64,000 nt of DNA from Paludibacterium purpuratum (GTDB taxonomy: Bacteria; Pseudomonadota; Gammaproteobacteria; Burkholderiales; Chromobacteriaceae). This document shows, piece after piece, positions 1-64,000 of the stretch; position 1 is the first letter of the stretch, and each line of letters opens with the position of its first letter. Under the pieces are notes generated by a model. The model was not told where the DNA came from. It was given only the letters and a program-made list of their open reading frames with translations, and made no database searches. Location: contig NZ_SNZP01000014.1 of the NCBI RefSeq assembly GCF_004363805.1, forward strand, positions 1 to 64,000. Direction: 5' to 3'. Both the position numbers and the translations under genes were made by a program.

Positions 1-641
1 CTCAAGGCGCGCGGTTGCGTGTTCCAGGCCTTGACCGCCTCGGCGGCGATGCTTGCATAGTCGGGCGGGCGGTTGTAGCCGGGCGCCTGCGGCGGCGGGG
101 TCGAACTGCCGGCCAAATGACTGAGCATGCCGATTTCCGGCAGCGGATGATTGCCATGCGCCTGCGGCCGGCCCGGCAGGCTGTACTGGTCGTTCAAGCT
201 GATTTCCAGTTGCTGCAGGATCGGGTGGTAACTATCCTGATGCAGCGCGCCCCAGCCACGCCGCTTGGCTTCCGCCGTGGTGAGCCAAAAGAGGCTGTCC
301 GGTACCTGGCACGGGCCGTCCGGGTTGACTTCGGTGTTGTTCGGATCGAAGAGTACTTGGCGCTCGGCTGGATCTTGGAAGGTGCCCTTGGTGGCGGCGC
401 CAATCCCTTCAAGCGTGCCATTGGGCGGCGCCCATGCGGCCCCCTTGTTGTCCGCTAACTTCAAATTCGTCCCCATGATCCCCGGCACGAAGATCACCGG
501 AATCACGTTGTGCGGCGGATTCACGCACAGCGCGCGCTGCTTGAAGCTGTCCGGGCTTTTGACCGATTCGAAATACGGGTTGCCCTGTTTGTCGAACTGC
601 AGTTTGACGCGGCGGGTCGCCGTGTTCAGTACGTCGGCCAT
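1..641 (-). CDS. Alpha/beta hydrolase (lipase-like), N-terminal part, cut by window edge
   Basis: Reading the complement from an ATG at 641 gives about 213 codons without a stop to the window edge, so the C-terminal part lies outside. Residues about 31-50 read as a hydrophobic strand followed by GIMGTNL, the oxyanion-loop pattern of LCAT/lipase-like alpha/beta hydrolases. The rest is rich in Pro, Gly and Gln. The nucleophile serine and the other triad residues are not in the visible part. Large hydrolases of this type are often type VI secretion lipase effectors (family knowledge), but no VgrG, PAAR or immunity gene is visible here, so an effector role is inference. The stop of a short upstream reading frame overlaps this start as TAATG. 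Between 642 and 889 only short frames without convincing starts are seen, possibly remnants of an upstream gene. Confidence 0.55.
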   Translation of the reverse strand, partial: MADVLNTATRRVKLQFDKQGNPYFESVKSPDSFKQRALCVNPPHNVIPVIFVPGIMGTNLKLADNKGAAWAPPNGTLEGIGAATKGTFQDPAERQVLFDPNNTEVNPDGPCQVPDSLFWLTTAEAKRRGWGALHQDSYHPILQQLEISLNDQYSLPGRPQAHGNHPLPEIGMLSHLAGSSTPPPQAPGYNRPPDYASIAAEAVKAWNTQPRAL

Positions 642-889
642 TATCCGTTCCGTTTCATAGGCAGGTTTAAGACATCGATCATCTTGCCTTTGGCGACAAA
701 CAGTCAGGAGAGATCCATGAGTGCCGAGGCGCTGTCGCTGAACTTCACGACAGGCTTATTTAAAATAAAGTCATGGATTTTAATGGCGTGTTATTGCTCG
801 GGACAAGGAGAACTGGCTTAAAGGACAGGTATTTAAGACGCCTCTGAACAGGCTATTTGCGCCGGTACGTAGCTTGCCCAAAGGAGTTC

Positions 890-3022
890 TCAGGGTTTTT
901 GGGGGGCCGCGAACCGTTGCGCCACAGCTTCCGGCGCCATCGGCTTGGCGCATAGATAACCCTGCACGTAGTCACAGCCCAGCCGGCGGAGGATGTCGAG
1001 CTGGGCTTGGCTTTCGACACCTTCCGCCACAACCTTGAGCCGCAGGTTATGCGCCAGTTGGATGATGGACGCCGTGATGGCCACGTCCTTCTCGCTGGTG
1101 TCGATATGGTCGATGAACGACTTGTCGATTTTGAGCGCATCGATGTCGAAATCGATCAGGTAGGCCAGCGACGAGTAGCCTGTGCCGAAATCGTCGATCG
1201 ACAGGCGCACGCCCAATTCGTGCAACTGATCCAGCACCTTGCGATGCACGCTGGTGTTCTCCATCAGGATGCCTTCGGTCACCTCCAATTCCAGCATGGC
1301 GGGAGCCAGCCCGTTTTCGCGCAGGATGCGCGCGATGGCCGGCACCAGTTGAGCGTTGGTGAACTGACGCGGCGATAGGTTCACCGCCACCGGGCAGTCG
1401 TCCGTCAACAGCCCGGTTTGCTGCCAGACGCGCCGCTGCCGCACTGCGGTTTCCAATACCCACTCGCCGACCCGGTTGATCTGGCCGGTCTGCTCCATCA
1501 ATGGAATGAAAATGTCGGGTTGGACGGCGACATGATTGCGTCGCCAGCGTAGCAGTGCCTCCAAGCCGACGACCCGCTGGCCGCTAATGTCGAATTGCGG
1601 CTGATAATCGAGGTAGAACTCCTGCTGGTCGAGTCCATGGCGGATGCCCTGTTCGAGCAGCATGCTTGCCTTGGCGCGCGCGTTGAGTTCTGGGGTAAAG
1701 AACTCGAAGGTGTTGCGTCCCAAGCTCTTGGCGCGGTACATGGCCAGGTCGGCGGCCAGCATCAGACTGTCGGTGTCGCTGCAATTGTCCGGGAACAGCG
1801 CGATGCCGATACAGGCCCCCATCGACAGCTTGTGGTCCTGTAACTCGAACGGCGCTTCCATGGCCTGCAGTAGCTTGCGTGCCACCCTCGCCGCGTGCTC
1901 CACATCCTCCAAGTCGTCGACGATCACCGTGAACTCGTCGCCGCCCAAGCGGGCGATCACGTCCTTGGCGCGTAGCGCATCCTTCAATCGCTGAGCGGTC
2001 GCCTTGAGCACAAGATCGCCAAAATCGTGGCCCAAGGTATCGTTGATATCCTTGAAATGATCCAGATCGATAAAAAACAGGGCCAAGTGCCGCCCGGAGC
2101 GGGCGCTGCGCAAGACGCTACCGGCCAGTGTCTGCTTGAGACCATGCCGGTTCAATAAGCCGGTCAGGGCATCGGTGACGGCTTGCTGACGCAACTGCTC
2201 TTCCAATTTTTTGCGTTGGCTGATGTCCTGGAAGATGATCACCGATCCGCTGTTTGCGCCCGGCAGCGGCGCGCAACTCAACGTCACCGGCAAAGGGGCG
2301 CCGTCCAATCGTTGCAACAGAGTATCGGCCAGGCGTAGTGCCCGGCGCGACTTCCAGTAGCGGTAGAACACGGTGTTTTCCCAACTGGGTTCCTGCGCGG
2401 CGGGCGGGTGGCCGATCTCGGTGAAGTGTGTGCCCAGCAACCGATCCGGTTCGGCGGCCAACAAGCGCAGAGCGGTCGGGTTGGCGAAATCGACTCGTCC
2501 TTCGGGCGATAGCCCCAGCACGCCTTCGTCGGCGGCGTTGAGCATCGACTCGTAGTAGACTTTCTGCGCTTCCAATAGCAAATTGACACGCTCCAGATCG
2601 CGCTTGTAGCGATCCAGTTCGAGAAACTGCTGTACCTTGCCGCGCAGCACGGCGGCACTGACCGGTTTGAGAATGAAATCGATTGCGCCGTCTCGATAGC
2701 CTTCCACAATTTCTTGTTCGTCGCGGGCATAGGCGGTGACAAAAATAGTGGGCGTTTCGCGTGTGCGGCGGTTTGCGCGCATGGCGCGTAGTACCTCGAA
2801 ACCGTCCATACCCGGCATATTGACGTCCAAAAGAACCAGCGCGACTTCCTCGCGGTACAGCACTTCCAGTGCGGCCTCACCCGATTTGGCTTGCAGCAGC
2901 GCCGCCCCGCAATCGCTCAGGATGGCGTCCAGTACAGCCAGATTATCGTCACGATCATCGACCAGCAGAATCTGTTGCATGCGTTCATCCGCCAGTTGTT
3001 CCCAGTCGATGGCATCGTTCAT
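890..3022 (-). CDS. Response regulator with PAS, GGDEF and EAL domains
   Basis: A 710-residue cyclic-di-GMP signalling protein. Domain order: receiver (about 15-135, phospho-acceptor Asp in LLDVNMPGMDG), PAS (about 155-265), GGDEF (about 280-440) and EAL (about 455-700). The diguanylate cyclase signature is intact as RLGGDEF. The phosphodiesterase signatures are intact as GLEALLRW, LELEVTEG, DDFGTGYSSL and VVAEGVE. Both activities are therefore possible; which one dominates cannot be told from sequence. No membrane segment is seen, so it is probably cytoplasmic. Its ATG overlaps the stop of the upstream hybrid kinase gene by four bases (ATGA), which makes that kinase the likely phosphodonor and this protein the output of the system. 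Confidence 0.93.
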   Translation of the reverse strand: MNDAIDWEQLADERMQQILLVDDRDDNLAVLDAILSDCGAALLQAKSGEAALEVLYREEVALVLLDVNMPGMDGFEVLRAMRANRRTRETPTIFVTAYARDEQEIVEGYRDGAIDFILKPVSAAVLRGKVQQFLELDRYKRDLERVNLLLEAQKVYYESMLNAADEGVLGLSPEGRVDFANPTALRLLAAEPDRLLGTHFTEIGHPPAAQEPSWENTVFYRYWKSRRALRLADTLLQRLDGAPLPVTLSCAPLPGANSGSVIIFQDISQRKKLEEQLRQQAVTDALTGLLNRHGLKQTLAGSVLRSARSGRHLALFFIDLDHFKDINDTLGHDFGDLVLKATAQRLKDALRAKDVIARLGGDEFTVIVDDLEDVEHAARVARKLLQAMEAPFELQDHKLSMGACIGIALFPDNCSDTDSLMLAADLAMYRAKSLGRNTFEFFTPELNARAKASMLLEQGIRHGLDQQEFYLDYQPQFDISGQRVVGLEALLRWRRNHVAVQPDIFIPLMEQTGQINRVGEWVLETAVRQRRVWQQTGLLTDDCPVAVNLSPRQFTNAQLVPAIARILRENGLAPAMLELEVTEGILMENTSVHRKVLDQLHELGVRLSIDDFGTGYSSLAYLIDFDIDALKIDKSFIDHIDTSEKDVAITASIIQLAHNLRLKVVAEGVESQAQLDILRRLGCDYVQGYLCAKPMAPEAVAQRFAAPQKP

Positions 3023-4800
3023 GGCGACCTCGACATGCCAGCTTCATCCAACATCTTGCCAAGCAAATGCAGTAACGCCTGACGCTGCACCGGTTTGGCC
3101 ATGTAGTCGTCGGCGCCGGCCGCCAGGCACTTCTCGCGATCGCCTTTCATCGCCAAAGCGGTCAATGCCAGGATCGGCTTGCGGAATTGCAAGTCGTTGC
3201 GTAAAGAGGCCGTGGCCTGATAACCGTCCATGACCGGCATCATCATATCCATCATGACCAACTCGATTTCCGGTTGGCGTTTCACCGCTTCCAGCGCTTC
3301 CTGACCGTTGCGTGCGACGCGTACATCGAGCCCGGCCTCTTCCAGCAAGCTTGTCATGGCGAAGATATTGCGGATTTCGTCGTCCACCAGCAGCACCTTG
3401 CGGCCGGCAAGGAGTTTCAGCAGCTCGGGATCGTGCGGCTGAACCGGGTGATGCGGGTCGTCCAGATGACGCTGCGGCAGGCTGGGCGGCCGCTTGGTCA
3501 CCAGCGGCAGATACAGCGTGAAGGTACTGCCGACGTCCACCGTACTTTCCACCCCGAGGCTGCCGCCGAGCAAAGAGGCCAATTGGCGGGCAATGGCCAG
3601 TCCCAGCCCGCTGCCGCTGTAGCGTCGGCTGGCGGTGCCGTCGAGCTGGACAAAGGCCTGAAAGATCTCTTCCTGCTTGCTGGGTGGGATACCGCTGCCG
3701 GTGTCGCTGACCGAGATGCGCAGCTCCTCCGCATTGATGTCGGCATCGATCAGGATGCCGACCCGGCCGCCGGCCGAGGTGAATTTGCTGGCATTGGAAA
3801 ACAGGTTTTTGACGATCTGGTATAAGCGTTTGAAGTCCACGATCACCACATCGGGCACTTGCGGCGATACCTCGCAGCTCAGGGTCAACTGCCGGGCTTC
3901 GGCCACGGGCGTGAACGCCCGGCGCATGTAGTCGCGTAGTTCCTTGGGCGCCAAGGGTTCTTCGTGGATCTCGAGCTTGCCGGCCTCGATGCGCGATAGG
4001 TCGAGGATGTCCTCGATCAGCGCCAGCAGATCTTGTCCCGATTGATGGATGATTTCCGCGTAATTGAGCTGCTTGGGCAGCAGATTGTTTTGCGAGTTGG
4101 CGCAGAGTTGTTCGCTCAGAATCAGGATGCTGTTGAGCGGCGTGCGTAACTCGTGCGACATATTGGCAAGGAATTCCGATTTATAGCGGCTGGCCTGGGC
4201 CACTTGTGCCGCCTGAGCATGAAAGCGCGCTTCGTTGTCCTTGCGCTCGGTGATATCGATGATCGAACTGAGCACCATGGTGCCCTTGCTGGTGGCCAGC
4301 GGGTTCAGTCCGATTTCCACCGGAAATTCGCTGCCATCCTTGCGGCAGGCGAACAACTCGCGGCCCTGCCCCATCGGGCGTGCCGCCAGCGCCTGCATGA
4401 AGCTTTGCCGTAGATGTACATGGTTGCGGCGCAAATCGGGCGGTAGCAAGGTCTCGATCGGTTTGCCGAGCAATTCGTCGTGCGCGTAGCCGAACCAGGC
4501 CTCGGTACGGGCATTGAGCGCCGCGATATGTCCCTCGCTATCTACCACCACGACCGCATTGGGAATGGCTTCGATAAAGGGCGCGAGCCGGCCACGGAAG
4601 CGTTGCCATGGTTCCAGCCTGGAAATGAACACGCGGATCTGGCTGGAGAACAACACCGCCAGCAGGGTGAACAATGGCGGCAACCACAACCACTCCTGGC
4701 GATGGCCGATGATGAGCAGACCTGTGGCCACGCCGCACAGGATGACCCAGGAGAGGGCGACGCGCCAGGAGGTGGGGGGGAGATAGGCTGAACTTGTCAT
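3019..4800 (-). CDS. Membrane hybrid sensor histidine kinase (PAS-HisKA-HATPase-REC)
   Basis: A 593-residue sensor kinase. Two hydrophobic segments near residues 14-32 and 38-55 form a short hairpin anchor with almost no periplasmic loop, so sensing is probably cytoplasmic or intramembrane. A PAS domain (about 75-190, ending in the PAC-like IIDITERKDNEA) precedes HisKA with the phospho-histidine in FLANMSHELRTPLNS, an HATPase_c domain with DTGSGIPPSKQEEIF and GSGLGLAIA, and a C-terminal receiver with LVMMDMMMPVMDG. The start has a GAGGA-type ribosome site. It is the first gene of a two-gene operon with the GGDEF-EAL response regulator and is divergent from hdc. The signal sensed is unknown. 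Confidence 0.93.
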   Translation of the reverse strand: MTSSAYLPPTSWRVALSWVILCGVATGLLIIGHRQEWLWLPPLFTLLAVLFSSQIRVFISRLEPWQRFRGRLAPFIEAIPNAVVVVDSEGHIAALNARTEAWFGYAHDELLGKPIETLLPPDLRRNHVHLRQSFMQALAARPMGQGRELFACRKDGSEFPVEIGLNPLATSKGTMVLSSIIDITERKDNEARFHAQAAQVAQASRYKSEFLANMSHELRTPLNSILILSEQLCANSQNNLLPKQLNYAEIIHQSGQDLLALIEDILDLSRIEAGKLEIHEEPLAPKELRDYMRRAFTPVAEARQLTLSCEVSPQVPDVVIVDFKRLYQIVKNLFSNASKFTSAGGRVGILIDADINAEELRISVSDTGSGIPPSKQEEIFQAFVQLDGTASRRYSGSGLGLAIARQLASLLGGSLGVESTVDVGSTFTLYLPLVTKRPPSLPQRHLDDPHHPVQPHDPELLKLLAGRKVLLVDDEIRNIFAMTSLLEEAGLDVRVARNGQEALEAVKRQPEIELVMMDMMMPVMDGYQATASLRNDLQFRKPILALTALAMKGDREKCLAAGADDYMAKPVQRQALLHLLGKMLDEAGMSRSP

Positions 4801-5205
4801 GTAATCGTCCTCGGCAGATGGCGCGGAGGTTGCGGCCTATCGGCCAGGGCGTGGAGAGCTTGGGATCCTCTGAACCAGGTAGTCGGATCTATTTGATGTG
4901 AACTAGATGGTTTTTGAAATATCGACGCTAGCCTATGGCATTGCAAGTCATTTTTATTCTCAACTGACCGCATGAGCAGCCTGATTTTTACCTCACATAT
5001 TTTCAAAAAAGGGGACGGGGTAAGATAGCGGCCGTTACGCGATAAAATGGCAAAAATTGTGGCCAATACATGGTTGGATTGCGCAGGATTTGGCTTGTAT
5101 GACTTCCCCTAAGCGAGCAGAGGTTTACATTAGCCCCTTCTTAAAAATGCACGTCAGGACCACCTGGAGGAATTCAGGGACGGCTGGCTCGGAAGGAAGA
5201 ACAAC
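4801..5205. other. Divergent intergenic region upstream of hdc
   Basis: About 400 bases separate the hybrid kinase gene from the divergent hdc gene. The part from about 4870 to 5150 is clearly richer in A and T than its surroundings and holds no convincing reading frame. It should contain the promoters of both operons. I could not assign a confident -35/-10 pair or operator. A good ribosome site (GGAAGGA) lies just before the hdc ATG. Confidence 0.5.
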
Positions 5206-6342
5206 ATGCCTCTGTCCATCGAAAACCAGAACAAGCTGGATGCTTTCTGGGCGCACTGCGTCAAGAACCAGTACTTCAACATCGGCTATCCGGAATCGGC
5301 CGACTTCGACTACGGCAGCCTGGAGCGTTTCATGCGCTTCTCGCTCAATAACTGTGGCGATTGGGGGGAGTACTGTAATTACTTGCTCAATTCCTTCGAA
5401 TTCGAGAAAGACGTCATCAAGCATTTTGCCCAGCTCTATCGCATTCCGTTCAGCCAGTGCTGGGGCTATGTCACCAACGGCGGCACCGAAGGCAATATGT
5501 TCGGCTGCTATCTGGCGCGCGAGCTGTTCCCTGACGGCACCTTGTTTTACTCGCGCGATACGCATTATTCGGTTGCCAAGATCGTCAGGTTGTTGCGCAT
5601 CAAGTCGCAAGTGGTCGACGCTTTGCCCAATGGCGAGATCGATTACCAGGATCTGATGCGTAAGATCGAAGCCAGCGGCGACCGCCACCCGATCCTGTTC
5701 GCCAATCTGGGCACCACGGTCAAAGGCGCCGTCGACGACATCGGCCGCATGCAACGCCTGATGAGCCAGGCCGGCTTTGCGCGCGAGGATTACTACATTC
5801 ACGGCGATGCGGCGTTGAGCGGCATGATTTTGCCGTTTGTCGACCAACCGCAGCCGCATAACTTCGCCGACGGCATCGATTCGATCAGCGTATCGGGCCA
5901 CAAGATGATCGGTTCGCCGATTCCCTGCGGCATTGCGCTGGCCCGCAAGAAGCTGGTCGATCAAATCTCGGTCGAAATCGACTATATCGCGGCACACGAC
6001 AAGACCATCACCGGTTCGCGCAACGGCCATACGCCGCTGCTGCTGTGGTACGCCATCCACGCCGCCGACTTCGAAGAGCAGAAAAAGCGTATCGGACACT
6101 GCCTGGCGATGGCGCAATACGCGGTTGACCGTTTCCAGGCCTGCGGCATCGATGCATGGCGCAACAAAAACTCGATCACGGTGGTTTTCCCCTGCCCGTC
6201 CGAGGATGTGTGGAAAAAGCACTGCCTGGCGACATCGGGCCAATATGCCCATCTGATCACCACGGCCCACCACCTCGACAGCAGCCGCATCGATGCGCTG
6301 ATCGACGACGTCGTGGCGGATTTGGCGGAAGAGGCAGCCTAA
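5206..6342 (+). CDS. hdc: Pyridoxal-phosphate-dependent histidine decarboxylase
   Basis: Converts L-histidine to histamine and CO2 in the cytoplasm; with a histidine/histamine exchanger this consumes protons and can generate proton motive force (family knowledge). The 378-residue length matches Gram-negative group II histidine decarboxylases such as that of Morganella. The PLP-binding lysine is Lys233 in [11 protein letters not shown]. His120 in SRDTHYS fits the ring-stacking histidine and Asp201 in HGDAALSG fits the pyridine-nitrogen partner. The start has ribosome site GGAAGGA at the right spacing. It is the first gene of a cluster with two HisRS-like genes and an APC permease; in Morganella and Photobacterium hdc is likewise next to a transporter and a hisS paralogue. 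A hairpin with a T-run follows 60 bases after the stop. Confidence 0.93.
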
Positions 6343-6402
6343 GGGCCTGTTGACGCGCTTTTTGCGGCTGCTGACGGTCGGCGTTTTCTGACACAATGAG
6401 GG

Positions 6403-6440
6403 ACCCTCTGAATCAGGTTCAGAGGGTTCTTTGGTTTTTT
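6403..6440 (+). terminator. Perfect hairpin with T-run between hdc and the HisRS-like gene
   Basis: A 10-bp perfect stem (ACCCTCTGAA at 6403-6412 with its complement at 6418-6427), a 5-base loop and a T-rich tail to 6440. This has the form of an intrinsic terminator. It sits inside the gene cluster, and the ribosome site of the next gene follows the tail directly, so it could act as an attenuator that lowers expression of the downstream HisRS-like genes relative to hdc. Confidence 0.75.
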
Positions 6441-6459
6441 GGAGAGGACGGGACGAGAC

Positions 6460-7506
6460 ATGGCGCCGATCGGGCCGTCGCACGGCACCGCCATGGAGGC
6501 GGACAATCTGAGGCATTGGGTCGAAGCACAGATTCGCGCCATCATGCACCGCTATGGCTACCAGGAGATTCGGCTGCCGGCACTGGAGGGGGCGGCATTC
6601 GCCGACGAGCGCGATGTGGCAGCCGTGGATCGATTGCGGCCGGATGGCCTGCCGTCCTGCGTGCGCGCTGTCTTGGCGGCGCATGCACCGGCACGTCGCG
6701 GCATCGAGCGGCTCTGGTTTTTGGGGCCGGTGCTGTGGCATGGGCCGCAAGGGCCGCGTCAGACCGTTCAGTTCGGCGTGGTCGCATTCAATGCGCCGGG
6801 CGCGGCCATCGAGGCCGAACTGGTGCTGCTGATCAGCGAACTATGGCAGGCGCTGGGTGTGGCGCCATCGCTCGAATTGCGCGTCGGCAACCTCGGTTCC
6901 TGGCAGGAACAACATCGATCCGCTGCACGATTCGGGCTGCAGACCCGGCGGCATTTTGCCGAATTCACCCATCTACTGGACTCCTTGGCCCTACCTTGGC
7001 GACCCGACCCGCACTGCGCCGCCGGGCGCGGCTACTTCAACCATACCGTTTTCGACTGGCGCTGGCGCCCTACGCCCGACGAGCCCGGATTGTGTAACGG
7101 CGGCCGTTGCGACGATCTGGCTTCGCGTCTGTCGGCGCGCGCGCTGCCGGCGGCCGGCCTGGCCATCGATATCGAACGGCTGATGGCGTGTCTCGGCCAC
7201 TATCATCGGCCGGCGACCCAAGCGCCGCCCAGAGTGACGTTGCGCGCCGAGCGACGCGAGCAAGCCACGGATCTGGTGCTGCTCGGCCGTACACTGCGAG
7301 CCCGCCTGCCCGGCTATCACATTCATACGCTGCTTTCCGGCATGGCGCTGGACGAGGTTCCCGATCCGGCCGACTGGCGCTTGATTCTGCGCCGAGATGG
7401 CCTACTGACGGTCTGGTCGCGTCGACGAGGGGTGCTCGGCGAATTGGCGCGCGACGCATTGATCGCTCTACTCAATAACCCGGGCGCCGACGGGCGCGAG
7501 GAGTGA
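6460..7506 (+). CDS. Degenerate histidyl-tRNA-synthetase-like protein
   Basis: A 348-residue class II synthetase-like protein of the HisRS/HisZ family. Traces of HisRS order: motif 1 region with YGYQEIRLPALE, RLRPDG in place of RPEGT, a motif 2 region starting RLWFLGPV but with LW where HisRS has FR, GRGYFNHTVFDW for GLDYYNRTVFEW, and LCNGGRCDDLASRL for the GGRYD motif. About 90 C-terminal residues resemble a worn anticodon-binding domain, which HisZ lacks. Loss of the motif 2 arginine argues against aminoacylation. ATG 6460 is chosen over a TTG at 6439; GGAGAGG precedes it, though slightly far. Its stop overlaps the GTG of the next gene (GTGA), so the two are translationally coupled. A role in sensing histidine or tRNA-His, or as partner of the next protein, is inference. 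Confidence 0.8.
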   Translation: MAPIGPSHGTAMEADNLRHWVEAQIRAIMHRYGYQEIRLPALEGAAFADERDVAAVDRLRPDGLPSCVRAVLAAHAPARRGIERLWFLGPVLWHGPQGPRQTVQFGVVAFNAPGAAIEAELVLLISELWQALGVAPSLELRVGNLGSWQEQHRSAARFGLQTRRHFAEFTHLLDSLALPWRPDPHCAAGRGYFNHTVFDWRWRPTPDEPGLCNGGRCDDLASRLSARALPAAGLAIDIERLMACLGHYHRPATQAPPRVTLRAERREQATDLVLLGRTLRARLPGYHIHTLLSGMALDEVPDPADWRLILRRDGLLTVWSRRRGVLGELARDALIALLNNPGADGREE

Positions 7507-9350
7507 CCGTGCCGAGAAAAGAGCGCCTGCTGATCTCCGAGCTACCGCAGTTGCTGGCATTTCGCGGCAACAACGGCGAGCCACTGTTCCATGATGAAGA
7601 CGACTATCGAACCTTTGTCGGTCAACTTCGCCAAGCCGTCGCCGACCCGTCGATCCGTCTGCATGCCTTTGCCTTGTTGCCGACCCAGGTCTATCTATTG
7701 TTGACCGTGGCCGATAAGGCCGCGTTGGCGCGCTTCACGCAGTATCTGGGGCGTGTCTACGTCCCCTATTTCAACCGGCGGCATGGCCGTAGCGGCGTGC
7801 TGTGGGAGGGGCGCTACCGTAATGCCGGCATTGAGCCGGCCAGCTATTTCCTGCTGTGCCAGAAATACATCGAACTGCGCGCTCTGGAGGCAGGGAGCGA
7901 GATCGATCCGACGTTGGTCTGCAGCGGCCCTTGCCATCTCGGTCAGCACCGCCTGGATTTTCTGACGCCGCATGCGACTTACCTGAGTTTGGCGCCGGAC
8001 GACGGTGGCCGGCAGGCGCGCTACCGTCACTTTCTGGCGCAGGCGCTGGGTGCGACGCTGGTTCACCGGGTGGAGACCTGTCTGCGTCAGAACAGCGTGC
8101 TGGGGAATCTGAACTTCTGCCTGGCACTGGAAAATCGTCTGCAAGTGCCGGTGCGCGCTCGTCCCAGCGGCCGCCCGCGCAAACACTACCCGGACCGTCT
8201 TGAGTATTGGAACCGGTTGGAGGCCGTGGCGCGCCAAGTGCTGCCGGCCGAGGATTACCGCGAAATCCGCCTGCCGCTGTTGGATGAGGACGCGGAAGAA
8301 GATGACTGGGCGGCTCGGCTACTCAGCGACGGCACCATGGGATGCTTGCAGGCCATCGCCGAGCAGCATTTGACCGACATGCCGGCCCGCCTGTGGTACC
8401 AGGGGCCGATATTCCGCACCCACCACCTGGATGGCCGCCAGCTGGAGCAGTTTCATCAGATTGGCGCCGAGGCGCTCGGCTTCGATGATGTCGATATCGA
8501 GCTGGAGCAACTGCTGCTGGAATACACGCTCCTGCAACGGTTGAAGTTGATGCCGCTGGTCGAGCTGCAGATCAACACGCTCGGCACGCCGCGCGAGCTG
8601 GCGCGTTACCGCCAGATGTTGCGTCAACACTTCGAGTCGGTGCTGGCGCCGCTCGATCCGATGGCCCAGGCCAGCCTATCTTCCGCGCCCGAGGTGCTGC
8701 TCGGCGGCCGGCTGGCCGGCGTCCCGCGCGAGCTGATCGATTCGGCGCCGGGCATCATGAACTGCCTATCCAGTGCCAGTCTGGTGCGTTTCGAGCGATT
8801 GACGGCGGCGCTGACCTTGGCCGGCCTGCCCCATACCGTGCGCACGGATTTGTTTCCGCATCGACCTTATTACCAGCAAAGTTTTCACGAGTGGCAGACG
8901 GCGAGCCTGGACGAATTGCCGGTGCTGTGCCGTGGCGGTCGCTACGACGAAGTCGCCTCGCGTGTCATCGGTCGGCCGACACCTGCCTGCGGTTTCGCCT
9001 TCATGGTCGAGCCTTTGCTGCAGTTGGCGGAGAAGGCCCGTAGCCAGCCGGCCCTCTCCGGTGCCCGGCTGGATATCGCCATCCTGCAGGAGGCCGACGG
9101 GGATGTGGCCGGCGCCATGCAACTGGCGCGCATGTTGCGCGAAGCCTTCCCCTTGCTGGCGGTCGGCAACGACTTTACCGTCGGGCAACGCGCTTCGCGT
9201 GTGCGGCACGCCTTGAAGGCCGGCGCGCGTATCCTTTTGACTGTGGCCGAGCATGGGCGCCGGATTGAACTGTGGGATGCGGAGGCGCAGATGCGTCAAG
9301 ACTGCACGCGCGAAGCGCTTATCAGTAAAGTTCGGCTGATTTTGTCTTGA
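7503..9350 (+). CDS. REP-associated (IS200-type) transposase-like domain fused to a HisRS-like protein
   Basis: A 615-residue two-part protein. Residues 1-about 228 follow a RAYT (REP-associated tyrosine transposase, Y1_Tnp) along its full length: FRGNNGEPLFHDEDDY, the HUH region at 57-67, GRSGVLWEGRYR, the helix KYIEL with Tyr122 in the catalytic position, and the RAYT tail ending GRPRK near 227. The HxH pair is replaced by Gln62 and Tyr64, so nuclease activity is unlikely. Residues about 235-615 follow HisRS: YREIRLPLLDE, LSDGT for RPEGT, motif 2 LWYQGPIFR (Arg305) with EQFHQIGAEALG, LINTLGTPREL-like insertion start, RGGRYDE (478-483), GRPTPACGF, and an anticodon-binding-like end. GLDYY is degenerate. 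It is continuous in one frame and coupled to the gene before, so it is not an insertion artefact. A nucleic-acid-binding histidine/tRNA sensor is my inference. Confidence 0.88.
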   Translation: MTVPRKERLLISELPQLLAFRGNNGEPLFHDEDDYRTFVGQLRQAVADPSIRLHAFALLPTQVYLLLTVADKAALARFTQYLGRVYVPYFNRRHGRSGVLWEGRYRNAGIEPASYFLLCQKYIELRALEAGSEIDPTLVCSGPCHLGQHRLDFLTPHATYLSLAPDDGGRQARYRHFLAQALGATLVHRVETCLRQNSVLGNLNFCLALENRLQVPVRARPSGRPRKHYPDRLEYWNRLEAVARQVLPAEDYREIRLPLLDEDAEEDDWAARLLSDGTMGCLQAIAEQHLTDMPARLWYQGPIFRTHHLDGRQLEQFHQIGAEALGFDDVDIELEQLLLEYTLLQRLKLMPLVELQINTLGTPRELARYRQMLRQHFESVLAPLDPMAQASLSSAPEVLLGGRLAGVPRELIDSAPGIMNCLSSASLVRFERLTAALTLAGLPHTVRTDLFPHRPYYQQSFHEWQTASLDELPVLCRGGRYDEVASRVIGRPTPACGFAFMVEPLLQLAEKARSQPALSGARLDIAILQEADGDVAGAMQLARMLREAFPLLAVGNDFTVGQRASRVRHALKAGARILLTVAEHGRRIELWDAEAQMRQDCTREALISKVRLILS

Positions 9351-10562
9351 AAATTACGCTCTCCGAATCTCGCAGCGCAACATGATCTGTGATCGCGTGC
9401 TCAAACCGCAATTTGGGCCTGAAGTGCCGGTTCGGGCATGCCAGCCGGCCACCATTTTACTGTGTGATATTAAGCAATAATCGTGCCATCATTGTTTTGT
9501 TCGACATTCGCCCATACAAAGGCGTTGTTGACGTGGTTTTTGTAAGTGTTTGAAAAACAAAGTTTTTGAATCTTGCAGTGGAAGACGTCAATACTCAATC
9601 CTGCTGGTATGCGGCGCTTTTTCGATTGTCCATACTAGAAAAGTATATGATATGACGTCGTGCCAGTCGGTGAATTGAAATAACAGAAATTCCCCGTTTT
9701 GTTTATCTCCGCATGGCGTTCGTTCATGCGTCTTGTTTTGCGTTTTTGCAACTTTTCTTTTTTAAATCAACAGATTGCCATCTTCGTGATGACATGATGG
9801 CATTCTGCGCTATATCAAAAGTTAGTAGAGTCAGGCTGGTGTTATCGCGTGCCTATGCTATAAAGCAGAAAATAAACTTCAACAGATAATCTTTATACAT
9901 TGATATGCTGAAATACGGTAGCAGAGGCGTTCATTCCTGGCCTAATACGGTAGGTATTGTTGAGGTTTGGCATCCTATTGCACGCTGGCGGCCCCACTCC
10001 GATCTTTTGCCCTGCCAGTCATGCCGAGCCTGAAATGCCCGTCCAGATTGAATCTTCTCGCCCCTGCAGTGAAATCGCCTATCAGTGTAAGCAGAAAAAC
10101 ATCCAGCACGATGTTGACAAAAATTCATGCATCTTGGTTGGCGATAATATGCCAAAGACATTGCCGCCATGTTGCACTGCAAAATTAGGAATTGAATTAG
10201 ATTTTGATGTGCGTCAAAAAGGGAAGTTGTCAGACCAAGCACATTATATACAATTCTGAATATTACCAATTTCTCATATTTATTTAAGGCGCAGAGGTTG
10301 CGAAGGATCCGAGCCGCCAAGTTGTTCTGGTAGGGCGAAATGTTCGATAAGCGCTCGACCACAGGTGTGACCCGGTAGTCACGGGAGCAGTAACTTTACC
10401 CGGCCTTTTCGTAATGAGAGTCCGGGCGCATTCTGGAAAAAGGCGATGGTTTTGGTGTCCACCGTTGCCAGGAATGTGGAAGCCAATTGGCCGGTGTCGC
10501 GTCGCATAGCGCGGGGTGCCAGACTGATTGAATGTTCGATGCAGTACATTGGGAGCAATAAT
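9351..10562. other. 1.2 kb gene-free stretch upstream of the permease
   Basis: No convincing gene. Overlapping short frames near 9930-10360 on both strands lack ribosome sites and recognisable motifs. Base composition is much more A+T-rich than the flanking genes, with a more G+C-rich island near 9980-10080 that may be a remnant. Near the permease several short inverted repeats occur, for example GTGAC/GTCAC at about 10363-10380, and CCCGG/CCGGG at about 10400-10428. A long structured 5' leader or a multi-site promoter for the permease is possible. I could not match a known riboswitch. Confidence 0.5.
9912..9952. repeat. Two direct copies of a 10-bp motif, 31 bp apart
   Basis: AATACGGTAG occurs at 9912-9921 and again at 9943-9952, start to start 31 bases, close to three helical turns. 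Such phased direct repeats are common for regulator binding. No regulator is identified. Confidence 0.4.
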
Positions 10563-11912
10563 ATGTCTTCTACCTCGCATAAAATGGGGCTGTCCTCGCT
10601 GACAGTCTTCGTCGCGCTGAACATGATGGGTTCCGGGATTTTCCTGTTGCCATCCAGTTTGGCCAAGGTGGGTTCGATCAGTATTTTGGGTTGGATCATC
10701 TCTACCCTCGGTTCCATCGCCCTGGCGGTGTCGTTCTCCAAGCTGAGCTTCCTGTGCCCGAAGGAAGGCGGTATGTACGCCTATGCACGTGACGGCGTAG
10801 GCGAATACGCAGCCTTCACCGAAACCTGGTGCTACTGGCTGTCGCTGTGGGTCGGTAACGTCGCCATCGCCATTGCCGGTATCGGCTACATGTCGTACTT
10901 CGTTCCAGAGCTGGCAAAGCCGATGCCCGGTGCGATCGCCGCCATCATCGCCATCTGGTTCTTCACCTTCCTGAACTATCCGGGCGCAGGCTTCATCGGC
11001 CGCATCCAGAAGTTCACCTCGCTGGGTATGTTGATCCCGGTGGGCGGTATGGCCGTCCTGGGCTGGTTCTTCTTCCACCCGGATTACATCACCGGTAGCT
11101 GGATCGTCGACAAGAAGCAAAGCGGCTGGGATGCTGTGATGGCCGCGTCTTCCCTGACCCTGTGGGCCTTCCTGGGTCTGGAATCCGCCTGCGTCGTGAC
11201 CGGTGTGGTCGAGAACCCGAAGAAGAACGTGCCGATCGCCACCATGCTGGGTACCCTGTTCGCCGCCGTAGTCTACATCCTGTCGACCTTCGCCATCATG
11301 GGCGTGGTACCGGCCAAGGAACTGGCGACTTCCGCAGCACCGTTCAGCACCGCCGCACAGTATATGTTCGGCAACTGGGCCGGTTCGTTCGTCAGCTTCT
11401 GCGCCGTGGTTGCCTGCTTGGGCTCGCTCAACGGTTGGGTTCTGACCACCGGCCAAGTGTCCAAGGCCGCTGCCGACGACGGCATGTTCCCGAAGATCTT
11501 CGCCGAAACCAACAAGTTCGGCACCCCGTTCAAGGGCATGATCATCACTGGTGTTCTGATGACCTTCATGGGCTATATGACGGTTTCGCCGGACCTGGCT
11601 TCGCAATTCCAGATCATCACCCTGCTGTGCGTGTTCACTAACGTGGTGCCGTACATCCTGTCTGTTGCAGGGATTTACAAGATCATGAAGGACACCAATG
11701 TCAGCGCTAGCGACTTCACCAAGTACGGCCTGATCGCCCTGCTGGCCATCGTTTATTGCTTCTACGTGTTGGCCGGTTCGGGCAAGGACATTGTGTTCTA
11801 CGGCTCGCTGACCATGCTGCTGTCGATCCCGATGTACGGCTGGATTGCCTACTCGGTCGAGCAAAAGCGTAAGGCGCAAGCCGCTGCAGCCGCCACTGAA
11901 GCTAACGCCTAA
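10563..11912 (+). CDS. APC-family amino acid permease, probable histidine/histamine antiporter
   Basis: A 449-residue inner-membrane transporter of the APC superfamily (PotE/AdiC/CadB-like basic amino acid antiporters) with about 12 hydrophobic segments. The first helix carries the family motif GSGIF in MNMMGSGIFLLPSSL-like sequence. ATG 10563 is chosen because GGGAG lies 8 bases upstream and the family motif then starts near residue 20; the frame is open to 10446. Its place beside hdc suggests exchange of external histidine for histamine, as HdcT/HdcP do. That substrate is inferred from context only. Codon use is more even and G+C-rich than the leader before it. A strong terminator follows 36 bases after the stop. 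Confidence 0.85.
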   Translation: MSSTSHKMGLSSLTVFVALNMMGSGIFLLPSSLAKVGSISILGWIISTLGSIALAVSFSKLSFLCPKEGGMYAYARDGVGEYAAFTETWCYWLSLWVGNVAIAIAGIGYMSYFVPELAKPMPGAIAAIIAIWFFTFLNYPGAGFIGRIQKFTSLGMLIPVGGMAVLGWFFFHPDYITGSWIVDKKQSGWDAVMAASSLTLWAFLGLESACVVTGVVENPKKNVPIATMLGTLFAAVVYILSTFAIMGVVPAKELATSAAPFSTAAQYMFGNWAGSFVSFCAVVACLGSLNGWVLTTGQVSKAAADDGMFPKIFAETNKFGTPFKGMIITGVLMTFMGYMTVSPDLASQFQIITLLCVFTNVVPYILSVAGIYKIMKDTNVSASDFTKYGLIALLAIVYCFYVLAGSGKDIVFYGSLTMLLSIPMYGWIAYSVEQKRKAQAAAAATEANA

Positions 11913-11948
11913 CGATCAAGTACCTCAGCTTCTTATCAAGCTGACTTT

Positions 11949-11975
11949 GGCCGGTCGCAAGACCGGCCATTTTTT
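11949..11975 (+). terminator. Intrinsic terminator after the permease gene
   Basis: Perfect 8-bp G+C-rich stem GGCCGGTC/GACCGGCC around a GCAA tetraloop, followed by a run of six T (11970-11975). Confidence 0.9.
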
Positions 11976-12012
11976 CGGCAACGGACAGTCGTTCATGGGA
12001 TGACCGCCCGAC

Positions 12013-12048
12013 AACAAGACCCGGCAGGCTAGCCTGCCGGGTCTTGTT
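12013..12048. terminator. 36-bp perfect palindrome between convergent genes
   Basis: AACAAGACCCGGCAGGCT at 12013-12030 is followed directly by its exact complement, giving an 18-bp stem with no spacer. It lies between the permease gene and the convergent MarR-GNAT gene. It is probably a bidirectional terminator or transcript-end hairpin, although there is no long T-run on either side. Confidence 0.6.
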
Positions 12049-12129
12049 ATTTGGGCGATGACGAAAGCGCGGGCATGCACAGGCTGCCAGGTAATGTCAG
12101 GCTGGGGCTAGGCAAGATGCGGCGTAGGG

Positions 12130-12161
12130 AAAAGGCATCGCCCCAAGCCGGGTGGCTTGGG
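12130..12161 (-). terminator. Terminator downstream of the MarR-GNAT gene
   Basis: On the minus strand an 8-bp stem CCCAAGCC/GGCTTGGG with a 4-base loop (12142-12161) is followed within a few bases by a short T tract, about 20 bases after the stop of the gene. Confidence 0.6.
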
Positions 12162-12179
12162 ACGGGCGATTGGACGGGG

Positions 12180-13805
12180 TTAGAGGATCAGGCGCAGCGC
12201 CGTGGTCGACGAAGAACTGGTGCCTTGCAGTTCGGAAGAGACATACAGTTTGGTTGGCATATCGGCGCGTGCCATCTTTTCGAAGCCATGCGCGGCGAAC
12301 AAGCTGTCGGTATTGCCGGATAGCAAGTAGAGCGCACCGATCTGCTTGGCGCGCGCTCGTTCGATCAGCGAACGCAACAAACGTTTGGCCACCGATTTCC
12401 CGCGCATATTGGATGCGACGACCAGCGAGCGGATCAGGCCGATGTCGCCATAGACCTCCATGCCGATCGCGCCGACGACACGGCCGTTTTCCGTGGCGAC
12501 CACGAAGTGCATCAGATGGTTGAGCGCGCCTTGTACCGGCAGGCGATTGGCGGTCAGGAGATTGCGAATTTCGTTCCAGTCGGTCGGCGATGCGGGCTGG
12601 AACTGGATATCGTCGTCAGGCTCGGCCTCGACTGGCGCCGGCTGTTCGATCCATTCCTGTTCCGGCTGCTGCTCGCGTTGCAGTAGCTTGTTGAAGAGCG
12701 AGCCTTGCGATAGCAACTTTTGGAACAGCGAGCCCGAGCGCGGCGCATCTTCCGGCAGGGGCGATTCGCGTTGTGCGACAGGGCGCTGTGCGACCGGTTG
12801 TGCAGGCGCAGCCGACACGGGGCGGGCCGGCGAACGGGGTGGTGCAGCCGCAGCGACCGCGGGGCGGGTACTGGGGGCCGCGGCGCGCGATCCGTGCTCT
12901 TGGTTAATGCTCGGCGGCATAGCCGGGTGCGGCATCCGCGGTTTTTCGACCGGTTCCGGATGTCGTTCTTCCGCTGGCGTGCTCGTGCGCGACAAAGGCG
13001 TTCTGGGGGGCGTACGCGACAGCAGCGGCCGGGTCGGCAGCGTCTTGGAGCCGACGATGCGGGTATGGGCGACCGGCATCGGTGGGCGCACCTTGTCTGC
13101 CAGCGGCGAAATCGGGCGGGGCGGCGCTTCTTGCTGCGCGGCTTGCGGTTCTGCACTGGATTCCGCTATCAGCACGACCTCCGCCTCGGCCTCGATCGTG
13201 GCCAGCTCAGGCTGTGCGATGGCGTCTTCCGCCGCCTCAGCCAGTTCGACGACCGGCTCATGGTCGATCGATATCGGTTCGGCTGCCGGCATCGGCGGCG
13301 CCTCTTCGACAGGTTCGACCGCCCAATCGGCTGTCGCCACGGCGGCAACGACAGTCGCCACCGGTGCCGCCGCGGCTTCGGCATCGACGCCTTGCATGCC
13401 GCCGATCAATAGCGTCAACGCCTGGTGAATTTGTTGGCGCTGATCGGCGCTTAGCGGTTGCATGAGTTGCTCGGCATGCGCATCCAGCGATTCGTTCAGC
13501 GCTTGATAGCGTTTTCTGCCTTTGGCCGTGAGCTCGAGCCAGCGGCTGCGGCGATCGTTGTCATGACGGGATTTGGCCACCAGGCCGGTCTGAACCAAGC
13601 TTTCGACTGCGCGACTGACCCAGCCTTTGTCCAAGCTGAGGCGGCGTCCGAGTTCTTGCTGGGTAAGTAGGCCGGCACGACCCAATTCCATCAGCACATG
13701 GCTCTGTGTTGACGAGGTGTCATGGCCGCTCGTGACATGCTCGCGCTGGGCCTGGGTATACAGGCGGGTCAGCTCGCGTAGCAAGTTTCCGATAGAGGGC
13801 TGCAT
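12180..13805 (-). CDS. MarR regulator - long disordered linker - GNAT acetyltransferase fusion
   Basis: A 541-residue fusion. Residues 1-about 140 are a MarR winged helix (LTQQELGRRLSLDKGWVSRAVESL, then the wing with HDNDRRSRWLELT). Residues about 145-395 are a low-complexity stretch rich in Pro, Ala, Glu, Ser and Arg. Residues about 400-541 are a GNAT domain with the acetyl-CoA loop NMRGKSVAKRLL and GNTDSLFAAHGFE; the end resembles ArsN2-type acetyltransferases. ATG 13805 is chosen because AGGAA precedes it and the MarR domain starts at once; the frame is open to 13934. A perfect 8-bp-arm palindrome lies 55 bases upstream, fitting autorepression. Substrate and ligand are unknown. Confidence 0.85.
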   Translation of the reverse strand: MQPSIGNLLRELTRLYTQAQREHVTSGHDTSSTQSHVLMELGRAGLLTQQELGRRLSLDKGWVSRAVESLVQTGLVAKSRHDNDRRSRWLELTAKGRKRYQALNESLDAHAEQLMQPLSADQRQQIHQALTLLIGGMQGVDAEAAAAPVATVVAAVATADWAVEPVEEAPPMPAAEPISIDHEPVVELAEAAEDAIAQPELATIEAEAEVVLIAESSAEPQAAQQEAPPRPISPLADKVRPPMPVAHTRIVGSKTLPTRPLLSRTPPRTPLSRTSTPAEERHPEPVEKPRMPHPAMPPSINQEHGSRAAAPSTRPAVAAAAPPRSPARPVSAAPAQPVAQRPVAQRESPLPEDAPRSGSLFQKLLSQGSLFNKLLQREQQPEQEWIEQPAPVEAEPDDDIQFQPASPTDWNEIRNLLTANRLPVQGALNHLMHFVVATENGRVVGAIGMEVYGDIGLIRSLVVASNMRGKSVAKRLLRSLIERARAKQIGALYLLSGNTDSLFAAHGFEKMARADMPTKLYVSSELQGTSSSSTTALRLIL

Positions 13806-14223
13806 TGCGGGTTCCTGAAGATGGTTTGCTGCTCCAGAAAGCAAGATATATTTCGAGTATGTTGTTGTCAACAACAACCAACAAAGATTAATCAGTTTTG
13901 CTATTAAAGTGCACAAATAGTGACACGACGACAATCGGATGTTTCTGATGATTGTTGTACATCAACTATATTTCATGGCGTCGAAGAGTTAAAGGAAAGT
14001 TGAGAAAATTTTGATGCCATGCATCGGAAAGTGTCGCTAATTACGCGTATGGTCCGCATGGCGGGGAGGGTATGAGACAATGGCAGTTAAGTTGTCATTG
14101 ACAATTGTTTTGCGGAAAGACCTTTCATTTCATGAGGTTGGATTTTTCTGTGTTGAATGTTGCCGCGGTCCAAGGCCGGCGTGGTGAACACCTGCCTTGG
14201 ACGGCGCTCGTCTGTTCGATGAC
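13806..14223. other. Intergenic region between MarR-GNAT and chemoreceptor genes
   Basis: A+T-rich stretch with the promoter and operator of the MarR-GNAT gene at its left end. Near the right end a 9-bp inverted repeat GTCCAAGGC/GCCTTGGAC (14168-14202) forms a hairpin downstream of the chemoreceptor stop. It may end that transcript but has no clear T-run. No gene is seen. Confidence 0.5.
13860..13876. promoter_or_regulatory. Palindromic operator candidate for the MarR-GNAT protein
   Basis: TGTTGTTG-T-CAACAACA is a perfect inverted repeat with 8-bp arms and one central base, a size typical of MarR dimer sites. It lies 55 bases upstream of the start. A related shorter repeat, GTTG-TACAT-CAAC, occurs at 13954-13966. 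Confidence 0.6.
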
Positions 14224-15849
14224 TTATGTATGGAAGCGCGAAACCAAGGCATGCAACCGTTCGGCCAACTGCTCCAACTCCTCGGCCGCGCCGACTGTCT
14301 GCTGGATCGAGGCATCGTTCTCGCGTGCAAGCTCGGCAATGGCGTCGATATTGCTGGCAACCGTATTGCTCACTTGCAGTTGCTGCACGGTGACCGAAAC
14401 GATCTGTTGCAGACCATCGCAAACCTCGGCCGCGGAGGCGTTGGCGCTGTCGAGCACGCCGGCCACCCGTTCAGCGGATTGATGGCTGGACGTCAAAAAT
14501 TCGAGGCTGGTCATGACGGTCTGCCGCACCGTCTCGGAACGTTGGCCGAGCGACCGGGTCACCTCGTCGATCTCACGGGCCGAGATGGCGGACTTTTCAG
14601 CCAGTTTTCTTACCTCGTCGGCTACCACGGCGAAGCCGCGACCGGCTTCGCCGGCGCGTGCCGCCTCGATGGCGGCATTAAGCGCCAGCAAATTGGTTTG
14701 GTCGGCAATCTCGCGTACCTGTTGCGTCATGCCGGTAATGGCCGTGGTCGAGGCCATTAATTGACTCTCGGCATCTGCCACCACGCGCACCGCTTGCTCG
14801 ACTTGGTTTAGATCCAGCTGCAGCGTCGCCAGGCTTTTTACGCCCTCCTCGGCTCGGGCCAGACTTTCCTTGGCTCGACCATTGACTAGGTTGGCACTGT
14901 CGGCGATATCGCCGATATGGCCGGCCAGTGTGATGACCGATTCGGCGGCGACGTGCGACTGACTGGTTTGTTGCTGCGAACTGTCGCTCAGACTGGCGGT
15001 TTGCGCCGAGAGGGTATGAACGGCGTCGTTGACCGCCGTGGCAGATGCGCCGACCTTGCGCACCAGGTCGGCGATGGTTTCCAGCATTTGGTTGAAGCGT
15101 ATGGCGGTGCGGCCGATTTCATCGGCATGGCGGTCGTTGAGCCGCTGCGTCAAATCGCCTTCGCCCTTGGCGAGGGTCGCCAGCCGGTGTTCCATCGACA
15201 ATAGCGGGCGCGTGACCACACGGCGGATGAACAGGAACACAGTCAATAGCAGGGGCAGGGAGATCACGATGGCGAAGGCGATGCATTGGTTGCGGAAGCT
15301 GGCCACGGAGTCGGCGGTCTTCTTGAGCGAGATGCGCATGCTGACCAGCCCCAGCGGCGTTTTCTCCGCCACCATGTGACAGCTGATACAGTTCTTGCCC
15401 AAATACTGCTTGGAGGCCAGCGCCGGGTAGATGACCCGCAGATGTTCGCCGATATCGGGTGTCGATTCGATGCGAATCACCGGTTGGCCATTGGCCAACG
15501 CCTGTCGCTCGGCGTCGTCGCTGGGCTGGGCCTCGCTGCCGGCGCCAGGTCCAAATTGTTTGACCACCGCCGGACCGCGCACCACACGCAGATCGCGTAT
15601 CGCGGAAAGTTCTTTAATTTGATCGAGAAAGACGTTGCGCTGGTTGACGGTGCCGGTGATCATCATGCCCGTGAGCCCGGCCAGCGTCATTTCGTTGATC
15701 GAATGTGCCATGTCGGTGGCTTGGTCGATGGCGATATCGCGTGTGACCTGGGTTTCCCAGGCAATCATCGCTCCCCACGCAATCACCAAGCAGCACCATA
15801 TCGCGCCGGTTAGGCGCAGCCAGATCGGCCAATCGGAAAGTCTGCGCAT
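14224..15849 (-). CDS. Methyl-accepting chemotaxis protein with periplasmic haem c motif
   Basis: A 541-residue chemoreceptor. One membrane helix at about 11-31, a periplasmic domain at 32-187, a second helix at about 188-208, HAMP (about 209-262), then a long coiled-coil signalling domain whose hairpin tip includes [22 protein letters not shown]. The periplasmic part contains CISCH at 154-158, a CxxCH covalent haem c motif, followed by His-Met. Haem-c chemoreceptors are known from Desulfovibrio (DcrA) and Geobacter, where they sense redox state or gases such as O2 and NO. Binding of haem here is inferred from the motif. No che genes adjoin, as is usual for orphan receptors. A GGTGAAG ribosome site supports the start. 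Confidence 0.93.
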
Positions 15850-16056
15850 GCTTCACCCCGGTACGCCCTTGAGCGTCCGCTCCCCCTTGTAGTTTGAGAT
15901 GTACTTTGCATGACAATATCATTGCCTAAGGCAGCATATCCTAGATGCATGGCGAGTTCTCTTAATCAGGATCAAATCGAGCGGGATAAATCACGGTTGC
16001 CGCATGCGGCATCTGGCCCTATGCTGCGCTGCGATTCGCATGGTTCGGAGGGATGT

Positions 16057-16416
16057 ATGAAGTCTGGAAAAGGCGGCGGCCTGGTTTATTCGACCGAACA
16101 CGGCAGGATGTGCCCGCAATGTCGGCAACCGATCGATGCCTGTACCTGTGCGCGGCAGTCGGCGACGCCAACGGGCGATGGGACGGTACGTATTCGTTGC
16201 GAGACCAAGGGGCGTCAAGGCAAGGGCGTCACAGTGATACGCGGTGTGCCGTTGGTCGCCGACGAGTTGGCGCGCTTCGCCAAGTCGCTGCGGCAACGTT
16301 GCGGCAGCGGCGGCACCGTCAAGGATGGCGTGATCGAAATCCAAGGCGATCATGTCGTGCTGCTGATACCGCTATTGCAACAGCAAGGCTGGGTGGTGAA
16401 ACGCAACGGCGGCTGA
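16057..16416 (+). CDS. yciH: SUI1/eIF1-like translation initiation factor (YciH family)
   Basis: A 119-residue protein with the SUI1 fold in its C-terminal 80 residues: KGRQGKGVTVIRGVP, then RCGSGGTVKDGVIEIQGDH and a terminal VLLIPLLQQQGWVVKR. The N-terminal part has four cysteines (CPQCRQPIDACTC) that could form a small zinc site, as in many YciH proteins. ATG 16057 is chosen over upstream in-frame starts because GGAGG lies six bases before it. Bacterial SUI1 proteins may bind the ribosome and affect start-codon selection, but their role is not settled. It stands alone, convergent with the ATL gene. Confidence 0.9.
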   Translation: MKSGKGGGLVYSTEHGRMCPQCRQPIDACTCARQSATPTGDGTVRIRCETKGRQGKGVTVIRGVPLVADELARFAKSLRQRCGSGGTVKDGVIEIQGDHVVLLIPLLQQQGWVVKRNGG

Positions 16417-16427
16417 CGAGATTAAAA

Positions 16428-16760
16428 TCAGGGTCGCGGTATCTCGTCCGGGTACCAAGCCAGCTCGCGCATGTTTACCCGGCCGCGCGGATCGAATGTC
16501 ACGCCTTCCGCTTCCAGTTGCACGCGTTGCCACTCGTCCTCGCCGGTAAGCCCGCGCACCGGGATGCCGCCTTGCGCATTGAGTACTCGAAACCAAGGCA
16601 GCGGTTCGGGCGATGCGGCCAACGCCTTCGCCACCATGCGCACATGGCGCGGAAAGCCCGCTGCCCGGGCGACAGCGCCGTAGCTCATGACCCGTCCGGG
16701 TGGAATGGCGGCCACGATGCGCTGCATCGCCTTCAGCATGGAATCGGTTGATGAACGCAT
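16428..16760 (-). CDS. atl: Alkyltransferase-like protein (ATL, MGMT family)
   Basis: A 110-residue protein of the O6-methylguanine methyltransferase DNA-binding family. It has the helix-turn-helix part (VMSYGAVARAAGFPRHVRMVAKAL) and PLPWFRVLNAQGGI. Where true methyltransferases have the PCHR active-site cysteine, this protein has PWFR, so it cannot remove alkyl groups. ATL proteins flip out O6-alkylguanine and pass the lesion to nucleotide excision repair (family knowledge). The arginine finger of the motif is kept. It is convergent with the SUI1-like gene, about 12 bases apart. Confidence 0.9.
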   Translation of the reverse strand: MRSSTDSMLKAMQRIVAAIPPGRVMSYGAVARAAGFPRHVRMVAKALAASPEPLPWFRVLNAQGGIPVRGLTGEDEWQRVQLEAEGVTFDPRGRVNMRELAWYPDEIPRP

Positions 16761-16772
16761 GGTTTCGAGTCC

Positions 16773-17585
16773 TTAGCCCGGCATGGTGACGGCGAGCCGC
16801 GCCGCCAGCAGCAGTACCACGGTTAACAGCAGACCCTCGAGACGCAGAATCTGCCAGAAACGCCGATGCGCGCGGCCATCGAGGCGCGCGATGTGCGGGA
16901 GATAGCGCCAGCGGTTGAGTGCGCCCAACGTCACAGCCAATCCGATCAGTCCTCCCTTGGCCAAGAGCCAGCCCGTGTAATCGGCATTGGCCTGCCAAGG
17001 CGCGTCATGCGTAATGCGGGTCAAATTCCACACACCGGTCAGGACGATCAATCCCAGCGACCATCCCGCCAGGCTCGACAAACGTTGGCCAAGTGCGGTG
17101 GCCTGGTCGCGCCGCGGCGGGTGCAAGCTGGCCGAGAACACTGTGCCGGCCCAGGCGGCCATGCCGCTCAAATGCAGTGTCTGCACCAGTAATGCCGGGG
17201 AGACCCAGCCGGCATCGGCCGCGTGGCCCGTCGCGGCCCGCGCGACGATCAGCGTCAGCACCGCGACCCAACGAATCGAGCGCCGGTTTCCCGCCAAGCA
17301 CAACATGCCCCAGGCAGCGAATGCCAGCAACTGCGTCCGTCCAAAATGGGTATGCCAAAGCACCTGGCCCAGTGCGGCAGGAAAGGCCGAGAGGGCGGTA
17401 TCGGTCATATTGATCGTGGCCAGGGCCACATAGCCGAGCAGCGCGCCGCCGATCAGGGCGGTCGGCGCGGCGCGGCGTTGCGGTGCCGTCGGGCCGAGCA
17501 GCAGCCCGGCGGCCAGCAGCGCGATCCCGGCATCCAGTAGCGCGGCAAAGGCCGGCTGGCCCCAGTTGTCGATCAGTTCGGTCAT
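16773..17585 (-). CDS. copD: CopD-family copper resistance/import membrane protein
   Basis: A 270-residue inner-membrane protein with about eight hydrophobic segments. Family-typical features are HTHFGRTQLLAFAAW, HAADAGWVSPALLVQTLHLSGMAAWAG and LIVLTGVWNL. CopD is thought to take copper from periplasmic CopC and move it inward. Its ATG overlaps the stop of copC by four bases (ATGA), so copC and copD are translationally coupled. The order copC-copD matches yobA-yebZ/pcoCD-type operons. Confidence 0.88.
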   Translation of the reverse strand: MTELIDNWGQPAFAALLDAGIALLAAGLLLGPTAPQRRAAPTALIGGALLGYVALATINMTDTALSAFPAALGQVLWHTHFGRTQLLAFAAWGMLCLAGNRRSIRWVAVLTLIVARAATGHAADAGWVSPALLVQTLHLSGMAAWAGTVFSASLHPPRRDQATALGQRLSSLAGWSLGLIVLTGVWNLTRITHDAPWQANADYTGWLLAKGGLIGLAVTLGALNRWRYLPHIARLDGRAHRRFWQILRLEGLLLTVVLLLAARLAVTMPG

Positions 17586-17944
17586 TGAACGTTGAAGGTA
17601 TAGCTACCATGCGTACGGTGGCCATCCTTGGCGACGGCCACCCATTTCACCGTATAGCGGCCTGTCGCCAGCGTCGGCAAAGGTCGGCGCATGGTATCGG
17701 GCGCGGCGCTGTCGACGGCGGATGGCGAGCCGGCAACTTTTTTGCCTTGGGCGTCGCTGACTTCGATCGAACTGAGCGCCGGTTCCAACTGCTCGGTAAA
17801 ACGCATTTGGACTTCGTGCGGCGCGGCGACCGCGGCATTGGCGGCCGGCACCATGGTGGCAGGATGGGCATGCGCCCAGACGGTCTGATGGGCGATCAGC
17901 AATAAAATCGCGCCGAAGAGTTGACGCAGGGGGACGCGGGGCAT
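17582..17944 (-). CDS. copC: CopC-family periplasmic copper-binding protein
   Basis: A 120-residue secreted protein: a signal peptide with hydrophobic core LFGAILLLIA and cleavage after VWA, leaving a mature chain that starts HAHPATM. An N-terminal histidine with later His residues in KDGHRTHG builds the Cu(II) site of CopC proteins. The core MRFTEQLEPALSSIEVSD and the terminal GSYTFNV are typical. ATG 17944 is chosen because GGAGAA precedes it; ATG 17956 would add four residues. A Fur-like palindrome lies about 70 bases upstream. Confidence 0.88.
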   Translation of the reverse strand: MPRVPLRQLFGAILLLIAHQTVWAHAHPATMVPAANAAVAAPHEVQMRFTEQLEPALSSIEVSDAQGKKVAGSPSAVDSAAPDTMRRPLPTLATGRYTVKWVAVAKDGHRTHGSYTFNVQ

Positions 17945-18012
17945 GCGGTTCTCCATGAAAAGCGGGTAACTAAGTGTAAGCAGGCGCGAAAGCCGCCATG
18001 ATACAAGACAGG

Positions 18013-18024
18013 AATGATTGTCAT
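18013..18024. promoter_or_regulatory. Possible Fur-type operator upstream of copCD
   Basis: ATGA-TTG-TCAT within AATGATTGTCATC resembles the core of a Fur box and lies about 70 bases upstream of copC. The match is short. Confidence 0.3.
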
Positions 18025-18302
18025 CTATCAAACGTGTCTCGTGGCTGTCCTGTGGCGATATGTCGCATGCATGGTTTGTGCCGACCCATTCGCTGCCACC
18101 AGGGGACGGCACGAATCGGGAGTGGGAAGAATCAGCCTGTCATGTGAACGGCACGGGCTTTTCCGGTGCAAAACTGCAACAGTGCCGGAAAATCATGCTA
18201 TTTCCATGTCATTTGATTTTTGTGAGAAATATCAATTCATGCAGGAGCCGAAGTTGCATGAGAAAAAACTGATATTTACCGTATATCGGCCGATTGGGCA
18301 GG

Positions 18303-18330
18303 TTGACATCTATTTGACATGGGTTATGCA
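18303..18330 (+). promoter_or_regulatory. Candidate sigma-70 promoter of the ABC transporter operon
   Basis: TTGACA at 18303-18308 and TATGCA at 18325-18330 are separated by 16 bases. TTGACAT is repeated inside the spacer. The promoter would give a leader of more than 200 bases. Confidence 0.45.
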
Positions 18331-18512
18331 GTCAATCTCACGGGCAAACGACCTGAGTAGGGCAACATCTCCCTACCGCATTAGAAAAATAAATTCGATA
18401 GACATAGCGTCACATTTATATAACATTCGACCTCGTGAGCTTCCGCACACAGGGAGCCTGCTTTGCCAATAGAGGGCATTAGCCCCGAAGAACGAGTGAA
18501 ATCCACCCCGAT

Positions 18513-18544
18513 ACCCGGCCAGTCGCTTTTGGCGCGGGTTTTTT
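18513..18544 (+). terminator. Terminator-like hairpin in the leader of the ABC operon
   Basis: An imperfect stem ACCCG-GCCA / TGGCGCGGGT is followed by a run of six T. It ends 37 bases before the GTG of the binding-protein gene, so read-through must be controlled or the hairpin is leaky. Confidence 0.55.
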
Positions 18545-18581
18545 CATCGTTGCAGTGAATCTTGTCTCTGAGGAGAAACAA

Positions 18582-19364
18582 GTGAAGAAAACGTTTGCAG
18601 CAGTAGCCGCTCTGGGGCTGATGGCGGTATCCGCCGGCGCATGGGCGAGTCAATGGCAGGAAGTGCGTTTCGGTGTGGACGCCAGTTACGCACCGTTCGA
18701 ATCCAAGGGACCCGACGGCAAGCTGGTCGGCTTCGACATCGATCTCGGCAACGAGATTTGTCATCGCCTGCAAGCCCGGTGTGTGTGGGTGGAAAATGAC
18801 TTCGACGGCATGATTCCGGCACTCAAGGCGAAGAAATTCGACGGCATCCTGTCGTCCATGTCGGTGACCGAAGCCCGTCTGAAGGAAATCGGCTTCTCCA
18901 ACAAGCTGTTCAATACCCCGACCCGTATGGTCGCCAAGGCCGGCGCCGGTCTGATGCCGACCCCCGCTTCGCTCAAGGGCAAGCGCGTGGGCGTCGAGCA
19001 GGGCACCATCCAGGAAGCCTATGCCAAGGCGCACTGGGCGCCCGCCGGCGTAGAAGTTGTGCCGTATAAGGACCAGAACGCGGTGTTGGCCGACCTGCAG
19101 GCCGGCCGTCTGGATGCCTCGCTGCAAGACGCCGTGCAAGCCGACCAAGGCTTCCTGCAGAAGCCGGAAGGTAAGGGCTTCGCCTTCGCCGGCAAAGATC
19201 TTGTCGATGCCAAGACCCTGGGTACCGGCGCCGGGATCGGTCTGCGCAAGGAAGACACCGCGCTGAAGGCCGCGATCGACAAGGCCATCGCCGCCATGCT
19301 CAAGGACGGCACCTACAAGAAAATCGAAAAGAAATACTTCTCCTTCGACGTCTACGGTAAGTAA
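18582..19364 (+). CDS. ABC transporter substrate-binding protein for basic/polar amino acids
   Basis: A 260-residue periplasmic binding protein of the HisJ/ArgT/ArtJ family. It has a signal peptide (MKKTFAAVAALGLM, cut after AWA), then VRFGVDASYAPFESKGPDGKLVGFDIDLG, the family signature. Later features are FDGILSSMSVTEARLKEIGFSNKL, GKRVGVEQGTIQEAYA and the end DGTYKKIEKKYF. GTG 18582 is chosen for its AGGAG site six bases upstream; the upstream GTG 18555 has none. It is the first gene of a four-gene transporter operon. Ligand is probably lysine, arginine, ornithine or histidine; histidine would connect to hdc, but this is only speculation. Confidence 0.9.
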   Translation: MKKTFAAVAALGLMAVSAGAWASQWQEVRFGVDASYAPFESKGPDGKLVGFDIDLGNEICHRLQARCVWVENDFDGMIPALKAKKFDGILSSMSVTEARLKEIGFSNKLFNTPTRMVAKAGAGLMPTPASLKGKRVGVEQGTIQEAYAKAHWAPAGVEVVPYKDQNAVLADLQAGRLDASLQDAVQADQGFLQKPEGKGFAFAGKDLVDAKTLGTGAGIGLRKEDTALKAAIDKAIAAMLKDGTYKKIEKKYFSFDVYGK

Positions 19365-19522
19365 TCGGCCGTGGTGGCCACCGGCGCCTGTGTTGGACCG
19401 GTGGCAAAGCGACCAGCATGATCGGCCTTTCGGCCGTTCATGTCGGTGGCTTGTCTTTTGCGAGCGGGATCAGGATGCGCTAGGTGCCGCGCCGCCATCG
19501 CTATCCTGAGAAAGGGAAGAGC

Positions 19523-20212
19523 ATGTTCTTGTATGGATTCGGTCCCATCATCTGGCAGGGGACCATGGTGACATTGGAGCTGGCGGTATTGTCGCTGCTC
19601 TTGGCGTTTGTCATCGGTCTGTTCGGCGCGGCCGCCAAGTTGTCCAGCAATCCGCTGTTGAGCGCCGTGTCGACCCTCTACACGACGCTGATCCGAGGTG
19701 TGCCGGATTTGGTGTTGATGTTGTTGATCTTCTATAGCCTGCAGATCGGTCTGAACAAGCTGACCGATTGGCAGCATCTGGCGCAGATCGATCTCAATCC
19801 GTTCGCCTCAGGGGTGATTACGCTGGGTTTCATCTACGGTGCCTACTTCACCGAAACCTTGCGCGGTGCCTTCATGGCGGTGCCCGGCGGGCAGATCGAG
19901 GCTGGCCGCGCCTACGGCATGAGCCATTGGCAGGTGTTCCACCGCATCCAGTTCCCGCAGATGATGCGGTTTGCCTTGCCCGGCATTTCGAATAACTGGC
20001 AGGTGATGCTCAAGGCCACCGCGCTGGTGTCCATCATCGGCCTGGCCGACGTGGTCAAGCTGTCGATCGACGCCGGCAAGAGCACCTATAAAGTCTTTTT
20101 CTTCACCACCGTCGCCGGCGTGGTTTACCTGCTGCTGACCACGGTGTCCAACCTGGTTCTGATGTGGCTCGAACGCCGCTATTCGATTGGTGTGCGGGAG
20201 GCCGAACTATGA
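19523..20212 (+). CDS. Amino acid ABC transporter permease (HisQ-like)
   Basis: A 229-residue inner-membrane permease with about five helices and the EAA loop GGQIEAGRAYGMSHWQVFHRIQFPQ, which contacts the ATPase. It opens with LYGFGPIIWQGTMVTLELA, typical of HisQ/ArtQ. ATG 19523 is preceded by AAGGGAAGA. The stop overlaps the start of the next permease as ATGA. The 158 bases before it have no gene and may hold an mRNA processing site that allows high expression of the binding protein. Confidence 0.9.
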   Translation: MFLYGFGPIIWQGTMVTLELAVLSLLLAFVIGLFGAAAKLSSNPLLSAVSTLYTTLIRGVPDLVLMLLIFYSLQIGLNKLTDWQHLAQIDLNPFASGVITLGFIYGAYFTETLRGAFMAVPGGQIEAGRAYGMSHWQVFHRIQFPQMMRFALPGISNNWQVMLKATALVSIIGLADVVKLSIDAGKSTYKVFFFTTVAGVVYLLLTTVSNLVLMWLERRYSIGVREAEL

Positions 20213-20925
20213 TCGACATCATCCAGCAATTCTGGCGCCAGTTCCTGTGGAGCGATGGCTATCACTTGTCCGGGCTCGCCGTGACCATGTGGCTGTTGTC
20301 GCTGTCCATCGCGATGGGCTTTGTCGTTTCGATTCCGCTGGCGGTGGTGCGGGTGTCGAAGGCCAAATGGGCGGCGCGCGCCGTCTGGTTGTTTACCTAC
20401 GTGTTCCGCGGCACGCCGCTGTACGTGCAACTGCTGTTCTTTTATAGCGGCGTCTATAGCCTGGAGGCGGTGCGTAACGTCGACCTGCTCAATGCCTTTT
20501 TCCGCGACGGTTACAACTGCACGATCCTGGCGTTTGCGCTCAATACCTGTGCGTACACCACCGAAATCTTCGCCGGCGCCATCAAGGCGACGCCGTATGG
20601 CGAGATCGAGGCCGGACGCGCCTACGGGATGAGCAAGTTCACGCTGTACCGGCGTGTGATCATCCCCTCCGCCTTGCGCCGTGCACTGCCGGCCTACAGC
20701 AACGAGGTGATTCTGATGTTGCATTCCACCACGGTCGCCTTTACCGCCACCGTGCCGGACATCCTCAAGGTGGCACGCGACGCCAATTCCGCGACCTACG
20801 ACTCGTTCAACGCGTTCGGCCTGGCGGCGCTACTTTACCTGAGCATCACCTTCATTCTGGTCGGCCTGTTCCGTAAGGCCGAAAAGACTTGGCTCGCGCA
20901 CTTGCGCCCGGCCAGCTCTCACTGA
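20209..20925 (+). CDS. Amino acid ABC transporter permease (HisM-like)
   Basis: A 238-residue second permease subunit. It has about five helices, RGTPLYVQLLFFYSG and the EAA loop GEIEAGRAYGMSKFTLYRRVIIP. ATG 20209 shares four bases with the stop of the first permease. Together they form the heterodimeric channel of a HisQMP-type importer. Confidence 0.9.
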   Translation: MIDIIQQFWRQFLWSDGYHLSGLAVTMWLLSLSIAMGFVVSIPLAVVRVSKAKWAARAVWLFTYVFRGTPLYVQLLFFYSGVYSLEAVRNVDLLNAFFRDGYNCTILAFALNTCAYTTEIFAGAIKATPYGEIEAGRAYGMSKFTLYRRVIIPSALRRALPAYSNEVILMLHSTTVAFTATVPDILKVARDANSATYDSFNAFGLAALLYLSITFILVGLFRKAEKTWLAHLRPASSH

Positions 20926-20937
20926 TTGGATTCATCG

Positions 20938-21705
20938 ATGGACAAGTTGATTATTCAGAACATTCACAAGCGCTTCGGCGATCACGAAGTGCTCAAGGGG
21001 ATTTCCCTGACCGCCAAGGCCGGCGACGTGATCAGCATCATCGGCTCCTCGGGTTCGGGCAAGAGTACCTTTCTGCGCTGTATCAACTGCCTGGAGAAGC
21101 CGCACGAAGGCACCATCAGCCTCAACGGCGAGGCGTTGCGCATGCAACGCGCCAAGAGCGGCGAACTGATTCCGGCCGACCACGACCAGTTGCAGAAGAT
21201 GCGTACCCGGCTCGCCATGGTGTTTCAGCACTTCAACCTGTGGGGCCACATGACCGTGCTGGAAAACGTCATCGAGGCACCCGTGCATGTGCTCGGCATG
21301 AGCAAAGCCGAGGCGACCGAGCGGGCGATCAAATACCTGCGCAAGGTTGGTCTGGACGAACGGGCCCAGGGCAAATATCCGGCACACTTGTCCGGCGGCC
21401 AGCAGCAGCGCGTGGCCATCGCGCGCGCACTGGCGATGGAGCCCGAGGTGATGCTGTTCGATGAGCCGACTTCGGCGCTCGACCCGGAGCTGGTGGGCGA
21501 GGTGCTCAAGGTGATGCAGGCGCTGGCCGAGGAAGGCCGTACCATGATCGTGGTGACGCATGAAATGGGCTTCGCCCGGAATGTCTCCAACCACGTGATG
21601 TTCCTGCATCAGGGCTTGGTGGAAGAGCAAGGCTCGCCGGAAGAAGTTTTCGGCAATACCAAGAGCGAACGTCTGAAGGCTTTCCTGTCGGGTAGTCTCA
21701 AATAA
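20938..21705 (+). CDS. Amino acid ABC transporter ATP-binding protein (HisP-like)
   Basis: A 255-residue ATPase. Walker [11 protein letters not shown]-loop [12 protein letters not shown], signature [15 protein letters not shown], Walker [13 protein letters not shown] and the switch histidine in [10 protein letters not shown] are all intact. The insert [20 protein letters not shown] is typical of HisP/ArtP. It ends the operon. ATG 20938 is chosen over a TTG 12 bases upstream. Confidence 0.93.
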
Positions 21706-21708
21706 GCC

Positions 21709-21727
21709 GGGGCGGGGCGTCCGCCCC
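21709..21727 (+). terminator. G+C-rich hairpin after the ABC operon
   Basis: A 7-bp stem GGGGCGG/CCGCCCC with a 5-base loop lies between the ABC operon and the convergent deacylase gene. No T-run follows, so it may stop transcription only weakly or in combination with Rho. Confidence 0.45.
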
Positions 21728-21737
21728 GCTGCCCGCG

Positions 21738-22865
21738 TCAGGCCGTCAACAATTTCCCGCTTTTGAACGCTTCGTGGCTCGCCACCTTGGCGATGCCCAT
21801 GCCGGCCGTGGCATAGGTGCGGTGGCTGGTGGCGTACAGCATGCCGGCACGGTTGGCGCGGACCTCGCCGACCTGTTCGCCGATCGGATCGATCACTTCC
21901 GCAATCAGCTCGCCGCACGCCACCTCGCGGCCCGGTTCGGCGTGGTAGACGACCAGGCCGGCCTGCGGTGCGGTGAGGTCCTCCGAGCCTGCCAGCGGTG
22001 TGGCCGGGTAGCGCAGTTCTGGCAGCGGCGGCACCACCTCGTCGATAACGCCGCGCAAGCGCAGGAAATTCAGAATGCCCTCCGCGTCCTGCCGAGCCAG
22101 CGTGTGGTTCACTTCGAACTGACCGCGCAACTCCACGGTGACGGCCAGGCAGCTCATTTCGATGTTGGCCGACTGACCATCGGCGGCCAGCTGTTCGCGC
22201 AGTTGCCACCAGGGCTGGCTGCAGGCCTCGTCGAACGGTTGGTCGCCCGATTCGGTGGCCAGCAGGGTGGCGCAGGCGCCGAGATAGCGTGCCAGCGGCT
22301 CGCATTGCGTCCACAGCGGAGTGCCGGTGTATAGATGCAGCGCGGCGCGGAAGTCGCAGTGCAGATCGAGGACGACGTCGGCATCGGCCGCCAGCGCCAG
22401 GAGTATCCGGCGTAGCGATTGCAACTCGGTTTCCGGCTGCAGCCGGGTCAGATATTGGCGCATGTGTTGGCGGATCAGGGCGGTGTTGGCGGCCGCGTCG
22501 GATCCCAATTGCCCGCGCACATCCATGTCGATCGCATGGTCTAGCGCCGGGTAATGGCGATTGAAGTTCTGGCCGCTTTGCAGCTCGAAGCGGCCCAGCA
22601 GATTCAGGCTTTGGTTTTGGTTCAGCCCGATCGGATTGGCGACCGGCACCAGGACGATCTCGCCCCGGAGCCGTCCGGCGGCTTCCAGTTCCTGTAACTG
22701 GCGTTTCAGATGCCAGGCGACCAGCATGCCGGGCAGCTCGTCGGCGTGCAGGCTGGCTTGGATGTAGGTCTTCTCGCCGTGGCCGGCGGGGCCGAAATGA
22801 AAACTGGCGACCGTGCGCTGACTGCCCAGGCTCGGTGATAGTAATGGATGGTGATGGGTATGCAT
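21738..22865 (-). CDS. Succinylglutamate desuccinylase/aspartoacylase-family zinc hydrolase
   Basis: A 375-residue M14-like deacylase. Zinc ligands are expected in the first strand-loop ASLHADELPG (His and Glu) and the later VLDLHCD; the C-terminal part with GLVVYHAEPGREVACGELIAEV is the biotinyl-like beta domain of this family. Members remove acyl groups from N-acyl amino acids. ATG 22865 has a strong GGGGGAG site. Its place beside a basic amino acid importer (convergent) suggests a substrate of amino acid origin. The TetR gene divergent from it may regulate it. Confidence 0.88.
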   Translation of the reverse strand: MHTHHHPLLSPSLGSQRTVASFHFGPAGHGEKTYIQASLHADELPGMLVAWHLKRQLQELEAAGRLRGEIVLVPVANPIGLNQNQSLNLLGRFELQSGQNFNRHYPALDHAIDMDVRGQLGSDAAANTALIRQHMRQYLTRLQPETELQSLRRILLALAADADVVLDLHCDFRAALHLYTGTPLWTQCEPLARYLGACATLLATESGDQPFDEACSQPWWQLREQLAADGQSANIEMSCLAVTVELRGQFEVNHTLARQDAEGILNFLRLRGVIDEVVPPLPELRYPATPLAGSEDLTAPQAGLVVYHAEPGREVACGELIAEVIDPIGEQVGEVRANRAGMLYATSHRTYATAGMGIAKVASHEAFKSGKLLTA

Positions 22866-23011
22866 GTTTTCTCCCCCTGACGGTTTCCCACTTTTGGTTA
22901 TCTGTTCATGGTATGTCCAGCAAGTGCGATTATGGCAAGGTAAGATGGCATCATGCCGCACATCGACCGATGGTACACTGCCTGCCTTGCCTTCTTCTTT
23001 TCTGTTTTCCC

Positions 23012-23686
23012 ATGCCCAGAAAAGCTCTGACCGACGACCAGCGCCGCGCGCGGCGCGCCACGCTGCTACAGGCCGCCCAAGCGCTGTATCGCCAGTCCGG
23101 CCAATTGCCGACCGTGGCCCAGATCGCCGAGACGGCGGGCGTGGCCAAGGGGAGCGTGTACCTGTCTTTCCGAACCAAGGAGGCGATCTTCATCGCCCTC
23201 TTGGAAGACAGCTTCGAACGTCTGCTCTTTGGATTGACGCCATTGTTGCGCGCCCTGCCGTCCGAACCGGTGGCCGCCGCCGGTCATATCGCGCCGGCGC
23301 TGTCGGACTACTTGGCCGAGCAGCGCGAGCTGCTGTCGTTGGCCGGCATGGGCAATGCGGTACTGGAGCAAAACCTGCCGTTGGCCGAGATGCTGGCGTT
23401 CAAGCGTCGACTGGCGCAGGGGTTGGCGCAGGCCGGCGCCTTATTGGAAGCGCGCGCGCCGCAGTTGCTAGGACGCGGCGCGGCTTTTCTGTTGCAGACC
23501 TGGGGATTATGCGTTGGCTTGTGGCAGGCGCTGGATGCGCATCCAGGGCTGGCCGCATTGCGCGACGAGCCCGATCTTACGATCTTGCGACTCGATTTTC
23601 GCACCGAGCTGCGTCACGCGCTCTACGCCATGTGGCTTGGCGCACTCATGGGTTCACAACCCGTACTTCCTGACTTTATCGAATAG
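23012..23686 (+). CDS. TetR-family transcriptional regulator
   Basis: A 224-residue repressor with the N-terminal helix-turn-helix LPTVAQIAETAGVAKGSVYLSFRTKEAIF and a ligand-binding part that I cannot assign. ATG 23012 starts MPRKALTDDQRR. It is divergent from the deacylase gene, with about 145 bases between, and is the natural candidate to control it. Its last 33 bases overlap the 3' end of dctD on the opposite strand. Confidence 0.88.
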   Translation: MPRKALTDDQRRARRATLLQAAQALYRQSGQLPTVAQIAETAGVAKGSVYLSFRTKEAIFIALLEDSFERLLFGLTPLLRALPSEPVAAAGHIAPALSDYLAEQRELLSLAGMGNAVLEQNLPLAEMLAFKRRLAQGLAQAGALLEARAPQLLGRGAAFLLQTWGLCVGLWQALDAHPGLAALRDEPDLTILRLDFRTELRHALYAMWLGALMGSQPVLPDFIE

Positions 23687-24973
23687 CGTGGTCTTGGGCA
23701 TTTTCAGCGCTTCGCAGGCTCGGCTGAGATTGCCGTCGTGACGGCGCAGCGCCTCGGCGATCAGTACGCGCTCGAAATCCTCCACGCTTTGCGCCAGCGA
23801 CGGCGTGTCGTTGCCGCGCGCTTCCGGCAAGAGCGGCGAGCGGATCCCGAGTGCGAAGCGCTCGGCCACATTGCGCAGCTCGCGCACATTTCCCGGCCAA
23901 TCGTGGCCAAGCAATAGCGCCTGTTCGTCCGGTTCCAGCATCGGCGTCGCGCGGTCGAAGCGGGCACAAGCCTGCAGCAGGAAATGCTCGAACAAGAGCG
24001 GAATGTCTTCGCGGCGTTCGCGTAGCGGCGGGAGCTCCAGCGAGACGACATTCAGGCGGTAGTAGAGGTCGGAGCGGAACTGGCCGGCATCGCTCATGGC
24101 TTTGAGATCGAACTTGGTCGCAGCGACGATGCGGCAGTCGAGCGGTACCGGCGTATTCGAACCCAGGCGCTCGAAGCTGCGCTCCTGCAGCACGCGTAAT
24201 AGCTTGATTTGCTGCGCGATCGGCATACTTTCGATTTCGTCGAACAGTAAGGTGCCGCCGTTGGCGTACTCGAACTTGCCGATACGTTTCTTCTTGGCAT
24301 CGGTAAAGGCATGCGCTTCGTGGCCGAACAATTCGCTTTCGAATAGCGTATCGCTCAGGCCGCCGCAATTGAGCGCCACGAACGGCCGTTCGCTACGCTT
24401 GCTCGCCATGTGCAGGCAGCGGGCCACCAACTCCTTGCCCGAGCCGGTTTCGCCGTGAATCAGCACGTTGGCCGCGGTATCCGCCAAGTCGGCGATCATG
24501 GCGCGGATGCGCGCCATGGCCGGCGAGCGGCCGATCAGGTGCGTCTCCAGCGTGAATTTGCTTTGCAGCTGCTGTTCTAGATTGCGAACCGCCAGTCCCA
24601 GGCGGCGCTGTTCCAGCGCCCGCCGTGCCACATCGACCAGCCGTTCCGGCGAGAACGGTTTCTCCAGGAAATCGTAAGCGCCATCCTTCATGGCCTGTAC
24701 CGCCAGATCGATGTCGCCGTGCCCGGTGATCAGGATGATTGGCAATTCGTCGTCGCGCAGTCGCAATTTTTTCAACAAGGCCATGCCGTCGGTGCCGGGC
24801 AGACGAATATCGCTGATGACGATGCCGGCAAAGCCGTGGGCGACCAGCTGCAACGCTTCCTCGGCGCTGCCGGCGCCCGCCACCGCGATGCCCTCCAATT
24901 CGAAGGCCTGCATGCAGCCGAGCAATACACTGGGATCGTCCTCGACGATGAAGACAGACATACCTTCAAACAT
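23654..24973 (-). CDS. dctD: C4-dicarboxylate response regulator DctD (sigma-54 activator type)
   Basis: A 439-residue NtrC-family protein. Receiver with Asp55 (VISDIRLPGTDG), AAA+ domain with Walker A GETGSGKE and GGTLLFDEIE, and a Fis-type helix-turn-helix at the end (GNLSRACEALKMPKTTLFDKVRKYG). The sigma-54 contact loop, usually GAFTGA, reads HAFTDA. Thr and Phe are kept but both glycines are changed. ATG 24973 is chosen for its GGAGAG site and overlaps dctB by eight bases. With DctB it should switch on dctA in response to C4-dicarboxylates. Confidence 0.9.
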   Translation of the reverse strand: MFEGMSVFIVEDDPSVLLGCMQAFELEGIAVAGAGSAEEALQLVAHGFAGIVISDIRLPGTDGMALLKKLRLRDDELPIILITGHGDIDLAVQAMKDGAYDFLEKPFSPERLVDVARRALEQRRLGLAVRNLEQQLQSKFTLETHLIGRSPAMARIRAMIADLADTAANVLIHGETGSGKELVARCLHMASKRSERPFVALNCGGLSDTLFESELFGHEAHAFTDAKKKRIGKFEYANGGTLLFDEIESMPIAQQIKLLRVLQERSFERLGSNTPVPLDCRIVAATKFDLKAMSDAGQFRSDLYYRLNVVSLELPPLRERREDIPLLFEHFLLQACARFDRATPMLEPDEQALLLGHDWPGNVRELRNVAERFALGIRSPLLPEARGNDTPSLAQSVEDFERVLIAEALRRHDGNLSRACEALKMPKTTLFDKVRKYGL

Positions 24974-26828
24974 GGACAGGCTCTCCGGAGTGTGCGGGCA
25001 GGGTCAGTGTGAAGATCGCCCCGCCATGCGGATGATTGGCCGCCGTCAGCGTGCCGCCGGCTTCGGCGACGATGCTGGCGGATAAAGCCAGGCCCAGGCC
25101 GAGTCCGACCCCGGCGGGCTTGGTGGTGTAAAACGGCTCGAACAGATGCTGCAGGCTTTTGGCCGAAAAACCGTGGCCGTTATCGTGCAAAGTGAGTTCG
25201 ACCCGATTGCCGTCTTGCCGGCTGCGGATGACGATCAGCGCGCCGGGTTGATCTTGCAAGGCATCCAACGCATTGGTCAGCAGGTTGACCAGTACCTGTT
25301 CCAGCCTATTCGGGTCGCAATCGGCCAGTAGACCGGGCGCTTCTTCGCGCCGTACCTCGATGGCACCGTGGCGCAGGCGCTGATCGACCAGGAACAGGGC
25401 GTTGTCGAGCGTGTGTGTCAACGCCGATTGGCCACTGCTGGTTTGCGATTTGTGGGCGAAGGAGCGTAGCGCGCCGGTGATTCGGCCCATGCGCTCGACC
25501 AGTTGCCCGATGGTTTCCAGATTGCCGCTGGCGGTCGCGAGGTTGCCGCGCGCCAGATATTTCACCGTATTGGCCGACAGCGTGGAGAGCGCCGCCAACG
25601 GTTGGTTCAGTTCATGGGCGATCTGCGCCGACAGTTGGCCGACCACCGCCATCTTGCCGGCCTGGATCAGTTCTGCCTGGGTCTGGCGCAGGTGCGCTTC
25701 GGCGCGCGTACGCTCGGCGACTTCCTCCTTCAATTGGCAGTTGGCTGCCAAGAGGTCGGAAGTGCGCTCCTCGACCTTTTGTTCCAGTTGCAGATAGGCG
25801 CGATGCAGCGCCTCGCGTGCCGCCAGCTTGTCGCGCAGCCGGCGCCGGCGTTCATTGAGCAGCACCAGTCCGGTCAGGATCAGGATGGTCAGTACCGCAG
25901 CCAATCCGGCGCGGCTATAGGCTAGGCTATAGGCCGGCGCCAGGCTGATCAGTACCGATAGTTGCCAGTTGCTGCCGGCGAGCGGACGCGTCTGCTCCAG
26001 ATAGCGGTGCAATGCCGAGTCGGCCACACCGGGCGGTGCCTGCCAACGCACCTCGCGGGCATCGCTCGACTGCCGGTGCAGTTCGTCGATTTTCAGCGGC
26101 TTGAGCTTGAAACGGTTGTATTGCCGCGTTTCGTCGAATTTGCGCAGATCGGCGCTCGACAAGCTGCCGAGCGTCGCGAATTTCCACTCCGGGCGCGAGG
26201 CCAGGATCACCACTCTGTTGGCATCGGCGACCCAGACCAGGGCCTTGTTCTGGCTCCAAGTATGTTCGAGATGCGCCAGACTGATCTTGACGACCGCAAC
26301 GCCGATGGCGTTGCCGTCGTCATCCAGCGCTTGCGATAGGTAGTAGCCCGGCTCGTTGCGCGTGGTGCCGATACCGAAAAAGTGGCTGCTCTTGCCGATG
26401 ATGGCTTCTTTGAAATAGGGGCGGAAGGCATCGTTTTCGCCGAGGAAACTGTCCGGCTGCTGCCAGTTGCTGGTGGCGAGCACCTGCCCCTGATTGTTCA
26501 TGATGTAGATGGCCGTCGCGCCGGTGCGCTCGGTCAGGTGTTCCAGGTAGCGGTTGACCTGGCGCTGCAACTCTGGGTCCCGCGGCGTGTGCAACAGACC
26601 GACCACCGCCGGCGACAGGCCGAGCACGCCCGGCAGCCGAGCAAAGCGCTCCATTTCGCTGTCGAGCGTGGCGGCATACAGATCCAGGCGCTGGTTGGCG
26701 CCGTTTTCCAGTTCGGCCAGCGAGGACGACAAGCTAGCTTTGAAGGCCCAGAACGCAAAGCCCGTGACGATGAAGGAAATCAGCGCCAGATACAGGATGG
26801 AACCGGACAAGGAACGACGCTTGGACAT
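24966..26828 (-). CDS. dctB: C4-dicarboxylate sensor histidine kinase DctB
   Basis: A 620-residue sensor kinase. Two membrane helices (about 10-30 and 303-325) enclose a large periplasmic double-Cache domain (AIYIMNNQGQVLATSNW, FFGIGTTRNEPGYYLSQAL), as in DctB. A coiled coil (about 335-390), HisKA with phospho-histidine in LSAQIAHELNQPLAAL, and HATPase_c (LHDNGHGFSAKSL, GLGLGLALSASI) follow. The periplasmic domain binds succinate, fumarate or malate in characterised homologues. It is translated together with dctD. Confidence 0.92.
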   Translation of the reverse strand: MSKRRSLSGSILYLALISFIVTGFAFWAFKASLSSSLAELENGANQRLDLYAATLDSEMERFARLPGVLGLSPAVVGLLHTPRDPELQRQVNRYLEHLTERTGATAIYIMNNQGQVLATSNWQQPDSFLGENDAFRPYFKEAIIGKSSHFFGIGTTRNEPGYYLSQALDDDGNAIGVAVVKISLAHLEHTWSQNKALVWVADANRVVILASRPEWKFATLGSLSSADLRKFDETRQYNRFKLKPLKIDELHRQSSDAREVRWQAPPGVADSALHRYLEQTRPLAGSNWQLSVLISLAPAYSLAYSRAGLAAVLTILILTGLVLLNERRRRLRDKLAAREALHRAYLQLEQKVEERTSDLLAANCQLKEEVAERTRAEAHLRQTQAELIQAGKMAVVGQLSAQIAHELNQPLAALSTLSANTVKYLARGNLATASGNLETIGQLVERMGRITGALRSFAHKSQTSSGQSALTHTLDNALFLVDQRLRHGAIEVRREEAPGLLADCDPNRLEQVLVNLLTNALDALQDQPGALIVIRSRQDGNRVELTLHDNGHGFSAKSLQHLFEPFYTTKPAGVGLGLGLALSASIVAEAGGTLTAANHPHGGAIFTLTLPAHSGEPVHV

Positions 26829-26913
26829 GGGGTCGTAAACACAGAAAAGTAGCTATCCCGGCGAGAATAGTCAGAATGCCTGGGCAAGGCAAACTGCATG
26901 GTCAAGCTTTGGT

Positions 26914-26950
26914 AAATAAAAATGCCGTTCACTCAAACAGTGAACGGCAT
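26914..26950 (-). terminator. Intrinsic terminator of dctA
   Basis: A 12-bp perfect stem ATGCCGTTCACT/AGTGAACGGCAT (26922-26950) with a 5-base loop is followed on the minus strand by a T-rich tail. It lies just after the dctA stop and before dctB's upstream end. Confidence 0.9.
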
Positions 26951-26977
26951 ACGGGCGGATTCCCAATCGATGGGCGA

Positions 26978-28261
26978 TCAGGCTTCCTGGTTTGCCAGCT
27001 GTCCTTCCGTTTCGACCGCGGCCGTGCTGGGCTCGGTTTGCGGTGCGTTCAGCATGTTTTCCATCTTGGCCACGGTAGTGGTGGCGATCGAGTTGGCCAT
27101 CACGTTGGTGGCGGTGCGGATCATATCCAGGAACTGGTCGATACCCAGGATCAGCAGGATGCCGGCTTCCGGCAGATGGAACATCGGCAGCACGGCGGCT
27201 ACCACCACCAGCGAGGCGCGCGGTACGCCGGCGATGCCCTTGCTGGTGACCATCAGCACCAACAGCATGGTCAGCTGGCTGCCGAGCGACATCGGTACGT
27301 TATAGACCTGCGAGATGAACAGCGCGGCGAACGATGCGTACATCACCGAGGCGGCCAGGTTGAACGAGTAACCCAGCGGCAGCACGAAGCCGGAAATCTT
27401 GCTGTCGACGCCGAAAGCGTCCAGTTGCTCCAGTACCTTCGGGAAGGCGGCTTCGGAGCTTGCGGTGGCGAAACCCAGCATCATCGGTGCGCGGATCTTC
27501 TTCATCAGCGCGAAGATGTCGCGGCCCAGGTACATGTAACCGATGCCCAGCAGGAACACCCACAGCGTGGCGATGGCCACCAGGAAGGCGCCCAGGAAGC
27601 GGGCGTAGATGATCAGCACGCCCAGACCTTGGGTGGAGATGGTGGAGGCCACGGCACCGAACACGCCGAGCGGGGCAAAGGCCATCACGATGCCGGTCAG
27701 CTTGAGCATGGTGTGCGCCACGTCGTCCAGCATTTTCAGCAAGGTGGTCGGGAAGCGGTTCTTGAGCTGCGCCATCGAAATGCCGAAGAACAGCGAGAAC
27801 ACGACGATCTGCAGCATTTCATTGTTGGTCATGGCCTCGAAGAAGCTCTTCGGGAACATGTGCGAAATGAAGTCGTGCAGATTGAGCGCGTTGGTTTTCA
27901 GACCGCTGGTGCCGGTCGGCATCGGCAGGTTGTAGCCCACGCCCGGTTGCAGCACGTTGGCGTAGAACATGCCGATCAACAGCGATACCAGCGATGCCAC
28001 GATGAACCAGACCATGGCCTTGGCGCCGACGCGGCCGACCGACTTGGTATCCGAACTGGCGATACCGACCACCAGCGTGGAGAACACCAGCGGGCCGATG
28101 ATCATCTTGATCATGCGCAGGAAAACATCGGTGAGAATGGAGAAATTGGCGGCGACGTTCTTGGCCGATGCCGCATCCAGTGAGTTATGACACAAGAAGC
28201 CGACGACGATACCGAGGATCAGCGCAATGCCGACCCACATCGTGATTTTATTCGATTTCAT
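26978..28261 (-). CDS. dctA: C4-dicarboxylate/proton symporter DctA
   Basis: A 427-residue inner-membrane transporter of the DAACS family. It has about eight helices and the reentrant loops. The family's serine-rich motif appears in ATASSEAAFPKVLEQL, and the substrate region in SYSFNLAASVMYASFAALFISQV-like sequence. It imports succinate, fumarate and malate with protons. The gene stands alone behind a sigma-54 promoter and beside its regulators dctBD, all on the same strand. Confidence 0.95.
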   Translation of the reverse strand: MKSNKITMWVGIALILGIVVGFLCHNSLDAASAKNVAANFSILTDVFLRMIKMIIGPLVFSTLVVGIASSDTKSVGRVGAKAMVWFIVASLVSLLIGMFYANVLQPGVGYNLPMPTGTSGLKTNALNLHDFISHMFPKSFFEAMTNNEMLQIVVFSLFFGISMAQLKNRFPTTLLKMLDDVAHTMLKLTGIVMAFAPLGVFGAVASTISTQGLGVLIIYARFLGAFLVAIATLWVFLLGIGYMYLGRDIFALMKKIRAPMMLGFATASSEAAFPKVLEQLDAFGVDSKISGFVLPLGYSFNLAASVMYASFAALFISQVYNVPMSLGSQLTMLLVLMVTSKGIAGVPRASLVVVAAVLPMFHLPEAGILLILGIDQFLDMIRTATNVMANSIATTTVAKMENMLNAPQTEPSTAAVETEGQLANQEA

Positions 28262-28449
28262 ACAATCTCCGGTTCAAAAGCCGGCACGCTTTAACGGTGT
28301 CGATTCCGGTCCGTCGTCGCGTAGCCCTGTCCATTCGGTAACCTCCCGCAGGAGATGCCATTTGGTTGTGTGTGTGTGCACGATGCTGCGGCTGTCCCGC
28401 TGCCGCTGGCGGTTCATGACCGCCTTGTTGTCATCGTTGCCGCTTTAAT

Positions 28450-28465
28450 AGCACGCGGCGTGCCA
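28450..28465 (-). promoter_or_regulatory. Sigma-54 (-24/-12) promoter of dctA
   Basis: Reading the minus strand, TGGCAC-GCCGC-GTGCT matches the consensus TGGCAC-N5-TTGCW at all fixed positions except the first T of the -12 element. It lies 189 bases upstream of the dctA start, and a sigma-54 activator (dctD) is next door. Confidence 0.8.
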
Positions 28466-28518
28466 GCGACAAATCGGACGGTCGATAAGTTAAGGTGTTG
28501 ATAAATAAATAAAAAATA

Positions 28519-28540
28519 AAACGCGCCGGGCGGCGCGTTT
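28519..28540 (-). terminator. Terminator downstream of the MaoC-like gene
   Basis: A 9-bp stem AAACGCGCC/GGCGCGTTT with a 4-base loop. The minus strand continues into a long T-rich tail (28500-28518). Confidence 0.8.
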
Positions 28541-28596
28541 GGTTTTCCGTACTAGATGGGGTCAATGGCGTTCGAAAATCCGAACGCAAGGGCGTG

Positions 28597-29052
28597 TTAT
28601 TCGACGCGGACGGGGACCGATAAGCGCGATGTCATGAGTTGCACGATGTCGCCGTGTTGATTACGGGTTTCGCTTTTTAGCGTGACCAAGCCGCGTGCCG
28701 GACGGGCCGGCGACGTTTTGATATCGGTGACTTCGCTGATGACCCGCAGTACATCGCCCGGCCTGGTCGGGCGCGGCCAGCGCAGCTCGGCGCCGGCGCC
28801 GACCAGGCCGCCTTCGACCGCCAGGCCGCTGCCGACCAACAGGCGCATGGTGACCGAGGCCGTGTGCCAGCCGCTGGCGGCGAGTCCGGCGAACAGCGTG
28901 TCGACGGCCGCGGCTTCGTCCAGATGAAAGGGTTGTGGGTCGAACTGTGCCGCGAAAGCCTTGATGGCTTCGCTGGTCATTTCATATTGCGTGCTGACGA
29001 AAGTCTGCCCTAGAGCGAAGTCCTGCAAATGTGTCGGAGCTGGGTGCGACAT
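28597..29052 (-). CDS. MaoC-like hotdog-fold dehydratase
   Basis: A 151-residue single-hotdog protein. The hydratase 2 motif is present as FAAQFDPQPFHLDEAAA (Asp and His of the catalytic pair) followed by FAGLAASGWHT. Such enzymes hydrate trans-2-enoyl-CoA to (R)-3-hydroxyacyl-CoA, or act on related thioesters. No fatty-acid or PHA genes adjoin, so the substrate is open. It is divergent from the flavodoxin-like gene. Confidence 0.9.
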   Translation of the reverse strand: MSHPAPTHLQDFALGQTFVSTQYEMTSEAIKAFAAQFDPQPFHLDEAAAVDTLFAGLAASGWHTASVTMRLLVGSGLAVEGGLVGAGAELRWPRPTRPGDVLRVISEVTDIKTSPARPARGLVTLKSETRNQHGDIVQLMTSRLSVPVRVE

Positions 29053-29177
29053 GGGCTTGGCGTCCTCCGTGCAAAATGGTTTGGTCGGAAATCGATTCTA
29101 TGCCGATAGTCTATAAACAGACTATCGGCGCCCCCGGGATCGGGGCGCGCTATTTTTTGACGACAAGGAGATTGCAG

Positions 29178-29750
29178 ATGACCCACATTGCCATCGTGTA
29201 CTTCAGTGGTTACGGACATACCGCCAAACAGGCCGAAGCGGTGTACGAGGGGGCGGCCGCGGTGGCCGGCGCCACGGTCGCGATGTATCGCATCGACGCC
29301 GAGGGCAATTTGCCGGATGGCACCTTCGATGCGTTGGCCAAGGCCGATGCGATCATCTACGGCAGCCCGACCTACATGGGCGGCCCGGCTTGGCAATTCA
29401 AGAAATTCGCCGATGCCTCGTCCAAACCCTGGTTTGTCCAGGCGTGGAAGAACAAGCTGGCCGCCGGCTTCACCAACTCGGCCTCGGTCAATGGCGACAA
29501 GGGCTCGACCATCAACTACCTGTTCACGCTGTCGCAGCAGCACAGTCAGATCTGGGTCGGTACCGGCTTGATGCCGGCCAATACCAAGGCGCACGGTCCG
29601 GCGGACGTCAATTGGACCGCCGGCTTCGCGGGGGCCTTGTCCATTTCGCCGTCGGATGCTTCGCCGGACGAGGCGCCCCGCTCAGGCGATCTGGAAACCG
29701 CCCGGCAGCTGGGGCGCCGTGTGGCCGAGCTTGCCGGCCGCCTCGCCTGA
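29178..29750 (+). CDS. WrbA-like flavodoxin-family NAD(P)H:quinone oxidoreductase
   Basis: A 190-residue FMN protein. The N-terminal phosphate loop is HIAIVYFSGYGHTAKQAEAV, followed by ADAIIYGSPTYMGGPAWQFKKF and NSASVNGDKGSTINYLF, the pattern of WrbA and related quinone reductases. ATG 29178 follows an AAGGAG site. Two-electron reduction of quinones with NAD(P)H is the likely role. The gene is monocistronic and divergent from the MaoC-like gene. Confidence 0.88.
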   Translation: MTHIAIVYFSGYGHTAKQAEAVYEGAAAVAGATVAMYRIDAEGNLPDGTFDALAKADAIIYGSPTYMGGPAWQFKKFADASSKPWFVQAWKNKLAAGFTNSASVNGDKGSTINYLFTLSQQHSQIWVGTGLMPANTKAHGPADVNWTAGFAGALSISPSDASPDEAPRSGDLETARQLGRRVAELAGRLA

Positions 29751-29764
29751 CATTCCGCCACCGC

Positions 29765-30190
29765 TCAACCGCGCGTGCCGAGCGCGCCGGCTTCGGCCAG
29801 CGCCTCCAGGAGCCGCGCGGTGCTCTCGCCGCTGACCGTGAACGGATCGAGCTGTGCTTGATCCGAGTAGCGCAGCAAGAGCGACATATTTAGCTTGTCG
29901 AGCGCGACGCGCGCCATGGCCCAGTTGGCGTAGCGGCGTTCGACGATCTCTTCGTAGCTCAGCAGCGTCACGTCCTGGTGGCGCGGGTCTTTCGCCAAGA
30001 GCTGGAATAGCCGGTTGACTTCGTCCCGCCCGCCTTCCAGTACCTGAACAAAGGTGTTGCGGCTGTAGCACAGCAGGCCGGTGATGCCCTTGGTCGGATT
30101 GTGCACTTGGGCTTGCGACAGGATGTCTTCGATCAGCCGCCCGGAAATGGCTTCTTGGGTATGACTGGCATAAATCAGGCGCACCAACAT
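29765..30190 (-). CDS. Short BLUF-domain blue-light photoreceptor
   Basis: A 141-residue flavin photoreceptor. The key residues Tyr7, Asn31, Gln49 and Trp90 are spaced exactly like Tyr21, Asn45, Gln63 and Trp104 of AppA, so FAD photochemistry should work. It has no output domain, only a C-terminal cap of about 45 residues, so it should signal through a partner protein. It starts two bases after folE ends and is therefore in one operon with it. Confidence 0.93.
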   Translation of the reverse strand: MLVRLIYASHTQEAISGRLIEDILSQAQVHNPTKGITGLLCYSRNTFVQVLEGGRDEVNRLFQLLAKDPRHQDVTLLSYEEIVERRYANWAMARVALDKLNMSLLLRYSDQAQLDPFTVSGESTARLLEALAEAGALGTRG

Positions 30191-30192
30191 GA

Positions 30193-30900
30193 TTATCCCC
30201 TGTGGATCAGCGACAAGAACTCGCGCCGCAGATTGGCGTCGCGCAGAAACGAGCCGCGCATCACGCTATTGGTCATTTTGGACTGGTTGTCCTTGACCCC
30301 GCGCCAATGCATGCAGAAGTGGTCGGCTTCCATGACGATGGCCAACCCATCCGGCTGTAGCTTATTCATCAGCAAATCCGCCATGTGCGACACGGCCTCT
30401 TCTTGGATTTGCGGCCGGGTCATCACCCAATCGATCAGGCGTGCATACTTGGACAGCCCAATCAGGTTGGAGTGTTCGTTGGGCATCACGCCGACCCAGA
30501 CCTTGCCCATGATCGGGCACAGATGGTGCGAGCAGGCGCTGCGCACCATGATCGGGCCGACGATCATCAATTCGTTCAATTGCTCGACATTGGGAAACTC
30601 GGTCGAGGCCGGCATGGGCACATAGCGCCCCTTGAACACCTCGCGCACGAACATCTTGGCGACGCGCTTGGCGGTTTCCTGGGTGTTGTGGTCATGCTCG
30701 GTATCGATCACCAAGCTTTGCAGCACGTGCTGCATGTGCTGTTGTACCTCTGCCTGCAATTGTTCCAGTTCACCATCCTCGATGAACTCAGCGATATTGT
30801 CATTGGCATGAAAGCGCTTGCCGGCGGCTTGTAATCTCTCGCGGATGCGCTGGGAAACGGGCGAGGTTTCCTGGCCGCGCGTTTGTTCGGATTTGTTCAT
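30193..30900 (-). CDS. folE: GTP cyclohydrolase I
   Basis: Makes 7,8-dihydroneopterin triphosphate from GTP, the first step to folate and other pterins. The 235-residue protein has the zinc ligands in RSACSHHLCPI and ADHFCMHWRG, and the active-site helix LIGLSKYARLIDWVMTRPQIQE. The N-terminal 60 residues are longer than in E. coli FolE. It resembles the FolE group found in light-induced clusters with photolyase and LitR rather than the housekeeping enzyme; that assignment is from memory. It is cotranscribed with a BLUF photoreceptor. Confidence 0.92.
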   Translation of the reverse strand: MNKSEQTRGQETSPVSQRIRERLQAAGKRFHANDNIAEFIEDGELEQLQAEVQQHMQHVLQSLVIDTEHDHNTQETAKRVAKMFVREVFKGRYVPMPASTEFPNVEQLNELMIVGPIMVRSACSHHLCPIMGKVWVGVMPNEHSNLIGLSKYARLIDWVMTRPQIQEEAVSHMADLLMNKLQPDGLAIVMEADHFCMHWRGVKDNQSKMTNSVMRGSFLRDANLRREFLSLIHRG

Positions 30901-30960
30901 GGCGTGAAGACCTGGCTCAATAATGCTAAAACTTTATGCATATGTTTTAGGTTTTTTACG

Positions 30961-32742
30961 ATGAAGGCAAGTATACGCATGAAAAGCTTACTTTTGGCCA
31001 TCCCCAGCAAATTCAATCGCTTATCTTTTGTGGGGTTATTGACCCTGCTGGTCGCGGTTCGGGCGCTGGCCGGCCCGGCTGCGCCCGAGGCCGCGACGGG
31101 GTTCGCCGCCAAGGCGGCGGTCGAGAGCCGCCATCAGATGATCATCACGGCGACGCCGCTGTCGAGCCAGGCCGGTATGGCTATGCTTGCGCGCGGCGGC
31201 AGCGCGATCGATGCCGCCATTGCCGCCCAGGCGATGCTGGGATTGACCGAGCCGCAATCCTCCGGCATCGGTGGCGGCGCCTTTCTGGTGTATTTCGACG
31301 GTCGGCGCGTGGCGACCTTCGATGGGCGTGAAACCGCACCGGCCGCGGCCCGTCCTGATCGCTTTCTAAATGCCGAAGGTCAGGCGTTGGATTTCTACCG
31401 AGCGGTGGTCGGCGGCCGTTCGGTCGGCGTGCCGGGCGTGCTGGCCATGCTGTCCTTGGCCCACAAGCGTTACGGCCGCCTACCTTGGGCGATGCTGTTC
31501 CAGCCGGCGATCTCCCAGGCCGAGCGTGGTTTCCCGATCTCGCCGCGCTTGTATGGCCTGCTGGCAGGGGAACGTTTCCTCGCGCGGAGCGAGCCGGCGA
31601 AAAGTTATTTCTACCGCGCCGACGGCAGTCCCAAGCCGATCGGAACGATGCTGAAAAACCCCGCTTATGCCGCGACCTTGCGTCTGATCGCCCGCCGGGG
31701 GCCGGCGGCGTTCTACCGGGGCGAACTGGCGCGCGACATCGTCGCTGCCGTGGATCGGGCCGCGGGCAGCCCTGGCGATATGACCCTGGCCGACCTGAGA
31801 AACTATCGTGCCATCGAGCGCGAACCGGTGTGCGGCAGTTATCGCGACTACCGCTTGTGCGGCATGGGGCCGCCGAGCTCGGGCGGGGTGGCGGTATTGC
31901 AAATGCTGAAGGTGCTGGAGCGTTTCCCGCTCGCAAGCTATGCGCCGCAGTCGGTCGATGCCGTCCACTTGTTCAGCGAGGCCGGCCGCCTGGCGTTTGC
32001 CGATCGCGGCAAGTACCTGGCCGACCCCGATTTTGTGCGGGTGCCGACGCAAGCATTGCTCGATCCGGCGTACTTGGCGGGCCGCAGCCAGCTGATCGAT
32101 CCACTCAAGTCGATGGGCAAGGCGCAGCCTGGCACCCTACCTGGCCAGCCGGTCGCCTGGGGCGCCGACAGTGCTGTGGAGCTGCCCTGCACCAGCCAGC
32201 TGACGATCGTCGATCGTTTCGGCCATGCCCTGAGCATGACCACCACCATCGAAGATCAATTCGGTAGTCGCATCATGGTGCCGGGGCGTGGGTTTCTGTT
32301 GAATAACCAGTTGACCGACTTTTCCTTCAATCCGGTCGACCAAGGACAGCCGGTGGCCAATCGCGTCGAGGGCGGCAAGCGGCCGCGTAGCGCCATGGCG
32401 CCGATGCTGGTGTTCGATGCAGAAGGCAAGCTGTATGCCATCGCGGGTTCCCCCGGCGGCAGTGCGATCATCAACTATGTGGCCCAGACCTTGATCGGGA
32501 TGTTGGACTGGCATCTCGATCCGCAGCAGGCGGTATCGTTGCCGCATTACGGTAGCCGCAACGGTCCGACCGAGCTGGAGGCCGGCCGCGATTTGGATCA
32601 ACTGGCGCCGCTCTTGGCGGCGCGAGGCCATCAAATTGAGCAGACCGATCTGACCAGCGGCTTGGCCGCCCTTGCGCGCTCGCGCTCGGGATGGGTCGGC
32701 GGTGCCGACCCGCGTCGCGAAGGCATGGTGCTCGGGAACTGA
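30961..32742 (+). CDS. ggt: Gamma-glutamyltransferase (glutathione hydrolase)
   Basis: A 593-residue periplasmic N-terminal-nucleophile enzyme. It has a signal peptide (hydrophobic GLLTLLVAVRALA) and the N-terminal GGSAIDAAIAAQAMLGLTEPQSSGIGGGAF. The autoprocessing site is in LPCTSQLTIVDRFG, the Thr being the new N-terminus of the small subunit. Then follow GFLLNNQLTDFSF and GKRPRSAMAPMLVF, and the oxyanion GSPGGS. It cleaves glutathione and transfers gamma-glutamyl groups. The start is uncertain: ATG 30961 or 30979, neither with a strong ribosome site; both keep the signal peptide. It is divergent from folE. Confidence 0.92.
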   Translation: MKASIRMKSLLLAIPSKFNRLSFVGLLTLLVAVRALAGPAAPEAATGFAAKAAVESRHQMIITATPLSSQAGMAMLARGGSAIDAAIAAQAMLGLTEPQSSGIGGGAFLVYFDGRRVATFDGRETAPAAARPDRFLNAEGQALDFYRAVVGGRSVGVPGVLAMLSLAHKRYGRLPWAMLFQPAISQAERGFPISPRLYGLLAGERFLARSEPAKSYFYRADGSPKPIGTMLKNPAYAATLRLIARRGPAAFYRGELARDIVAAVDRAAGSPGDMTLADLRNYRAIEREPVCGSYRDYRLCGMGPPSSGGVAVLQMLKVLERFPLASYAPQSVDAVHLFSEAGRLAFADRGKYLADPDFVRVPTQALLDPAYLAGRSQLIDPLKSMGKAQPGTLPGQPVAWGADSAVELPCTSQLTIVDRFGHALSMTTTIEDQFGSRIMVPGRGFLLNNQLTDFSFNPVDQGQPVANRVEGGKRPRSAMAPMLVFDAEGKLYAIAGSPGGSAIINYVAQTLIGMLDWHLDPQQAVSLPHYGSRNGPTELEAGRDLDQLAPLLAARGHQIEQTDLTSGLAALARSRSGWVGGADPRREGMVLGN

Positions 32743-32777
32743 CCGAAAGTGCGCAATATTGTCTAATCACTTGATCC

Positions 32778-32790
32778 TGACGTAACGTCA
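32778..32790. promoter_or_regulatory. MerR-type operator upstream of the MerR-methyltransferase fusion
   Basis: TGACGT-A-ACGTCA is a perfect palindrome of 6-bp arms between a TTGATC (-35-like, 32771) and a TTCTAT/TATTCT (-10-like). Dyads inside the promoter spacer are the hallmark of MerR-family control. Confidence 0.65.
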
Positions 32791-32821
32791 TATTCTATGG
32801 TGCTGTCAGGAGGAAGGCTGC

Positions 32822-34726
32822 ATGTGGCTGAAAATCGGTGAATTGGCACGGCGTACCGGGCTGACGGTGCGTACTTTGCATCACTACGACCATATCGGTT
32901 TGCTGTCGCCATCCGGGCGTAGCGGCGGCGGTTTCCGGCTGTATGGTCGGGACGATGTCGAACGGCTGCACCGTATTCTGGTACTGCGCCAACTCGGGTA
33001 CGCCCTGGACGATATCCGCCAGTTGCTGGCGGTGCCCGAACCGGATCCGCGCCTGCTCGATCGGCAGATTGCCTTCCTCGATCGACAACTCCGACAGACC
33101 CAGATCCTGAAAGCCCGCCTGGAACGGCTACGCGCGCGCTTGGCCGAGCCTCATGGCGTGGAAATCGGCGACTGGCTGTCGATCCTGGAGATGATGGCCA
33201 TGTTGGAAAAGCATTTATCCCCCGAGGAGTTGCAGACGCTACGCGAGCAGGAAGCTCGCAGCGGCGGCGAGCTCAACCGGGTCTGGACCGAATTGATGAC
33301 GGCAGTGAGCGCGGCGATGGCGCAAGGCGCGACGCCGGATAGCGAAACGGGGCGAGAGCTCGGTTGGCGTTGGGGGCTGTTGCTGCGCGATATCACCGGC
33401 AACGATGTTTCGCTGGCGCTGAAGCTACGCGACTTGTATGTCGCCGAGTCGCGCGCGCAACAGATTCGCGGGCTGACGCCTACGATGATGGGTTGGTTGG
33501 CCGATGGTGCCGCCCATGCCCACGTGGCGTTGCTGGCACCGTTTTTGAGCAAGGCCGAGCAGCAGACGGTCCTGCAGCGCCAGCGGCGCCATGGCCCGTC
33601 CTGGGCGGTGCTGATCGCCGAAGTCAGACAGGCCATGCGACAGGGCATGGCGGTGGACGACGAACGAGCGCAAGCGTTGGCTCGGCGCTGGCTGGACTTG
33701 TTCGCCGACTCGTATTTCGGCGACGACAAGCAATTGGAGAGCCGGGTTCGTCGGGCATTCCTGCAGGAACCGCGCCTGACCCAGCATATCGGCGTCGACC
33801 AAGACTTGATTTCCTGGGTTCACCGAGCCATGGAGCACGTATACACCCCTTTTCGTACCCAGAGCGACAATCGCGCGCCCAAGCCCAGCGCCTTCATGGT
33901 CGCCGTGCAACGCGCGGCGCACCAATGGTATGACCGGCCGCTGGTGTTTACCGACCCGATGGCCATGACCATGGCCGGCGAGGTCGAGGCCGAGGCCATC
34001 CGCACCGAACTCGAACGTTTCGATAATCCGTTTGCGCTAGGGCTGCGCACTGCGCTGGCGGTGCGAAGCCGGTTGGCGGAAGACTTGTGGGCCGAAGCCG
34101 AACGGCGTGGCGTGCGCCAATACGTGATCCTCGGCGCCGGGCTCGATACCTATGCCTATCGAGGCGCCGCCGCGCCGGATACGCAGGTATTCGAAGTGGA
34201 TCTGCCGGACACCCAGCAGTGGAAGCGCGCGCACATGGCCGAGTGCGGCATCGCCGAGCCGGCCTCGGTGCGCTATGTCCCGGTTTGCTTCGAACGGCAG
34301 ACGCTGGCCGATGCGCTACAAGCGGCGGGCTTCAAGCACGACGAACCGGCGTTCTTTTCCTGGCTGGGGGTGGTGATGTACCTGGAGCCGGACGCCGTGA
34401 TGCAGACGTTGGCTTTCATCGCCGGCTGCCCGGCCGGCAGCGGCGTGGTGTTCGACTACTCGCTGGCGTCGTCGGCGATGGGTGCTTTGGAGCAGAGCAT
34501 CCAAGCCGGCATGGTGGCGCGGCTCGCGCAGATGGGAGAGCCGGTGAAGAGCTTCTTCGAGCCGGCGGCATTGTGCGAAAAGCTCGAGGCGCTGGGATTC
34601 GCCCTGGTCGACGACTATTCGGCGCAACGGCTTAACCAGCACTACCTCGCCGGGCGCGAAGACAATATGCACTATGCCGGCATCTCGCATATCATGCATG
34701 CCGCGCGTTCCGCCGCCGCGGAGTAA
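32822..34726 (+). CDS. MerR/TipAS regulator fused to an LCM-type SAM-dependent methyltransferase
   Basis: A 634-residue fusion in one frame. Residues 1-70 are a MerR winged helix (KIGELARRTGLTVRTLHHYDHIGLLSP), followed by the dimerisation coil (about 75-115) and a helical TipAS-like region (about 120-330). Residues about 350-630 are a leucine carboxyl methyltransferase-family domain (PF04072 type): RTALAVRSRLAED, the SAM-binding VILGAGLDTYAYR, FEVDLPDTQQWKR and FFSWLGVVMYL. A palindrome inside the promoter spacer suggests autoregulation. AGGAGGAAGG precedes the ATG. Either the regulator senses or modifies a small molecule, or it methylates its own ligand; this is inference. Confidence 0.9.
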   Translation: MWLKIGELARRTGLTVRTLHHYDHIGLLSPSGRSGGGFRLYGRDDVERLHRILVLRQLGYALDDIRQLLAVPEPDPRLLDRQIAFLDRQLRQTQILKARLERLRARLAEPHGVEIGDWLSILEMMAMLEKHLSPEELQTLREQEARSGGELNRVWTELMTAVSAAMAQGATPDSETGRELGWRWGLLLRDITGNDVSLALKLRDLYVAESRAQQIRGLTPTMMGWLADGAAHAHVALLAPFLSKAEQQTVLQRQRRHGPSWAVLIAEVRQAMRQGMAVDDERAQALARRWLDLFADSYFGDDKQLESRVRRAFLQEPRLTQHIGVDQDLISWVHRAMEHVYTPFRTQSDNRAPKPSAFMVAVQRAAHQWYDRPLVFTDPMAMTMAGEVEAEAIRTELERFDNPFALGLRTALAVRSRLAEDLWAEAERRGVRQYVILGAGLDTYAYRGAAAPDTQVFEVDLPDTQQWKRAHMAECGIAEPASVRYVPVCFERQTLADALQAAGFKHDEPAFFSWLGVVMYLEPDAVMQTLAFIAGCPAGSGVVFDYSLASSAMGALEQSIQAGMVARLAQMGEPVKSFFEPAALCEKLEALGFALVDDYSAQRLNQHYLAGREDNMHYAGISHIMHAARSAAAE

Positions 34727-34798
34727 GCCGGTGAGCGCTCGGGCGACTTTCATTTATGATAGGCATTTCATGCAAAGCGCCCGATAGCGATTCCCCCT

Positions 34799-36022
34799 AT
34801 GCCGCACAATCCGACCGATGTCGCCGCCATCCTGATTTTCCTGTTCACCTATCTGGTGGTGGCCATCGGCCGCTTGCCCAAGCTACAGCTCGACCGGGCC
34901 GGCGCGGCCGTGCTGGGGGCCAGCCTGATGGTCGCCTTCGGTGTCATGTCGTTGGCCGAAGCCTGGCGCGCCATCGACTTCGAGACCCTGTTGCTGCTGC
35001 TGGGCATGATGATCCTGGTGGCCAATCTGCGCTTATCGGGCTTTTTCGCCCTGGTGAACCGTTGGGCGGTGGAGCGGGCCCGGCATCCGTTGGCGCTATT
35101 GATCGCCGTGACCCTGGTTTCCGGCGTCCTGTCGGCCTTCCTGGTCAACGATATGGTCTGCTTGGTGTTGACGCCGCTGGTGTTGGACATGGTCTTGCTG
35201 CTCGGCCGCAATCCGGTGCCGTACCTTTTGGCGGTGGCGATGGGATCGAACATCGGCAGCGTGGCCACATTGACCGGCAACCCGCAGAACATCATCGTCG
35301 GCAGCCTATCGCATATTCCCTATCCGCTGTTCTTCGCCCGACTGGCGCCGGTGGCGCTGATGGGATTGGCGCTATGCGTGTTGGTGATCGGCCTGGCCTT
35401 TCGCCGCGAGTTCGCCAGCGGGGGCTTTGCGCCCGTCGAGGCGCAGCCGGTGCGATTTCATGGCGTGCTGGTGGTCAAATCGCTGCTGGCGACGCTGGTG
35501 TTGGTGGTCAGCCTGTTCGCCGGCGCACCGGCCGCCGGTGTCGCCATGTTGATCGGTTCGTTGCTGCTACTGACGCGGCGGGTGAAAGCGCACAAGGTGT
35601 ATCGGGAGGTCGATGGTCCGCTGCTGATGTTGTTCGGCGGCTTGTTCGTGGTGGTCGCCGGGCTGGAAAAAACCGTAATGAGCCCGGCGTTGCTGGCCCA
35701 GGCCGGGCATTGGCCGCTGGGGCACGTGCCGCTGCTCTCCATCGTCACCGCCGTGCTGTCTAACATCGTCAGCAATGTGCCGGCCGTGCTGGTGCTCAAG
35801 CCCTTCATCGAGCCGCTTGCCAATGCGCAGCAGGCTTGGTTGACGGTCGCCATGGCGTCGACGCTGGCCGGCAACTTCACCCTGGTCGGTTCGGTGGCCA
35901 ACCTGATCGTCGCGCACCGGGCGCGGGCGCGCGGTGTGGACATCGGCTTCTGGCGCTATTTCCTGGTCGGTGCGCCGCTGACGGTGCTGACCATTCTGTG
36001 TGGCGCCTGGTGGCTGAGTTAA
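34799..36022 (+). CDS. SLC13/ArsB-like anion permease
   Basis: A 407-residue inner-membrane protein of the ion-transporter superfamily with about ten helices. Family marks are SAFLVNDMVCLVLTPLV in the first half, MGSNIGSVATLTGNPQNIIVGS after it, and LSNIVSNVPAVLVL with LAGNFTLVGSVANLIVA in the second half. These are the paired substrate loops of SLC13/CitM/ArsB carriers. Substrate cannot be told; candidates are dicarboxylates, sulfate or arsenite. No ars genes adjoin. The stop overlaps the 3' end of the HD-GYP gene by four bases, tail to tail. Confidence 0.85.
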   Translation: MPHNPTDVAAILIFLFTYLVVAIGRLPKLQLDRAGAAVLGASLMVAFGVMSLAEAWRAIDFETLLLLLGMMILVANLRLSGFFALVNRWAVERARHPLALLIAVTLVSGVLSAFLVNDMVCLVLTPLVLDMVLLLGRNPVPYLLAVAMGSNIGSVATLTGNPQNIIVGSLSHIPYPLFFARLAPVALMGLALCVLVIGLAFRREFASGGFAPVEAQPVRFHGVLVVKSLLATLVLVVSLFAGAPAAGVAMLIGSLLLLTRRVKAHKVYREVDGPLLMLFGGLFVVVAGLEKTVMSPALLAQAGHWPLGHVPLLSIVTAVLSNIVSNVPAVLVLKPFIEPLANAQQAWLTVAMASTLAGNFTLVGSVANLIVAHRARARGVDIGFWRYFLVGAPLTVLTILCGAWWLS

Positions 36023-37344
36023 GCGTTGCCTTGGCCGCGCCCCTCGGTCATGTCGTCCGCCAAGCGCCAAAACGCGCTTAATTCCTCCCCTTCGCGCTGC
36101 TGCACCTCGCGGCAAAGTCTGCCGATGTCATCGTGATGGCGCTTGAGCGTGGCGACCACGGCCGGCTCCAGTTGCTTGGCGGCCACCAGATCCTCCAGGT
36201 GCGCGAACACCTGGATTTCGGGTAGTCCCTGTCGGTAGGGACGATCCTCGATCAGCGCGGTGTAGATATCCGCTACCGCCATGATGCGCGCACCCAGGCT
36301 GAGCTTGTCCGCGGACTTGTGGAACGGATAGCCGCTGCCGTCGAGACGTTCATGATGGTGCGATGCCCATTCGGCAATATCGCTCAGTCCGTTGATTTTG
36401 CTGAGGATGTCGTGCGTGATGTAGCTGTGCGAGCGCATGCGCGCCATCTCTTCCCGCGCCAGTGGGCCCCCGCGGTTGATGTACTCGTTGGGGATGGCCA
36501 ACTTGCCGGTATCGTGCAAATAACCGGCGATACGCATCTTGGCCGCCTCGGCCGCGCTCATGCCCATGTGGCGGGCGATGGTTTCGGCGCAGATCGCCAC
36601 ACCGGCGGAGTGCGTGGCGGTGAAATGGCTACGCGAGTCGATGATCAACGCAAAGAAGCGCGCAAACAACATCAGCTTCGGCAGATCCAGTTCGATGTCC
36701 TCGAACGGCGCCAGCGCCTTGAGAATTTGATCGAGATTGACGGAAAACAGATCCAACCAGAAGCGCTCGGCGCGCGACACCGCCAGGAAAGCCGCCACAT
36801 GATCGGGGTGGAATACCGCGCCGGCTTTTTCGGCGATGCACAGCCGGATCTCCTCCATGTCCGCCAGGATATTGTCCCGCCCCTGCGCCAATACTTCGAT
36901 GCGGTCGGCCAAGTGGATCAGATGGCTCAACATCGGCACCGGGCGTTGTTCGAACCGCTGTCCGGCCCCGTCTTCCCACGGGACATGATGGTATGCCACC
37001 AGCGATGCATATGGTCGGAAGGCTTCGAATTGTCCCAGCAGGTGGGCGCCCATCTGCGCGTGCCGGTGCGGTTCGATCTCCTCGAACGCCAAGAGACGCA
37101 ACCTGTCGTGCAGCGCCAGCGCGCCGATATCGTGAAAGATCGAGGCGATGAACAGACTGCGGTAATCGTCCATCGACAGCTGCATGGCCAGACCGATCTG
37201 GGCGGCGATCAGGCAAGTGCGTTTTTGGTGCGAGCCCAGCCGCGGGTCGAGCAGATCGAGCGTTGTGGACAAGGCCGCGACCATGTCGAACAGGCGAACG
37301 TTGAGCACGGCGTGGGAATGGGCATCGGTATGGACGACGGCCAT
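36019..37344 (-). CDS. Tandem HD-domain protein with C-terminal HD-GYP
   Basis: A 441-residue protein. The first half has an HD domain (SIFHDIGALALHDR, then VAYHHVPWED). The second has a full HD-GYP domain: TATHSAGVA, YLHDTGKLAIPNEYI, SHSYITHDIL and HHERLDGSGYPF, so c-di-GMP phosphodiesterase activity is likely there. The first HD lacks the GYP loop and may be regulatory. ATG 37344 is chosen because GAGAGG lies six bases before it; upstream ATGs at 37380, 37386 and 37407 lack such a site. No sensor domain or membrane helix is seen. Confidence 0.88.
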   Translation of the reverse strand: MAVVHTDAHSHAVLNVRLFDMVAALSTTLDLLDPRLGSHQKRTCLIAAQIGLAMQLSMDDYRSLFIASIFHDIGALALHDRLRLLAFEEIEPHRHAQMGAHLLGQFEAFRPYASLVAYHHVPWEDGAGQRFEQRPVPMLSHLIHLADRIEVLAQGRDNILADMEEIRLCIAEKAGAVFHPDHVAAFLAVSRAERFWLDLFSVNLDQILKALAPFEDIELDLPKLMLFARFFALIIDSRSHFTATHSAGVAICAETIARHMGMSAAEAAKMRIAGYLHDTGKLAIPNEYINRGGPLAREEMARMRSHSYITHDILSKINGLSDIAEWASHHHERLDGSGYPFHKSADKLSLGARIMAVADIYTALIEDRPYRQGLPEIQVFAHLEDLVAAKQLEPAVVATLKRHHDDIGRLCREVQQREGEELSAFWRLADDMTEGRGQGNA

Positions 37345-37477
37345 CGCATCCTCTCGGGCGCAAGACGTAAAAGATGACATAGCCATATTATAGTTATCTG
37401 CCAACACTTTGCTTGCCGCGCATGCTTTTCGATGGCTGATTGTAAATTTAGCATGATCTCTCTTTTAACGAGAGGTG

Positions 37478-40087
37478 ATGAGTAAAATGGCAATCTCTTC
37501 GATAAATAAGTTACCCCCAGGCATCCAATACGTGCGGACGTTGTCCGGCTTCAATGAATACCGGCTGGACAACGGTCTGCAAATCCTGCTTGGCGTCGAT
37601 GCCACCACACCGGCGCCGGTCCAGATCGATCTGGTGTACCAGGTCGGTTCCAAGCACGAAAACTATGGCGAAACCGGCATGGCGCATGTGTTGGAGCACA
37701 TGGTGTTCAAGCAAGCGGATTGCGACACCTGCAGTGCTTTGCAGAAACTCAAGCAACGCGCGCTGAGCTATAACGCGGAAACATATTTCGATTACACCCT
37801 GTACAACGCCGTTTTCGTCAGCGACGGCACGCTGGCGGACAATCTGGCCTGGTTTATGGGCTGGCTGGCCGGCATGATGAACCAACAAAGCTTTTTGGCG
37901 CAGCATCGGCTCGATCTCGAGAAAGTCGTCGTGCGCAACGAGTACGAGATCAACGAAGACGAAGACGACAAAGCATTGCGCGACGAGTGCCTGGCCGCCA
38001 TGTTCAAATGGCACAACTACGGCAACGCCATCATCGGCGCGCCCAGCGACGTGGCGCACAGCGACGCCGAGCTGCTCGCCGCTTTCTACCGGCGGCATTA
38101 CCGGCCGGATAACGCCAGCCTGATCGTCAGTGGCCAGATCGACCCCAGCGTGTTGCTAGAGGGGATCGTCGCTCATTTTTCGCCGATCCAATGCCCCGCT
38201 CGACCATTGCCGGCGCCGGTCACCGTCGAGCCGCAGCAGCAAGGCGAGCGAGAAGTGACCCTGCGTCGCGTCGGTGAGGCGCCCGTCTTGCTGCTGGGCT
38301 ATCGCGGTCCGGCGTTCGCGCATCCGGATACGGCGGCGCTTTGGTTGCTCGCCAAGATTTTCCAGGCCCGCCTGACCATGCGCCGGGACGCGCTGCAGTC
38401 GATCGTCGTCATGGACTCGAACGCCATCGGCATTTTGCCGGCGGCCGATTTCAATATCCTGGAGTGTAAGCTGACGCTACATTCCCATGCCGAGCTACCG
38501 AAGGCCCGCGCCGCGATGCTCGCGCTGTTCGAGGCTGGAGAACGTCTGAGCCAGGCGGAGCTGGATGCCGTGCGCCAAGGGCTGTCGCGAAGCGATCATG
38601 CCGCGGAAGAAGGCCATGAGGACATTATTCTCGGTGTGCAGTGCGGAGACTGGCGTTTAGCCGTTTGGCATGGGCGGCGCCTTCTCGCGCTCTCGCTGGC
38701 CGAGGTACAGACCGCGGCCGATATCTTGCTGCAGCCGGCCAATCGGACGCTCGGCATGCTTGTGCCGGTCGACCAAGCACCGGTTGCGTGGCAGCCGGCG
38801 CCGGCGATCGACCTCGATGCCTTGTTGGCGGCTCCTCAGGGCTTGGCGCAAGGCGTCGCGCCGGCCGCGGGTATCGTGTTTGACGAGCTCGAGGCGGGTG
38901 CACTACGCCACACGCTTGATAACGGCGCGCAAGTTGCCTGGTTTGCCCGTCCGGGGTACGGCAGTGCCAAGGCGTTTTGTCGGTTTACTTTGAGCGATGC
39001 CCAATCGGGTCAGCAATATTTGCTGCCGTATTTGCTACGACAACTCGTGCGGCTCAGTGCCCCGGAGTTCGAAGGGGGTGTGGTCGCCGACGTGGCCTTC
39101 ATGCAGCTCGATATCGCGATGGAAGCGTGGACACCCGGGGTGCTCGAGCATGATATCGCCGTGCTATGTCGTGCGTTGGGACGTAGTGTCAAGTTATCGG
39201 CCGACGAATGCCAGCATCTGCTCACCGGCCTGGATAACGACCTGGATCGTTACGGACATCTGACTTCCGCCGCGCCTTACCCGGCTGGTCATTCGCTCTA
39301 TCACCCCAGTGCCGGCGACTGGCAGACCGCCATCCGGGCGGCGGATCCTTATAGGTTGCAACAGATGTTGCAAGGCACGCTGAGTGCTTGCCGCACGACA
39401 CTGGGCGTCGTAGGCGACATCGACCAGGGCTTGTTGCGACAATCGCTCCAGGACGGCTTTGGCGATTGGCCTGCCGCGCAGCCCTTCCGGCCGCTGATCC
39501 TGGATGTGCCGCAGCCCACAGCCCAGCGCGAAGAGGTGTGCACCCCCGGAAAAAAGAATGCGCGTATGGCCACTTTCCTTGCCGTTCCGCCATTCAGTCA
39601 TGCGGACTACCCCGCGCTCAAAATGGCCAGCCGCTTGTTGGGCTTGCGCCTGTTTGTGCGCATCCGGGAGCAAATGGGGCTCAGTTATTCGATGGCCTCC
39701 GACTTCTACTTGCCTGCGTACGGGGCGCCTTTTTCAATTTGGTCTTTCCAGGTGACTTTCGCCCCGCAGAATCGCACGCGTGTCGAACAAGGTTTTGACG
39801 AAGAGTTGGCGTGCGCACGCCGCGACGGCTTCGACGAGCAGGAACTGGGGGATGTCAAACGCTATTTCGCTAACCGGAGGTGGTATCAGGCCTGGAGAAA
39901 TCGGTATGTTCCCATGGATGGCGACAGCGATCCTGCCGGCATACTGGCGATCGGCGCCCAGATCGATGACGATCTGCGGCATTACGACAGGCTAGCCGCG
40001 CTGACGCTCGACGAGGTCAACGCGGCGCTACGGCGTTATCTGAATCCGGCGAGCAAGCATCGCCGTCTCACCGGCGATTTCGCCTAA
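37478..40087 (+). CDS. M16-family zinc metallopeptidase (two M16 units)
   Basis: An 869-residue pitrilysin-type peptidase. The inverted zinc motif HxxEH is His70-Glu73-His74 in GMAHVLEHMVFK, and the third ligand glutamate is in VRNEYEINEDE. The second half (from about residue 450) repeats the fold without the motif and holds the substrate-binding RIREQMGLSYSMASDFY. There is no signal peptide. ATG 37478 has AGAGG just before it; ATG 37487 is an alternative. It is divergent from the HD-GYP gene. Confidence 0.9.
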   Translation: MSKMAISSINKLPPGIQYVRTLSGFNEYRLDNGLQILLGVDATTPAPVQIDLVYQVGSKHENYGETGMAHVLEHMVFKQADCDTCSALQKLKQRALSYNAETYFDYTLYNAVFVSDGTLADNLAWFMGWLAGMMNQQSFLAQHRLDLEKVVVRNEYEINEDEDDKALRDECLAAMFKWHNYGNAIIGAPSDVAHSDAELLAAFYRRHYRPDNASLIVSGQIDPSVLLEGIVAHFSPIQCPARPLPAPVTVEPQQQGEREVTLRRVGEAPVLLLGYRGPAFAHPDTAALWLLAKIFQARLTMRRDALQSIVVMDSNAIGILPAADFNILECKLTLHSHAELPKARAAMLALFEAGERLSQAELDAVRQGLSRSDHAAEEGHEDIILGVQCGDWRLAVWHGRRLLALSLAEVQTAADILLQPANRTLGMLVPVDQAPVAWQPAPAIDLDALLAAPQGLAQGVAPAAGIVFDELEAGALRHTLDNGAQVAWFARPGYGSAKAFCRFTLSDAQSGQQYLLPYLLRQLVRLSAPEFEGGVVADVAFMQLDIAMEAWTPGVLEHDIAVLCRALGRSVKLSADECQHLLTGLDNDLDRYGHLTSAAPYPAGHSLYHPSAGDWQTAIRAADPYRLQQMLQGTLSACRTTLGVVGDIDQGLLRQSLQDGFGDWPAAQPFRPLILDVPQPTAQREEVCTPGKKNARMATFLAVPPFSHADYPALKMASRLLGLRLFVRIREQMGLSYSMASDFYLPAYGAPFSIWSFQVTFAPQNRTRVEQGFDEELACARRDGFDEQELGDVKRYFANRRWYQAWRNRYVPMDGDSDPAGILAIGAQIDDDLRHYDRLAALTLDEVNAALRRYLNPASKHRRLTGDFA

Positions 40088-40094
40088 TCGGCCG

Positions 40095-40122
40095 CGCGGC
40101 AAACCGCTGTCGGTTTGCCGCG
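40095..40122. terminator. Hairpin between convergent M16 and SDR genes
   Basis: A perfect 12-bp stem CGCGGCAAACCG/CGGTTTGCCGCG with a 4-base loop sits between two convergent stops. It is probably a shared terminator, although T-runs are absent. Confidence 0.55.
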
Positions 40123-40134
40123 TGCCGGTTTACC

Positions 40135-40893
40135 CTACAACATCATCCCGCCCGATACTTCGATGCGCTGGCCGTTGATCCAGCGGCAGTCCTCGGTCAG
40201 CAACGCGGCCACCGCGCCGCCGATATCGTCCGGCAGCCCTGCGCGTCCAAGCGCGGTTTGACTGGCGACAAAGGCGTTGAGCTGTGGATTGTCGCGCACC
40301 ATGCCGCCGCCGAAGTCGGTCTCGATCGCGCCAGGCGCCACCACGTTGACGGCGATACCGCGCGGGCCGAGTTCCTTGGCCAGATAACGGGTCAGCACTT
40401 CCACCGCCCCCTTCATCGCCGCATAGGCGGCGTAGCCCGGCAGGGCGAAACGCGCCAAACCGGAAGACAGGTTGACGATGCGACCGCCATTCTCGATCAG
40501 CGGCAGCAACGCCTGGGTCAGGAAGAACACGCCCTTGAAATGAATGTTGACCAGTTGGTCGAACTGCGCCTCGGTGGTGTCGGCGAAAGCGGCGTGGATG
40601 CCGATGCCGGCATTGTTGACCAGGAAGTCCAAAGTATCGCGCTGCCAGTGCGCCTTGAGTGTGGTTTGTACCGCGCGGGCGAAGTCGGCGAAACCGACGC
40701 TGTCGGCGACATCCAGCGGCAGCGCCACCGCGCGCCGGCCTTGGGCGGAAATTTCGCGTACCACCGACTGCGCCTCTTCCTGCTGGCTGCGATAAGTCAG
40801 GATGACGTCGATACCGTGCGCCGCCAGGTGCAGTGCCATACTTTTGCCCAGGCCGCGGCTGCCGCCAGTCACTAATGCGATCTTGTTGCTCAT
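40135..40893 (-). CDS. Short-chain dehydrogenase/reductase
   Basis: A 252-residue classical SDR. The cofactor motif is VTGGSRGLGKS, NNAG is at NNAGIGIHA, the catalytic Ser is in VNLSSGLA and Tyr/Lys in YAAYAAMKGAVEV. The end ISGGMML-like (EVSGGMML) is typical. ATG 40893 has AAGGAGA upstream. Substrate unknown. It is a lone gene. Confidence 0.92.
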   Translation of the reverse strand: MSNKIALVTGGSRGLGKSMALHLAAHGIDVILTYRSQQEEAQSVVREISAQGRRAVALPLDVADSVGFADFARAVQTTLKAHWQRDTLDFLVNNAGIGIHAAFADTTEAQFDQLVNIHFKGVFFLTQALLPLIENGGRIVNLSSGLARFALPGYAAYAAMKGAVEVLTRYLAKELGPRGIAVNVVAPGAIETDFGGGMVRDNPQLNAFVASQTALGRAGLPDDIGGAVAALLTEDCRWINGQRIEVSGGMML

Positions 40894-41142
40894 GAGATTC
40901 TCCTTCGGAGGGGGCTTCGCTGCAAAATACGAACGATCTCGTCCGCGTCTGACAGGCAGTTTAGGTCGCGCGACTTGTCGGATAAAGCTGGATAATCTGG
41001 ATAGACTTTCCATGAATTGCGCACAATAGTATGACGGAGATGCGTGCTATGCCGCATAGACCGCTCCGACAACAGATAAGCGCATTGTCATAGCGGCGAG
41101 CCGGTTGCATGATTCTCATATGGCGCGATAGAGGGGAATAGC

Positions 41143-41994
41143 ATGGACCAGCAGACAAGACAGGCGTATCTGGCGCGCATCGGCATTCGCCAGGCGGTCG
41201 AGATCTCGCCCGAGGGGCTGGCACAACTCCATTTGCAACATCTGCGTACCGTGCCATTCGAGAATTTAAGCCTTTTTCTCGATCAGCCCGTGCAGCTTAA
41301 CGAGGCCGCGCTGGTGGACAAGTTGGTGCGCCAGCGGCGCGGTGGTTTCTGCTATGAGGTCAACCACGCTTTTGCAAGGTTGTTGGCCAGCCTGGGTTTT
41401 GACGTCAGCCTGTTGGCTGCGCAGGTATTCGACGGCACGGTTTACGGACCGCCGTTCGACCATCTGCTGCTGCGGGTGCGTTTCGACGGCGGCGACTATC
41501 TGGCCGATGTCGGATTCGGCGATTCGTTTCTACTGCCCTTGCCGCTCTTGCCGGGGGCATGCAGCCATCAGCCGGGTGCCAGCTACCGGCTGGCAAGCAC
41601 GCAAGGGCAGTTGTCGCTACTGCAGTGCAAGCAGGTGGATGACTGGCGACCGCTGTACCGGTTCTCGCCGGACGTGCATGACATCACGGACTTCGAGCCC
41701 ATGAACCGCTTCCACCAGCATTCGCCGGCATCGCACTTCACGCGCCGTCCGATCTGCTCGCTGGCCCGCCCGGACGGTCGTATCAGCCTGAGCGGTGCGA
41801 GACTGATCATTACATTGGGAGCCGACCGGCTGGAGCAGCCGATCGGCGACGCCGTCACTTTACGCCAGTGCCTGAAGAAACATTTCGGCATCGATCTGTC
41901 CGGCGAGCAAGCGGCACTGCTGTTTGCGCGTGGCTGCGCAGCCGGAGATGCCGTTACGTCGGCAACGGGATCCACTCCTTCTCGCCGTCGATGA
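41143..41994 (+). CDS. nat: Arylamine N-acetyltransferase
   Basis: A 283-residue NAT. The catalytic triad is complete: Cys70 in RRGGFCYE, His107 in PPFDHLLLRV and Asp122 in LADVGFGD. It transfers acetyl from acetyl-CoA to aromatic amines and hydrazines. The start has a GAGGGGA site. The last 41 bases overlap the 3' end of the pirin gene on the other strand, so the C-terminal tail (Arg-rich) is probably lineage-specific. Confidence 0.93.
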   Translation: MDQQTRQAYLARIGIRQAVEISPEGLAQLHLQHLRTVPFENLSLFLDQPVQLNEAALVDKLVRQRRGGFCYEVNHAFARLLASLGFDVSLLAAQVFDGTVYGPPFDHLLLRVRFDGGDYLADVGFGDSFLLPLPLLPGACSHQPGASYRLASTQGQLSLLQCKQVDDWRPLYRFSPDVHDITDFEPMNRFHQHSPASHFTRRPICSLARPDGRISLSGARLIITLGADRLEQPIGDAVTLRQCLKKHFGIDLSGEQAALLFARGCAAGDAVTSATGSTPSRRR

Positions 41995-42817
41995 CGCCCA
42001 TGCGTTGGGCCTGCCAGTCCGCTTTCGCTTGTTCGATTCGTTCGCGCCGGCTGGAGATGAAGTTCCACCACATCGCGCGCGGGCCATCCAGCGGCGCGCC
42101 GCCGATCAGCACAACCCGGGCGCCGGCCGGTGCGTTGAGCTCGGCGGCGCCTTGCGCCAGGCAGGCCATGGTATGCCTCGAGACGCTGGCTCCACCGATC
42201 TCGACCTCGCCGTCGACCACATACACCGCGCGTTCGGCGACATGCTCCGGCAGCGGTAGGCGCTGTCCGGGGGCTAGCTGAAGATCCAGGTAGAGTGTCT
42301 CGCTGAAGGTCGCCACTGGCGAGCGCACACCGTAAGCCTCGCCGATCAACACGCGCACGATCGCGCCGTCTACGTCGAGCTGCGGCAGGTCCTCGGCCGG
42401 GGTGTGGACGAAGGCCGGCTCGCATTCCTCGGCGTCTTGCGGCAGCGCGCACCACAGTTGCAGGCCGTGCAGGTCGTAGCTTTGGTCCAGTAGATCCGCC
42501 GGCTTGCGTTCCGAGTGCACAATGCCGCGCCCGGCGGTCATCCAGTTGATGGCGCCCGGTTCGATACGCTGCACCGAACCCAGACTGTCGCGATGCATCA
42601 TCGCGCCCGCGAACAGGTAAGTGACGGTGGCCAGTCCGATATGCGGATGCGGCCGCACATCGTGCGCGTTACCGGGCGTTTCTCTCACCGGGCCCATGTG
42701 GTCGAAAAACACGAACGGGCCCACCGAGCGGCGTGCCGCCGCCGGCAAGCTGCGCCGCACGATGAAGCCGCCGCCCAGATCTTTCTCGGTCGACGATAGC
42801 AATATCGTCTCGGTCAT
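41954..42817 (-). CDS. Pirin-family protein
   Basis: A 287-residue bicupin. The metal ligands are in VRPHPHIGLATVTYLF and GRGIVHSE. Pirins bind Fe or similar metals; some bacterial ones act as quercetinases and others have regulatory roles. It is translated after the OsmC-like gene with a four-base overlap (ATGA), so the two are one operon. Confidence 0.9.
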   Translation of the reverse strand: MTETILLSSTEKDLGGGFIVRRSLPAAARRSVGPFVFFDHMGPVRETPGNAHDVRPHPHIGLATVTYLFAGAMMHRDSLGSVQRIEPGAINWMTAGRGIVHSERKPADLLDQSYDLHGLQLWCALPQDAEECEPAFVHTPAEDLPQLDVDGAIVRVLIGEAYGVRSPVATFSETLYLDLQLAPGQRLPLPEHVAERAVYVVDGEVEIGGASVSRHTMACLAQGAAELNAPAGARVVLIGGAPLDGPRAMWWNFISSRRERIEQAKADWQAQRMGVIDGEKEWIPLPT

Positions 42818-43221
42818 GAGTGTCCCCCGTCCAGGGTTTCGATGACCGTGGTGACTTGGGTCATCAGTTTATGGATAGGACAACGGTCGGCGATGGCCAG
42901 CAGCTTTTGCCGCGTCGCCTCATCCAGCGTTTCGTCGAGCGTAATCTCTGCCTGCAAACGATAGGTGCCCTGGCTTTCCTGGCTGTCGTCGCGCGTCACG
43001 TCAACGCGGATATCGCCGAGCTGGATGCCTTTGCGCTGTGCATACCACAGCATGGTGAGCGCTTTGCAGGCACCCAGCGCCGCATCGTATAGATCGTGCG
43101 GGTTGGGGCCGCTGTCGCTGCCGCCTTCTTGTTGGCTCATATCCACCACCAAGCGATGCTGTCCGATCTGCACCGTGTGGCGCATCGGCGCGGATAAATC
43201 GCGTTGGATCACAATGCTCAT
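42814..43221 (-). CDS. OsmC-family protein (YhfA-like)
   Basis: A 135-residue OsmC/Ohr-fold protein. Two cysteines lie in LGACKALTM and AIADRCPIHKLM, the pair that forms the peroxidatic site in Ohr/OsmC. The order of residues fits the YhfA branch. ATG 43221 is chosen for its GAGGGG site. It is probably for detoxification of organic peroxides, or of unknown role as in YhfA. Confidence 0.85.
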   Translation of the reverse strand: MSIVIQRDLSAPMRHTVQIGQHRLVVDMSQQEGGSDSGPNPHDLYDAALGACKALTMLWYAQRKGIQLGDIRVDVTRDDSQESQGTYRLQAEITLDETLDEATRQKLLAIADRCPIHKLMTQVTTVIETLDGGHS

Positions 43222-43301
43222 GCCGTTCCCCTCTCCCATGGTTAGGACAAATACATTTATTCATAAAGTCAGCCATATTGAAAGAAGATTCCCAGGGAGC
43301 G

Positions 43302-44525
43302 ATGGCGATGACGGATGAGGCACAAGATGCACCGCAACGGCGCTGGCTTGCTTTGCTTCATGCCGTGGCTAGCCTGTTGCTGGCCTATGCGCTGTTAATG
43401 GTCGGCAATTCGTTGGCCAGTACCCAGACCTCGCTCAGCCTGTTGGCCGATGGCGTACCGGTGGCCATGGCCGGGGTGATCCAGTCGGCTTACTACGGCG
43501 GGTTCTTTCTCGGCGGCTTCGCCTTCAGCGGTATCGTGCGCCAGTACGGCCATCACCGCGCCTTCGCCGTGCTCGCCGCACTGGTCTGCCTGGTGGCGCT
43601 GGCGCAATCGTTGTTGCACGGTTCGCTGCTGTGGCTGCTCAGCCGCTTCACCAATGGTTTGGCGATCTGCGGCGTCTTCATGGTGGTGGAGAGCTGGCTG
43701 AATGCCTGTGTCAACAACGAGCAGCGCGGCCAATTGTTTTCGCTTTACATGATTCTCAGCTACTTGGGCGCCGGTGCCGGACAGTGGCTGTTGCGGCTAC
43801 CGTTCGACCAGCCCGGTTGGCCGTTTATCATTGTTGCCATGCTGTTCACCCTGGCGATTATTCCGGTCACGCTGACGCGGCAGCAGCCTTTGCCGGTCGC
43901 GGATGCGCCGCCTGGCAACCTGTGGCGCCAGGCGCTGCGCACGTTGCGGCAACTCAATCGGCGCGCGCCGCTTGGCTGGGCCGGCGCGTTGGTCGCCGGC
44001 TGCTTCAATAGCGCCTACTACGCCATGATGCCGGTGATGTTGAGCCAGTTGCATTACGCCAATACGCATATCGGCGACTTCATGGGGCTGACGCTACTGG
44101 CGGCGCCGGTGCTGCAATGGCCGATGGGCAAATGGGCCGACCGCGGCAACCGTGCCGAGCTGCTGTCGCGTTCGGCACTGGCGGTGCTGGTGTTGTCGCT
44201 GATCCTGAGTCAAGTGCTGTTCACTTGGCTACTGCTGCCGTTGTCGATGTTGTTCGTTTGTATCGCCTTCACTTTCTACGGCACCTTGAGCGGCATCGTG
44301 AACGACGCCATGCCGCCGCATCGCCGCGTCGAGGCCAATGCCACCTTGCTGACCATGTACGCACTGGGCGGTACGCTTGGGCCGGTGCTCAGTTCGATGG
44401 TCATGGGTTGGCTCGGCCCCGCGGGCTACTTTGTCACCGCCGCGATTTTGGCCGGCGCCATGCTGGCTGCTGCACGTCTCTTCGGCGCGGCACGCCCGAT
44501 TCCCCACCCGCTGGGGCTCCTCTGA
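43302..44525 (+). CDS. MFS transporter (YcaD-like)
   Basis: A 407-residue major facilitator with twelve hydrophobic segments. The first half has GVIQSAYYGGFFLGGFAFSG and GLAICGVFMVVESWLNA, as in the YcaD group; the second has GTLSGIVNDAMPPHRRVEAN and the loop GKWADRGNR. Substrate unknown. ATG 43302 follows GGGAG. Intergenic to hcp it carries no terminator that I can see. Confidence 0.88.
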   Translation: MAMTDEAQDAPQRRWLALLHAVASLLLAYALLMVGNSLASTQTSLSLLADGVPVAMAGVIQSAYYGGFFLGGFAFSGIVRQYGHHRAFAVLAALVCLVALAQSLLHGSLLWLLSRFTNGLAICGVFMVVESWLNACVNNEQRGQLFSLYMILSYLGAGAGQWLLRLPFDQPGWPFIIVAMLFTLAIIPVTLTRQQPLPVADAPPGNLWRQALRTLRQLNRRAPLGWAGALVAGCFNSAYYAMMPVMLSQLHYANTHIGDFMGLTLLAAPVLQWPMGKWADRGNRAELLSRSALAVLVLSLILSQVLFTWLLLPLSMLFVCIAFTFYGTLSGIVNDAMPPHRRVEANATLLTMYALGGTLGPVLSSMVMGWLGPAGYFVTAAILAGAMLAAARLFGAARPIPHPLGLL

Positions 44526-44545
44526 GGTTTTGACCCGCCATCGGC

Positions 44546-44559
44546 TTGACCCGAATCAA
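44546..44559 (+). promoter_or_regulatory. FNR-like site upstream of hcp
   Basis: TTGAC-CCGA-ATCAA differs from the FNR consensus TTGAT-N4-ATCAA at one base. It lies 92 bases upstream of the hcp ATG, far enough for a class II promoter with a short leader. E. coli hcp is FNR-controlled. Confidence 0.7.
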
Positions 44560-44650
44560 GTTATTCAAAAAGAGGTATGTAGCATGCTCCTTTCGTGGCA
44601 TCACGCCGCTAGACTGTCGCCCATTCCGATCCCAACTAATGGAGTGAGTC

Positions 44651-46300
44651 ATGTTCTGTATTCAATGCGAGCAAACCATGCGTGCCCCGGGCGGCAAGGG
44701 CTGTAGTTTCACCCAGGGCATGTGCGGTAAAAGCGCAGAGACCTCGGACCAGCAGGACTTGCTGGTGGCCGTGTTGCAGGGCTTGTCGGCCTGGGCGCTC
44801 AAGGCACGCGAGTTGAACATCGTCGATGCGGCGGTCGATGCCTTCGTGCCGCGCACGCTGTTCGCCACGCTGACCAACGTCAACTTCGATACCCGCCGTA
44901 TCGTCGAGTACACGCGCGAAGCCGCGTCGTTACGCGATGGCTTGGCCGCCCGCTGCCGTGAGATCGATCGCGCCGCGGATGTGGCGCTGCCGCAAGCCGG
45001 CATTCAGCCGGCCGACGACTTGGCCGGGCTCGCCGCACAGGCGGCCGATTGGGCGCTGGACCGCGATGTATTCGACGTCAGCGAAGAGGTGCACGGCTTG
45101 CGCCTGTTGGGGTTGTATGGCTTGAAGGGCGCGGCGGCTTATATGGAGCACGCCCGCGTGCTGGATCGTCAGGATGCCGGTTTGGCGCAAGGTTTCCACG
45201 AAAAGATGGTGGCACTGGCCGATCCCTCGGATGACATCGAAGCGCTGCTGGCGCTGTCGCTCGACATCGGCCAGCTCAATTTCCGCATCATGGCCATGCT
45301 GGACGACGGCGAGACGGCGATGTTCGGTCATCCGGCGCCGACCCAGGTCAACGTCAACCCGGTGGCCGGCAAGGCGATTCTGATTTCCGGCCACGACCTG
45401 AAGGATCTGCGCGCGCTTCTGGAGCAGACCGAGGGAACCGGCATCAACGTCTACACCAACGGTGAAATGCTGCCGGCGCACGGTTACCCGGAGCTCAAGC
45501 GCTTCAAGCACTTGGCCGGCAACTACGGTAGTGCCTGGCAGAACCAGCAACGCGAGTTCGCCGCTTTCCCCGGCCCGATCGTCATGACCTCCAATTGCAT
45601 CATCGACCCGAACGTCGGCCGCTACAGCGATCGCATCTATACCCGCAGCATTGTCGGCTGGCCGGGCGTCAAGCACTTGGAAGGCGAAAGCTTTGCGCCG
45701 GTGATCGAGCAGGCGCTGGCGATGCCGGGCTTCGCCGAGACCGCCGAACCGCACCAGATCACGGTGGGTTTCGGTCGTCAGACGCTGTTGTCCGCAGCCG
45801 ATACCGTGATCGACATGGTAGCCGCCAAGCAGCTGCGCCATGTGTTCCTGGTGGGCGGTTGCGACGGCAGCCGGCAGGAGCGCAGCTACTATGCCGACTT
45901 CGCGCGCCAGGTGCCGCAAGACTGTGTCGTGATGACGCTGGCCTGTGGCAAATACCGTTTCAACAAGCATGATTTCGGTACCATCAACGGCCTGCCGCGG
46001 CTGTTGGATGTCGGTCAGTGCAACGACGCCTACTCGGCGGTGATGCTGGCCGTGACCCTGGCCGAAAAACTCGGCTGCGGCGTCAACGATCTGCCGCTGA
46101 CGCTGGTGTTGTCCTGGTTCGAGCAGAAGGCCATCGTGATCCTGCTGACCCTGCTTTCGCTTGGCGTGCGCAACATCTACACCGGCCCGACGGCGCCGGC
46201 GTTCCTTAACGACACGCTGATGGGCGTGCTGGCGGAACGCTTCGGTATGCGCGAAATCGGCACGGTGGAAGAAGATATGGCCGCCATGTTGCCGGCCTGA
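44651..46300 (+). CDS. hcp: Hydroxylamine reductase / hybrid-cluster protein
   Basis: A 549-residue iron-sulfur protein that reduces NO (and hydroxylamine) and is needed under nitrosative stress. The N-terminal cysteines Cys3, Cys6, Cys18 and Cys25 have the Cx2Cx11Cx6C spacing of enteric-type Hcp, in which this cluster is [2Fe-2S]. Hybrid-cluster ligands lie in [43 protein letters not shown] and [17 protein letters not shown] site precedes the ATG. The next gene, hcr, supplies electrons. Confidence 0.95.
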
Positions 46301-46346
46301 CGTCATACGGCCCCGGCGTCCGCCGGGGCATTTCCGGAGAAAAGCT

Positions 46347-47360
46347 GTGCAGGACGTTCTATCCCTTTGCCCGCGGGAGGCCACCGTGCGTGCCGTGCGG
46401 CGCGAGACCCCCGATGTCTGGACGCTGGAACTCGAACCGGGCGGCCATTACGATTACCTGCCCGGGCAATATGCCCTGGTTGGCGTCGACCATGACCGCC
46501 AGGTGCGCGCATATACGTTGTCATCGACACCGGGGCTGAGTACGGGCTTGAGCTTGACGGTGCGCCGCATCGAGCAGGGCATCGGTTCCAACTGGCTCAC
46601 GGGCCAAGTACAACCTGGCGATACGCTGCGGTTGTCGCCGGCACAAGGTCGCTTCACGCCTGGACACGCCCCCGGCGACGCCTATCTGTTTCTCGCCGCC
46701 GGTTGCGGCATCACGCCGGTGATGTCGATGACGCGCTGGCTGCTGTCGCATCGGCCCGAGGTTCATCTGACGGTGCTGTACCACGTCCGGCGCGAACAGG
46801 ATGTGATCTTTGCCGACGAATGGCGTGCGCTGGTGCGCCAGTATCCGCGACAACTGACGCTGCACCGGTTGATTCGCGAGCACGGCCGCGAACATACCCA
46901 GTTGAGTGCGACACTGTTGGCTGGCCTGGTGCCGGATATCGCCGCCCGCACGGTGATGAGCTGTGGCCCCGAGTCCTATATGCAAAGCGCCAGTTTGCTG
47001 GCGAGTCAACTGGGCGTGCCATCGGAGCGCATCCATAGCGAAACCTTCCTGCCCAAGAACACGCCGGCCGTCGAGGCCGTGCCTGTCGACGCGCCACGCC
47101 ACCGGATCGTGCTCGAACCGTGGGGCGATCGCGCCGAGGCGGTGCAAGGCGGCAATCTGTTGGCAGCGCTGGAGGCACAGGGCGTGCCGATGATCGCCGC
47201 CTGCCGCAGCGGCGACTGCGGCAGTTGCAAGCTCAAGGTGTTGTCGGGCGACTACCGGATGGGGGCGCAAACCGCGCTGTCGGCGCAGGAGTTGGCCGAG
47301 GGTTGGGTGCTGGCTTGCTGCTGTAGCGTGGAAGGCGACTTGGTGGTGTCGCAGGGGTAG
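46347..47360 (+). CDS. hcr: NADH oxidoreductase Hcr
   Basis: A 337-residue electron carrier for Hcp. An FAD-binding domain (RAYTLSSTPG, with the flavin RxYS motif) and an NAD-binding domain (FLAAGCGITPVMSM) are followed by a C-terminal plant-type [2Fe-2S] ferredoxin, Cx4Cx2C in CRSGDCGSCKLKVLSG and the last Cys in VLACCCSVEGD. GTG 46347 has GGAGA upstream. Between hcp and hcr a hairpin with a 9-bp stem (46310-46331) without T-run may mark an mRNA processing site. Confidence 0.94.
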   Translation: MQDVLSLCPREATVRAVRRETPDVWTLELEPGGHYDYLPGQYALVGVDHDRQVRAYTLSSTPGLSTGLSLTVRRIEQGIGSNWLTGQVQPGDTLRLSPAQGRFTPGHAPGDAYLFLAAGCGITPVMSMTRWLLSHRPEVHLTVLYHVRREQDVIFADEWRALVRQYPRQLTLHRLIREHGREHTQLSATLLAGLVPDIAARTVMSCGPESYMQSASLLASQLGVPSERIHSETFLPKNTPAVEAVPVDAPRHRIVLEPWGDRAEAVQGGNLLAALEAQGVPMIAACRSGDCGSCKLKVLSGDYRMGAQTALSAQELAEGWVLACCCSVEGDLVVSQG

Positions 47361-47404
47361 GGCGTTTGTGTGTCGCTCGACCGCGCTGACGTGCCCTGTC
47401 AGGC

Positions 47405-48367
47405 ATGGATCGTTATCATCGCGCCATGCCTACCGCCACCCCGCACGACGCCGTGTTCAAGCAATTCCTATCCGACCCGGATACGGCGCGTGATTTCCTC
47501 GACATCCACCTGCCGCCGGCGTTGCATGATGTGTGCGACCTATCGACACTTAGCCTGGAACACGGCAGCTTCATCGACCCCGATCTCACGGCTTATTACT
47601 CGGACATCCTCTACTCGGTTAAGACACGGGGTGCGCCGGGCTACGTCTACTGCTTGATCGAGCACCAGTCGACCCCCGATAAGCTGATGGCCTTTCGCTT
47701 GATGCGCTATTGCCTTGCCGCCATGCAAAGCCATCTGCACAAAGGGCACGATACTCTGCCGCTGGTGGTGCCTTTGCTGTTCTACCACGGCTGCCAAAGC
47801 CCTTATCCGCACAGCACCCACTGGTTCGATTTGTTTATCCAGCCGGAACTGGCGGTCAGGCTCTATAACCGGCCCTTCCCGCTGGTTGACGTCACGGTGA
47901 TACCGGACGAGGAAATCCTGCGGCATAAGCGCGTCGCGCTGCTGGAGCTGGTGCAAAAGCACATCCGCCAGCGTGATATGATGGAACTGATCGACAAGCT
48001 AAGCTACCTACTGAAGCTTGGCTCATGCAGCCAAGCACAGCTTGAGTCGCTGTTGAATTACATGCTGCAGGCCGGCGAAACGGCGGAGCCGAAAACCCTG
48101 TTGCATGAATTGGCGCACATTGCGCCGCAGTATGAGGAGACCGTGATGACCATTGCAGACAAACTACGTGATGCTGCCCGGCAAGAAGGTCGGCAAGAAG
48201 GTCGGCAAGAAGGCCGGCAAGAAGGCCGACAAGAAGGTCGTCAGGAAGGCCGAAAAGAGAGCCTGCAGGAAGTCGCACGCGCCATGCTGGCCAACGGCAT
48301 CGACCGCGCCATCGTCATGCAATGCACCGGTTTGACCGAATCGGAGCTTGACCGGCTGTATCACTGA
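47405..48367 (+). CDS. Rpn-family (PD-(D/E)XK) recombination-promoting nuclease / putative transposase
   Basis: A 320-residue protein of the Rpn/YhgA-like group. It has HDAVFKQFLSDPDTARDFLDIHLP at the start, then the nuclease motif region SDILYSVKTRGAPGYVYCLIEHQS with the E-x-Q of PD-(D/E)XK, and LPLVVPLLFYHG. Rpn proteins are DNA endonucleases linked to horizontal transfer. The C-terminus is a tract of Arg-Gln-Glu-Gly units encoded by 12-bp repeats, as in many family members, followed by a helix AMLANGIDRAIVMQCTGLTESEL. ATG 47405 has a weak site; ATG 47426 is an alternative. Confidence 0.88.
   Translation: MDRYHRAMPTATPHDAVFKQFLSDPDTARDFLDIHLPPALHDVCDLSTLSLEHGSFIDPDLTAYYSDILYSVKTRGAPGYVYCLIEHQSTPDKLMAFRLMRYCLAAMQSHLHKGHDTLPLVVPLLFYHGCQSPYPHSTHWFDLFIQPELAVRLYNRPFPLVDVTVIPDEEILRHKRVALLELVQKHIRQRDMMELIDKLSYLLKLGSCSQAQLESLLNYMLQAGETAEPKTLLHELAHIAPQYEETVMTIADKLRDAARQEGRQEGRQEGRQEGRQEGRQEGRKESLQEVARAMLANGIDRAIVMQCTGLTESELDRLYH
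48179..48250 (+). repeat. Six 12-bp tandem repeats inside the Rpn gene
   Basis: Units of the type CGGCAAGAAGGT start at 48179 and repeat every 12 bases. The first two are identical, the others differ by one to three bases. Each codes Arg-Gln-Glu-Gly. Copy number can change without breaking the frame. Confidence 0.9.
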
Positions 48368-48380
48368 TCCTCCCCACGAA

Positions 48381-48471
48381 GTAGGTCTCCTTCCGCCAAA
48401 CACATCGTGGGCGTTCGCCGCAGGCAACGCACCATGCCCGATTGGCGCGTTGCGTCGCGAACGCGTCCTAC
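48381..48471. repeat. REP-like pair (BIME) with GTAG tetranucleotides
   Basis: Two related hairpins in opposite orientation. The right one, read on the minus strand, is GTAG (48471-48468), two bases, then CGCGTT/AACGCG with an 8-base loop. The left one on the plus strand has GCGTT/AACGC (48411-48430) with a similar loop, and GTAG lies at 48381. GTAG next to a short G+C-rich hairpin is the mark of REP sequences mobilised by RAYT proteins. Confidence 0.6.
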
Positions 48472-48474
48472 AAC

Positions 48475-49359
48475 TCAGCTAGGCCGGTAGAGTTTGATGA
48501 TGGCCGAAAAATCCAACCGCCCGTCGCCGCGCTGGCTCAAGGCTTGGTAGAGCTGTTCCGCCTGTGCGCCCATGAAGGCCGGTTGATGCGCCGATTTGGC
48601 GGCGCAGGTGGCGAGTCCTAGATCCTTGAGCATCAGATCGACGCCGAAACCGCCGCTGTAGCCGCGCCCCGCCGGTGCGCCTTCGACGATGCCAGGGTAA
48701 GGATTGTAGGTGTCCGAACTCCAACAGCGCCCGCTGGAGGTATTGATGATGCCTGCCAGGATCGTGGCATCGATGCCGAGCGCGGTGCCAAGCGACATGG
48801 CCTCGGCCACTGCCGCCATCGAGACCCCCAATACCAGGTTGTTGCAGATTTTGGCGACCTGGCCCATGCCGACATCGCCGCAGTGCACGATGTTTTTTCC
48901 CATGCAGGTAAGCAGCGGGCCGATGCGTTCGAACAAGGCCGGTGTGGCGCCGACCATGAAGGTCAGACTACCGGCCGCCGCGCCGCCGGTGCCGCCGGAA
49001 ACCGGCGCGTCGGCGAACGGATTGCCTTGGCGCCCGGCCAGTTCGGCGCAGGCCAGGGCACTCGCCGGATCGACGGTGCTGCAATCGACGAGCGGCACGT
49101 CCGGGCCGATGCCCGCCAGTACACCCTCTTCGCTCGTCAACACGCTACGCACATGGGCCGCTGCCGGCAGCATGGTGAACACACATTCGGCGCCCTCCAC
49201 TGCGGCGCGCGGCGATACGACGGCTTGCGCCCCGGCTGCCGCCAACGCTTGCATGGCGCCCGGATTCAGATCGAACACCCGCAGTGCATGGCCGGCTTTG
49301 AGTAGGTTGTGCGCCATGGGCCCGCCCATATTGCCCAAACCGATAAAAGCGATATTCAT
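48475..49359 (-). CDS. mmsB: 3-Hydroxyisobutyrate dehydrogenase
   Basis: A 294-residue beta-hydroxyacid dehydrogenase that oxidises 3-hydroxyisobutyrate to methylmalonate semialdehyde in valine breakdown. The NAD-binding motif is IAFIGLGNMGGPMAHNL; the substrate motif is DAPVSGGTGGAAAGSLTFMVG and the catalytic Lys is in GQVAKICNNLVLG. It follows mmsA by 11 bases, and the two steps are sequential. Confidence 0.94.
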   Translation of the reverse strand: MNIAFIGLGNMGGPMAHNLLKAGHALRVFDLNPGAMQALAAAGAQAVVSPRAAVEGAECVFTMLPAAAHVRSVLTSEEGVLAGIGPDVPLVDCSTVDPASALACAELAGRQGNPFADAPVSGGTGGAAAGSLTFMVGATPALFERIGPLLTCMGKNIVHCGDVGMGQVAKICNNLVLGVSMAAVAEAMSLGTALGIDATILAGIINTSSGRCWSSDTYNPYPGIVEGAPAGRGYSGGFGVDLMLKDLGLATCAAKSAHQPAFMGAQAEQLYQALSQRGDGRLDFSAIIKLYRPS

Positions 49360-49370
49360 GTCGATACTCC

Positions 49371-50891
<1,521 letters not shown>

Positions 50892-50958
50892 GATGGTCTC
50901 TCTCTCGTTGTGTGGTTGTGCGGGCTTGTCCCAGCCCTGGGTGGTTCGAGCGAATGCC

Positions 50959-51041
50959 GTGCGTTGCTGCGCGAACGCACGCTACAAGCTTAGGACAGGG
51001 AGACTGCAATAGTGCATTGCACGCCGACGAGTGCACACTAC
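50959..51041 (-). repeat. Two REP-like hairpins upstream of mmsA
   Basis: Read on the minus strand: GTAG (50985-50982) followed by GTGCGTT/AACGCAC with an 8-base loop (50959-50980), and a second GTAG (51041-51038) followed by GTGCA/TGCAC arms (51012-51036). The first is very close to the hairpin at 48446-48471, sharing GCGTTCGCG and CAACGC. Together they fill most of the 214-base gap between mmsA and the aga operon. Confidence 0.55.
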
Positions 51042-51105
51042 GCGAATGCACCTGTCGACCTGGCACTTGGGACAGGTTGGCGCACATGCTACGGGAGTGA
51101 GGATT

Positions 51106-52263
51106 TCAGGCGGTTTGGCGAGCGAACACCTGGCGGCCGCCTACCCAGGTGGCCTGGACGATGCCGTCGTCGTCGATCGCCGTCAGGCTGGCGGTCTTGC
51201 CCGGGGCGATATCGCCCAGGTCGTGGCGGCCGAGTGCTCTGGCGCCATTGCGGCTGGCCAGCCGCCAGGCCTCTGCCAGCGGCAGGCCGAGCCAGCGCTG
51301 TAGGTTGCCGACCGCGTCGATCAGGTGCAGCGTGCTGCCGGCCAGCCCGCCGTCGTCGGCGCGTACTACGCCGTCTTGCATATGTACGGTCAATTCACCC
51401 AGACGGTAATCGCCGTCCGGCATGCCGGTGGCGCGCATGGCATCGGTGATCAACACTAGCCGTTCTGGGCCGACGGCGCGCCAGGCGATGTCGATGGCGG
51501 CGGGGTGGACATGGTGGCCATCGGCGATGAGTTCGACCATGGCGTCGTGGCTGACCAAGCCGGCGCCGACCACGCCTGGGTCGCGGTGGTGCAGGCCGCG
51601 CATACCGTTGTAGCAGTGCACGATGCCGCCGGCGCCGGACTGCAACGCCGCACGGGTCTGGTCGTAGCTGGCGTCGGAGTGGCCGATCAGCACGCGAACG
51701 CCCCGGGCGCGCAGCCAGCCAATGGCGGACGCAGCGCCTGGCAGTTCGGCGGCCAGTGCGACGGTATTGAGGCTACCGTCGGCGAGCGCATGCCAGCGCG
51801 CGATTTCGTCGAGGGCAATCGATCGCATCAATGGCACCGGATGCGCGCCGCAACATTTGGCGGTGAAGTAAGGCCCTTCCAGGTAGCTGCCGACCAGTTC
51901 GGCGCCGGACAAACCGCGCGCCCGACTTTCGCGTACCTGGATCAGTGCCGCCTCGATTCGTTCGACCGGGGCCGTGACCGTGGTGGCGGCGAAAGCGCCG
52001 ACGCCATGGCGAGCGAAGTGATGCGACATGGTGTCGAGCGCCGCATGGTCGGCGTCCATGACGTCGGCGCCCAGCGCACCGTGCACATGACTGTCGACCA
52101 GCGCCGGCAAGAGCCGCCACGACCCGAGGTCGAGATCGTGTCCGGCATCGGTACCGACCGCAGCGATCCGGCCGTCAGCCGCAATACGCACCACGCCATT
52201 GTCGAGCCAGCCCTGAGCGGTCAATACCCGCGCGGCGCGTAGTCGCAAAGGGTTACAGTCCAT
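51106..52263 (-). CDS. agaA: N-acetylglucosamine/galactosamine-6-phosphate deacetylase
   Basis: A 385-residue amidohydrolase of the NagA/AgaA family. Metal and catalytic residues are in PALVDSHVHGALG, LEGPYF, VLIGHSDASY, VHCYNGMRG and VLITDAMRATG. It removes acetate from the PTS-imported sugar phosphate. The context of AgaS, KbaZ and a mannose-type PTS points to N-acetylgalactosamine, so agaA is preferred over nagA. ATG 52263 overlaps the end of the EIIA gene by 11 bases. Last gene of the operon. Confidence 0.9.
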   Translation of the reverse strand: MDCNPLRLRAARVLTAQGWLDNGVVRIAADGRIAAVGTDAGHDLDLGSWRLLPALVDSHVHGALGADVMDADHAALDTMSHHFARHGVGAFAATTVTAPVERIEAALIQVRESRARGLSGAELVGSYLEGPYFTAKCCGAHPVPLMRSIALDEIARWHALADGSLNTVALAAELPGAASAIGWLRARGVRVLIGHSDASYDQTRAALQSGAGGIVHCYNGMRGLHHRDPGVVGAGLVSHDAMVELIADGHHVHPAAIDIAWRAVGPERLVLITDAMRATGMPDGDYRLGELTVHMQDGVVRADDGGLAGSTLHLIDAVGNLQRWLGLPLAEAWRLASRNGARALGRHDLGDIAPGKTASLTAIDDDGIVQATWVGGRQVFARQTA

Positions 52264-52687
52264 CGGCCATCTCGCTGTGCTGGCGCTTTTTCGCCAGTTG
52301 TTCCGCCAGACTGGTGATGCCGGCGCGGCCGGTCTCCACCGCGCGCTGGCGGCATTCGGCGGCGCTGGCACAGTCGTCGCGTTCGAACAGCATATCGGCG
52401 AACAGCGCCAAATTCATCCCGGCTACCACTTCGATGCCGGGCCGTTCCTGCACCAGGCGCGCCGCGGTTCGAAACGGCGAGCCGCCCAGAAGATCGGTCA
52501 CGATCAGTACCTGTGGATTGGCGCAGCGCGCGAGTGCCGCGCGTAGATCGCGCTCCAATTGCTCGGTGCCGATGCCTTCGGGAAAGTCGACGACGAACAG
52601 CTCGGGCTGGGCGCCGAAGACCTGGGTGATGGCTTCGTTCAGGCCGCTGGCGATATGGCCGTGGCCGGACAGGATCAGAGAAATCAT
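52253..52687 (-). CDS. agaF: PTS mannose/galactosamine-family EIIA component
   Basis: A 144-residue EIIA domain of the mannose superfamily. The phospho-histidine lies in LILSGHGHIASG near residue 9-11, with TDLLGGSPFRTA and VVAGMNLALF as further marks. It passes phosphate from HPr to EIIB. ATG 52687 has GGAG seven bases upstream. It follows EIID by about 100 bases. Confidence 0.9.
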   Translation of the reverse strand: MISLILSGHGHIASGLNEAITQVFGAQPELFVVDFPEGIGTEQLERDLRAALARCANPQVLIVTDLLGGSPFRTAARLVQERPGIEVVAGMNLALFADMLFERDDCASAAECRQRAVETGRAGITSLAEQLAKKRQHSEMADGL

Positions 52688-52786
52688 TTCACGCTCCGGG
52701 CGGTCTGTGCCGCCATACGATTGTACGTGGCCGCACAAGGCGGCCGGCGGCATCGGCGTACCGGGCCGATGCCGCCAAGGGGATGG

Positions 52787-53680
52787 TTAGAGGAAGCCGA
52801 TCAGTTTGCCGAGCACGCCGAATACCACGGTCAGACCGATCAGTTTCACCGGCGAGAAGCCCTTCTTCATCAGGCTATAGACCAACAGCGTGAAACCGAG
52901 CGGCAGCAAGTTGGGCATCAGCTTGTCCAGTACGCCGGTTTGCAGTTCGATGCGCGCCGCGCCGGCATGTATCTGCAGCGGCGTGCTCAAGTGCACGTAG
53001 GAGGCGATCAGTGCGCCGATCACCGACATGCCGACGATGGATGCGGCGTGCGAGATCTTCTTGGTGCTGGTTTTGAGCAGATGCAGCGCACCCAGGCCCG
53101 TGCGGTAGCCATAGTGGGCGAGACCGAAGCGCAGGCCGAAATGCAGCGCGTTGAACAGCAACAGGAACAGGATCGGCCCGAACAAGCTGCCCTCCAGCGC
53201 CAGCGAGGCGCCGATACCGGCGCAGATCGGCAGCCAGGTCAACCAGAACATCGCGTCGCCGATACCGCCTAGCGGTCCCATCAGCGCGACTTTCACCGCG
53301 CGGATGGTCGAGAGCTTCTCTTTGTTCTGCTCCATCGCCAGCACGATGCCGGACAAGAAGGTGACGTCGAACGGATGGACGTTGAGAAACTCCAGGTGCA
53401 TGCGCATCGAGTTGGATAGGTCTTCCGGCTGCCGATGGATTTTGCGCAGCGCCGGGATCAAGGTGAACAACCAGCCGCCGGCCTGCATGCGTTCGTAGTT
53501 GAACGAGGCCTGCAAAGCCAGCGAGCGCCAGGCCATCCGGTTGATATCCTGCGTGCTCAGCGGTTCGGCCGGCGTGCTGTCGTAGTAGTCGTCGCGGCTG
53601 GCATCGGCGGTCGCCAATGCCTGTTGCATGCGCTTGTCCGCCTTGGCGGCCAGTTCAGCCTCGGTAGCGTTAAATCCCAT
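52787..53680 (-). CDS. agaE: PTS mannose/galactosamine-family EIID component
   Basis: A 297-residue membrane subunit of the mannose-type PTS. NRMAWRSLALQASFNYERMQ and KVALMGPLGGIGDAMFWLT are family signatures, followed by four to five membrane segments. It forms the sugar channel with EIIC. The ATG has a GGAGG site and overlaps the end of the EIIC gene by 11 bases. Confidence 0.92.
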   Translation of the reverse strand: MGFNATEAELAAKADKRMQQALATADASRDDYYDSTPAEPLSTQDINRMAWRSLALQASFNYERMQAGGWLFTLIPALRKIHRQPEDLSNSMRMHLEFLNVHPFDVTFLSGIVLAMEQNKEKLSTIRAVKVALMGPLGGIGDAMFWLTWLPICAGIGASLALEGSLFGPILFLLLFNALHFGLRFGLAHYGYRTGLGALHLLKTSTKKISHAASIVGMSVIGALIASYVHLSTPLQIHAGAARIELQTGVLDKLMPNLLPLGFTLLVYSLMKKGFSPVKLIGLTVVFGVLGKLIGFL

Positions 53681-54440
53681 CTTGCGCCTCCACTGGGTGG
53701 GTTGCGGCCGCCGCTTCCAACCGGGCGGTGTTGAAGAAGTCGATCATGGCGACGGCCAGCGCGGCGAGCGCAATGGCCAGGATCGGCAGATGCAGGTAGG
53801 TGACGCCGAGGAAGCCCAGGATGAAATAAGCCACGTAGTTACGGCTGAGCATGATCTTCATCAGCAAGGCGAAACCGATGGCCGGCATCATGCCGCCCGC
53901 CACCGACAGTCCATCGAGCAGCCACTGCGGCGCCGCCTTGACCAGGTTGCCCGCGGCGGCGGCACCGAAGTAGACCGGCAGGAAAGCGACGACGAAATAG
54001 AAGCAGAACAGCACGCCCATACCGGCGTAGTTGACCCATTCGACGCCGCGCCAGTTGCCGGCCTTCACCATGTCGTCGCACTTGTGCATCAGCGGAGAGA
54101 ACACCGTGAACAGGATGGTGATACAGCCCTGTACCGCGATGGAAAACGGCACCGCCACGCCGATGGCCACCGTGGGGGGCGACTTGGTCAGGATCGCGAA
54201 GGCGGTACCGATGACGCCGCCGATCACCACGTTGGGCGGCTGGGCGCCGGCCAATGGCACCATGCCCATCCACACCAGTTCCAAACTGCCGCCGACCAAG
54301 AGGCCGGTATGCAAGTCGCCCAGCACCAATCCGACCAGCGGCCCGAGTACGACCGGGCGATGGAAGTGGGTCAGGCCGTCGAACAGATCGACCCCGGCCA
54401 GCCCGGCCAAAAGCGCGATCAATAACGATTCTGTCAGCAT
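53670..54440 (-). CDS. agaW: PTS mannose/galactosamine-family EIIC component
   Basis: A 256-residue membrane subunit with about seven helices. Marks are HRPVVLGPLVGLVLGDLHTGLLVGG (split), ELVWMG and AQPPNVVIGGVIGTAFAI. ATG 54440 follows GGAGGAG; the frame is open upstream to 54641 without a ribosome site. Confidence 0.92.
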   Translation of the reverse strand: MLTESLLIALLAGLAGVDLFDGLTHFHRPVVLGPLVGLVLGDLHTGLLVGGSLELVWMGMVPLAGAQPPNVVIGGVIGTAFAILTKSPPTVAIGVAVPFSIAVQGCITILFTVFSPLMHKCDDMVKAGNWRGVEWVNYAGMGVLFCFYFVVAFLPVYFGAAAAGNLVKAAPQWLLDGLSVAGGMMPAIGFALLMKIMLSRNYVAYFILGFLGVTYLHLPILAIALAALAVAMIDFFNTARLEAAAATHPVEAQDGI

Positions 54441-54474
54441 GTGTCTCCTCCTTGCGGGTTTATAGAGCAGCTTC

Positions 54475-54954
54475 TTACAGCAACCGGCTGATCGGTTCGC
54501 CGACTTCGTCCGGTACGCGGCGGATTTCGCAGTGGATGCCGCGCGCCTCCAGTTCGCGGAACGCCGCGATATCGTCCTCGTCCACAGAAACGGTTTTGTG
54601 GATCTGGCGTTTGCCGTCGGCGAAATGCATGTTGCCGACATTGATCTGCTTGATCGGTACGCCGCCCTCGACCAGGGTCAGCACATCGCGCGGCGTTTTG
54701 CACACGATCAGGATCTTCTGCCGCTCTGCCGCTTTGTGGATGACCTCGGCGGTTTTGGACAATGTGAAGTAGCGTGTCTGGACGCCCTCGGCGACCACCA
54801 TGTCCATCAACTGCTGTTGAACCGGATCGCCGGCCGCTTCGTCGTTGGCGACCAAGATCAGATTGGCGCCCAGGCTGCCGGTCCAGGTGACCCCCACCTG
54901 GCCGTGCACCAGGCGGTTGTCGATCCGGGTCAGAAGAATATTTGGCGTACTCAT
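54475..54954 (-). CDS. agaV: PTS mannose/galactosamine-family EIIB component
   Basis: A 159-residue EIIB with the phospho-histidine in RIDNRLVHGQV, then TWTGSLGANLILVANDEAA and QINVGNMHF. It receives phosphate from EIIA and gives it to the sugar at EIIC/D. AGGGAAA precedes the ATG. Confidence 0.92.
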   Translation of the reverse strand: MSTPNILLTRIDNRLVHGQVGVTWTGSLGANLILVANDEAAGDPVQQQLMDMVVAEGVQTRYFTLSKTAEVIHKAAERQKILIVCKTPRDVLTLVEGGVPIKQINVGNMHFADGKRQIHKTVSVDEDDIAAFRELEARGIHCEIRRVPDEVGEPISRLL

Positions 54955-55025
54955 TTCGATTTCCCTGTGTTCTTGATGAGCGTAGTGCGTGTTGTCCCGC
55001 CGAATCGGCGATTGCGCCGGCGCAG

Positions 55026-56354
55026 CTAAAGGTTAAGTGGTTCGCATGGTTGTGTCGCCGAGAAATGGTCGGTTGGGCGGCATGCGGCCGCGTAATGCGC
55101 CAGTGTCTGTCGGATGGCATGCAGCGCCAGTGCCCGGCCGGACGGCGCGATCTGCCCCGCGCGCACCGCCTCGAAGGCCGGCGGCCGGTACTGACTCAAT
55201 AGGGCCAGCGGCAGCGGGCCGGCTGTGGCGGCGAGCAGGCGCTCGATTTCGGTCATCACCGCCGCGTCGCCCAGGTAATAACGCGAACGGTCGCTGAAGC
55301 TGAATCGGCGTGCGTAAGCCAGCTCGGCCTCGTTGCCGTGGTAGTGCTTGCGCCAATGCACTGGATTGGCGCGCATCGCCTGATCCAGTACTTCGCGTAG
55401 TCGGGACGGTTGCAACGATGGGTCGCGGCCGCACAGTTCGTGTTCGATCAATTCCAGGGCAAACAGCGCTTCACGCAAAGCGAAGGTCAGCGCCGGGCCG
55501 ACTTTGAGAATGGCGAAACGGTCTTCGACCAACTCGCGCAGAGCCTGCGGTGTCTGGTAATCGGTCGAATGGGCTTCGTACATCCATGGTGCTTGGTTGG
55601 CAATGGCTTGCACCAGTGCTTGCGCGGTATCGCGCCGATAGGCATGGATGCTGGCGTCGCCGAATTCCACCCCCGGCTGCACCACCAGCGCCACCACGCG
55701 TTCCCAGGCGGCATCCAGCCCCAGCTTACGGAAGGCCGACTGGCTGATGGCCAGCGTCAATCCCACATCTTCGGCCGAGGTCGGCTGTAGGCCCTGTTCT
55801 TCGTCGGTGGCGCCGCCCGGCGTCGGCACCTCGGTGCCGATGACATAGACCGGCGGCTGTTTGCCGGGCCGCCTGGCCTGGGCCTGTTCGGCGCGCAGGC
55901 ACAGGGCGGCGGCACGCTCGGCGATGCATTGATCCGGCAAGGGCTCGGGGTCGTCGGCGCAGCGCATGCTGGCATCCAGGTGGATCTTGTCGAAGCCGGC
56001 GAGCACGTAGGCCTCGACCATATCGCCGGCTTTACGCATGGCAAGTGCCGCCGGTTCATCCTGCCAGGGGCTGGGACCCAGATGGTCGCCGCCCAGAATC
56101 AGATTCGACAGCGGCAGCCCCTCTTCCCGAGCAAGCGTGTGCACGAAACGGGCGAAGTCGGCCGGGGTCATGCCGGTGTAGCCGCCGAACTGGTTGACTT
56201 GGTTGCAGGTGGCTTCGATCAACAGCGGCGAGCCGTCGGCCAGGCTTTGTTGCATGGCGGCGGTCAATACCAGTGGATGGGCCGAGCATATCGATGGGAT
56301 ACCGCTGACCAGCCCTTGCCGGCGTAGGGCGCGGAGACGCAGCAGGGCATTCAC
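55026..56354 (-). CDS. kbaZ: Tagatose-1,6-bisphosphate aldolase, non-catalytic subunit
   Basis: A 442-residue KbaZ/GatZ/AgaZ protein. Signatures: SGIPSICSAHPLVLTAAM, EATCNQVNQFGGYTGM, LGGDHLGPSPWQ and YVIGTEVPTPGGA. In E. coli it stabilises and activates the catalytic subunit KbaY; alone it is not an active aldolase. No kbaY is present in this window. The start is taken as GTG 56354, which overlaps the agaS stop (GTGA) with GGGAG seven bases upstream; ATG 56360 lies too close to that site. Confidence 0.9.
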   Translation of the reverse strand: MNALLRLRALRRQGLVSGIPSICSAHPLVLTAAMQQSLADGSPLLIEATCNQVNQFGGYTGMTPADFARFVHTLAREEGLPLSNLILGGDHLGPSPWQDEPAALAMRKAGDMVEAYVLAGFDKIHLDASMRCADDPEPLPDQCIAERAAALCLRAEQAQARRPGKQPPVYVIGTEVPTPGGATDEEQGLQPTSAEDVGLTLAISQSAFRKLGLDAAWERVVALVVQPGVEFGDASIHAYRRDTAQALVQAIANQAPWMYEAHSTDYQTPQALRELVEDRFAILKVGPALTFALREALFALELIEHELCGRDPSLQPSRLREVLDQAMRANPVHWRKHYHGNEAELAYARRFSFSDRSRYYLGDAAVMTEIERLLAATAGPLPLALLSQYRPPAFEAVRAGQIAPSGRALALHAIRQTLAHYAAACRPTDHFSATQPCEPLNL

Positions 56355-57553
56355 GAGCATTCTCCCAATCGTTCGGCGGGGCGTTGCTCGCACGGATAGA
56401 TGGTGACGCCGCGTACCACGCGCGAAATGCTGCCCGACGGCGAGGGATTGTCCGGACTCAGCCCCAGCGCCAAGGCGCGATAGACGCCAAGCACCTGAGC
56501 CGGCAACACGCTGCAGATCGCGCGTTCTTCATCGGCGAGCCCCGCGCCGGCGCCGAGCGACAAGGTCGCCGAAGAGGATGAACGGGCGATCAGGCCGTCG
56601 CCCACGCCCAGGTGGAAGAGGCCGGGCACGCTGCCGGCGGCGATTTCCCGCACCAAATCCTGCTCATAGGCGCGCAGATCCGGCCGGCTTGAGAATAGGA
56701 AAATCAGCAAGGTGTGCTCGTCGATCACGGCCTTCGGCCCGTGCCGGAAGCCGAGGAAGGAGTCATAGGAACACATCACCGCACCGTTGGTCAGTTCTTG
56801 CATTTTCAGATGAGACTCGCGCGCGGCGCCGCGCAATGGTCCGGCACCCAATACGACTGCGCGGTGGAAATCGAGCTCGGCGATGTGGCGTAGAACTTCG
56901 CCTTGCTCGTGCAGGATCAGCCGGGCCGTGTCGGCCAGCAGTTCGACGCGGGCCTCGGCCCGCGGCAGTCCGCGCGGATCGCACAGCAGCCAGCCCGCCA
57001 GGCTCATGGCGGTGAAGCTGCCGGTCATCGCCAGCCCCTTGTCGTTGGCGGCGGTGGGCAGGGTCAGCACATACACCGGGTGGCGACTGCTGTATTGCGC
57101 CAGCTCGCCTTCGGCATTGCAGGTGATGATCAGGTGCATGACGTCGCTCAGGCAGGCGTCGGCCCGCTCAAGCGCCGCGACGCTTTCCGGGCTGCTGCCC
57201 GAGCGGGCGAAGGAAATCAACAGGGTCGGCGCATCGTGCGCGAAGCACTCGTCCGGGTGGGTGACGATATCGGTTGTCGGGACTGCGCGCACGGCGCGAC
57301 CGGTCTTGCGGGCGAATGCGCCTTGCAGCAGTTCGCCGATGAAGGCGGAGGAGCCGGCGCCGGTGAGAACGATTTCGCGGCCGCGGTCGGCTAGCGCCAA
57401 CATGAGAAAGTCGTTGAGAGGGCGTGCCGCTTCCATCAGGCACTGCCAGGTGGCCAACCACAGATCGGGTTGGCCAAGGATTTCCGGCATGGTGTGGGCG
57501 GCATGCAGTGCCTGCTGGGCAGGACGGTCAAACTCGGCAAAGACGGGGTTCAT
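56351..57553 (-). CDS. agaS: AgaS-type sugar-phosphate isomerase/deaminase (SIS domains)
   Basis: A 400-residue protein with two SIS domains: VLTGAGSSAFIGELLQG, LLISFARSGSSPESVAAL and RAVVLGAGPLRGAARESHLKMQELT. AgaS converts galactosamine-6-phosphate to tagatose-6-phosphate with release of ammonia. First gene of the operon; AGGAG/AGGGA lies before the ATG. About 165 bases separate it from the divergent agaR. Confidence 0.93.
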   Translation of the reverse strand: MNPVFAEFDRPAQQALHAAHTMPEILGQPDLWLATWQCLMEAARPLNDFLMLALADRGREIVLTGAGSSAFIGELLQGAFARKTGRAVRAVPTTDIVTHPDECFAHDAPTLLISFARSGSSPESVAALERADACLSDVMHLIITCNAEGELAQYSSRHPVYVLTLPTAANDKGLAMTGSFTAMSLAGWLLCDPRGLPRAEARVELLADTARLILHEQGEVLRHIAELDFHRAVVLGAGPLRGAARESHLKMQELTNGAVMCSYDSFLGFRHGPKAVIDEHTLLIFLFSSRPDLRAYEQDLVREIAAGSVPGLFHLGVGDGLIARSSSSATLSLGAGAGLADEERAICSVLPAQVLGVYRALALGLSPDNPSPSGSISRVVRGVTIYPCEQRPAERLGECS

Positions 57554-57581
57554 GTCCCTGGTCTCCTATATCGATCAGATT

Positions 57582-57625
57582 TCGCTCGTCATTTAGGCAT
57601 AATGACTGCTTATTTGTGAGCGAAC
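57582..57625. promoter_or_regulatory. Widely spaced inverted repeat between agaS and agaR
   Basis: TTCGCTC (57582-57588) and GAGCGAA (57619-57625) are an inverted pair 37 bases apart, between the divergent agaS and agaR genes. DeoR-family repressors often use such spaced sites. The surrounding DNA is A+T-rich and should contain both promoters. Confidence 0.45.
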
Positions 57626-57718
57626 ATGATTGATACTAATACAAAACGATCATAAACATGCAATATGAAACAGAGGCAAGACGCGAAATGCCGTTGCAGT
57701 TGTGGTATTCTTTGTCCT

Positions 57719-58480
57719 ATGCGACAAGAAACCCGACTGAGCCTGATCCTCGACTTGTTGGCGGAAAAAGGCAGCGTGACCGTGACGGAACTCGTCGAGG
57801 CGCTGGAGGCTTCCAGCGCGTCGATCAGGCGCGATCTCGAATTGCTGGAAAGCCAGCATCTACTGTCGCGCACGCATGGCGGCGCGGTGGCGGGCGGCTT
57901 GGCTTATGAGCTGCCGCTACGCTATCGAGGCGGGAGAAACAAGGAAGAGAAGCAACGCATCGCCGCCGTGGCGGCGACGCGGGTCGGCGAGGGCCCGCTG
58001 TCGCTGGGCTTGACCGGCGGCACCACCACCACCGAAGTGGCGCGCGCACTGGTCAACCACAAGGGGCTGACCATTGTGACCAATGCGCTGAACATCGCAT
58101 CCGAATTGGCGTTGCGCCCCAATTTGAAGCTGATCGTCACCGGCGGCACCGCGCGCAGCGAATCCTACGAGCTGGTGGGGCCGCTGGCCGAGGCGAGTCT
58201 GGAGGGGATGAATCTGGATCTGGCCTTTGTCGGCGTCGACGGCATCAGCGCCGATGTCGGCTTGAGCACGCACCACGAGGTCGAAGCCCACACCAACCGT
58301 GTGTTGATCGAGCGGACGCGTCGGGTCATCGTGGTGGCAGACGGTTCCAAGGTCGGCCATAAGGCCTTTGCCCGTATCTGTCCGCCGAGCGGTGTGAGCG
58401 AATTGATCACCGATGCCAGCGCCGACGCCGACGCGTTGCAGCAGTTGGAAAACGCCGGCATCAAAGTGACACTCGCCTGA
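57719..58480 (+). CDS. agaR: DeoR-family transcriptional repressor, probable AgaR
   Basis: A 253-residue regulator. The DeoR helix-turn-helix is ETRLSLILDLLAEKGSVTVTELVEAL with SSASIRRDLELLE and RTHGGAV; the sensor domain has LSLGLTGGTTTTEVARAL, LIVTGGTARSESYELVG, DLAFVGVDGIS and VVADGSKVGHKAF. It should repress the divergent aga operon and be released by a sugar phosphate. ATG 57719 has only a weak ribosome site. Confidence 0.88.
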   Translation: MRQETRLSLILDLLAEKGSVTVTELVEALEASSASIRRDLELLESQHLLSRTHGGAVAGGLAYELPLRYRGGRNKEEKQRIAAVAATRVGEGPLSLGLTGGTTTTEVARALVNHKGLTIVTNALNIASELALRPNLKLIVTGGTARSESYELVGPLAEASLEGMNLDLAFVGVDGISADVGLSTHHEVEAHTNRVLIERTRRVIVVADGSKVGHKAFARICPPSGVSELITDASADADALQQLENAGIKVTLA

Positions 58481-58481
58481 T

Positions 58482-59114
58482 TCAACACCGCGCCAGCGGA
58501 TTGGGCGTCGGTTCGCCGATCTTTTGCAGATGGTTGCGGTCGGTGTGATGGAACAGCTCGTCGCGGCCGAGAATCTTCATCACGGTATCTTCGTCGTATG
58601 CCCAGCTACCGTCGTCGTGAATCGTCACCTTGATGCGAAATTCCACGGTATCGAAGGCATGCTCCAAAAATGCGCTGGAACTGATGCCGCAGCCGGTGCC
58701 GCCTTTGGTGGCGACCAGCTCGAAAGTCTTGGCCTCCGGTGTCGCCTTGCCCGTCGCCAACACCGCCATGCCGCGCGGAATGGTCAACGTGTGCATCACC
58801 GTGCCGGTCGCCGGCTCCCACAACCAGTACCCCACCTGATCGTGATAGGTTTCCACCTCGCCCGGCTTGACGATATGGGTGTGATAACGCAGGCCGTACA
58901 GTAACTGCGGCCCATTGGGCTGCGGATCGATCGGCTGCAGTTCCATCCGTTCCACGTAAGCCTGCTCCTCCCGGCCTTCGGCCACCGGCTTGATGTCCAG
59001 GCCGCGCACGCTTTGCCAAATGCCGGCCATGGCGCGCAACGGGCCGAGATTATTCAGGGTGTGGATGTCCCGGTCGTCGTCTTCGGTGTAGATATCTTGA
59101 GCGAATTCCTGCAT
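58482..59114 (-). CDS. Nitrobindin-like haem-binding beta-barrel protein
   Basis: A 210-residue FABP/THAP4-like beta-barrel. It has LGPLRAMAGIWQSVRG, the strand pattern YGLRYHTHIVKPGEVETYHDQVGYWLWEP (split), GTGCGISSSAFLEHAF and a terminal LFHHTDRNHLQKIGEP with histidines that may bind haem. Members bind ferric haem and NO or isomerise peroxynitrite. Function here is unproven. ATG 59114 has GAGAGG six bases upstream. Confidence 0.75.
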   Translation of the reverse strand: MQEFAQDIYTEDDDRDIHTLNNLGPLRAMAGIWQSVRGLDIKPVAEGREEQAYVERMELQPIDPQPNGPQLLYGLRYHTHIVKPGEVETYHDQVGYWLWEPATGTVMHTLTIPRGMAVLATGKATPEAKTFELVATKGGTGCGISSSAFLEHAFDTVEFRIKVTIHDDGSWAYDEDTVMKILGRDELFHHTDRNHLQKIGEPTPNPLARC

Positions 59115-59284
59115 GTCCGGCCTCTCGGTGAAATAAACCATTGTCCTGGCCGATTTTACCCTCCCGCACGCCGCGCCGCGATTTTCCTTTTTTCCAAGAA
59201 ACTGTCTCCTCGTTCCTCGTCTGGTTTCGCTGTCCGCCTGCCGACATGATGGGCCCAACGTTTACTTGATGAAGGATGAAGACG

Positions 59285-60298
59285 ATGAAAGCCGTTGCCT
59301 ATTACCGCAACCTTCCCATCGAGGCACCCGATGCCTTGCTGGATATCGAATTGCCCGATCCGGAGCCGGGGCCGCGCGACTTACTGGTCGAAGTCGCCGC
59401 GGTGTCGGTCAACCCGGTCGACGTCAAGGTCCGCGCCGGTATGGCACCGCCGGAAGGGAGCGCCAAAGTCCTGGGTTGGGACGCCGCCGGGGTGGTTCGC
59501 GCGGTGGGGCGCGACGTGACGCTGTTCCAACCCGGGGATCGCGTCTGGTACGCCGGGGATTTGCAACGACCAGGCAGCAACGCCGAATGGCAGGCGGTGG
59601 ATGAACGTCTGGTCGGACATATGCCGCGTTCGCTCGATTTTGCCGCCGCCGCCGCACTGCCGCTGACCAGTATCACCGCTTGGGAGTTATTGTTCGACCG
59701 GCTGCAGATTGCCGAGGGGGCGGCATCGAACGGCCAGTCGCTGCTGATTGTCGGCGCAGCCGGCGGGGTCGGCTCGATCATGCTGCAACTGGCGCGTCAG
59801 TTGACCGGCGTCACGGTGATCGGCACGGCTTCGCGGCCGGAAACCGCGGCTTGGGTGCGCGAGTTGGGGGCGCATCATGTCATCGATCACAGCCAGCCGT
59901 TGGCCGAACAGTTGCGGCGGCAGGGTATTGAATACGTCGATTTTGTCGCCGGCCTAAACCAGACCGATCGCCATTTAGATCAGATCGTCGAAGCGTTGCG
60001 TCCGCAGGGGCGGTTGGCATTGATCGACGACCCCGAGTCGCTCGATGTGCGCCTGCTGAAACGTAAGAGCCTGTCGTTGCATTGGGAATTTATGTACACC
60101 CGCTCGCTGTACGCCACGGAGGACATGATCGAACAGCATCGGTTGTTGGCGCGCGTGGCCGAACTGGTCGACGCCGGTACGCTGAAGTCCACCCTGACCG
60201 AAAAGTTCGGCCGCATCGTCGCCGCGGATCTGAAGCGGGCGCATGCCTTCATCGAGCGCAACCAGGCGCGCGGCAAGGTGGTGTTGGCGGGGTTTTGA
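59285..60298 (+). CDS. MDR-family NADPH:quinone oxidoreductase (zinc-free ADH type)
   Basis: A 337-residue medium-chain reductase. VSVNPVDVKVRAG, VLGWDAAGVVRAVG and FQPGDRVWYAG form the catalytic domain, and LLIVGAAGGVGSIMLQLARQL is the NADPH-binding part. Structural zinc cysteines are missing, as in QOR proteins. The group matches the zinc-type alcohol dehydrogenase-like proteins. ATG 59285 follows AAGGATGA; ATG 59276 is possible. Confidence 0.9.
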   Translation: MKAVAYYRNLPIEAPDALLDIELPDPEPGPRDLLVEVAAVSVNPVDVKVRAGMAPPEGSAKVLGWDAAGVVRAVGRDVTLFQPGDRVWYAGDLQRPGSNAEWQAVDERLVGHMPRSLDFAAAAALPLTSITAWELLFDRLQIAEGAASNGQSLLIVGAAGGVGSIMLQLARQLTGVTVIGTASRPETAAWVRELGAHHVIDHSQPLAEQLRRQGIEYVDFVAGLNQTDRHLDQIVEALRPQGRLALIDDPESLDVRLLKRKSLSLHWEFMYTRSLYATEDMIEQHRLLARVAELVDAGTLKSTLTEKFGRIVAADLKRAHAFIERNQARGKVVLAGF

Positions 60299-60301
60299 GC
60301 G

Positions 60302-61204
60302 TTATTCGCCAGCCAGATAGTCGGCGATGCGTTGCTGCAGGAAGCGGCGCAGCCGATCGATGGCAGGCGACAGCATCTTGCGATGCGGGCACAACAGGTA
60401 CAGCGGCGCGGCCTCGCCTTGCCAATCGTCGAGCACGGTCTGCAGGTGGCCGGCGCGCAGATCGGCCAGCACATCGAGACGGGATTTGTAGGCCAGGCCG
60501 AAGCCGGCCAGCGCCCAGTGCCGCACCAGATTGCCATCGTCCGCGGCGCGGTCGCCGCTGACCGGTACCGTGGTCGGTTGGTCCTCGCGCCAGAAGGTCC
60601 ATTGATCGTGGGTGGTCTCGTTCAGCATGTAGCGCAGGCAATGGTGACGCCTGAGCGCGTCGGGGTTGGCCGGCCGGCCGTGGTGGCGCAGGTAGTCCGG
60701 CGCGGCCACCAGCACGCGCCGGTTGTCGGCCGCCAAGGGCAGCGCGACCAGCGACGAATCTTCCGGTTGACCATAGCGCACGGCGAGATCCACCGGTTGT
60801 TTGAACAGATCGGTCAGGTGGTCGCTGATGCGCACCCGTAGCGACAGCTCCGGGTACTGTTGCATGAAGGTGTCGAGCCAGGGGACCAGCAGATTGCGGC
60901 CCAGATCCGATGGGATGGCCAGCGTCAACGGGCCGCCGATTTGTTGCTGCTCGCGCGCCAAGGTATCGCGCCCCGCCTGCAGCGACTCCAGCGCGGCGCG
61001 GGCGTGAGTCAGATAGTGTTCGCCGTGGCGGGTTAGGCGCAGACTGCGGGTCGAGCGCGCCAAAAGACGCGTGCCCAGCTCGTCCTCCAGGCGCTTGATG
61101 GCGGCGCTGGCGACCGCCGGGGTGAGATCCAGCTCGCGCGCGGCGGCCGACAGACTGCCGCTGTCGGCCGCCAGCACGAAAATCGCCAGGTCGTTGAGGC
61201 GCAT
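60302..61204 (-). CDS. LysR-family transcriptional regulator
   Basis: A 300-residue LysR protein: helix-turn-helix LAIFVLAADSGSLSAAARELDLTPAVASAAIKRLE, then the periplasmic-binding-like sensor domain. Its start overlaps the stop of the nitroreductase gene as TAATG, so both are in one operon and this regulator may control the nitroreductase, the convergent MDR gene, or both. Confidence 0.92.
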   Translation of the reverse strand: MRLNDLAIFVLAADSGSLSAAARELDLTPAVASAAIKRLEDELGTRLLARSTRSLRLTRHGEHYLTHARAALESLQAGRDTLAREQQQIGGPLTLAIPSDLGRNLLVPWLDTFMQQYPELSLRVRISDHLTDLFKQPVDLAVRYGQPEDSSLVALPLAADNRRVLVAAPDYLRHHGRPANPDALRRHHCLRYMLNETTHDQWTFWREDQPTTVPVSGDRAADDGNLVRHWALAGFGLAYKSRLDVLADLRAGHLQTVLDDWQGEAAPLYLLCPHRKMLSPAIDRLRRFLQQRIADYLAGE

Positions 61205-61860
61205 TAGAGGCGGGTGATCACAGCCTCGGCCGGCAAGCGCGACTTCGGCAATTGGGCGTTGAAGTCTTCGCCGCTACGATAACCGAGCGCGACGATCACC
61301 GAGCTGACCAGGCCGCGTTCGTGCAGGCCGAGCACCTCGTCCAGTACGATTTGGTCGAAACCTTCGATCGGGCAGGCATCGATGCCCAGGGCTCCGGCGC
61401 CGAGCAGCAGCGTCCCGACCGCCAAATAAACCTGCTTTTCCATCCAATGCTGCACATCGCGGCGCTCGAAGCGGTGCATGTCGACGTAGAACGAGCGGGT
61501 GCGATGGTAATTGGCGCGCGATTCATCGCTACGCAGTCGTCCGTCGCTCGTCTCTTGATCCAGTAGCGCGCTCAGGTGGGCGTCGTCCAGCGTGGCGCGG
61601 GTACAGAACACCACCACATGCGAGGCGTTGCGGATTTTCGGATCGTTGGAGCTATAGGTACCCTGAACCGCTTGGGCGATCCGCGCCTTGCCTTCGTCGC
61701 TCTCGGCGATGAAGAAGTGCCAGGGCTGCGAGTTGGTGGAAGAAGGGCCGAAGCGCAGCAGCGTTTCGATCTGGTTAACCACGTCGGCCGGGATTTTGCG
61801 CGTCGGGTCGAAAGCCTTGGTGGCGTGGCGGGTCAAGGCGATTTCGGCAATATTCATCAT
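61204..61860 (-). CDS. NfsB-like oxygen-insensitive nitroreductase
   Basis: A 218-residue FMN flavoprotein. The FMN arginine lies in LTRHATKAFDPTRK, with RFGPSSTNSQPWHFF, DACPIEGFDQ and VALGYRSGEDF as the other cofactor regions. The match to E. coli NfsB runs through the whole length. Uses NAD(P)H to reduce nitroaromatics and quinones. ATG 61860 has AAGGAA upstream. Confidence 0.92.
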   Translation of the reverse strand: MMNIAEIALTRHATKAFDPTRKIPADVVNQIETLLRFGPSSTNSQPWHFFIAESDEGKARIAQAVQGTYSSNDPKIRNASHVVVFCTRATLDDAHLSALLDQETSDGRLRSDESRANYHRTRSFYVDMHRFERRDVQHWMEKQVYLAVGTLLLGAGALGIDACPIEGFDQIVLDEVLGLHERGLVSSVIVALGYRSGEDFNAQLPKSRLPAEAVITRL

Positions 61861-61979
61861 CGGGTATTCCTTTTCCATGGTCGATCGCGTGATTATGCCG
61901 GCATACCGCGGTGGGAATCAGCAGTCGGCCGGCAAATCAGTTTCGCTGTTTTTTTGATAATAACGTACCGATTGTCGAA

Positions 61980-62474
61980 TTAACGGCGAAGCCGTGCCAT
62001 GTGATAGACGTCGACATATTCGCCGTTGCGAAAGGCGAACTGTGCCGACTCGCCTTCGATGACGAAGCCGTACTTTTGGTACAGTGCGATGGCCGGCTGG
62101 TTGTCGGTGAAGACTTCCAATTCCAGCCGGCTCAGGTTGAGCCAGTTGTCGGCCATGTCGATGGCGGCGGCCAGCAGCCGGCCGCCGATACCCTGCCCCT
62201 GGTAGCGTTCCAGCACACCCATGCCGAAAGAGCCGACGTGCTTGCGTCGCGGCGAGGGACAAACTTTCAGTCCAAGTTGGCCGACCACGGCGCCTTCGAG
62301 CTCGGCCACCAAGCTATAGCTGCCCGGCTGCGACTCGGCGAGGCGTTGTTGCCAGAGTGCCAGCGACGGATAAGGTTGTTGCAGGGTGCCGGCAAAGACC
62401 TTGGGACAGGCATAGATATTTCGGATGGCCTCGGCATCGGCCGCGCCGGAATGGCGGATGGTGATGGTCTGCAT
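61980..62474 (-). CDS. GNAT-family N-acetyltransferase
   Basis: A 164-residue acetyltransferase. The acetyl-CoA loop is ERYQGQGIGGRLL, and RLELEVFTDNQPAIALYQKYGFVIEG is the typical end. It looks like YhhY-type amino acid acetyltransferases. Stands alone between nitroreductase and Hsp70-like genes. Confidence 0.9.
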   Translation of the reverse strand: MQTITIRHSGAADAEAIRNIYACPKVFAGTLQQPYPSLALWQQRLAESQPGSYSLVAELEGAVVGQLGLKVCPSPRRKHVGSFGMGVLERYQGQGIGGRLLAAAIDMADNWLNLSRLELEVFTDNQPAIALYQKYGFVIEGESAQFAFRNGEYVDVYHMARLRR

Positions 62475-62557
62475 GGTGTGCTGCTCCAGGATGCCCTATT
62501 GGACACACCATGCTATCTGATGCAATTTGTATAGGCAAACAGCATTATTGCGGTGCA

Positions 62558-63823
62558 TCAACCGTAACGCCGCGCCGCCTCCAGCGCCAGGCCGCAGCCG
62601 ATACTGCCAAAGCGGTTGCCCTCGACATGGCGTGCCGTCGGAAACTGGCTGGCGATGCGTTGGCGCAACCAGGGGATGGCACTGGCGCCGCCGGTGAAAT
62701 ACAGCGTGTCGATCTGGTCGTCGCGCAGTCCGGCATCCAACAGCACGCCGTGCGCGGTGCGGCCGATGCTATCGATCAGCGGCGTCAACGCCAGCTCCAT
62801 CTGCGACTGTTCGAAGCGGGCGATCAAGCCTTTTTCCAGGTGGGTCAAATCCAAGTCGGCGGTGGGGGCCGCACACAAGTCGATCTTGGCCTGCTCGATC
62901 TGCATGGCGAGCCGGTGGCCAGCGCGCTGATTGATCAGGCTAAACAACCGGTCGAGCAATGGTAGTGCCAGCGCATCGCGGTAGACGTCCTGCAGTTCCA
63001 TCCACACCTTGCGGGTATAGAGCGAATTGATGCTGTGCCAGGTGGCCAGGTTGAAGTAATAGCCTGACGGCATGGCGGCGCCGTTCTTTAATTGGGTGCG
63101 GTAGCCGAATAGCGGCATGGCTTGGGACAGGCTGAGCACCCGGTCGAAGTCGGTGCCGCCGATATGCACGCCGCCGGTGGCCAGGATATCGGACTGGCGA
63201 TCGCTCAAATTGCGTCGTTCCGGCGACAGGCGTACCAGCGTGAAGTCGGAGGTACCGCCGCCGATATCCACCACCAGCACTCGCTCTTCGCGGGTGATCA
63301 CCGATTCGTAGTCCATGGCGGCGGCGATCGGTTCCAACTGAAAGCTGACCTCGCCGAAGCCGACGCTCTGGGCGATCTCGGCCAGCGTGTCTTGTGCCAG
63401 CCGATCCGCCTTGGGATTGTCGTCGACGAAGAAGACCGGCCGCCCCAATACCGCGTGCTCGAAGGTTCGACCGGCATGGGCCTCGGCGCGTCGTTTGAGC
63501 TCGGCGATAAATACCGTCAGCAGTTGTCGGAAAGGCAGCGCCCGCCCCTGTACTTCGGTTTGCCCGTCCAACAGGTTCGATCCCAACAAACTCTTGAGCG
63601 AGCGCATCAACCGACCCTCGTCCCCCTGCATGTAGATGTCGAGCGCGCTGCGGCCAAAGTGGACACGATCTTCCTCGTAATCGAAGAACACCACCGACGG
63701 CAGGGTTTCCTCGTTGTTTTCCAGTGGAATCAGCGGGGAGTGGCCAGCATGGTGCCAGCCGACCGTCGAGTTGGAGGTACCGAAGTCGATGCCACAAGCT
63801 TGGGCGATGGTCGGAAGCGTCAT
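62558..63823 (-). CDS. yegD: YegD-like Hsp70-family chaperone
   Basis: A 421-residue actin-fold ATPase: phosphate 1 loop CGIDFGTSNSTVGW, phosphate 2 VLVVDIGGGTSDFTLV, adenosine loop LYFTGGASAIPWLRQRI. It has only the nucleotide-binding half of DnaK and lacks the substrate-binding domain and EEVD-type tail, as YegD does. Function is poorly known. About 130 bases separate it from the divergent last gene. Confidence 0.92.
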   Translation of the reverse strand: MTLPTIAQACGIDFGTSNSTVGWHHAGHSPLIPLENNEETLPSVVFFDYEEDRVHFGRSALDIYMQGDEGRLMRSLKSLLGSNLLDGQTEVQGRALPFRQLLTVFIAELKRRAEAHAGRTFEHAVLGRPVFFVDDNPKADRLAQDTLAEIAQSVGFGEVSFQLEPIAAAMDYESVITREERVLVVDIGGGTSDFTLVRLSPERRNLSDRQSDILATGGVHIGGTDFDRVLSLSQAMPLFGYRTQLKNGAAMPSGYYFNLATWHSINSLYTRKVWMELQDVYRDALALPLLDRLFSLINQRAGHRLAMQIEQAKIDLCAAPTADLDLTHLEKGLIARFEQSQMELALTPLIDSIGRTAHGVLLDAGLRDDQIDTLYFTGGASAIPWLRQRIASQFPTARHVEGNRFGSIGCGLALEAARRYG

Positions 63824-63956
63824 AATCGTTGTGGGCGAACGGAAGGGCCGGCGATGATACGCCTTATGTCACTGATCGACAAGGCTTTGATGGCCAGAGA
63901 GTGGTCACTGGAAAGTGGTCGCGGTATATTTATGCCAAATTCATTTTGGGGGATTT

Positions 63957-64000
63957 ATGACGCTCGACGATGTCCTGCAGCAGTTGCGGGCCGCCGGCCC
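63957..64000 (+). CDS. Start of an unidentified gene, cut by the window edge
   Basis: ATG 63957 follows a GGGGG-type ribosome site and opens MTLDDVLQQLRAAG, 14 full codons before the window ends. This is too short to identify. The start is similar in feel to DNA-alkylation-repair (AlkD-like) proteins, but that is only a guess. Confidence 0.5.
   Translation, partial: MTLDDVLQQLRAAG

Follow-up and report, generated by a model that had tools for sequence, protein, structure and literature searches.

A MerR-TipAS regulator fused to an LCM-family methyltransferase in Paludibacterium purpuratum, a candidate self-inducing resistance protein

The window, that is, the whole stretch of 64,000 nucleotides of Paludibacterium purpuratum analysed here (contig NZ_SNZP01000014.1, positions 1 to 64,000), carries a gene joining a MerR regulator, an AlbA-like tandem TipAS region and an LCM-family SAM methyltransferase in one reading frame (Table 1). 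The fusion is a genuine, conserved variant of the TipA/AlbA class. With moderate confidence, it is interpreted as a self-inducing resistance protein of the TipA/AlbA type which carries its own detoxifying enzyme. The TipA/AlbA class itself is known; the fused architecture appears undescribed, no description of a MerR / TipAS / LCM methyltransferase architecture having been found in the literature as judged from search results.

Table 1. Positions in the window of the fusion gene, its encoded domains and its promoter elements.
Feature	Position	Strand	Basis
Fusion gene MerR / tandem TipAS (AlbA-like) / LCM-family SAM methyltransferase	32822..34726	+	ORF, 634 aa, ATG start; profile searches
MerR winged HTH, residues 4-70	32831..33031	+	PF13411 (MerR_1), E 3.2e-18
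AlbA-like tandem TipAS region (putative drug-binding), residues about 125-339	33194..33838	+	Pfam, PDB alignment
Variable interdomain linker, residues 340-356	33839..33889	+	Comparison of fusions
LCM / TIGR00027 methyltransferase domain, residues 357-609	33890..34648	+	Pfam, NCBIfam
Met127, possible start codon of a shorter TipAS-methyltransferase product	33200..33202	+	GGAG 9 nt upstream
Promoter: TTGATC (-35) 32771-32776, 19-bp spacer 32777-32795, TATGGT (-10) 32796-32801	32771..32801	+	Read from sequence
Operator dyad TGACGTAACGTCA, perfect inverted repeat within the spacer	32778..32790		Read from sequence
Shine-Dalgarno AGGAGG	32808..32813	+	Read from sequence

Domains and promoter of the fusion gene

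The earlier note had described a MerR-TipAS regulator fused to an LCM-type methyltransferase, and this architecture was confirmed with Pfam, NCBIfam and alignment to PDB entries. The N-terminus was also matched by PF00376 (E 3.4e-14). TipAS (PF07739) matched in two stretches, the best at residues 254-339 (E 1.2e-14), and residues 127-337 aligned along the tandem TipAS of AlbA (PDB 8rky, E 1.6e-18; 6et8, E 2e-18). The sensor, formerly called TipAS-like, was thus retained as TipAS and refined to AlbA-like tandem TipAS. The LCM profile (PF04072) matched residues 357-534 (E 5.6e-47; 160.5 against a cut-off of 22.3 bits) and TIGR00027 scored 175.1 against a cut-off of 93.55 bits; the fusion was the sole PF04072 match in its own genome. 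An AlphaFold model of the window protein and one relative had a mean pLDDT of 51, too poor for use.

The nearest full-length copy (L032, in a record named Paludibacterium sp.) was 76% identical to the window protein and 12 further full-length copies were 45-47% identical, which ruled out an assembly accident as the origin of the fusion. Fourteen distinct full fusions were found, in two Paludibacterium-type genomes, one Burkholderia plasmid and 11 genomes of the family of G678. The motif before Met127 was GGAG at 9 nt in 12 of the 14 and GGAA in two, the codons there being conserved anyway; Met127 and the upstream GGAG are no more than suggestive of a short TipAS-methyltransferase form.

A MerR-style dyad between the promoter elements had also been proposed, and a perfect dyad was found in the 19-bp spacer, its first base being position 32778, where the earlier note began the region. 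The operator was kept in all fusions: TTGNNCCTGACGNNACGT with a 19-bp spacer preceded the fused gene in 14/14, and every promoter combined a TTG hexamer, the 19-bp spacer and a second hexamer whose second base is A and whose sixth is T. In the whole 4.0-Mb genome, the operator pattern CCTGACGTNACGTCA had one exact match, the window promoter. The 12 other listed matches all had two mismatches, one of them being the window site on the other strand, and did not exceed the reversed-pattern control over the whole genome (22 matches). Scanning for sigma-70 promoters whose spacers measure 16-18 bp gave no match, as expected given the 19-bp spacer. The protein is held with high confidence to regulate its own gene.

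AlbA of Klebsiella oxytoca and AlbB likewise have a MerR HTH, tandem TipAS with conserved tunnel Trp residues, and a dyad in the 19-bp spacer of a promoter upstream of their own gene. AlbA has 348 aa and no methyltransferase, whereas the window protein adds a methyltransferase of about 280 aa. According to the available excerpt (PMC10189885), AlbA binds a promoter with a 19-bp spacer and, when albicidin is present, activates it. TipA (Streptomyces lividans), SkgA and Mta are likewise each a single-gene autoregulated drug sensor, activator and neutraliser, a function that would extend to the window protein by analogy. In the accessible part of its source, TipA is an autoregulated minimal resistance system with long and short products (PMC7762955), and resistance by TipA and AlbA works by drug binding (PMC7762955, PMC10189885; excerpts). 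Those excerpts describe neutralisation by binding and no enzyme for the TipA class, whereas the window protein carries an enzyme domain. The direction of regulation, activation by ligand, would be that of AlbA and TipA.

Distribution of fusions and split pairs

Full-length matches were found in 2/6 genomes at genus level, and full fusions in 2/61 near relatives, 2/399 genomes of the order sample and 1/369 genomes of the class sample (the own genome). The family of G678 had full fusions in 11/249 genomes (including G678, which is also in the order sample) and the family of G658 in 0/200. In the phylum sample (299), the own genome had the sole fusion and G658 the sole split pair seen. Among 110 plasmid records with a match there was one fusion, on Burkholderia pyrrocinia pBPJTT, annotated merely as methyltransferase. 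Each group was sampled in part and under strict E-value limits, so the fusion counts are minimums. None of 50,697 phage records covered 80% of the query, and the close-relative scan of viral contigs gave no match.

Three more genomes of the family of G678 encoded a TipAS-methyltransferase protein with no recognisable MerR (L146 in G807, L147 in G864, L148 in G838). A full MerR-type promoter lay directly upstream of L146 although its MerR was unrecognisable; none was found in the 400 bp upstream of L147 and L148. On a Comamonas endophytica plasmid (L049, 3629-4849), a fused-clade methyltransferase was in an open frame with the HTH and most of TipAS gone, MerR and TipAS remnants being detected by tblastn. 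That ORF is absent from the record's gene table, which is incomplete. Conversely, L159 was a regulator of the fused clade with no methyltransferase. A 787-aa frame with a stand-alone methyltransferase (L111) was rejected as another fusion, only LCM being detected in it.

A MerR-TipAS gene adjoined an LCM gene at 13 loci: one on a Klebsiella plasmid, one in G262, five in the family of G678 and six in the family of G658. The methyltransferase gene came first in one of them (G825, family of G678). Including this two-gene form, the architecture is a family and not a one-off. The Klebsiella pair (L048, NZ_CP117482.1, a conjugative K. pneumoniae plasmid) lay in a cassette of alpha/beta hydrolase, AraC, YkgJ-type protein, MerR-TipAS, LCM and HAD hydrolase genes, flanked on both sides by ISKpn26 transposase genes; the module is therefore not confined to soil Burkholderiales. 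It has the same two halves and operator type as the window protein and a methyltransferase of the sister clade, and it differs in having two genes, a regulator of a different TipAS lineage and an operator just before the enzyme gene. Operators preceded its YkgJ and LCM genes.

The fused set (including the MerR-less proteins and L049) and the split set (including L050 and L039) were joined in the methyltransferase tree with support of 99/91; they are sister clades if the tree is rooted outside them. The regulator tree separated the fused regulators from 12 of the 13 split regulators by a 100/100 branch, and placed the remaining one (L154) elsewhere on a long branch. Since sister enzyme clades are combined with regulators from different TipAS lineages, enzyme and sensor were brought together, or brought together anew, on more than one occasion. 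The sequences would fit two histories: related enzymes joined independently to sensors of two lineages, or an exchange of partners. Both imply that AlbA-type sensors and this enzyme clade are functionally tied.

The window domain passed the same cut-offs as the LCM / TIGR00027 methyltransferases ML2640 and Rv0731c, with the SAM motif intact. The PDB chains of these two have 302-310 aa, whereas the window domain is fused to a regulator and belongs to the fused clade, sister to the split-pair enzymes. At 35 stand-alone methyltransferase loci, mostly covered for 1.5 kb on either side, no MerR-TipAS was detected by HMM. Two split-clade methyltransferases stood alone, L050 without an operator and L039, truncated, with an operator and with no regulator within its 11.5-kb stretch.

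Operator placement and gene neighbourhood

The operator was just before the methyltransferase gene in 13/13 split pairs, the spacer being 19 bp in 8 of them and 20 bp in 5; it was directly before the regulator in only 1/13. The 13/13 count combines two patterns, as the 19-bp pattern missed five split pairs which the 20-bp version found; the latter was picked after near-matches of the 19-bp pattern were seen, and the L034 site has one mismatch. In the other eight split loci, the 20-bp pattern had no match. Over 145,355 bases from split loci, the 19-bp pattern had 9 matches at ≤1 mismatch and 17 at ≤2; the corresponding numbers were 0 and 1 for the reversed sequence and, averaged over ten Markov sets, 0 and 0.1. 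The 20-bp pattern had 9 matches against 0 reversed (≤1 mismatch). Matches to a palindromic operator can count on both strands. As a caution, the second operator copy of the Klebsiella plasmid heads an operon that includes the regulator, and the L154 regulator begins 13 bp after the methyltransferase on the same strand, so that regulator and methyltransferase may be co-transcribed from an operator. In 48 stretches, mostly stand-alone methyltransferase loci, operator matches occurred solely in the G424 locus (counted twice, as L039 and L192, and grouping with the split clade) and in L181 and L187, which are regulator loci.

Plain MerR-TipAS genes with no methyltransferase had the operator before themselves in 32/42 cases. 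In the other ten (L131, L114, L123, L115, L116, L120, L112, L118, L113 and L117) it preceded another gene, of the type MFS (6), Acyl_transf_3 (3) or AAA_33 (1). The MFS gene of L116 was about 1 kb from the regulator and scored 28.1 against a cut-off of 33.4, being clipped by the locus end; the AAA_33 gene was on the strand opposite to the regulator. These outputs of sister regulators are candidate drug-handling genes, and the methyltransferase, preceded by the operator as the efflux, acyltransferase and AAA_33 genes are, occupies the position of a drug-handling output. The enzyme is likely the resistance output of the system.

Copies of fusion promoters were found ahead of MFS genes in three records. 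On pBPJTT (L047, from 3002), 187 bp of promoter and gene start was repeated with 99% identity; this second copy is followed, after about 350 bp, by an MFS gene lying upstream of the fusion. In G1004 (L142, from 812), a second perfect operator was in a 75-bp, 79% identical promoter copy ahead of an MFS gene. In G678 (L176, from about 3198), a second perfect operator, 132 kb from the fusion, was in a 104-bp, 88% match to the fusion promoter of the same genome, again ahead of an MFS gene. The MFS proteins of L142 and L176 were 91-96% identical to that of pBPJTT and represent a single gene type (MFS identity by Pfam). The promoter copies suggest that the regulon can extend to efflux.

The earlier proposal that the methyltransferase modifies an inducer caught by the TipAS part received indirect support from the operator before the fused or enzyme gene (14 fusions, 13 split pairs) and from the outputs of sister regulators; its substrate and activity are presumed. 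The methyltransferase could instead act on another substrate, a cell component or the drug target, with the drug as mere inducer and the fusion saving a promoter without channelling any substrate. LCM enzymes include protein carboxyl methyltransferases, and the 13 split pairs, with the enzyme encoded by its own gene behind the operator, show that the two need not be physically coupled. However, promoter economy does not account for the three proteins that retain the TipAS-enzyme fusion with no recognisable MerR, and MFS and acyltransferase genes, which make up most of the other outputs of sister regulators, fit drug handling. Action on another substrate is thus considered unlikely.

The fusion behaves as a single-gene accessory unit. 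In the sister genome G003 (L198, compared with window 32742-37407), ggt was followed directly by the HDc gene and the fusion was absent. In the window, a CitMHS/ArsB-like transporter gene (34799-36022) lies between the fusion and the HDc gene; it was rejected as a partner because in the sister genome G002 the HDc gene comes directly after the fusion, with no transporter there. A small BLUF-like photoreceptor gene, named by eye, was observed just downstream of folE (window 29765-30190, - strand), and also beside folE in G002 and G003. Leaving aside the gene itself and overlapping ORFs, the most widespread neighbour family, LysR-like by eye, occurred at 6/27 loci. A biosynthetic or signalling role, in which the ligand would be a self-made metabolite that induces the methyltransferase tailoring it, would agree with the homologous methyltransferase in two phage records annotated O-methyltransferase of polyketide biosynthesis. 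It is rendered improbable by the lack of any neighbour family common to more than 6/27 loci, and by the absence of the gene at the G003 ggt-HDc site and its patchy occurrence (11/249), as expected of an accessory gene.

Conserved residues and proposed mechanism

Trp155, Trp184, Trp261, Trp290 and Arg310 of the window protein aligned with AlbA W27, W56, W133, W162 and R181, and the four Trp were kept in 12, 14, 14 and 14 of the 14 fusions, respectively. AlbA N75, H78, W195 (the fifth Trp of the tunnel) and Q205 were not conserved in the window protein. The residues recognising albicidin in AlbA are N75, R181 and Q205, with R181 anchoring its carboxylate (PMC6078987, available excerpt). They correspond to R203, R310 and H334 in the window protein, and only R181 was kept; with N75 and Q205 not kept, the window protein is not classed as an albicidin binder. 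The Arg that would anchor a carboxylate was kept in 12/14 fusions, 2/13 split and 23/42 plain regulators. This uneven retention and the changes at N75 and Q205 do not imply one shared carboxylate ligand.

The methyltransferase of the window protein has GAGLDT at 438-443, VFEVD at 456-460 and Cys489 in VPVCFE. The glycine motif GAGLDT and the acidic motif FEVD, which we take to be SAM-binding, were intact in 14/14 fusions, the residue before FEVD varying among I, L and V. A loss of SAM-binding residues in most homologues, which would have refuted the earlier proposal, was therefore not found. The Asp of VPVDFE, which contacts adenine in LCMT1 and may be a family-defining residue, is replaced by Cys489 in the window protein and by Ser in its sister, whereas the other 12 fusions retain it. 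In four fusion pairs, pN/pS of the methyltransferase was 0.34 (Paludibacterium), 0.14, 0.13 and 0.28, and that of the linker 0.41-1.09. One pair of MerR-less TipAS-methyltransferases had pN/pS of 0.32 in TipAS and 0.21 in the enzyme. By these sequence comparisons the enzyme domain is under purifying selection.

The enzyme of the window could be decaying or only bind ligand, the protein being purely an AlbA-like trap. The Asp to Cys/Ser change in both Paludibacterium copies and their somewhat higher methyltransferase pN/pS (0.34 against 0.13-0.28 in the three other pairs) point in that direction. That pN/pS is still well under 1, however, and SWLGVVMY, GAGLDT and VFEVD are intact in both copies, which makes a pure trap doubtful. 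Least credible is a domain that senses SAM, as suggested earlier, or methylation state and modulates the MerR switch: fusion to a DNA-binding regulator and the intact SAM motif would suit it, but in split systems the operator fronts the methyltransferase gene as it would an output, and the enzyme persists in three proteins with no recognisable DNA-binding domain.

Self-inducing resistance with an enzyme attached is the favoured explanation. With no ligand, the 19-bp-spacer promoter would have little or no activity. Once a toxic compound, probably aromatic and perhaps bearing a carboxylate, enters the tandem TipAS tunnel, MerR would realign the promoter and the protein would make more of itself. 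TipAS would trap the compound and the attached LCM methyltransferase would methylate it using SAM, possibly at a carboxyl or hydroxyl group, and thereby inactivate it. The TipAS ligand may well be the methyl acceptor. By analogy, albicidin- or cystobactamid-like aromatic compounds would be better first candidates than thiopeptides because the sensor is AlbA-like with tandem TipAS, though of the three residues by which AlbA recognises albicidin only R181 is kept. Points against self-inducing resistance are the Asp to Cys/Ser change in the window protein and its sister, the fused-clade regulator with no enzyme (L159), the mostly lost sensor of L049, the lone enzymes L050 and L039, and the stand-alone enzyme relatives, mostly unlinked to MerR-TipAS (0/35 loci by HMM).

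Tentatively, the fusion can be seen as a single-chain 'sense, trap and methylate' resistance protein that would disarm its own inducer covalently. It would belong to a broader modular arrangement, with a single operator common to the AlbA-type sensors and interchangeable outputs (methyltransferase, MFS efflux, acyltransferase, AAA_33 protein), the methyltransferase having become fused to the sensor in one lineage. If this is true, an inducer would be destroyed by its own sensor, and methylation would be predicted as a means of resisting aromatic gyrase poisons or similar compounds. The shared operator provides a genomic handle for finding further outputs.
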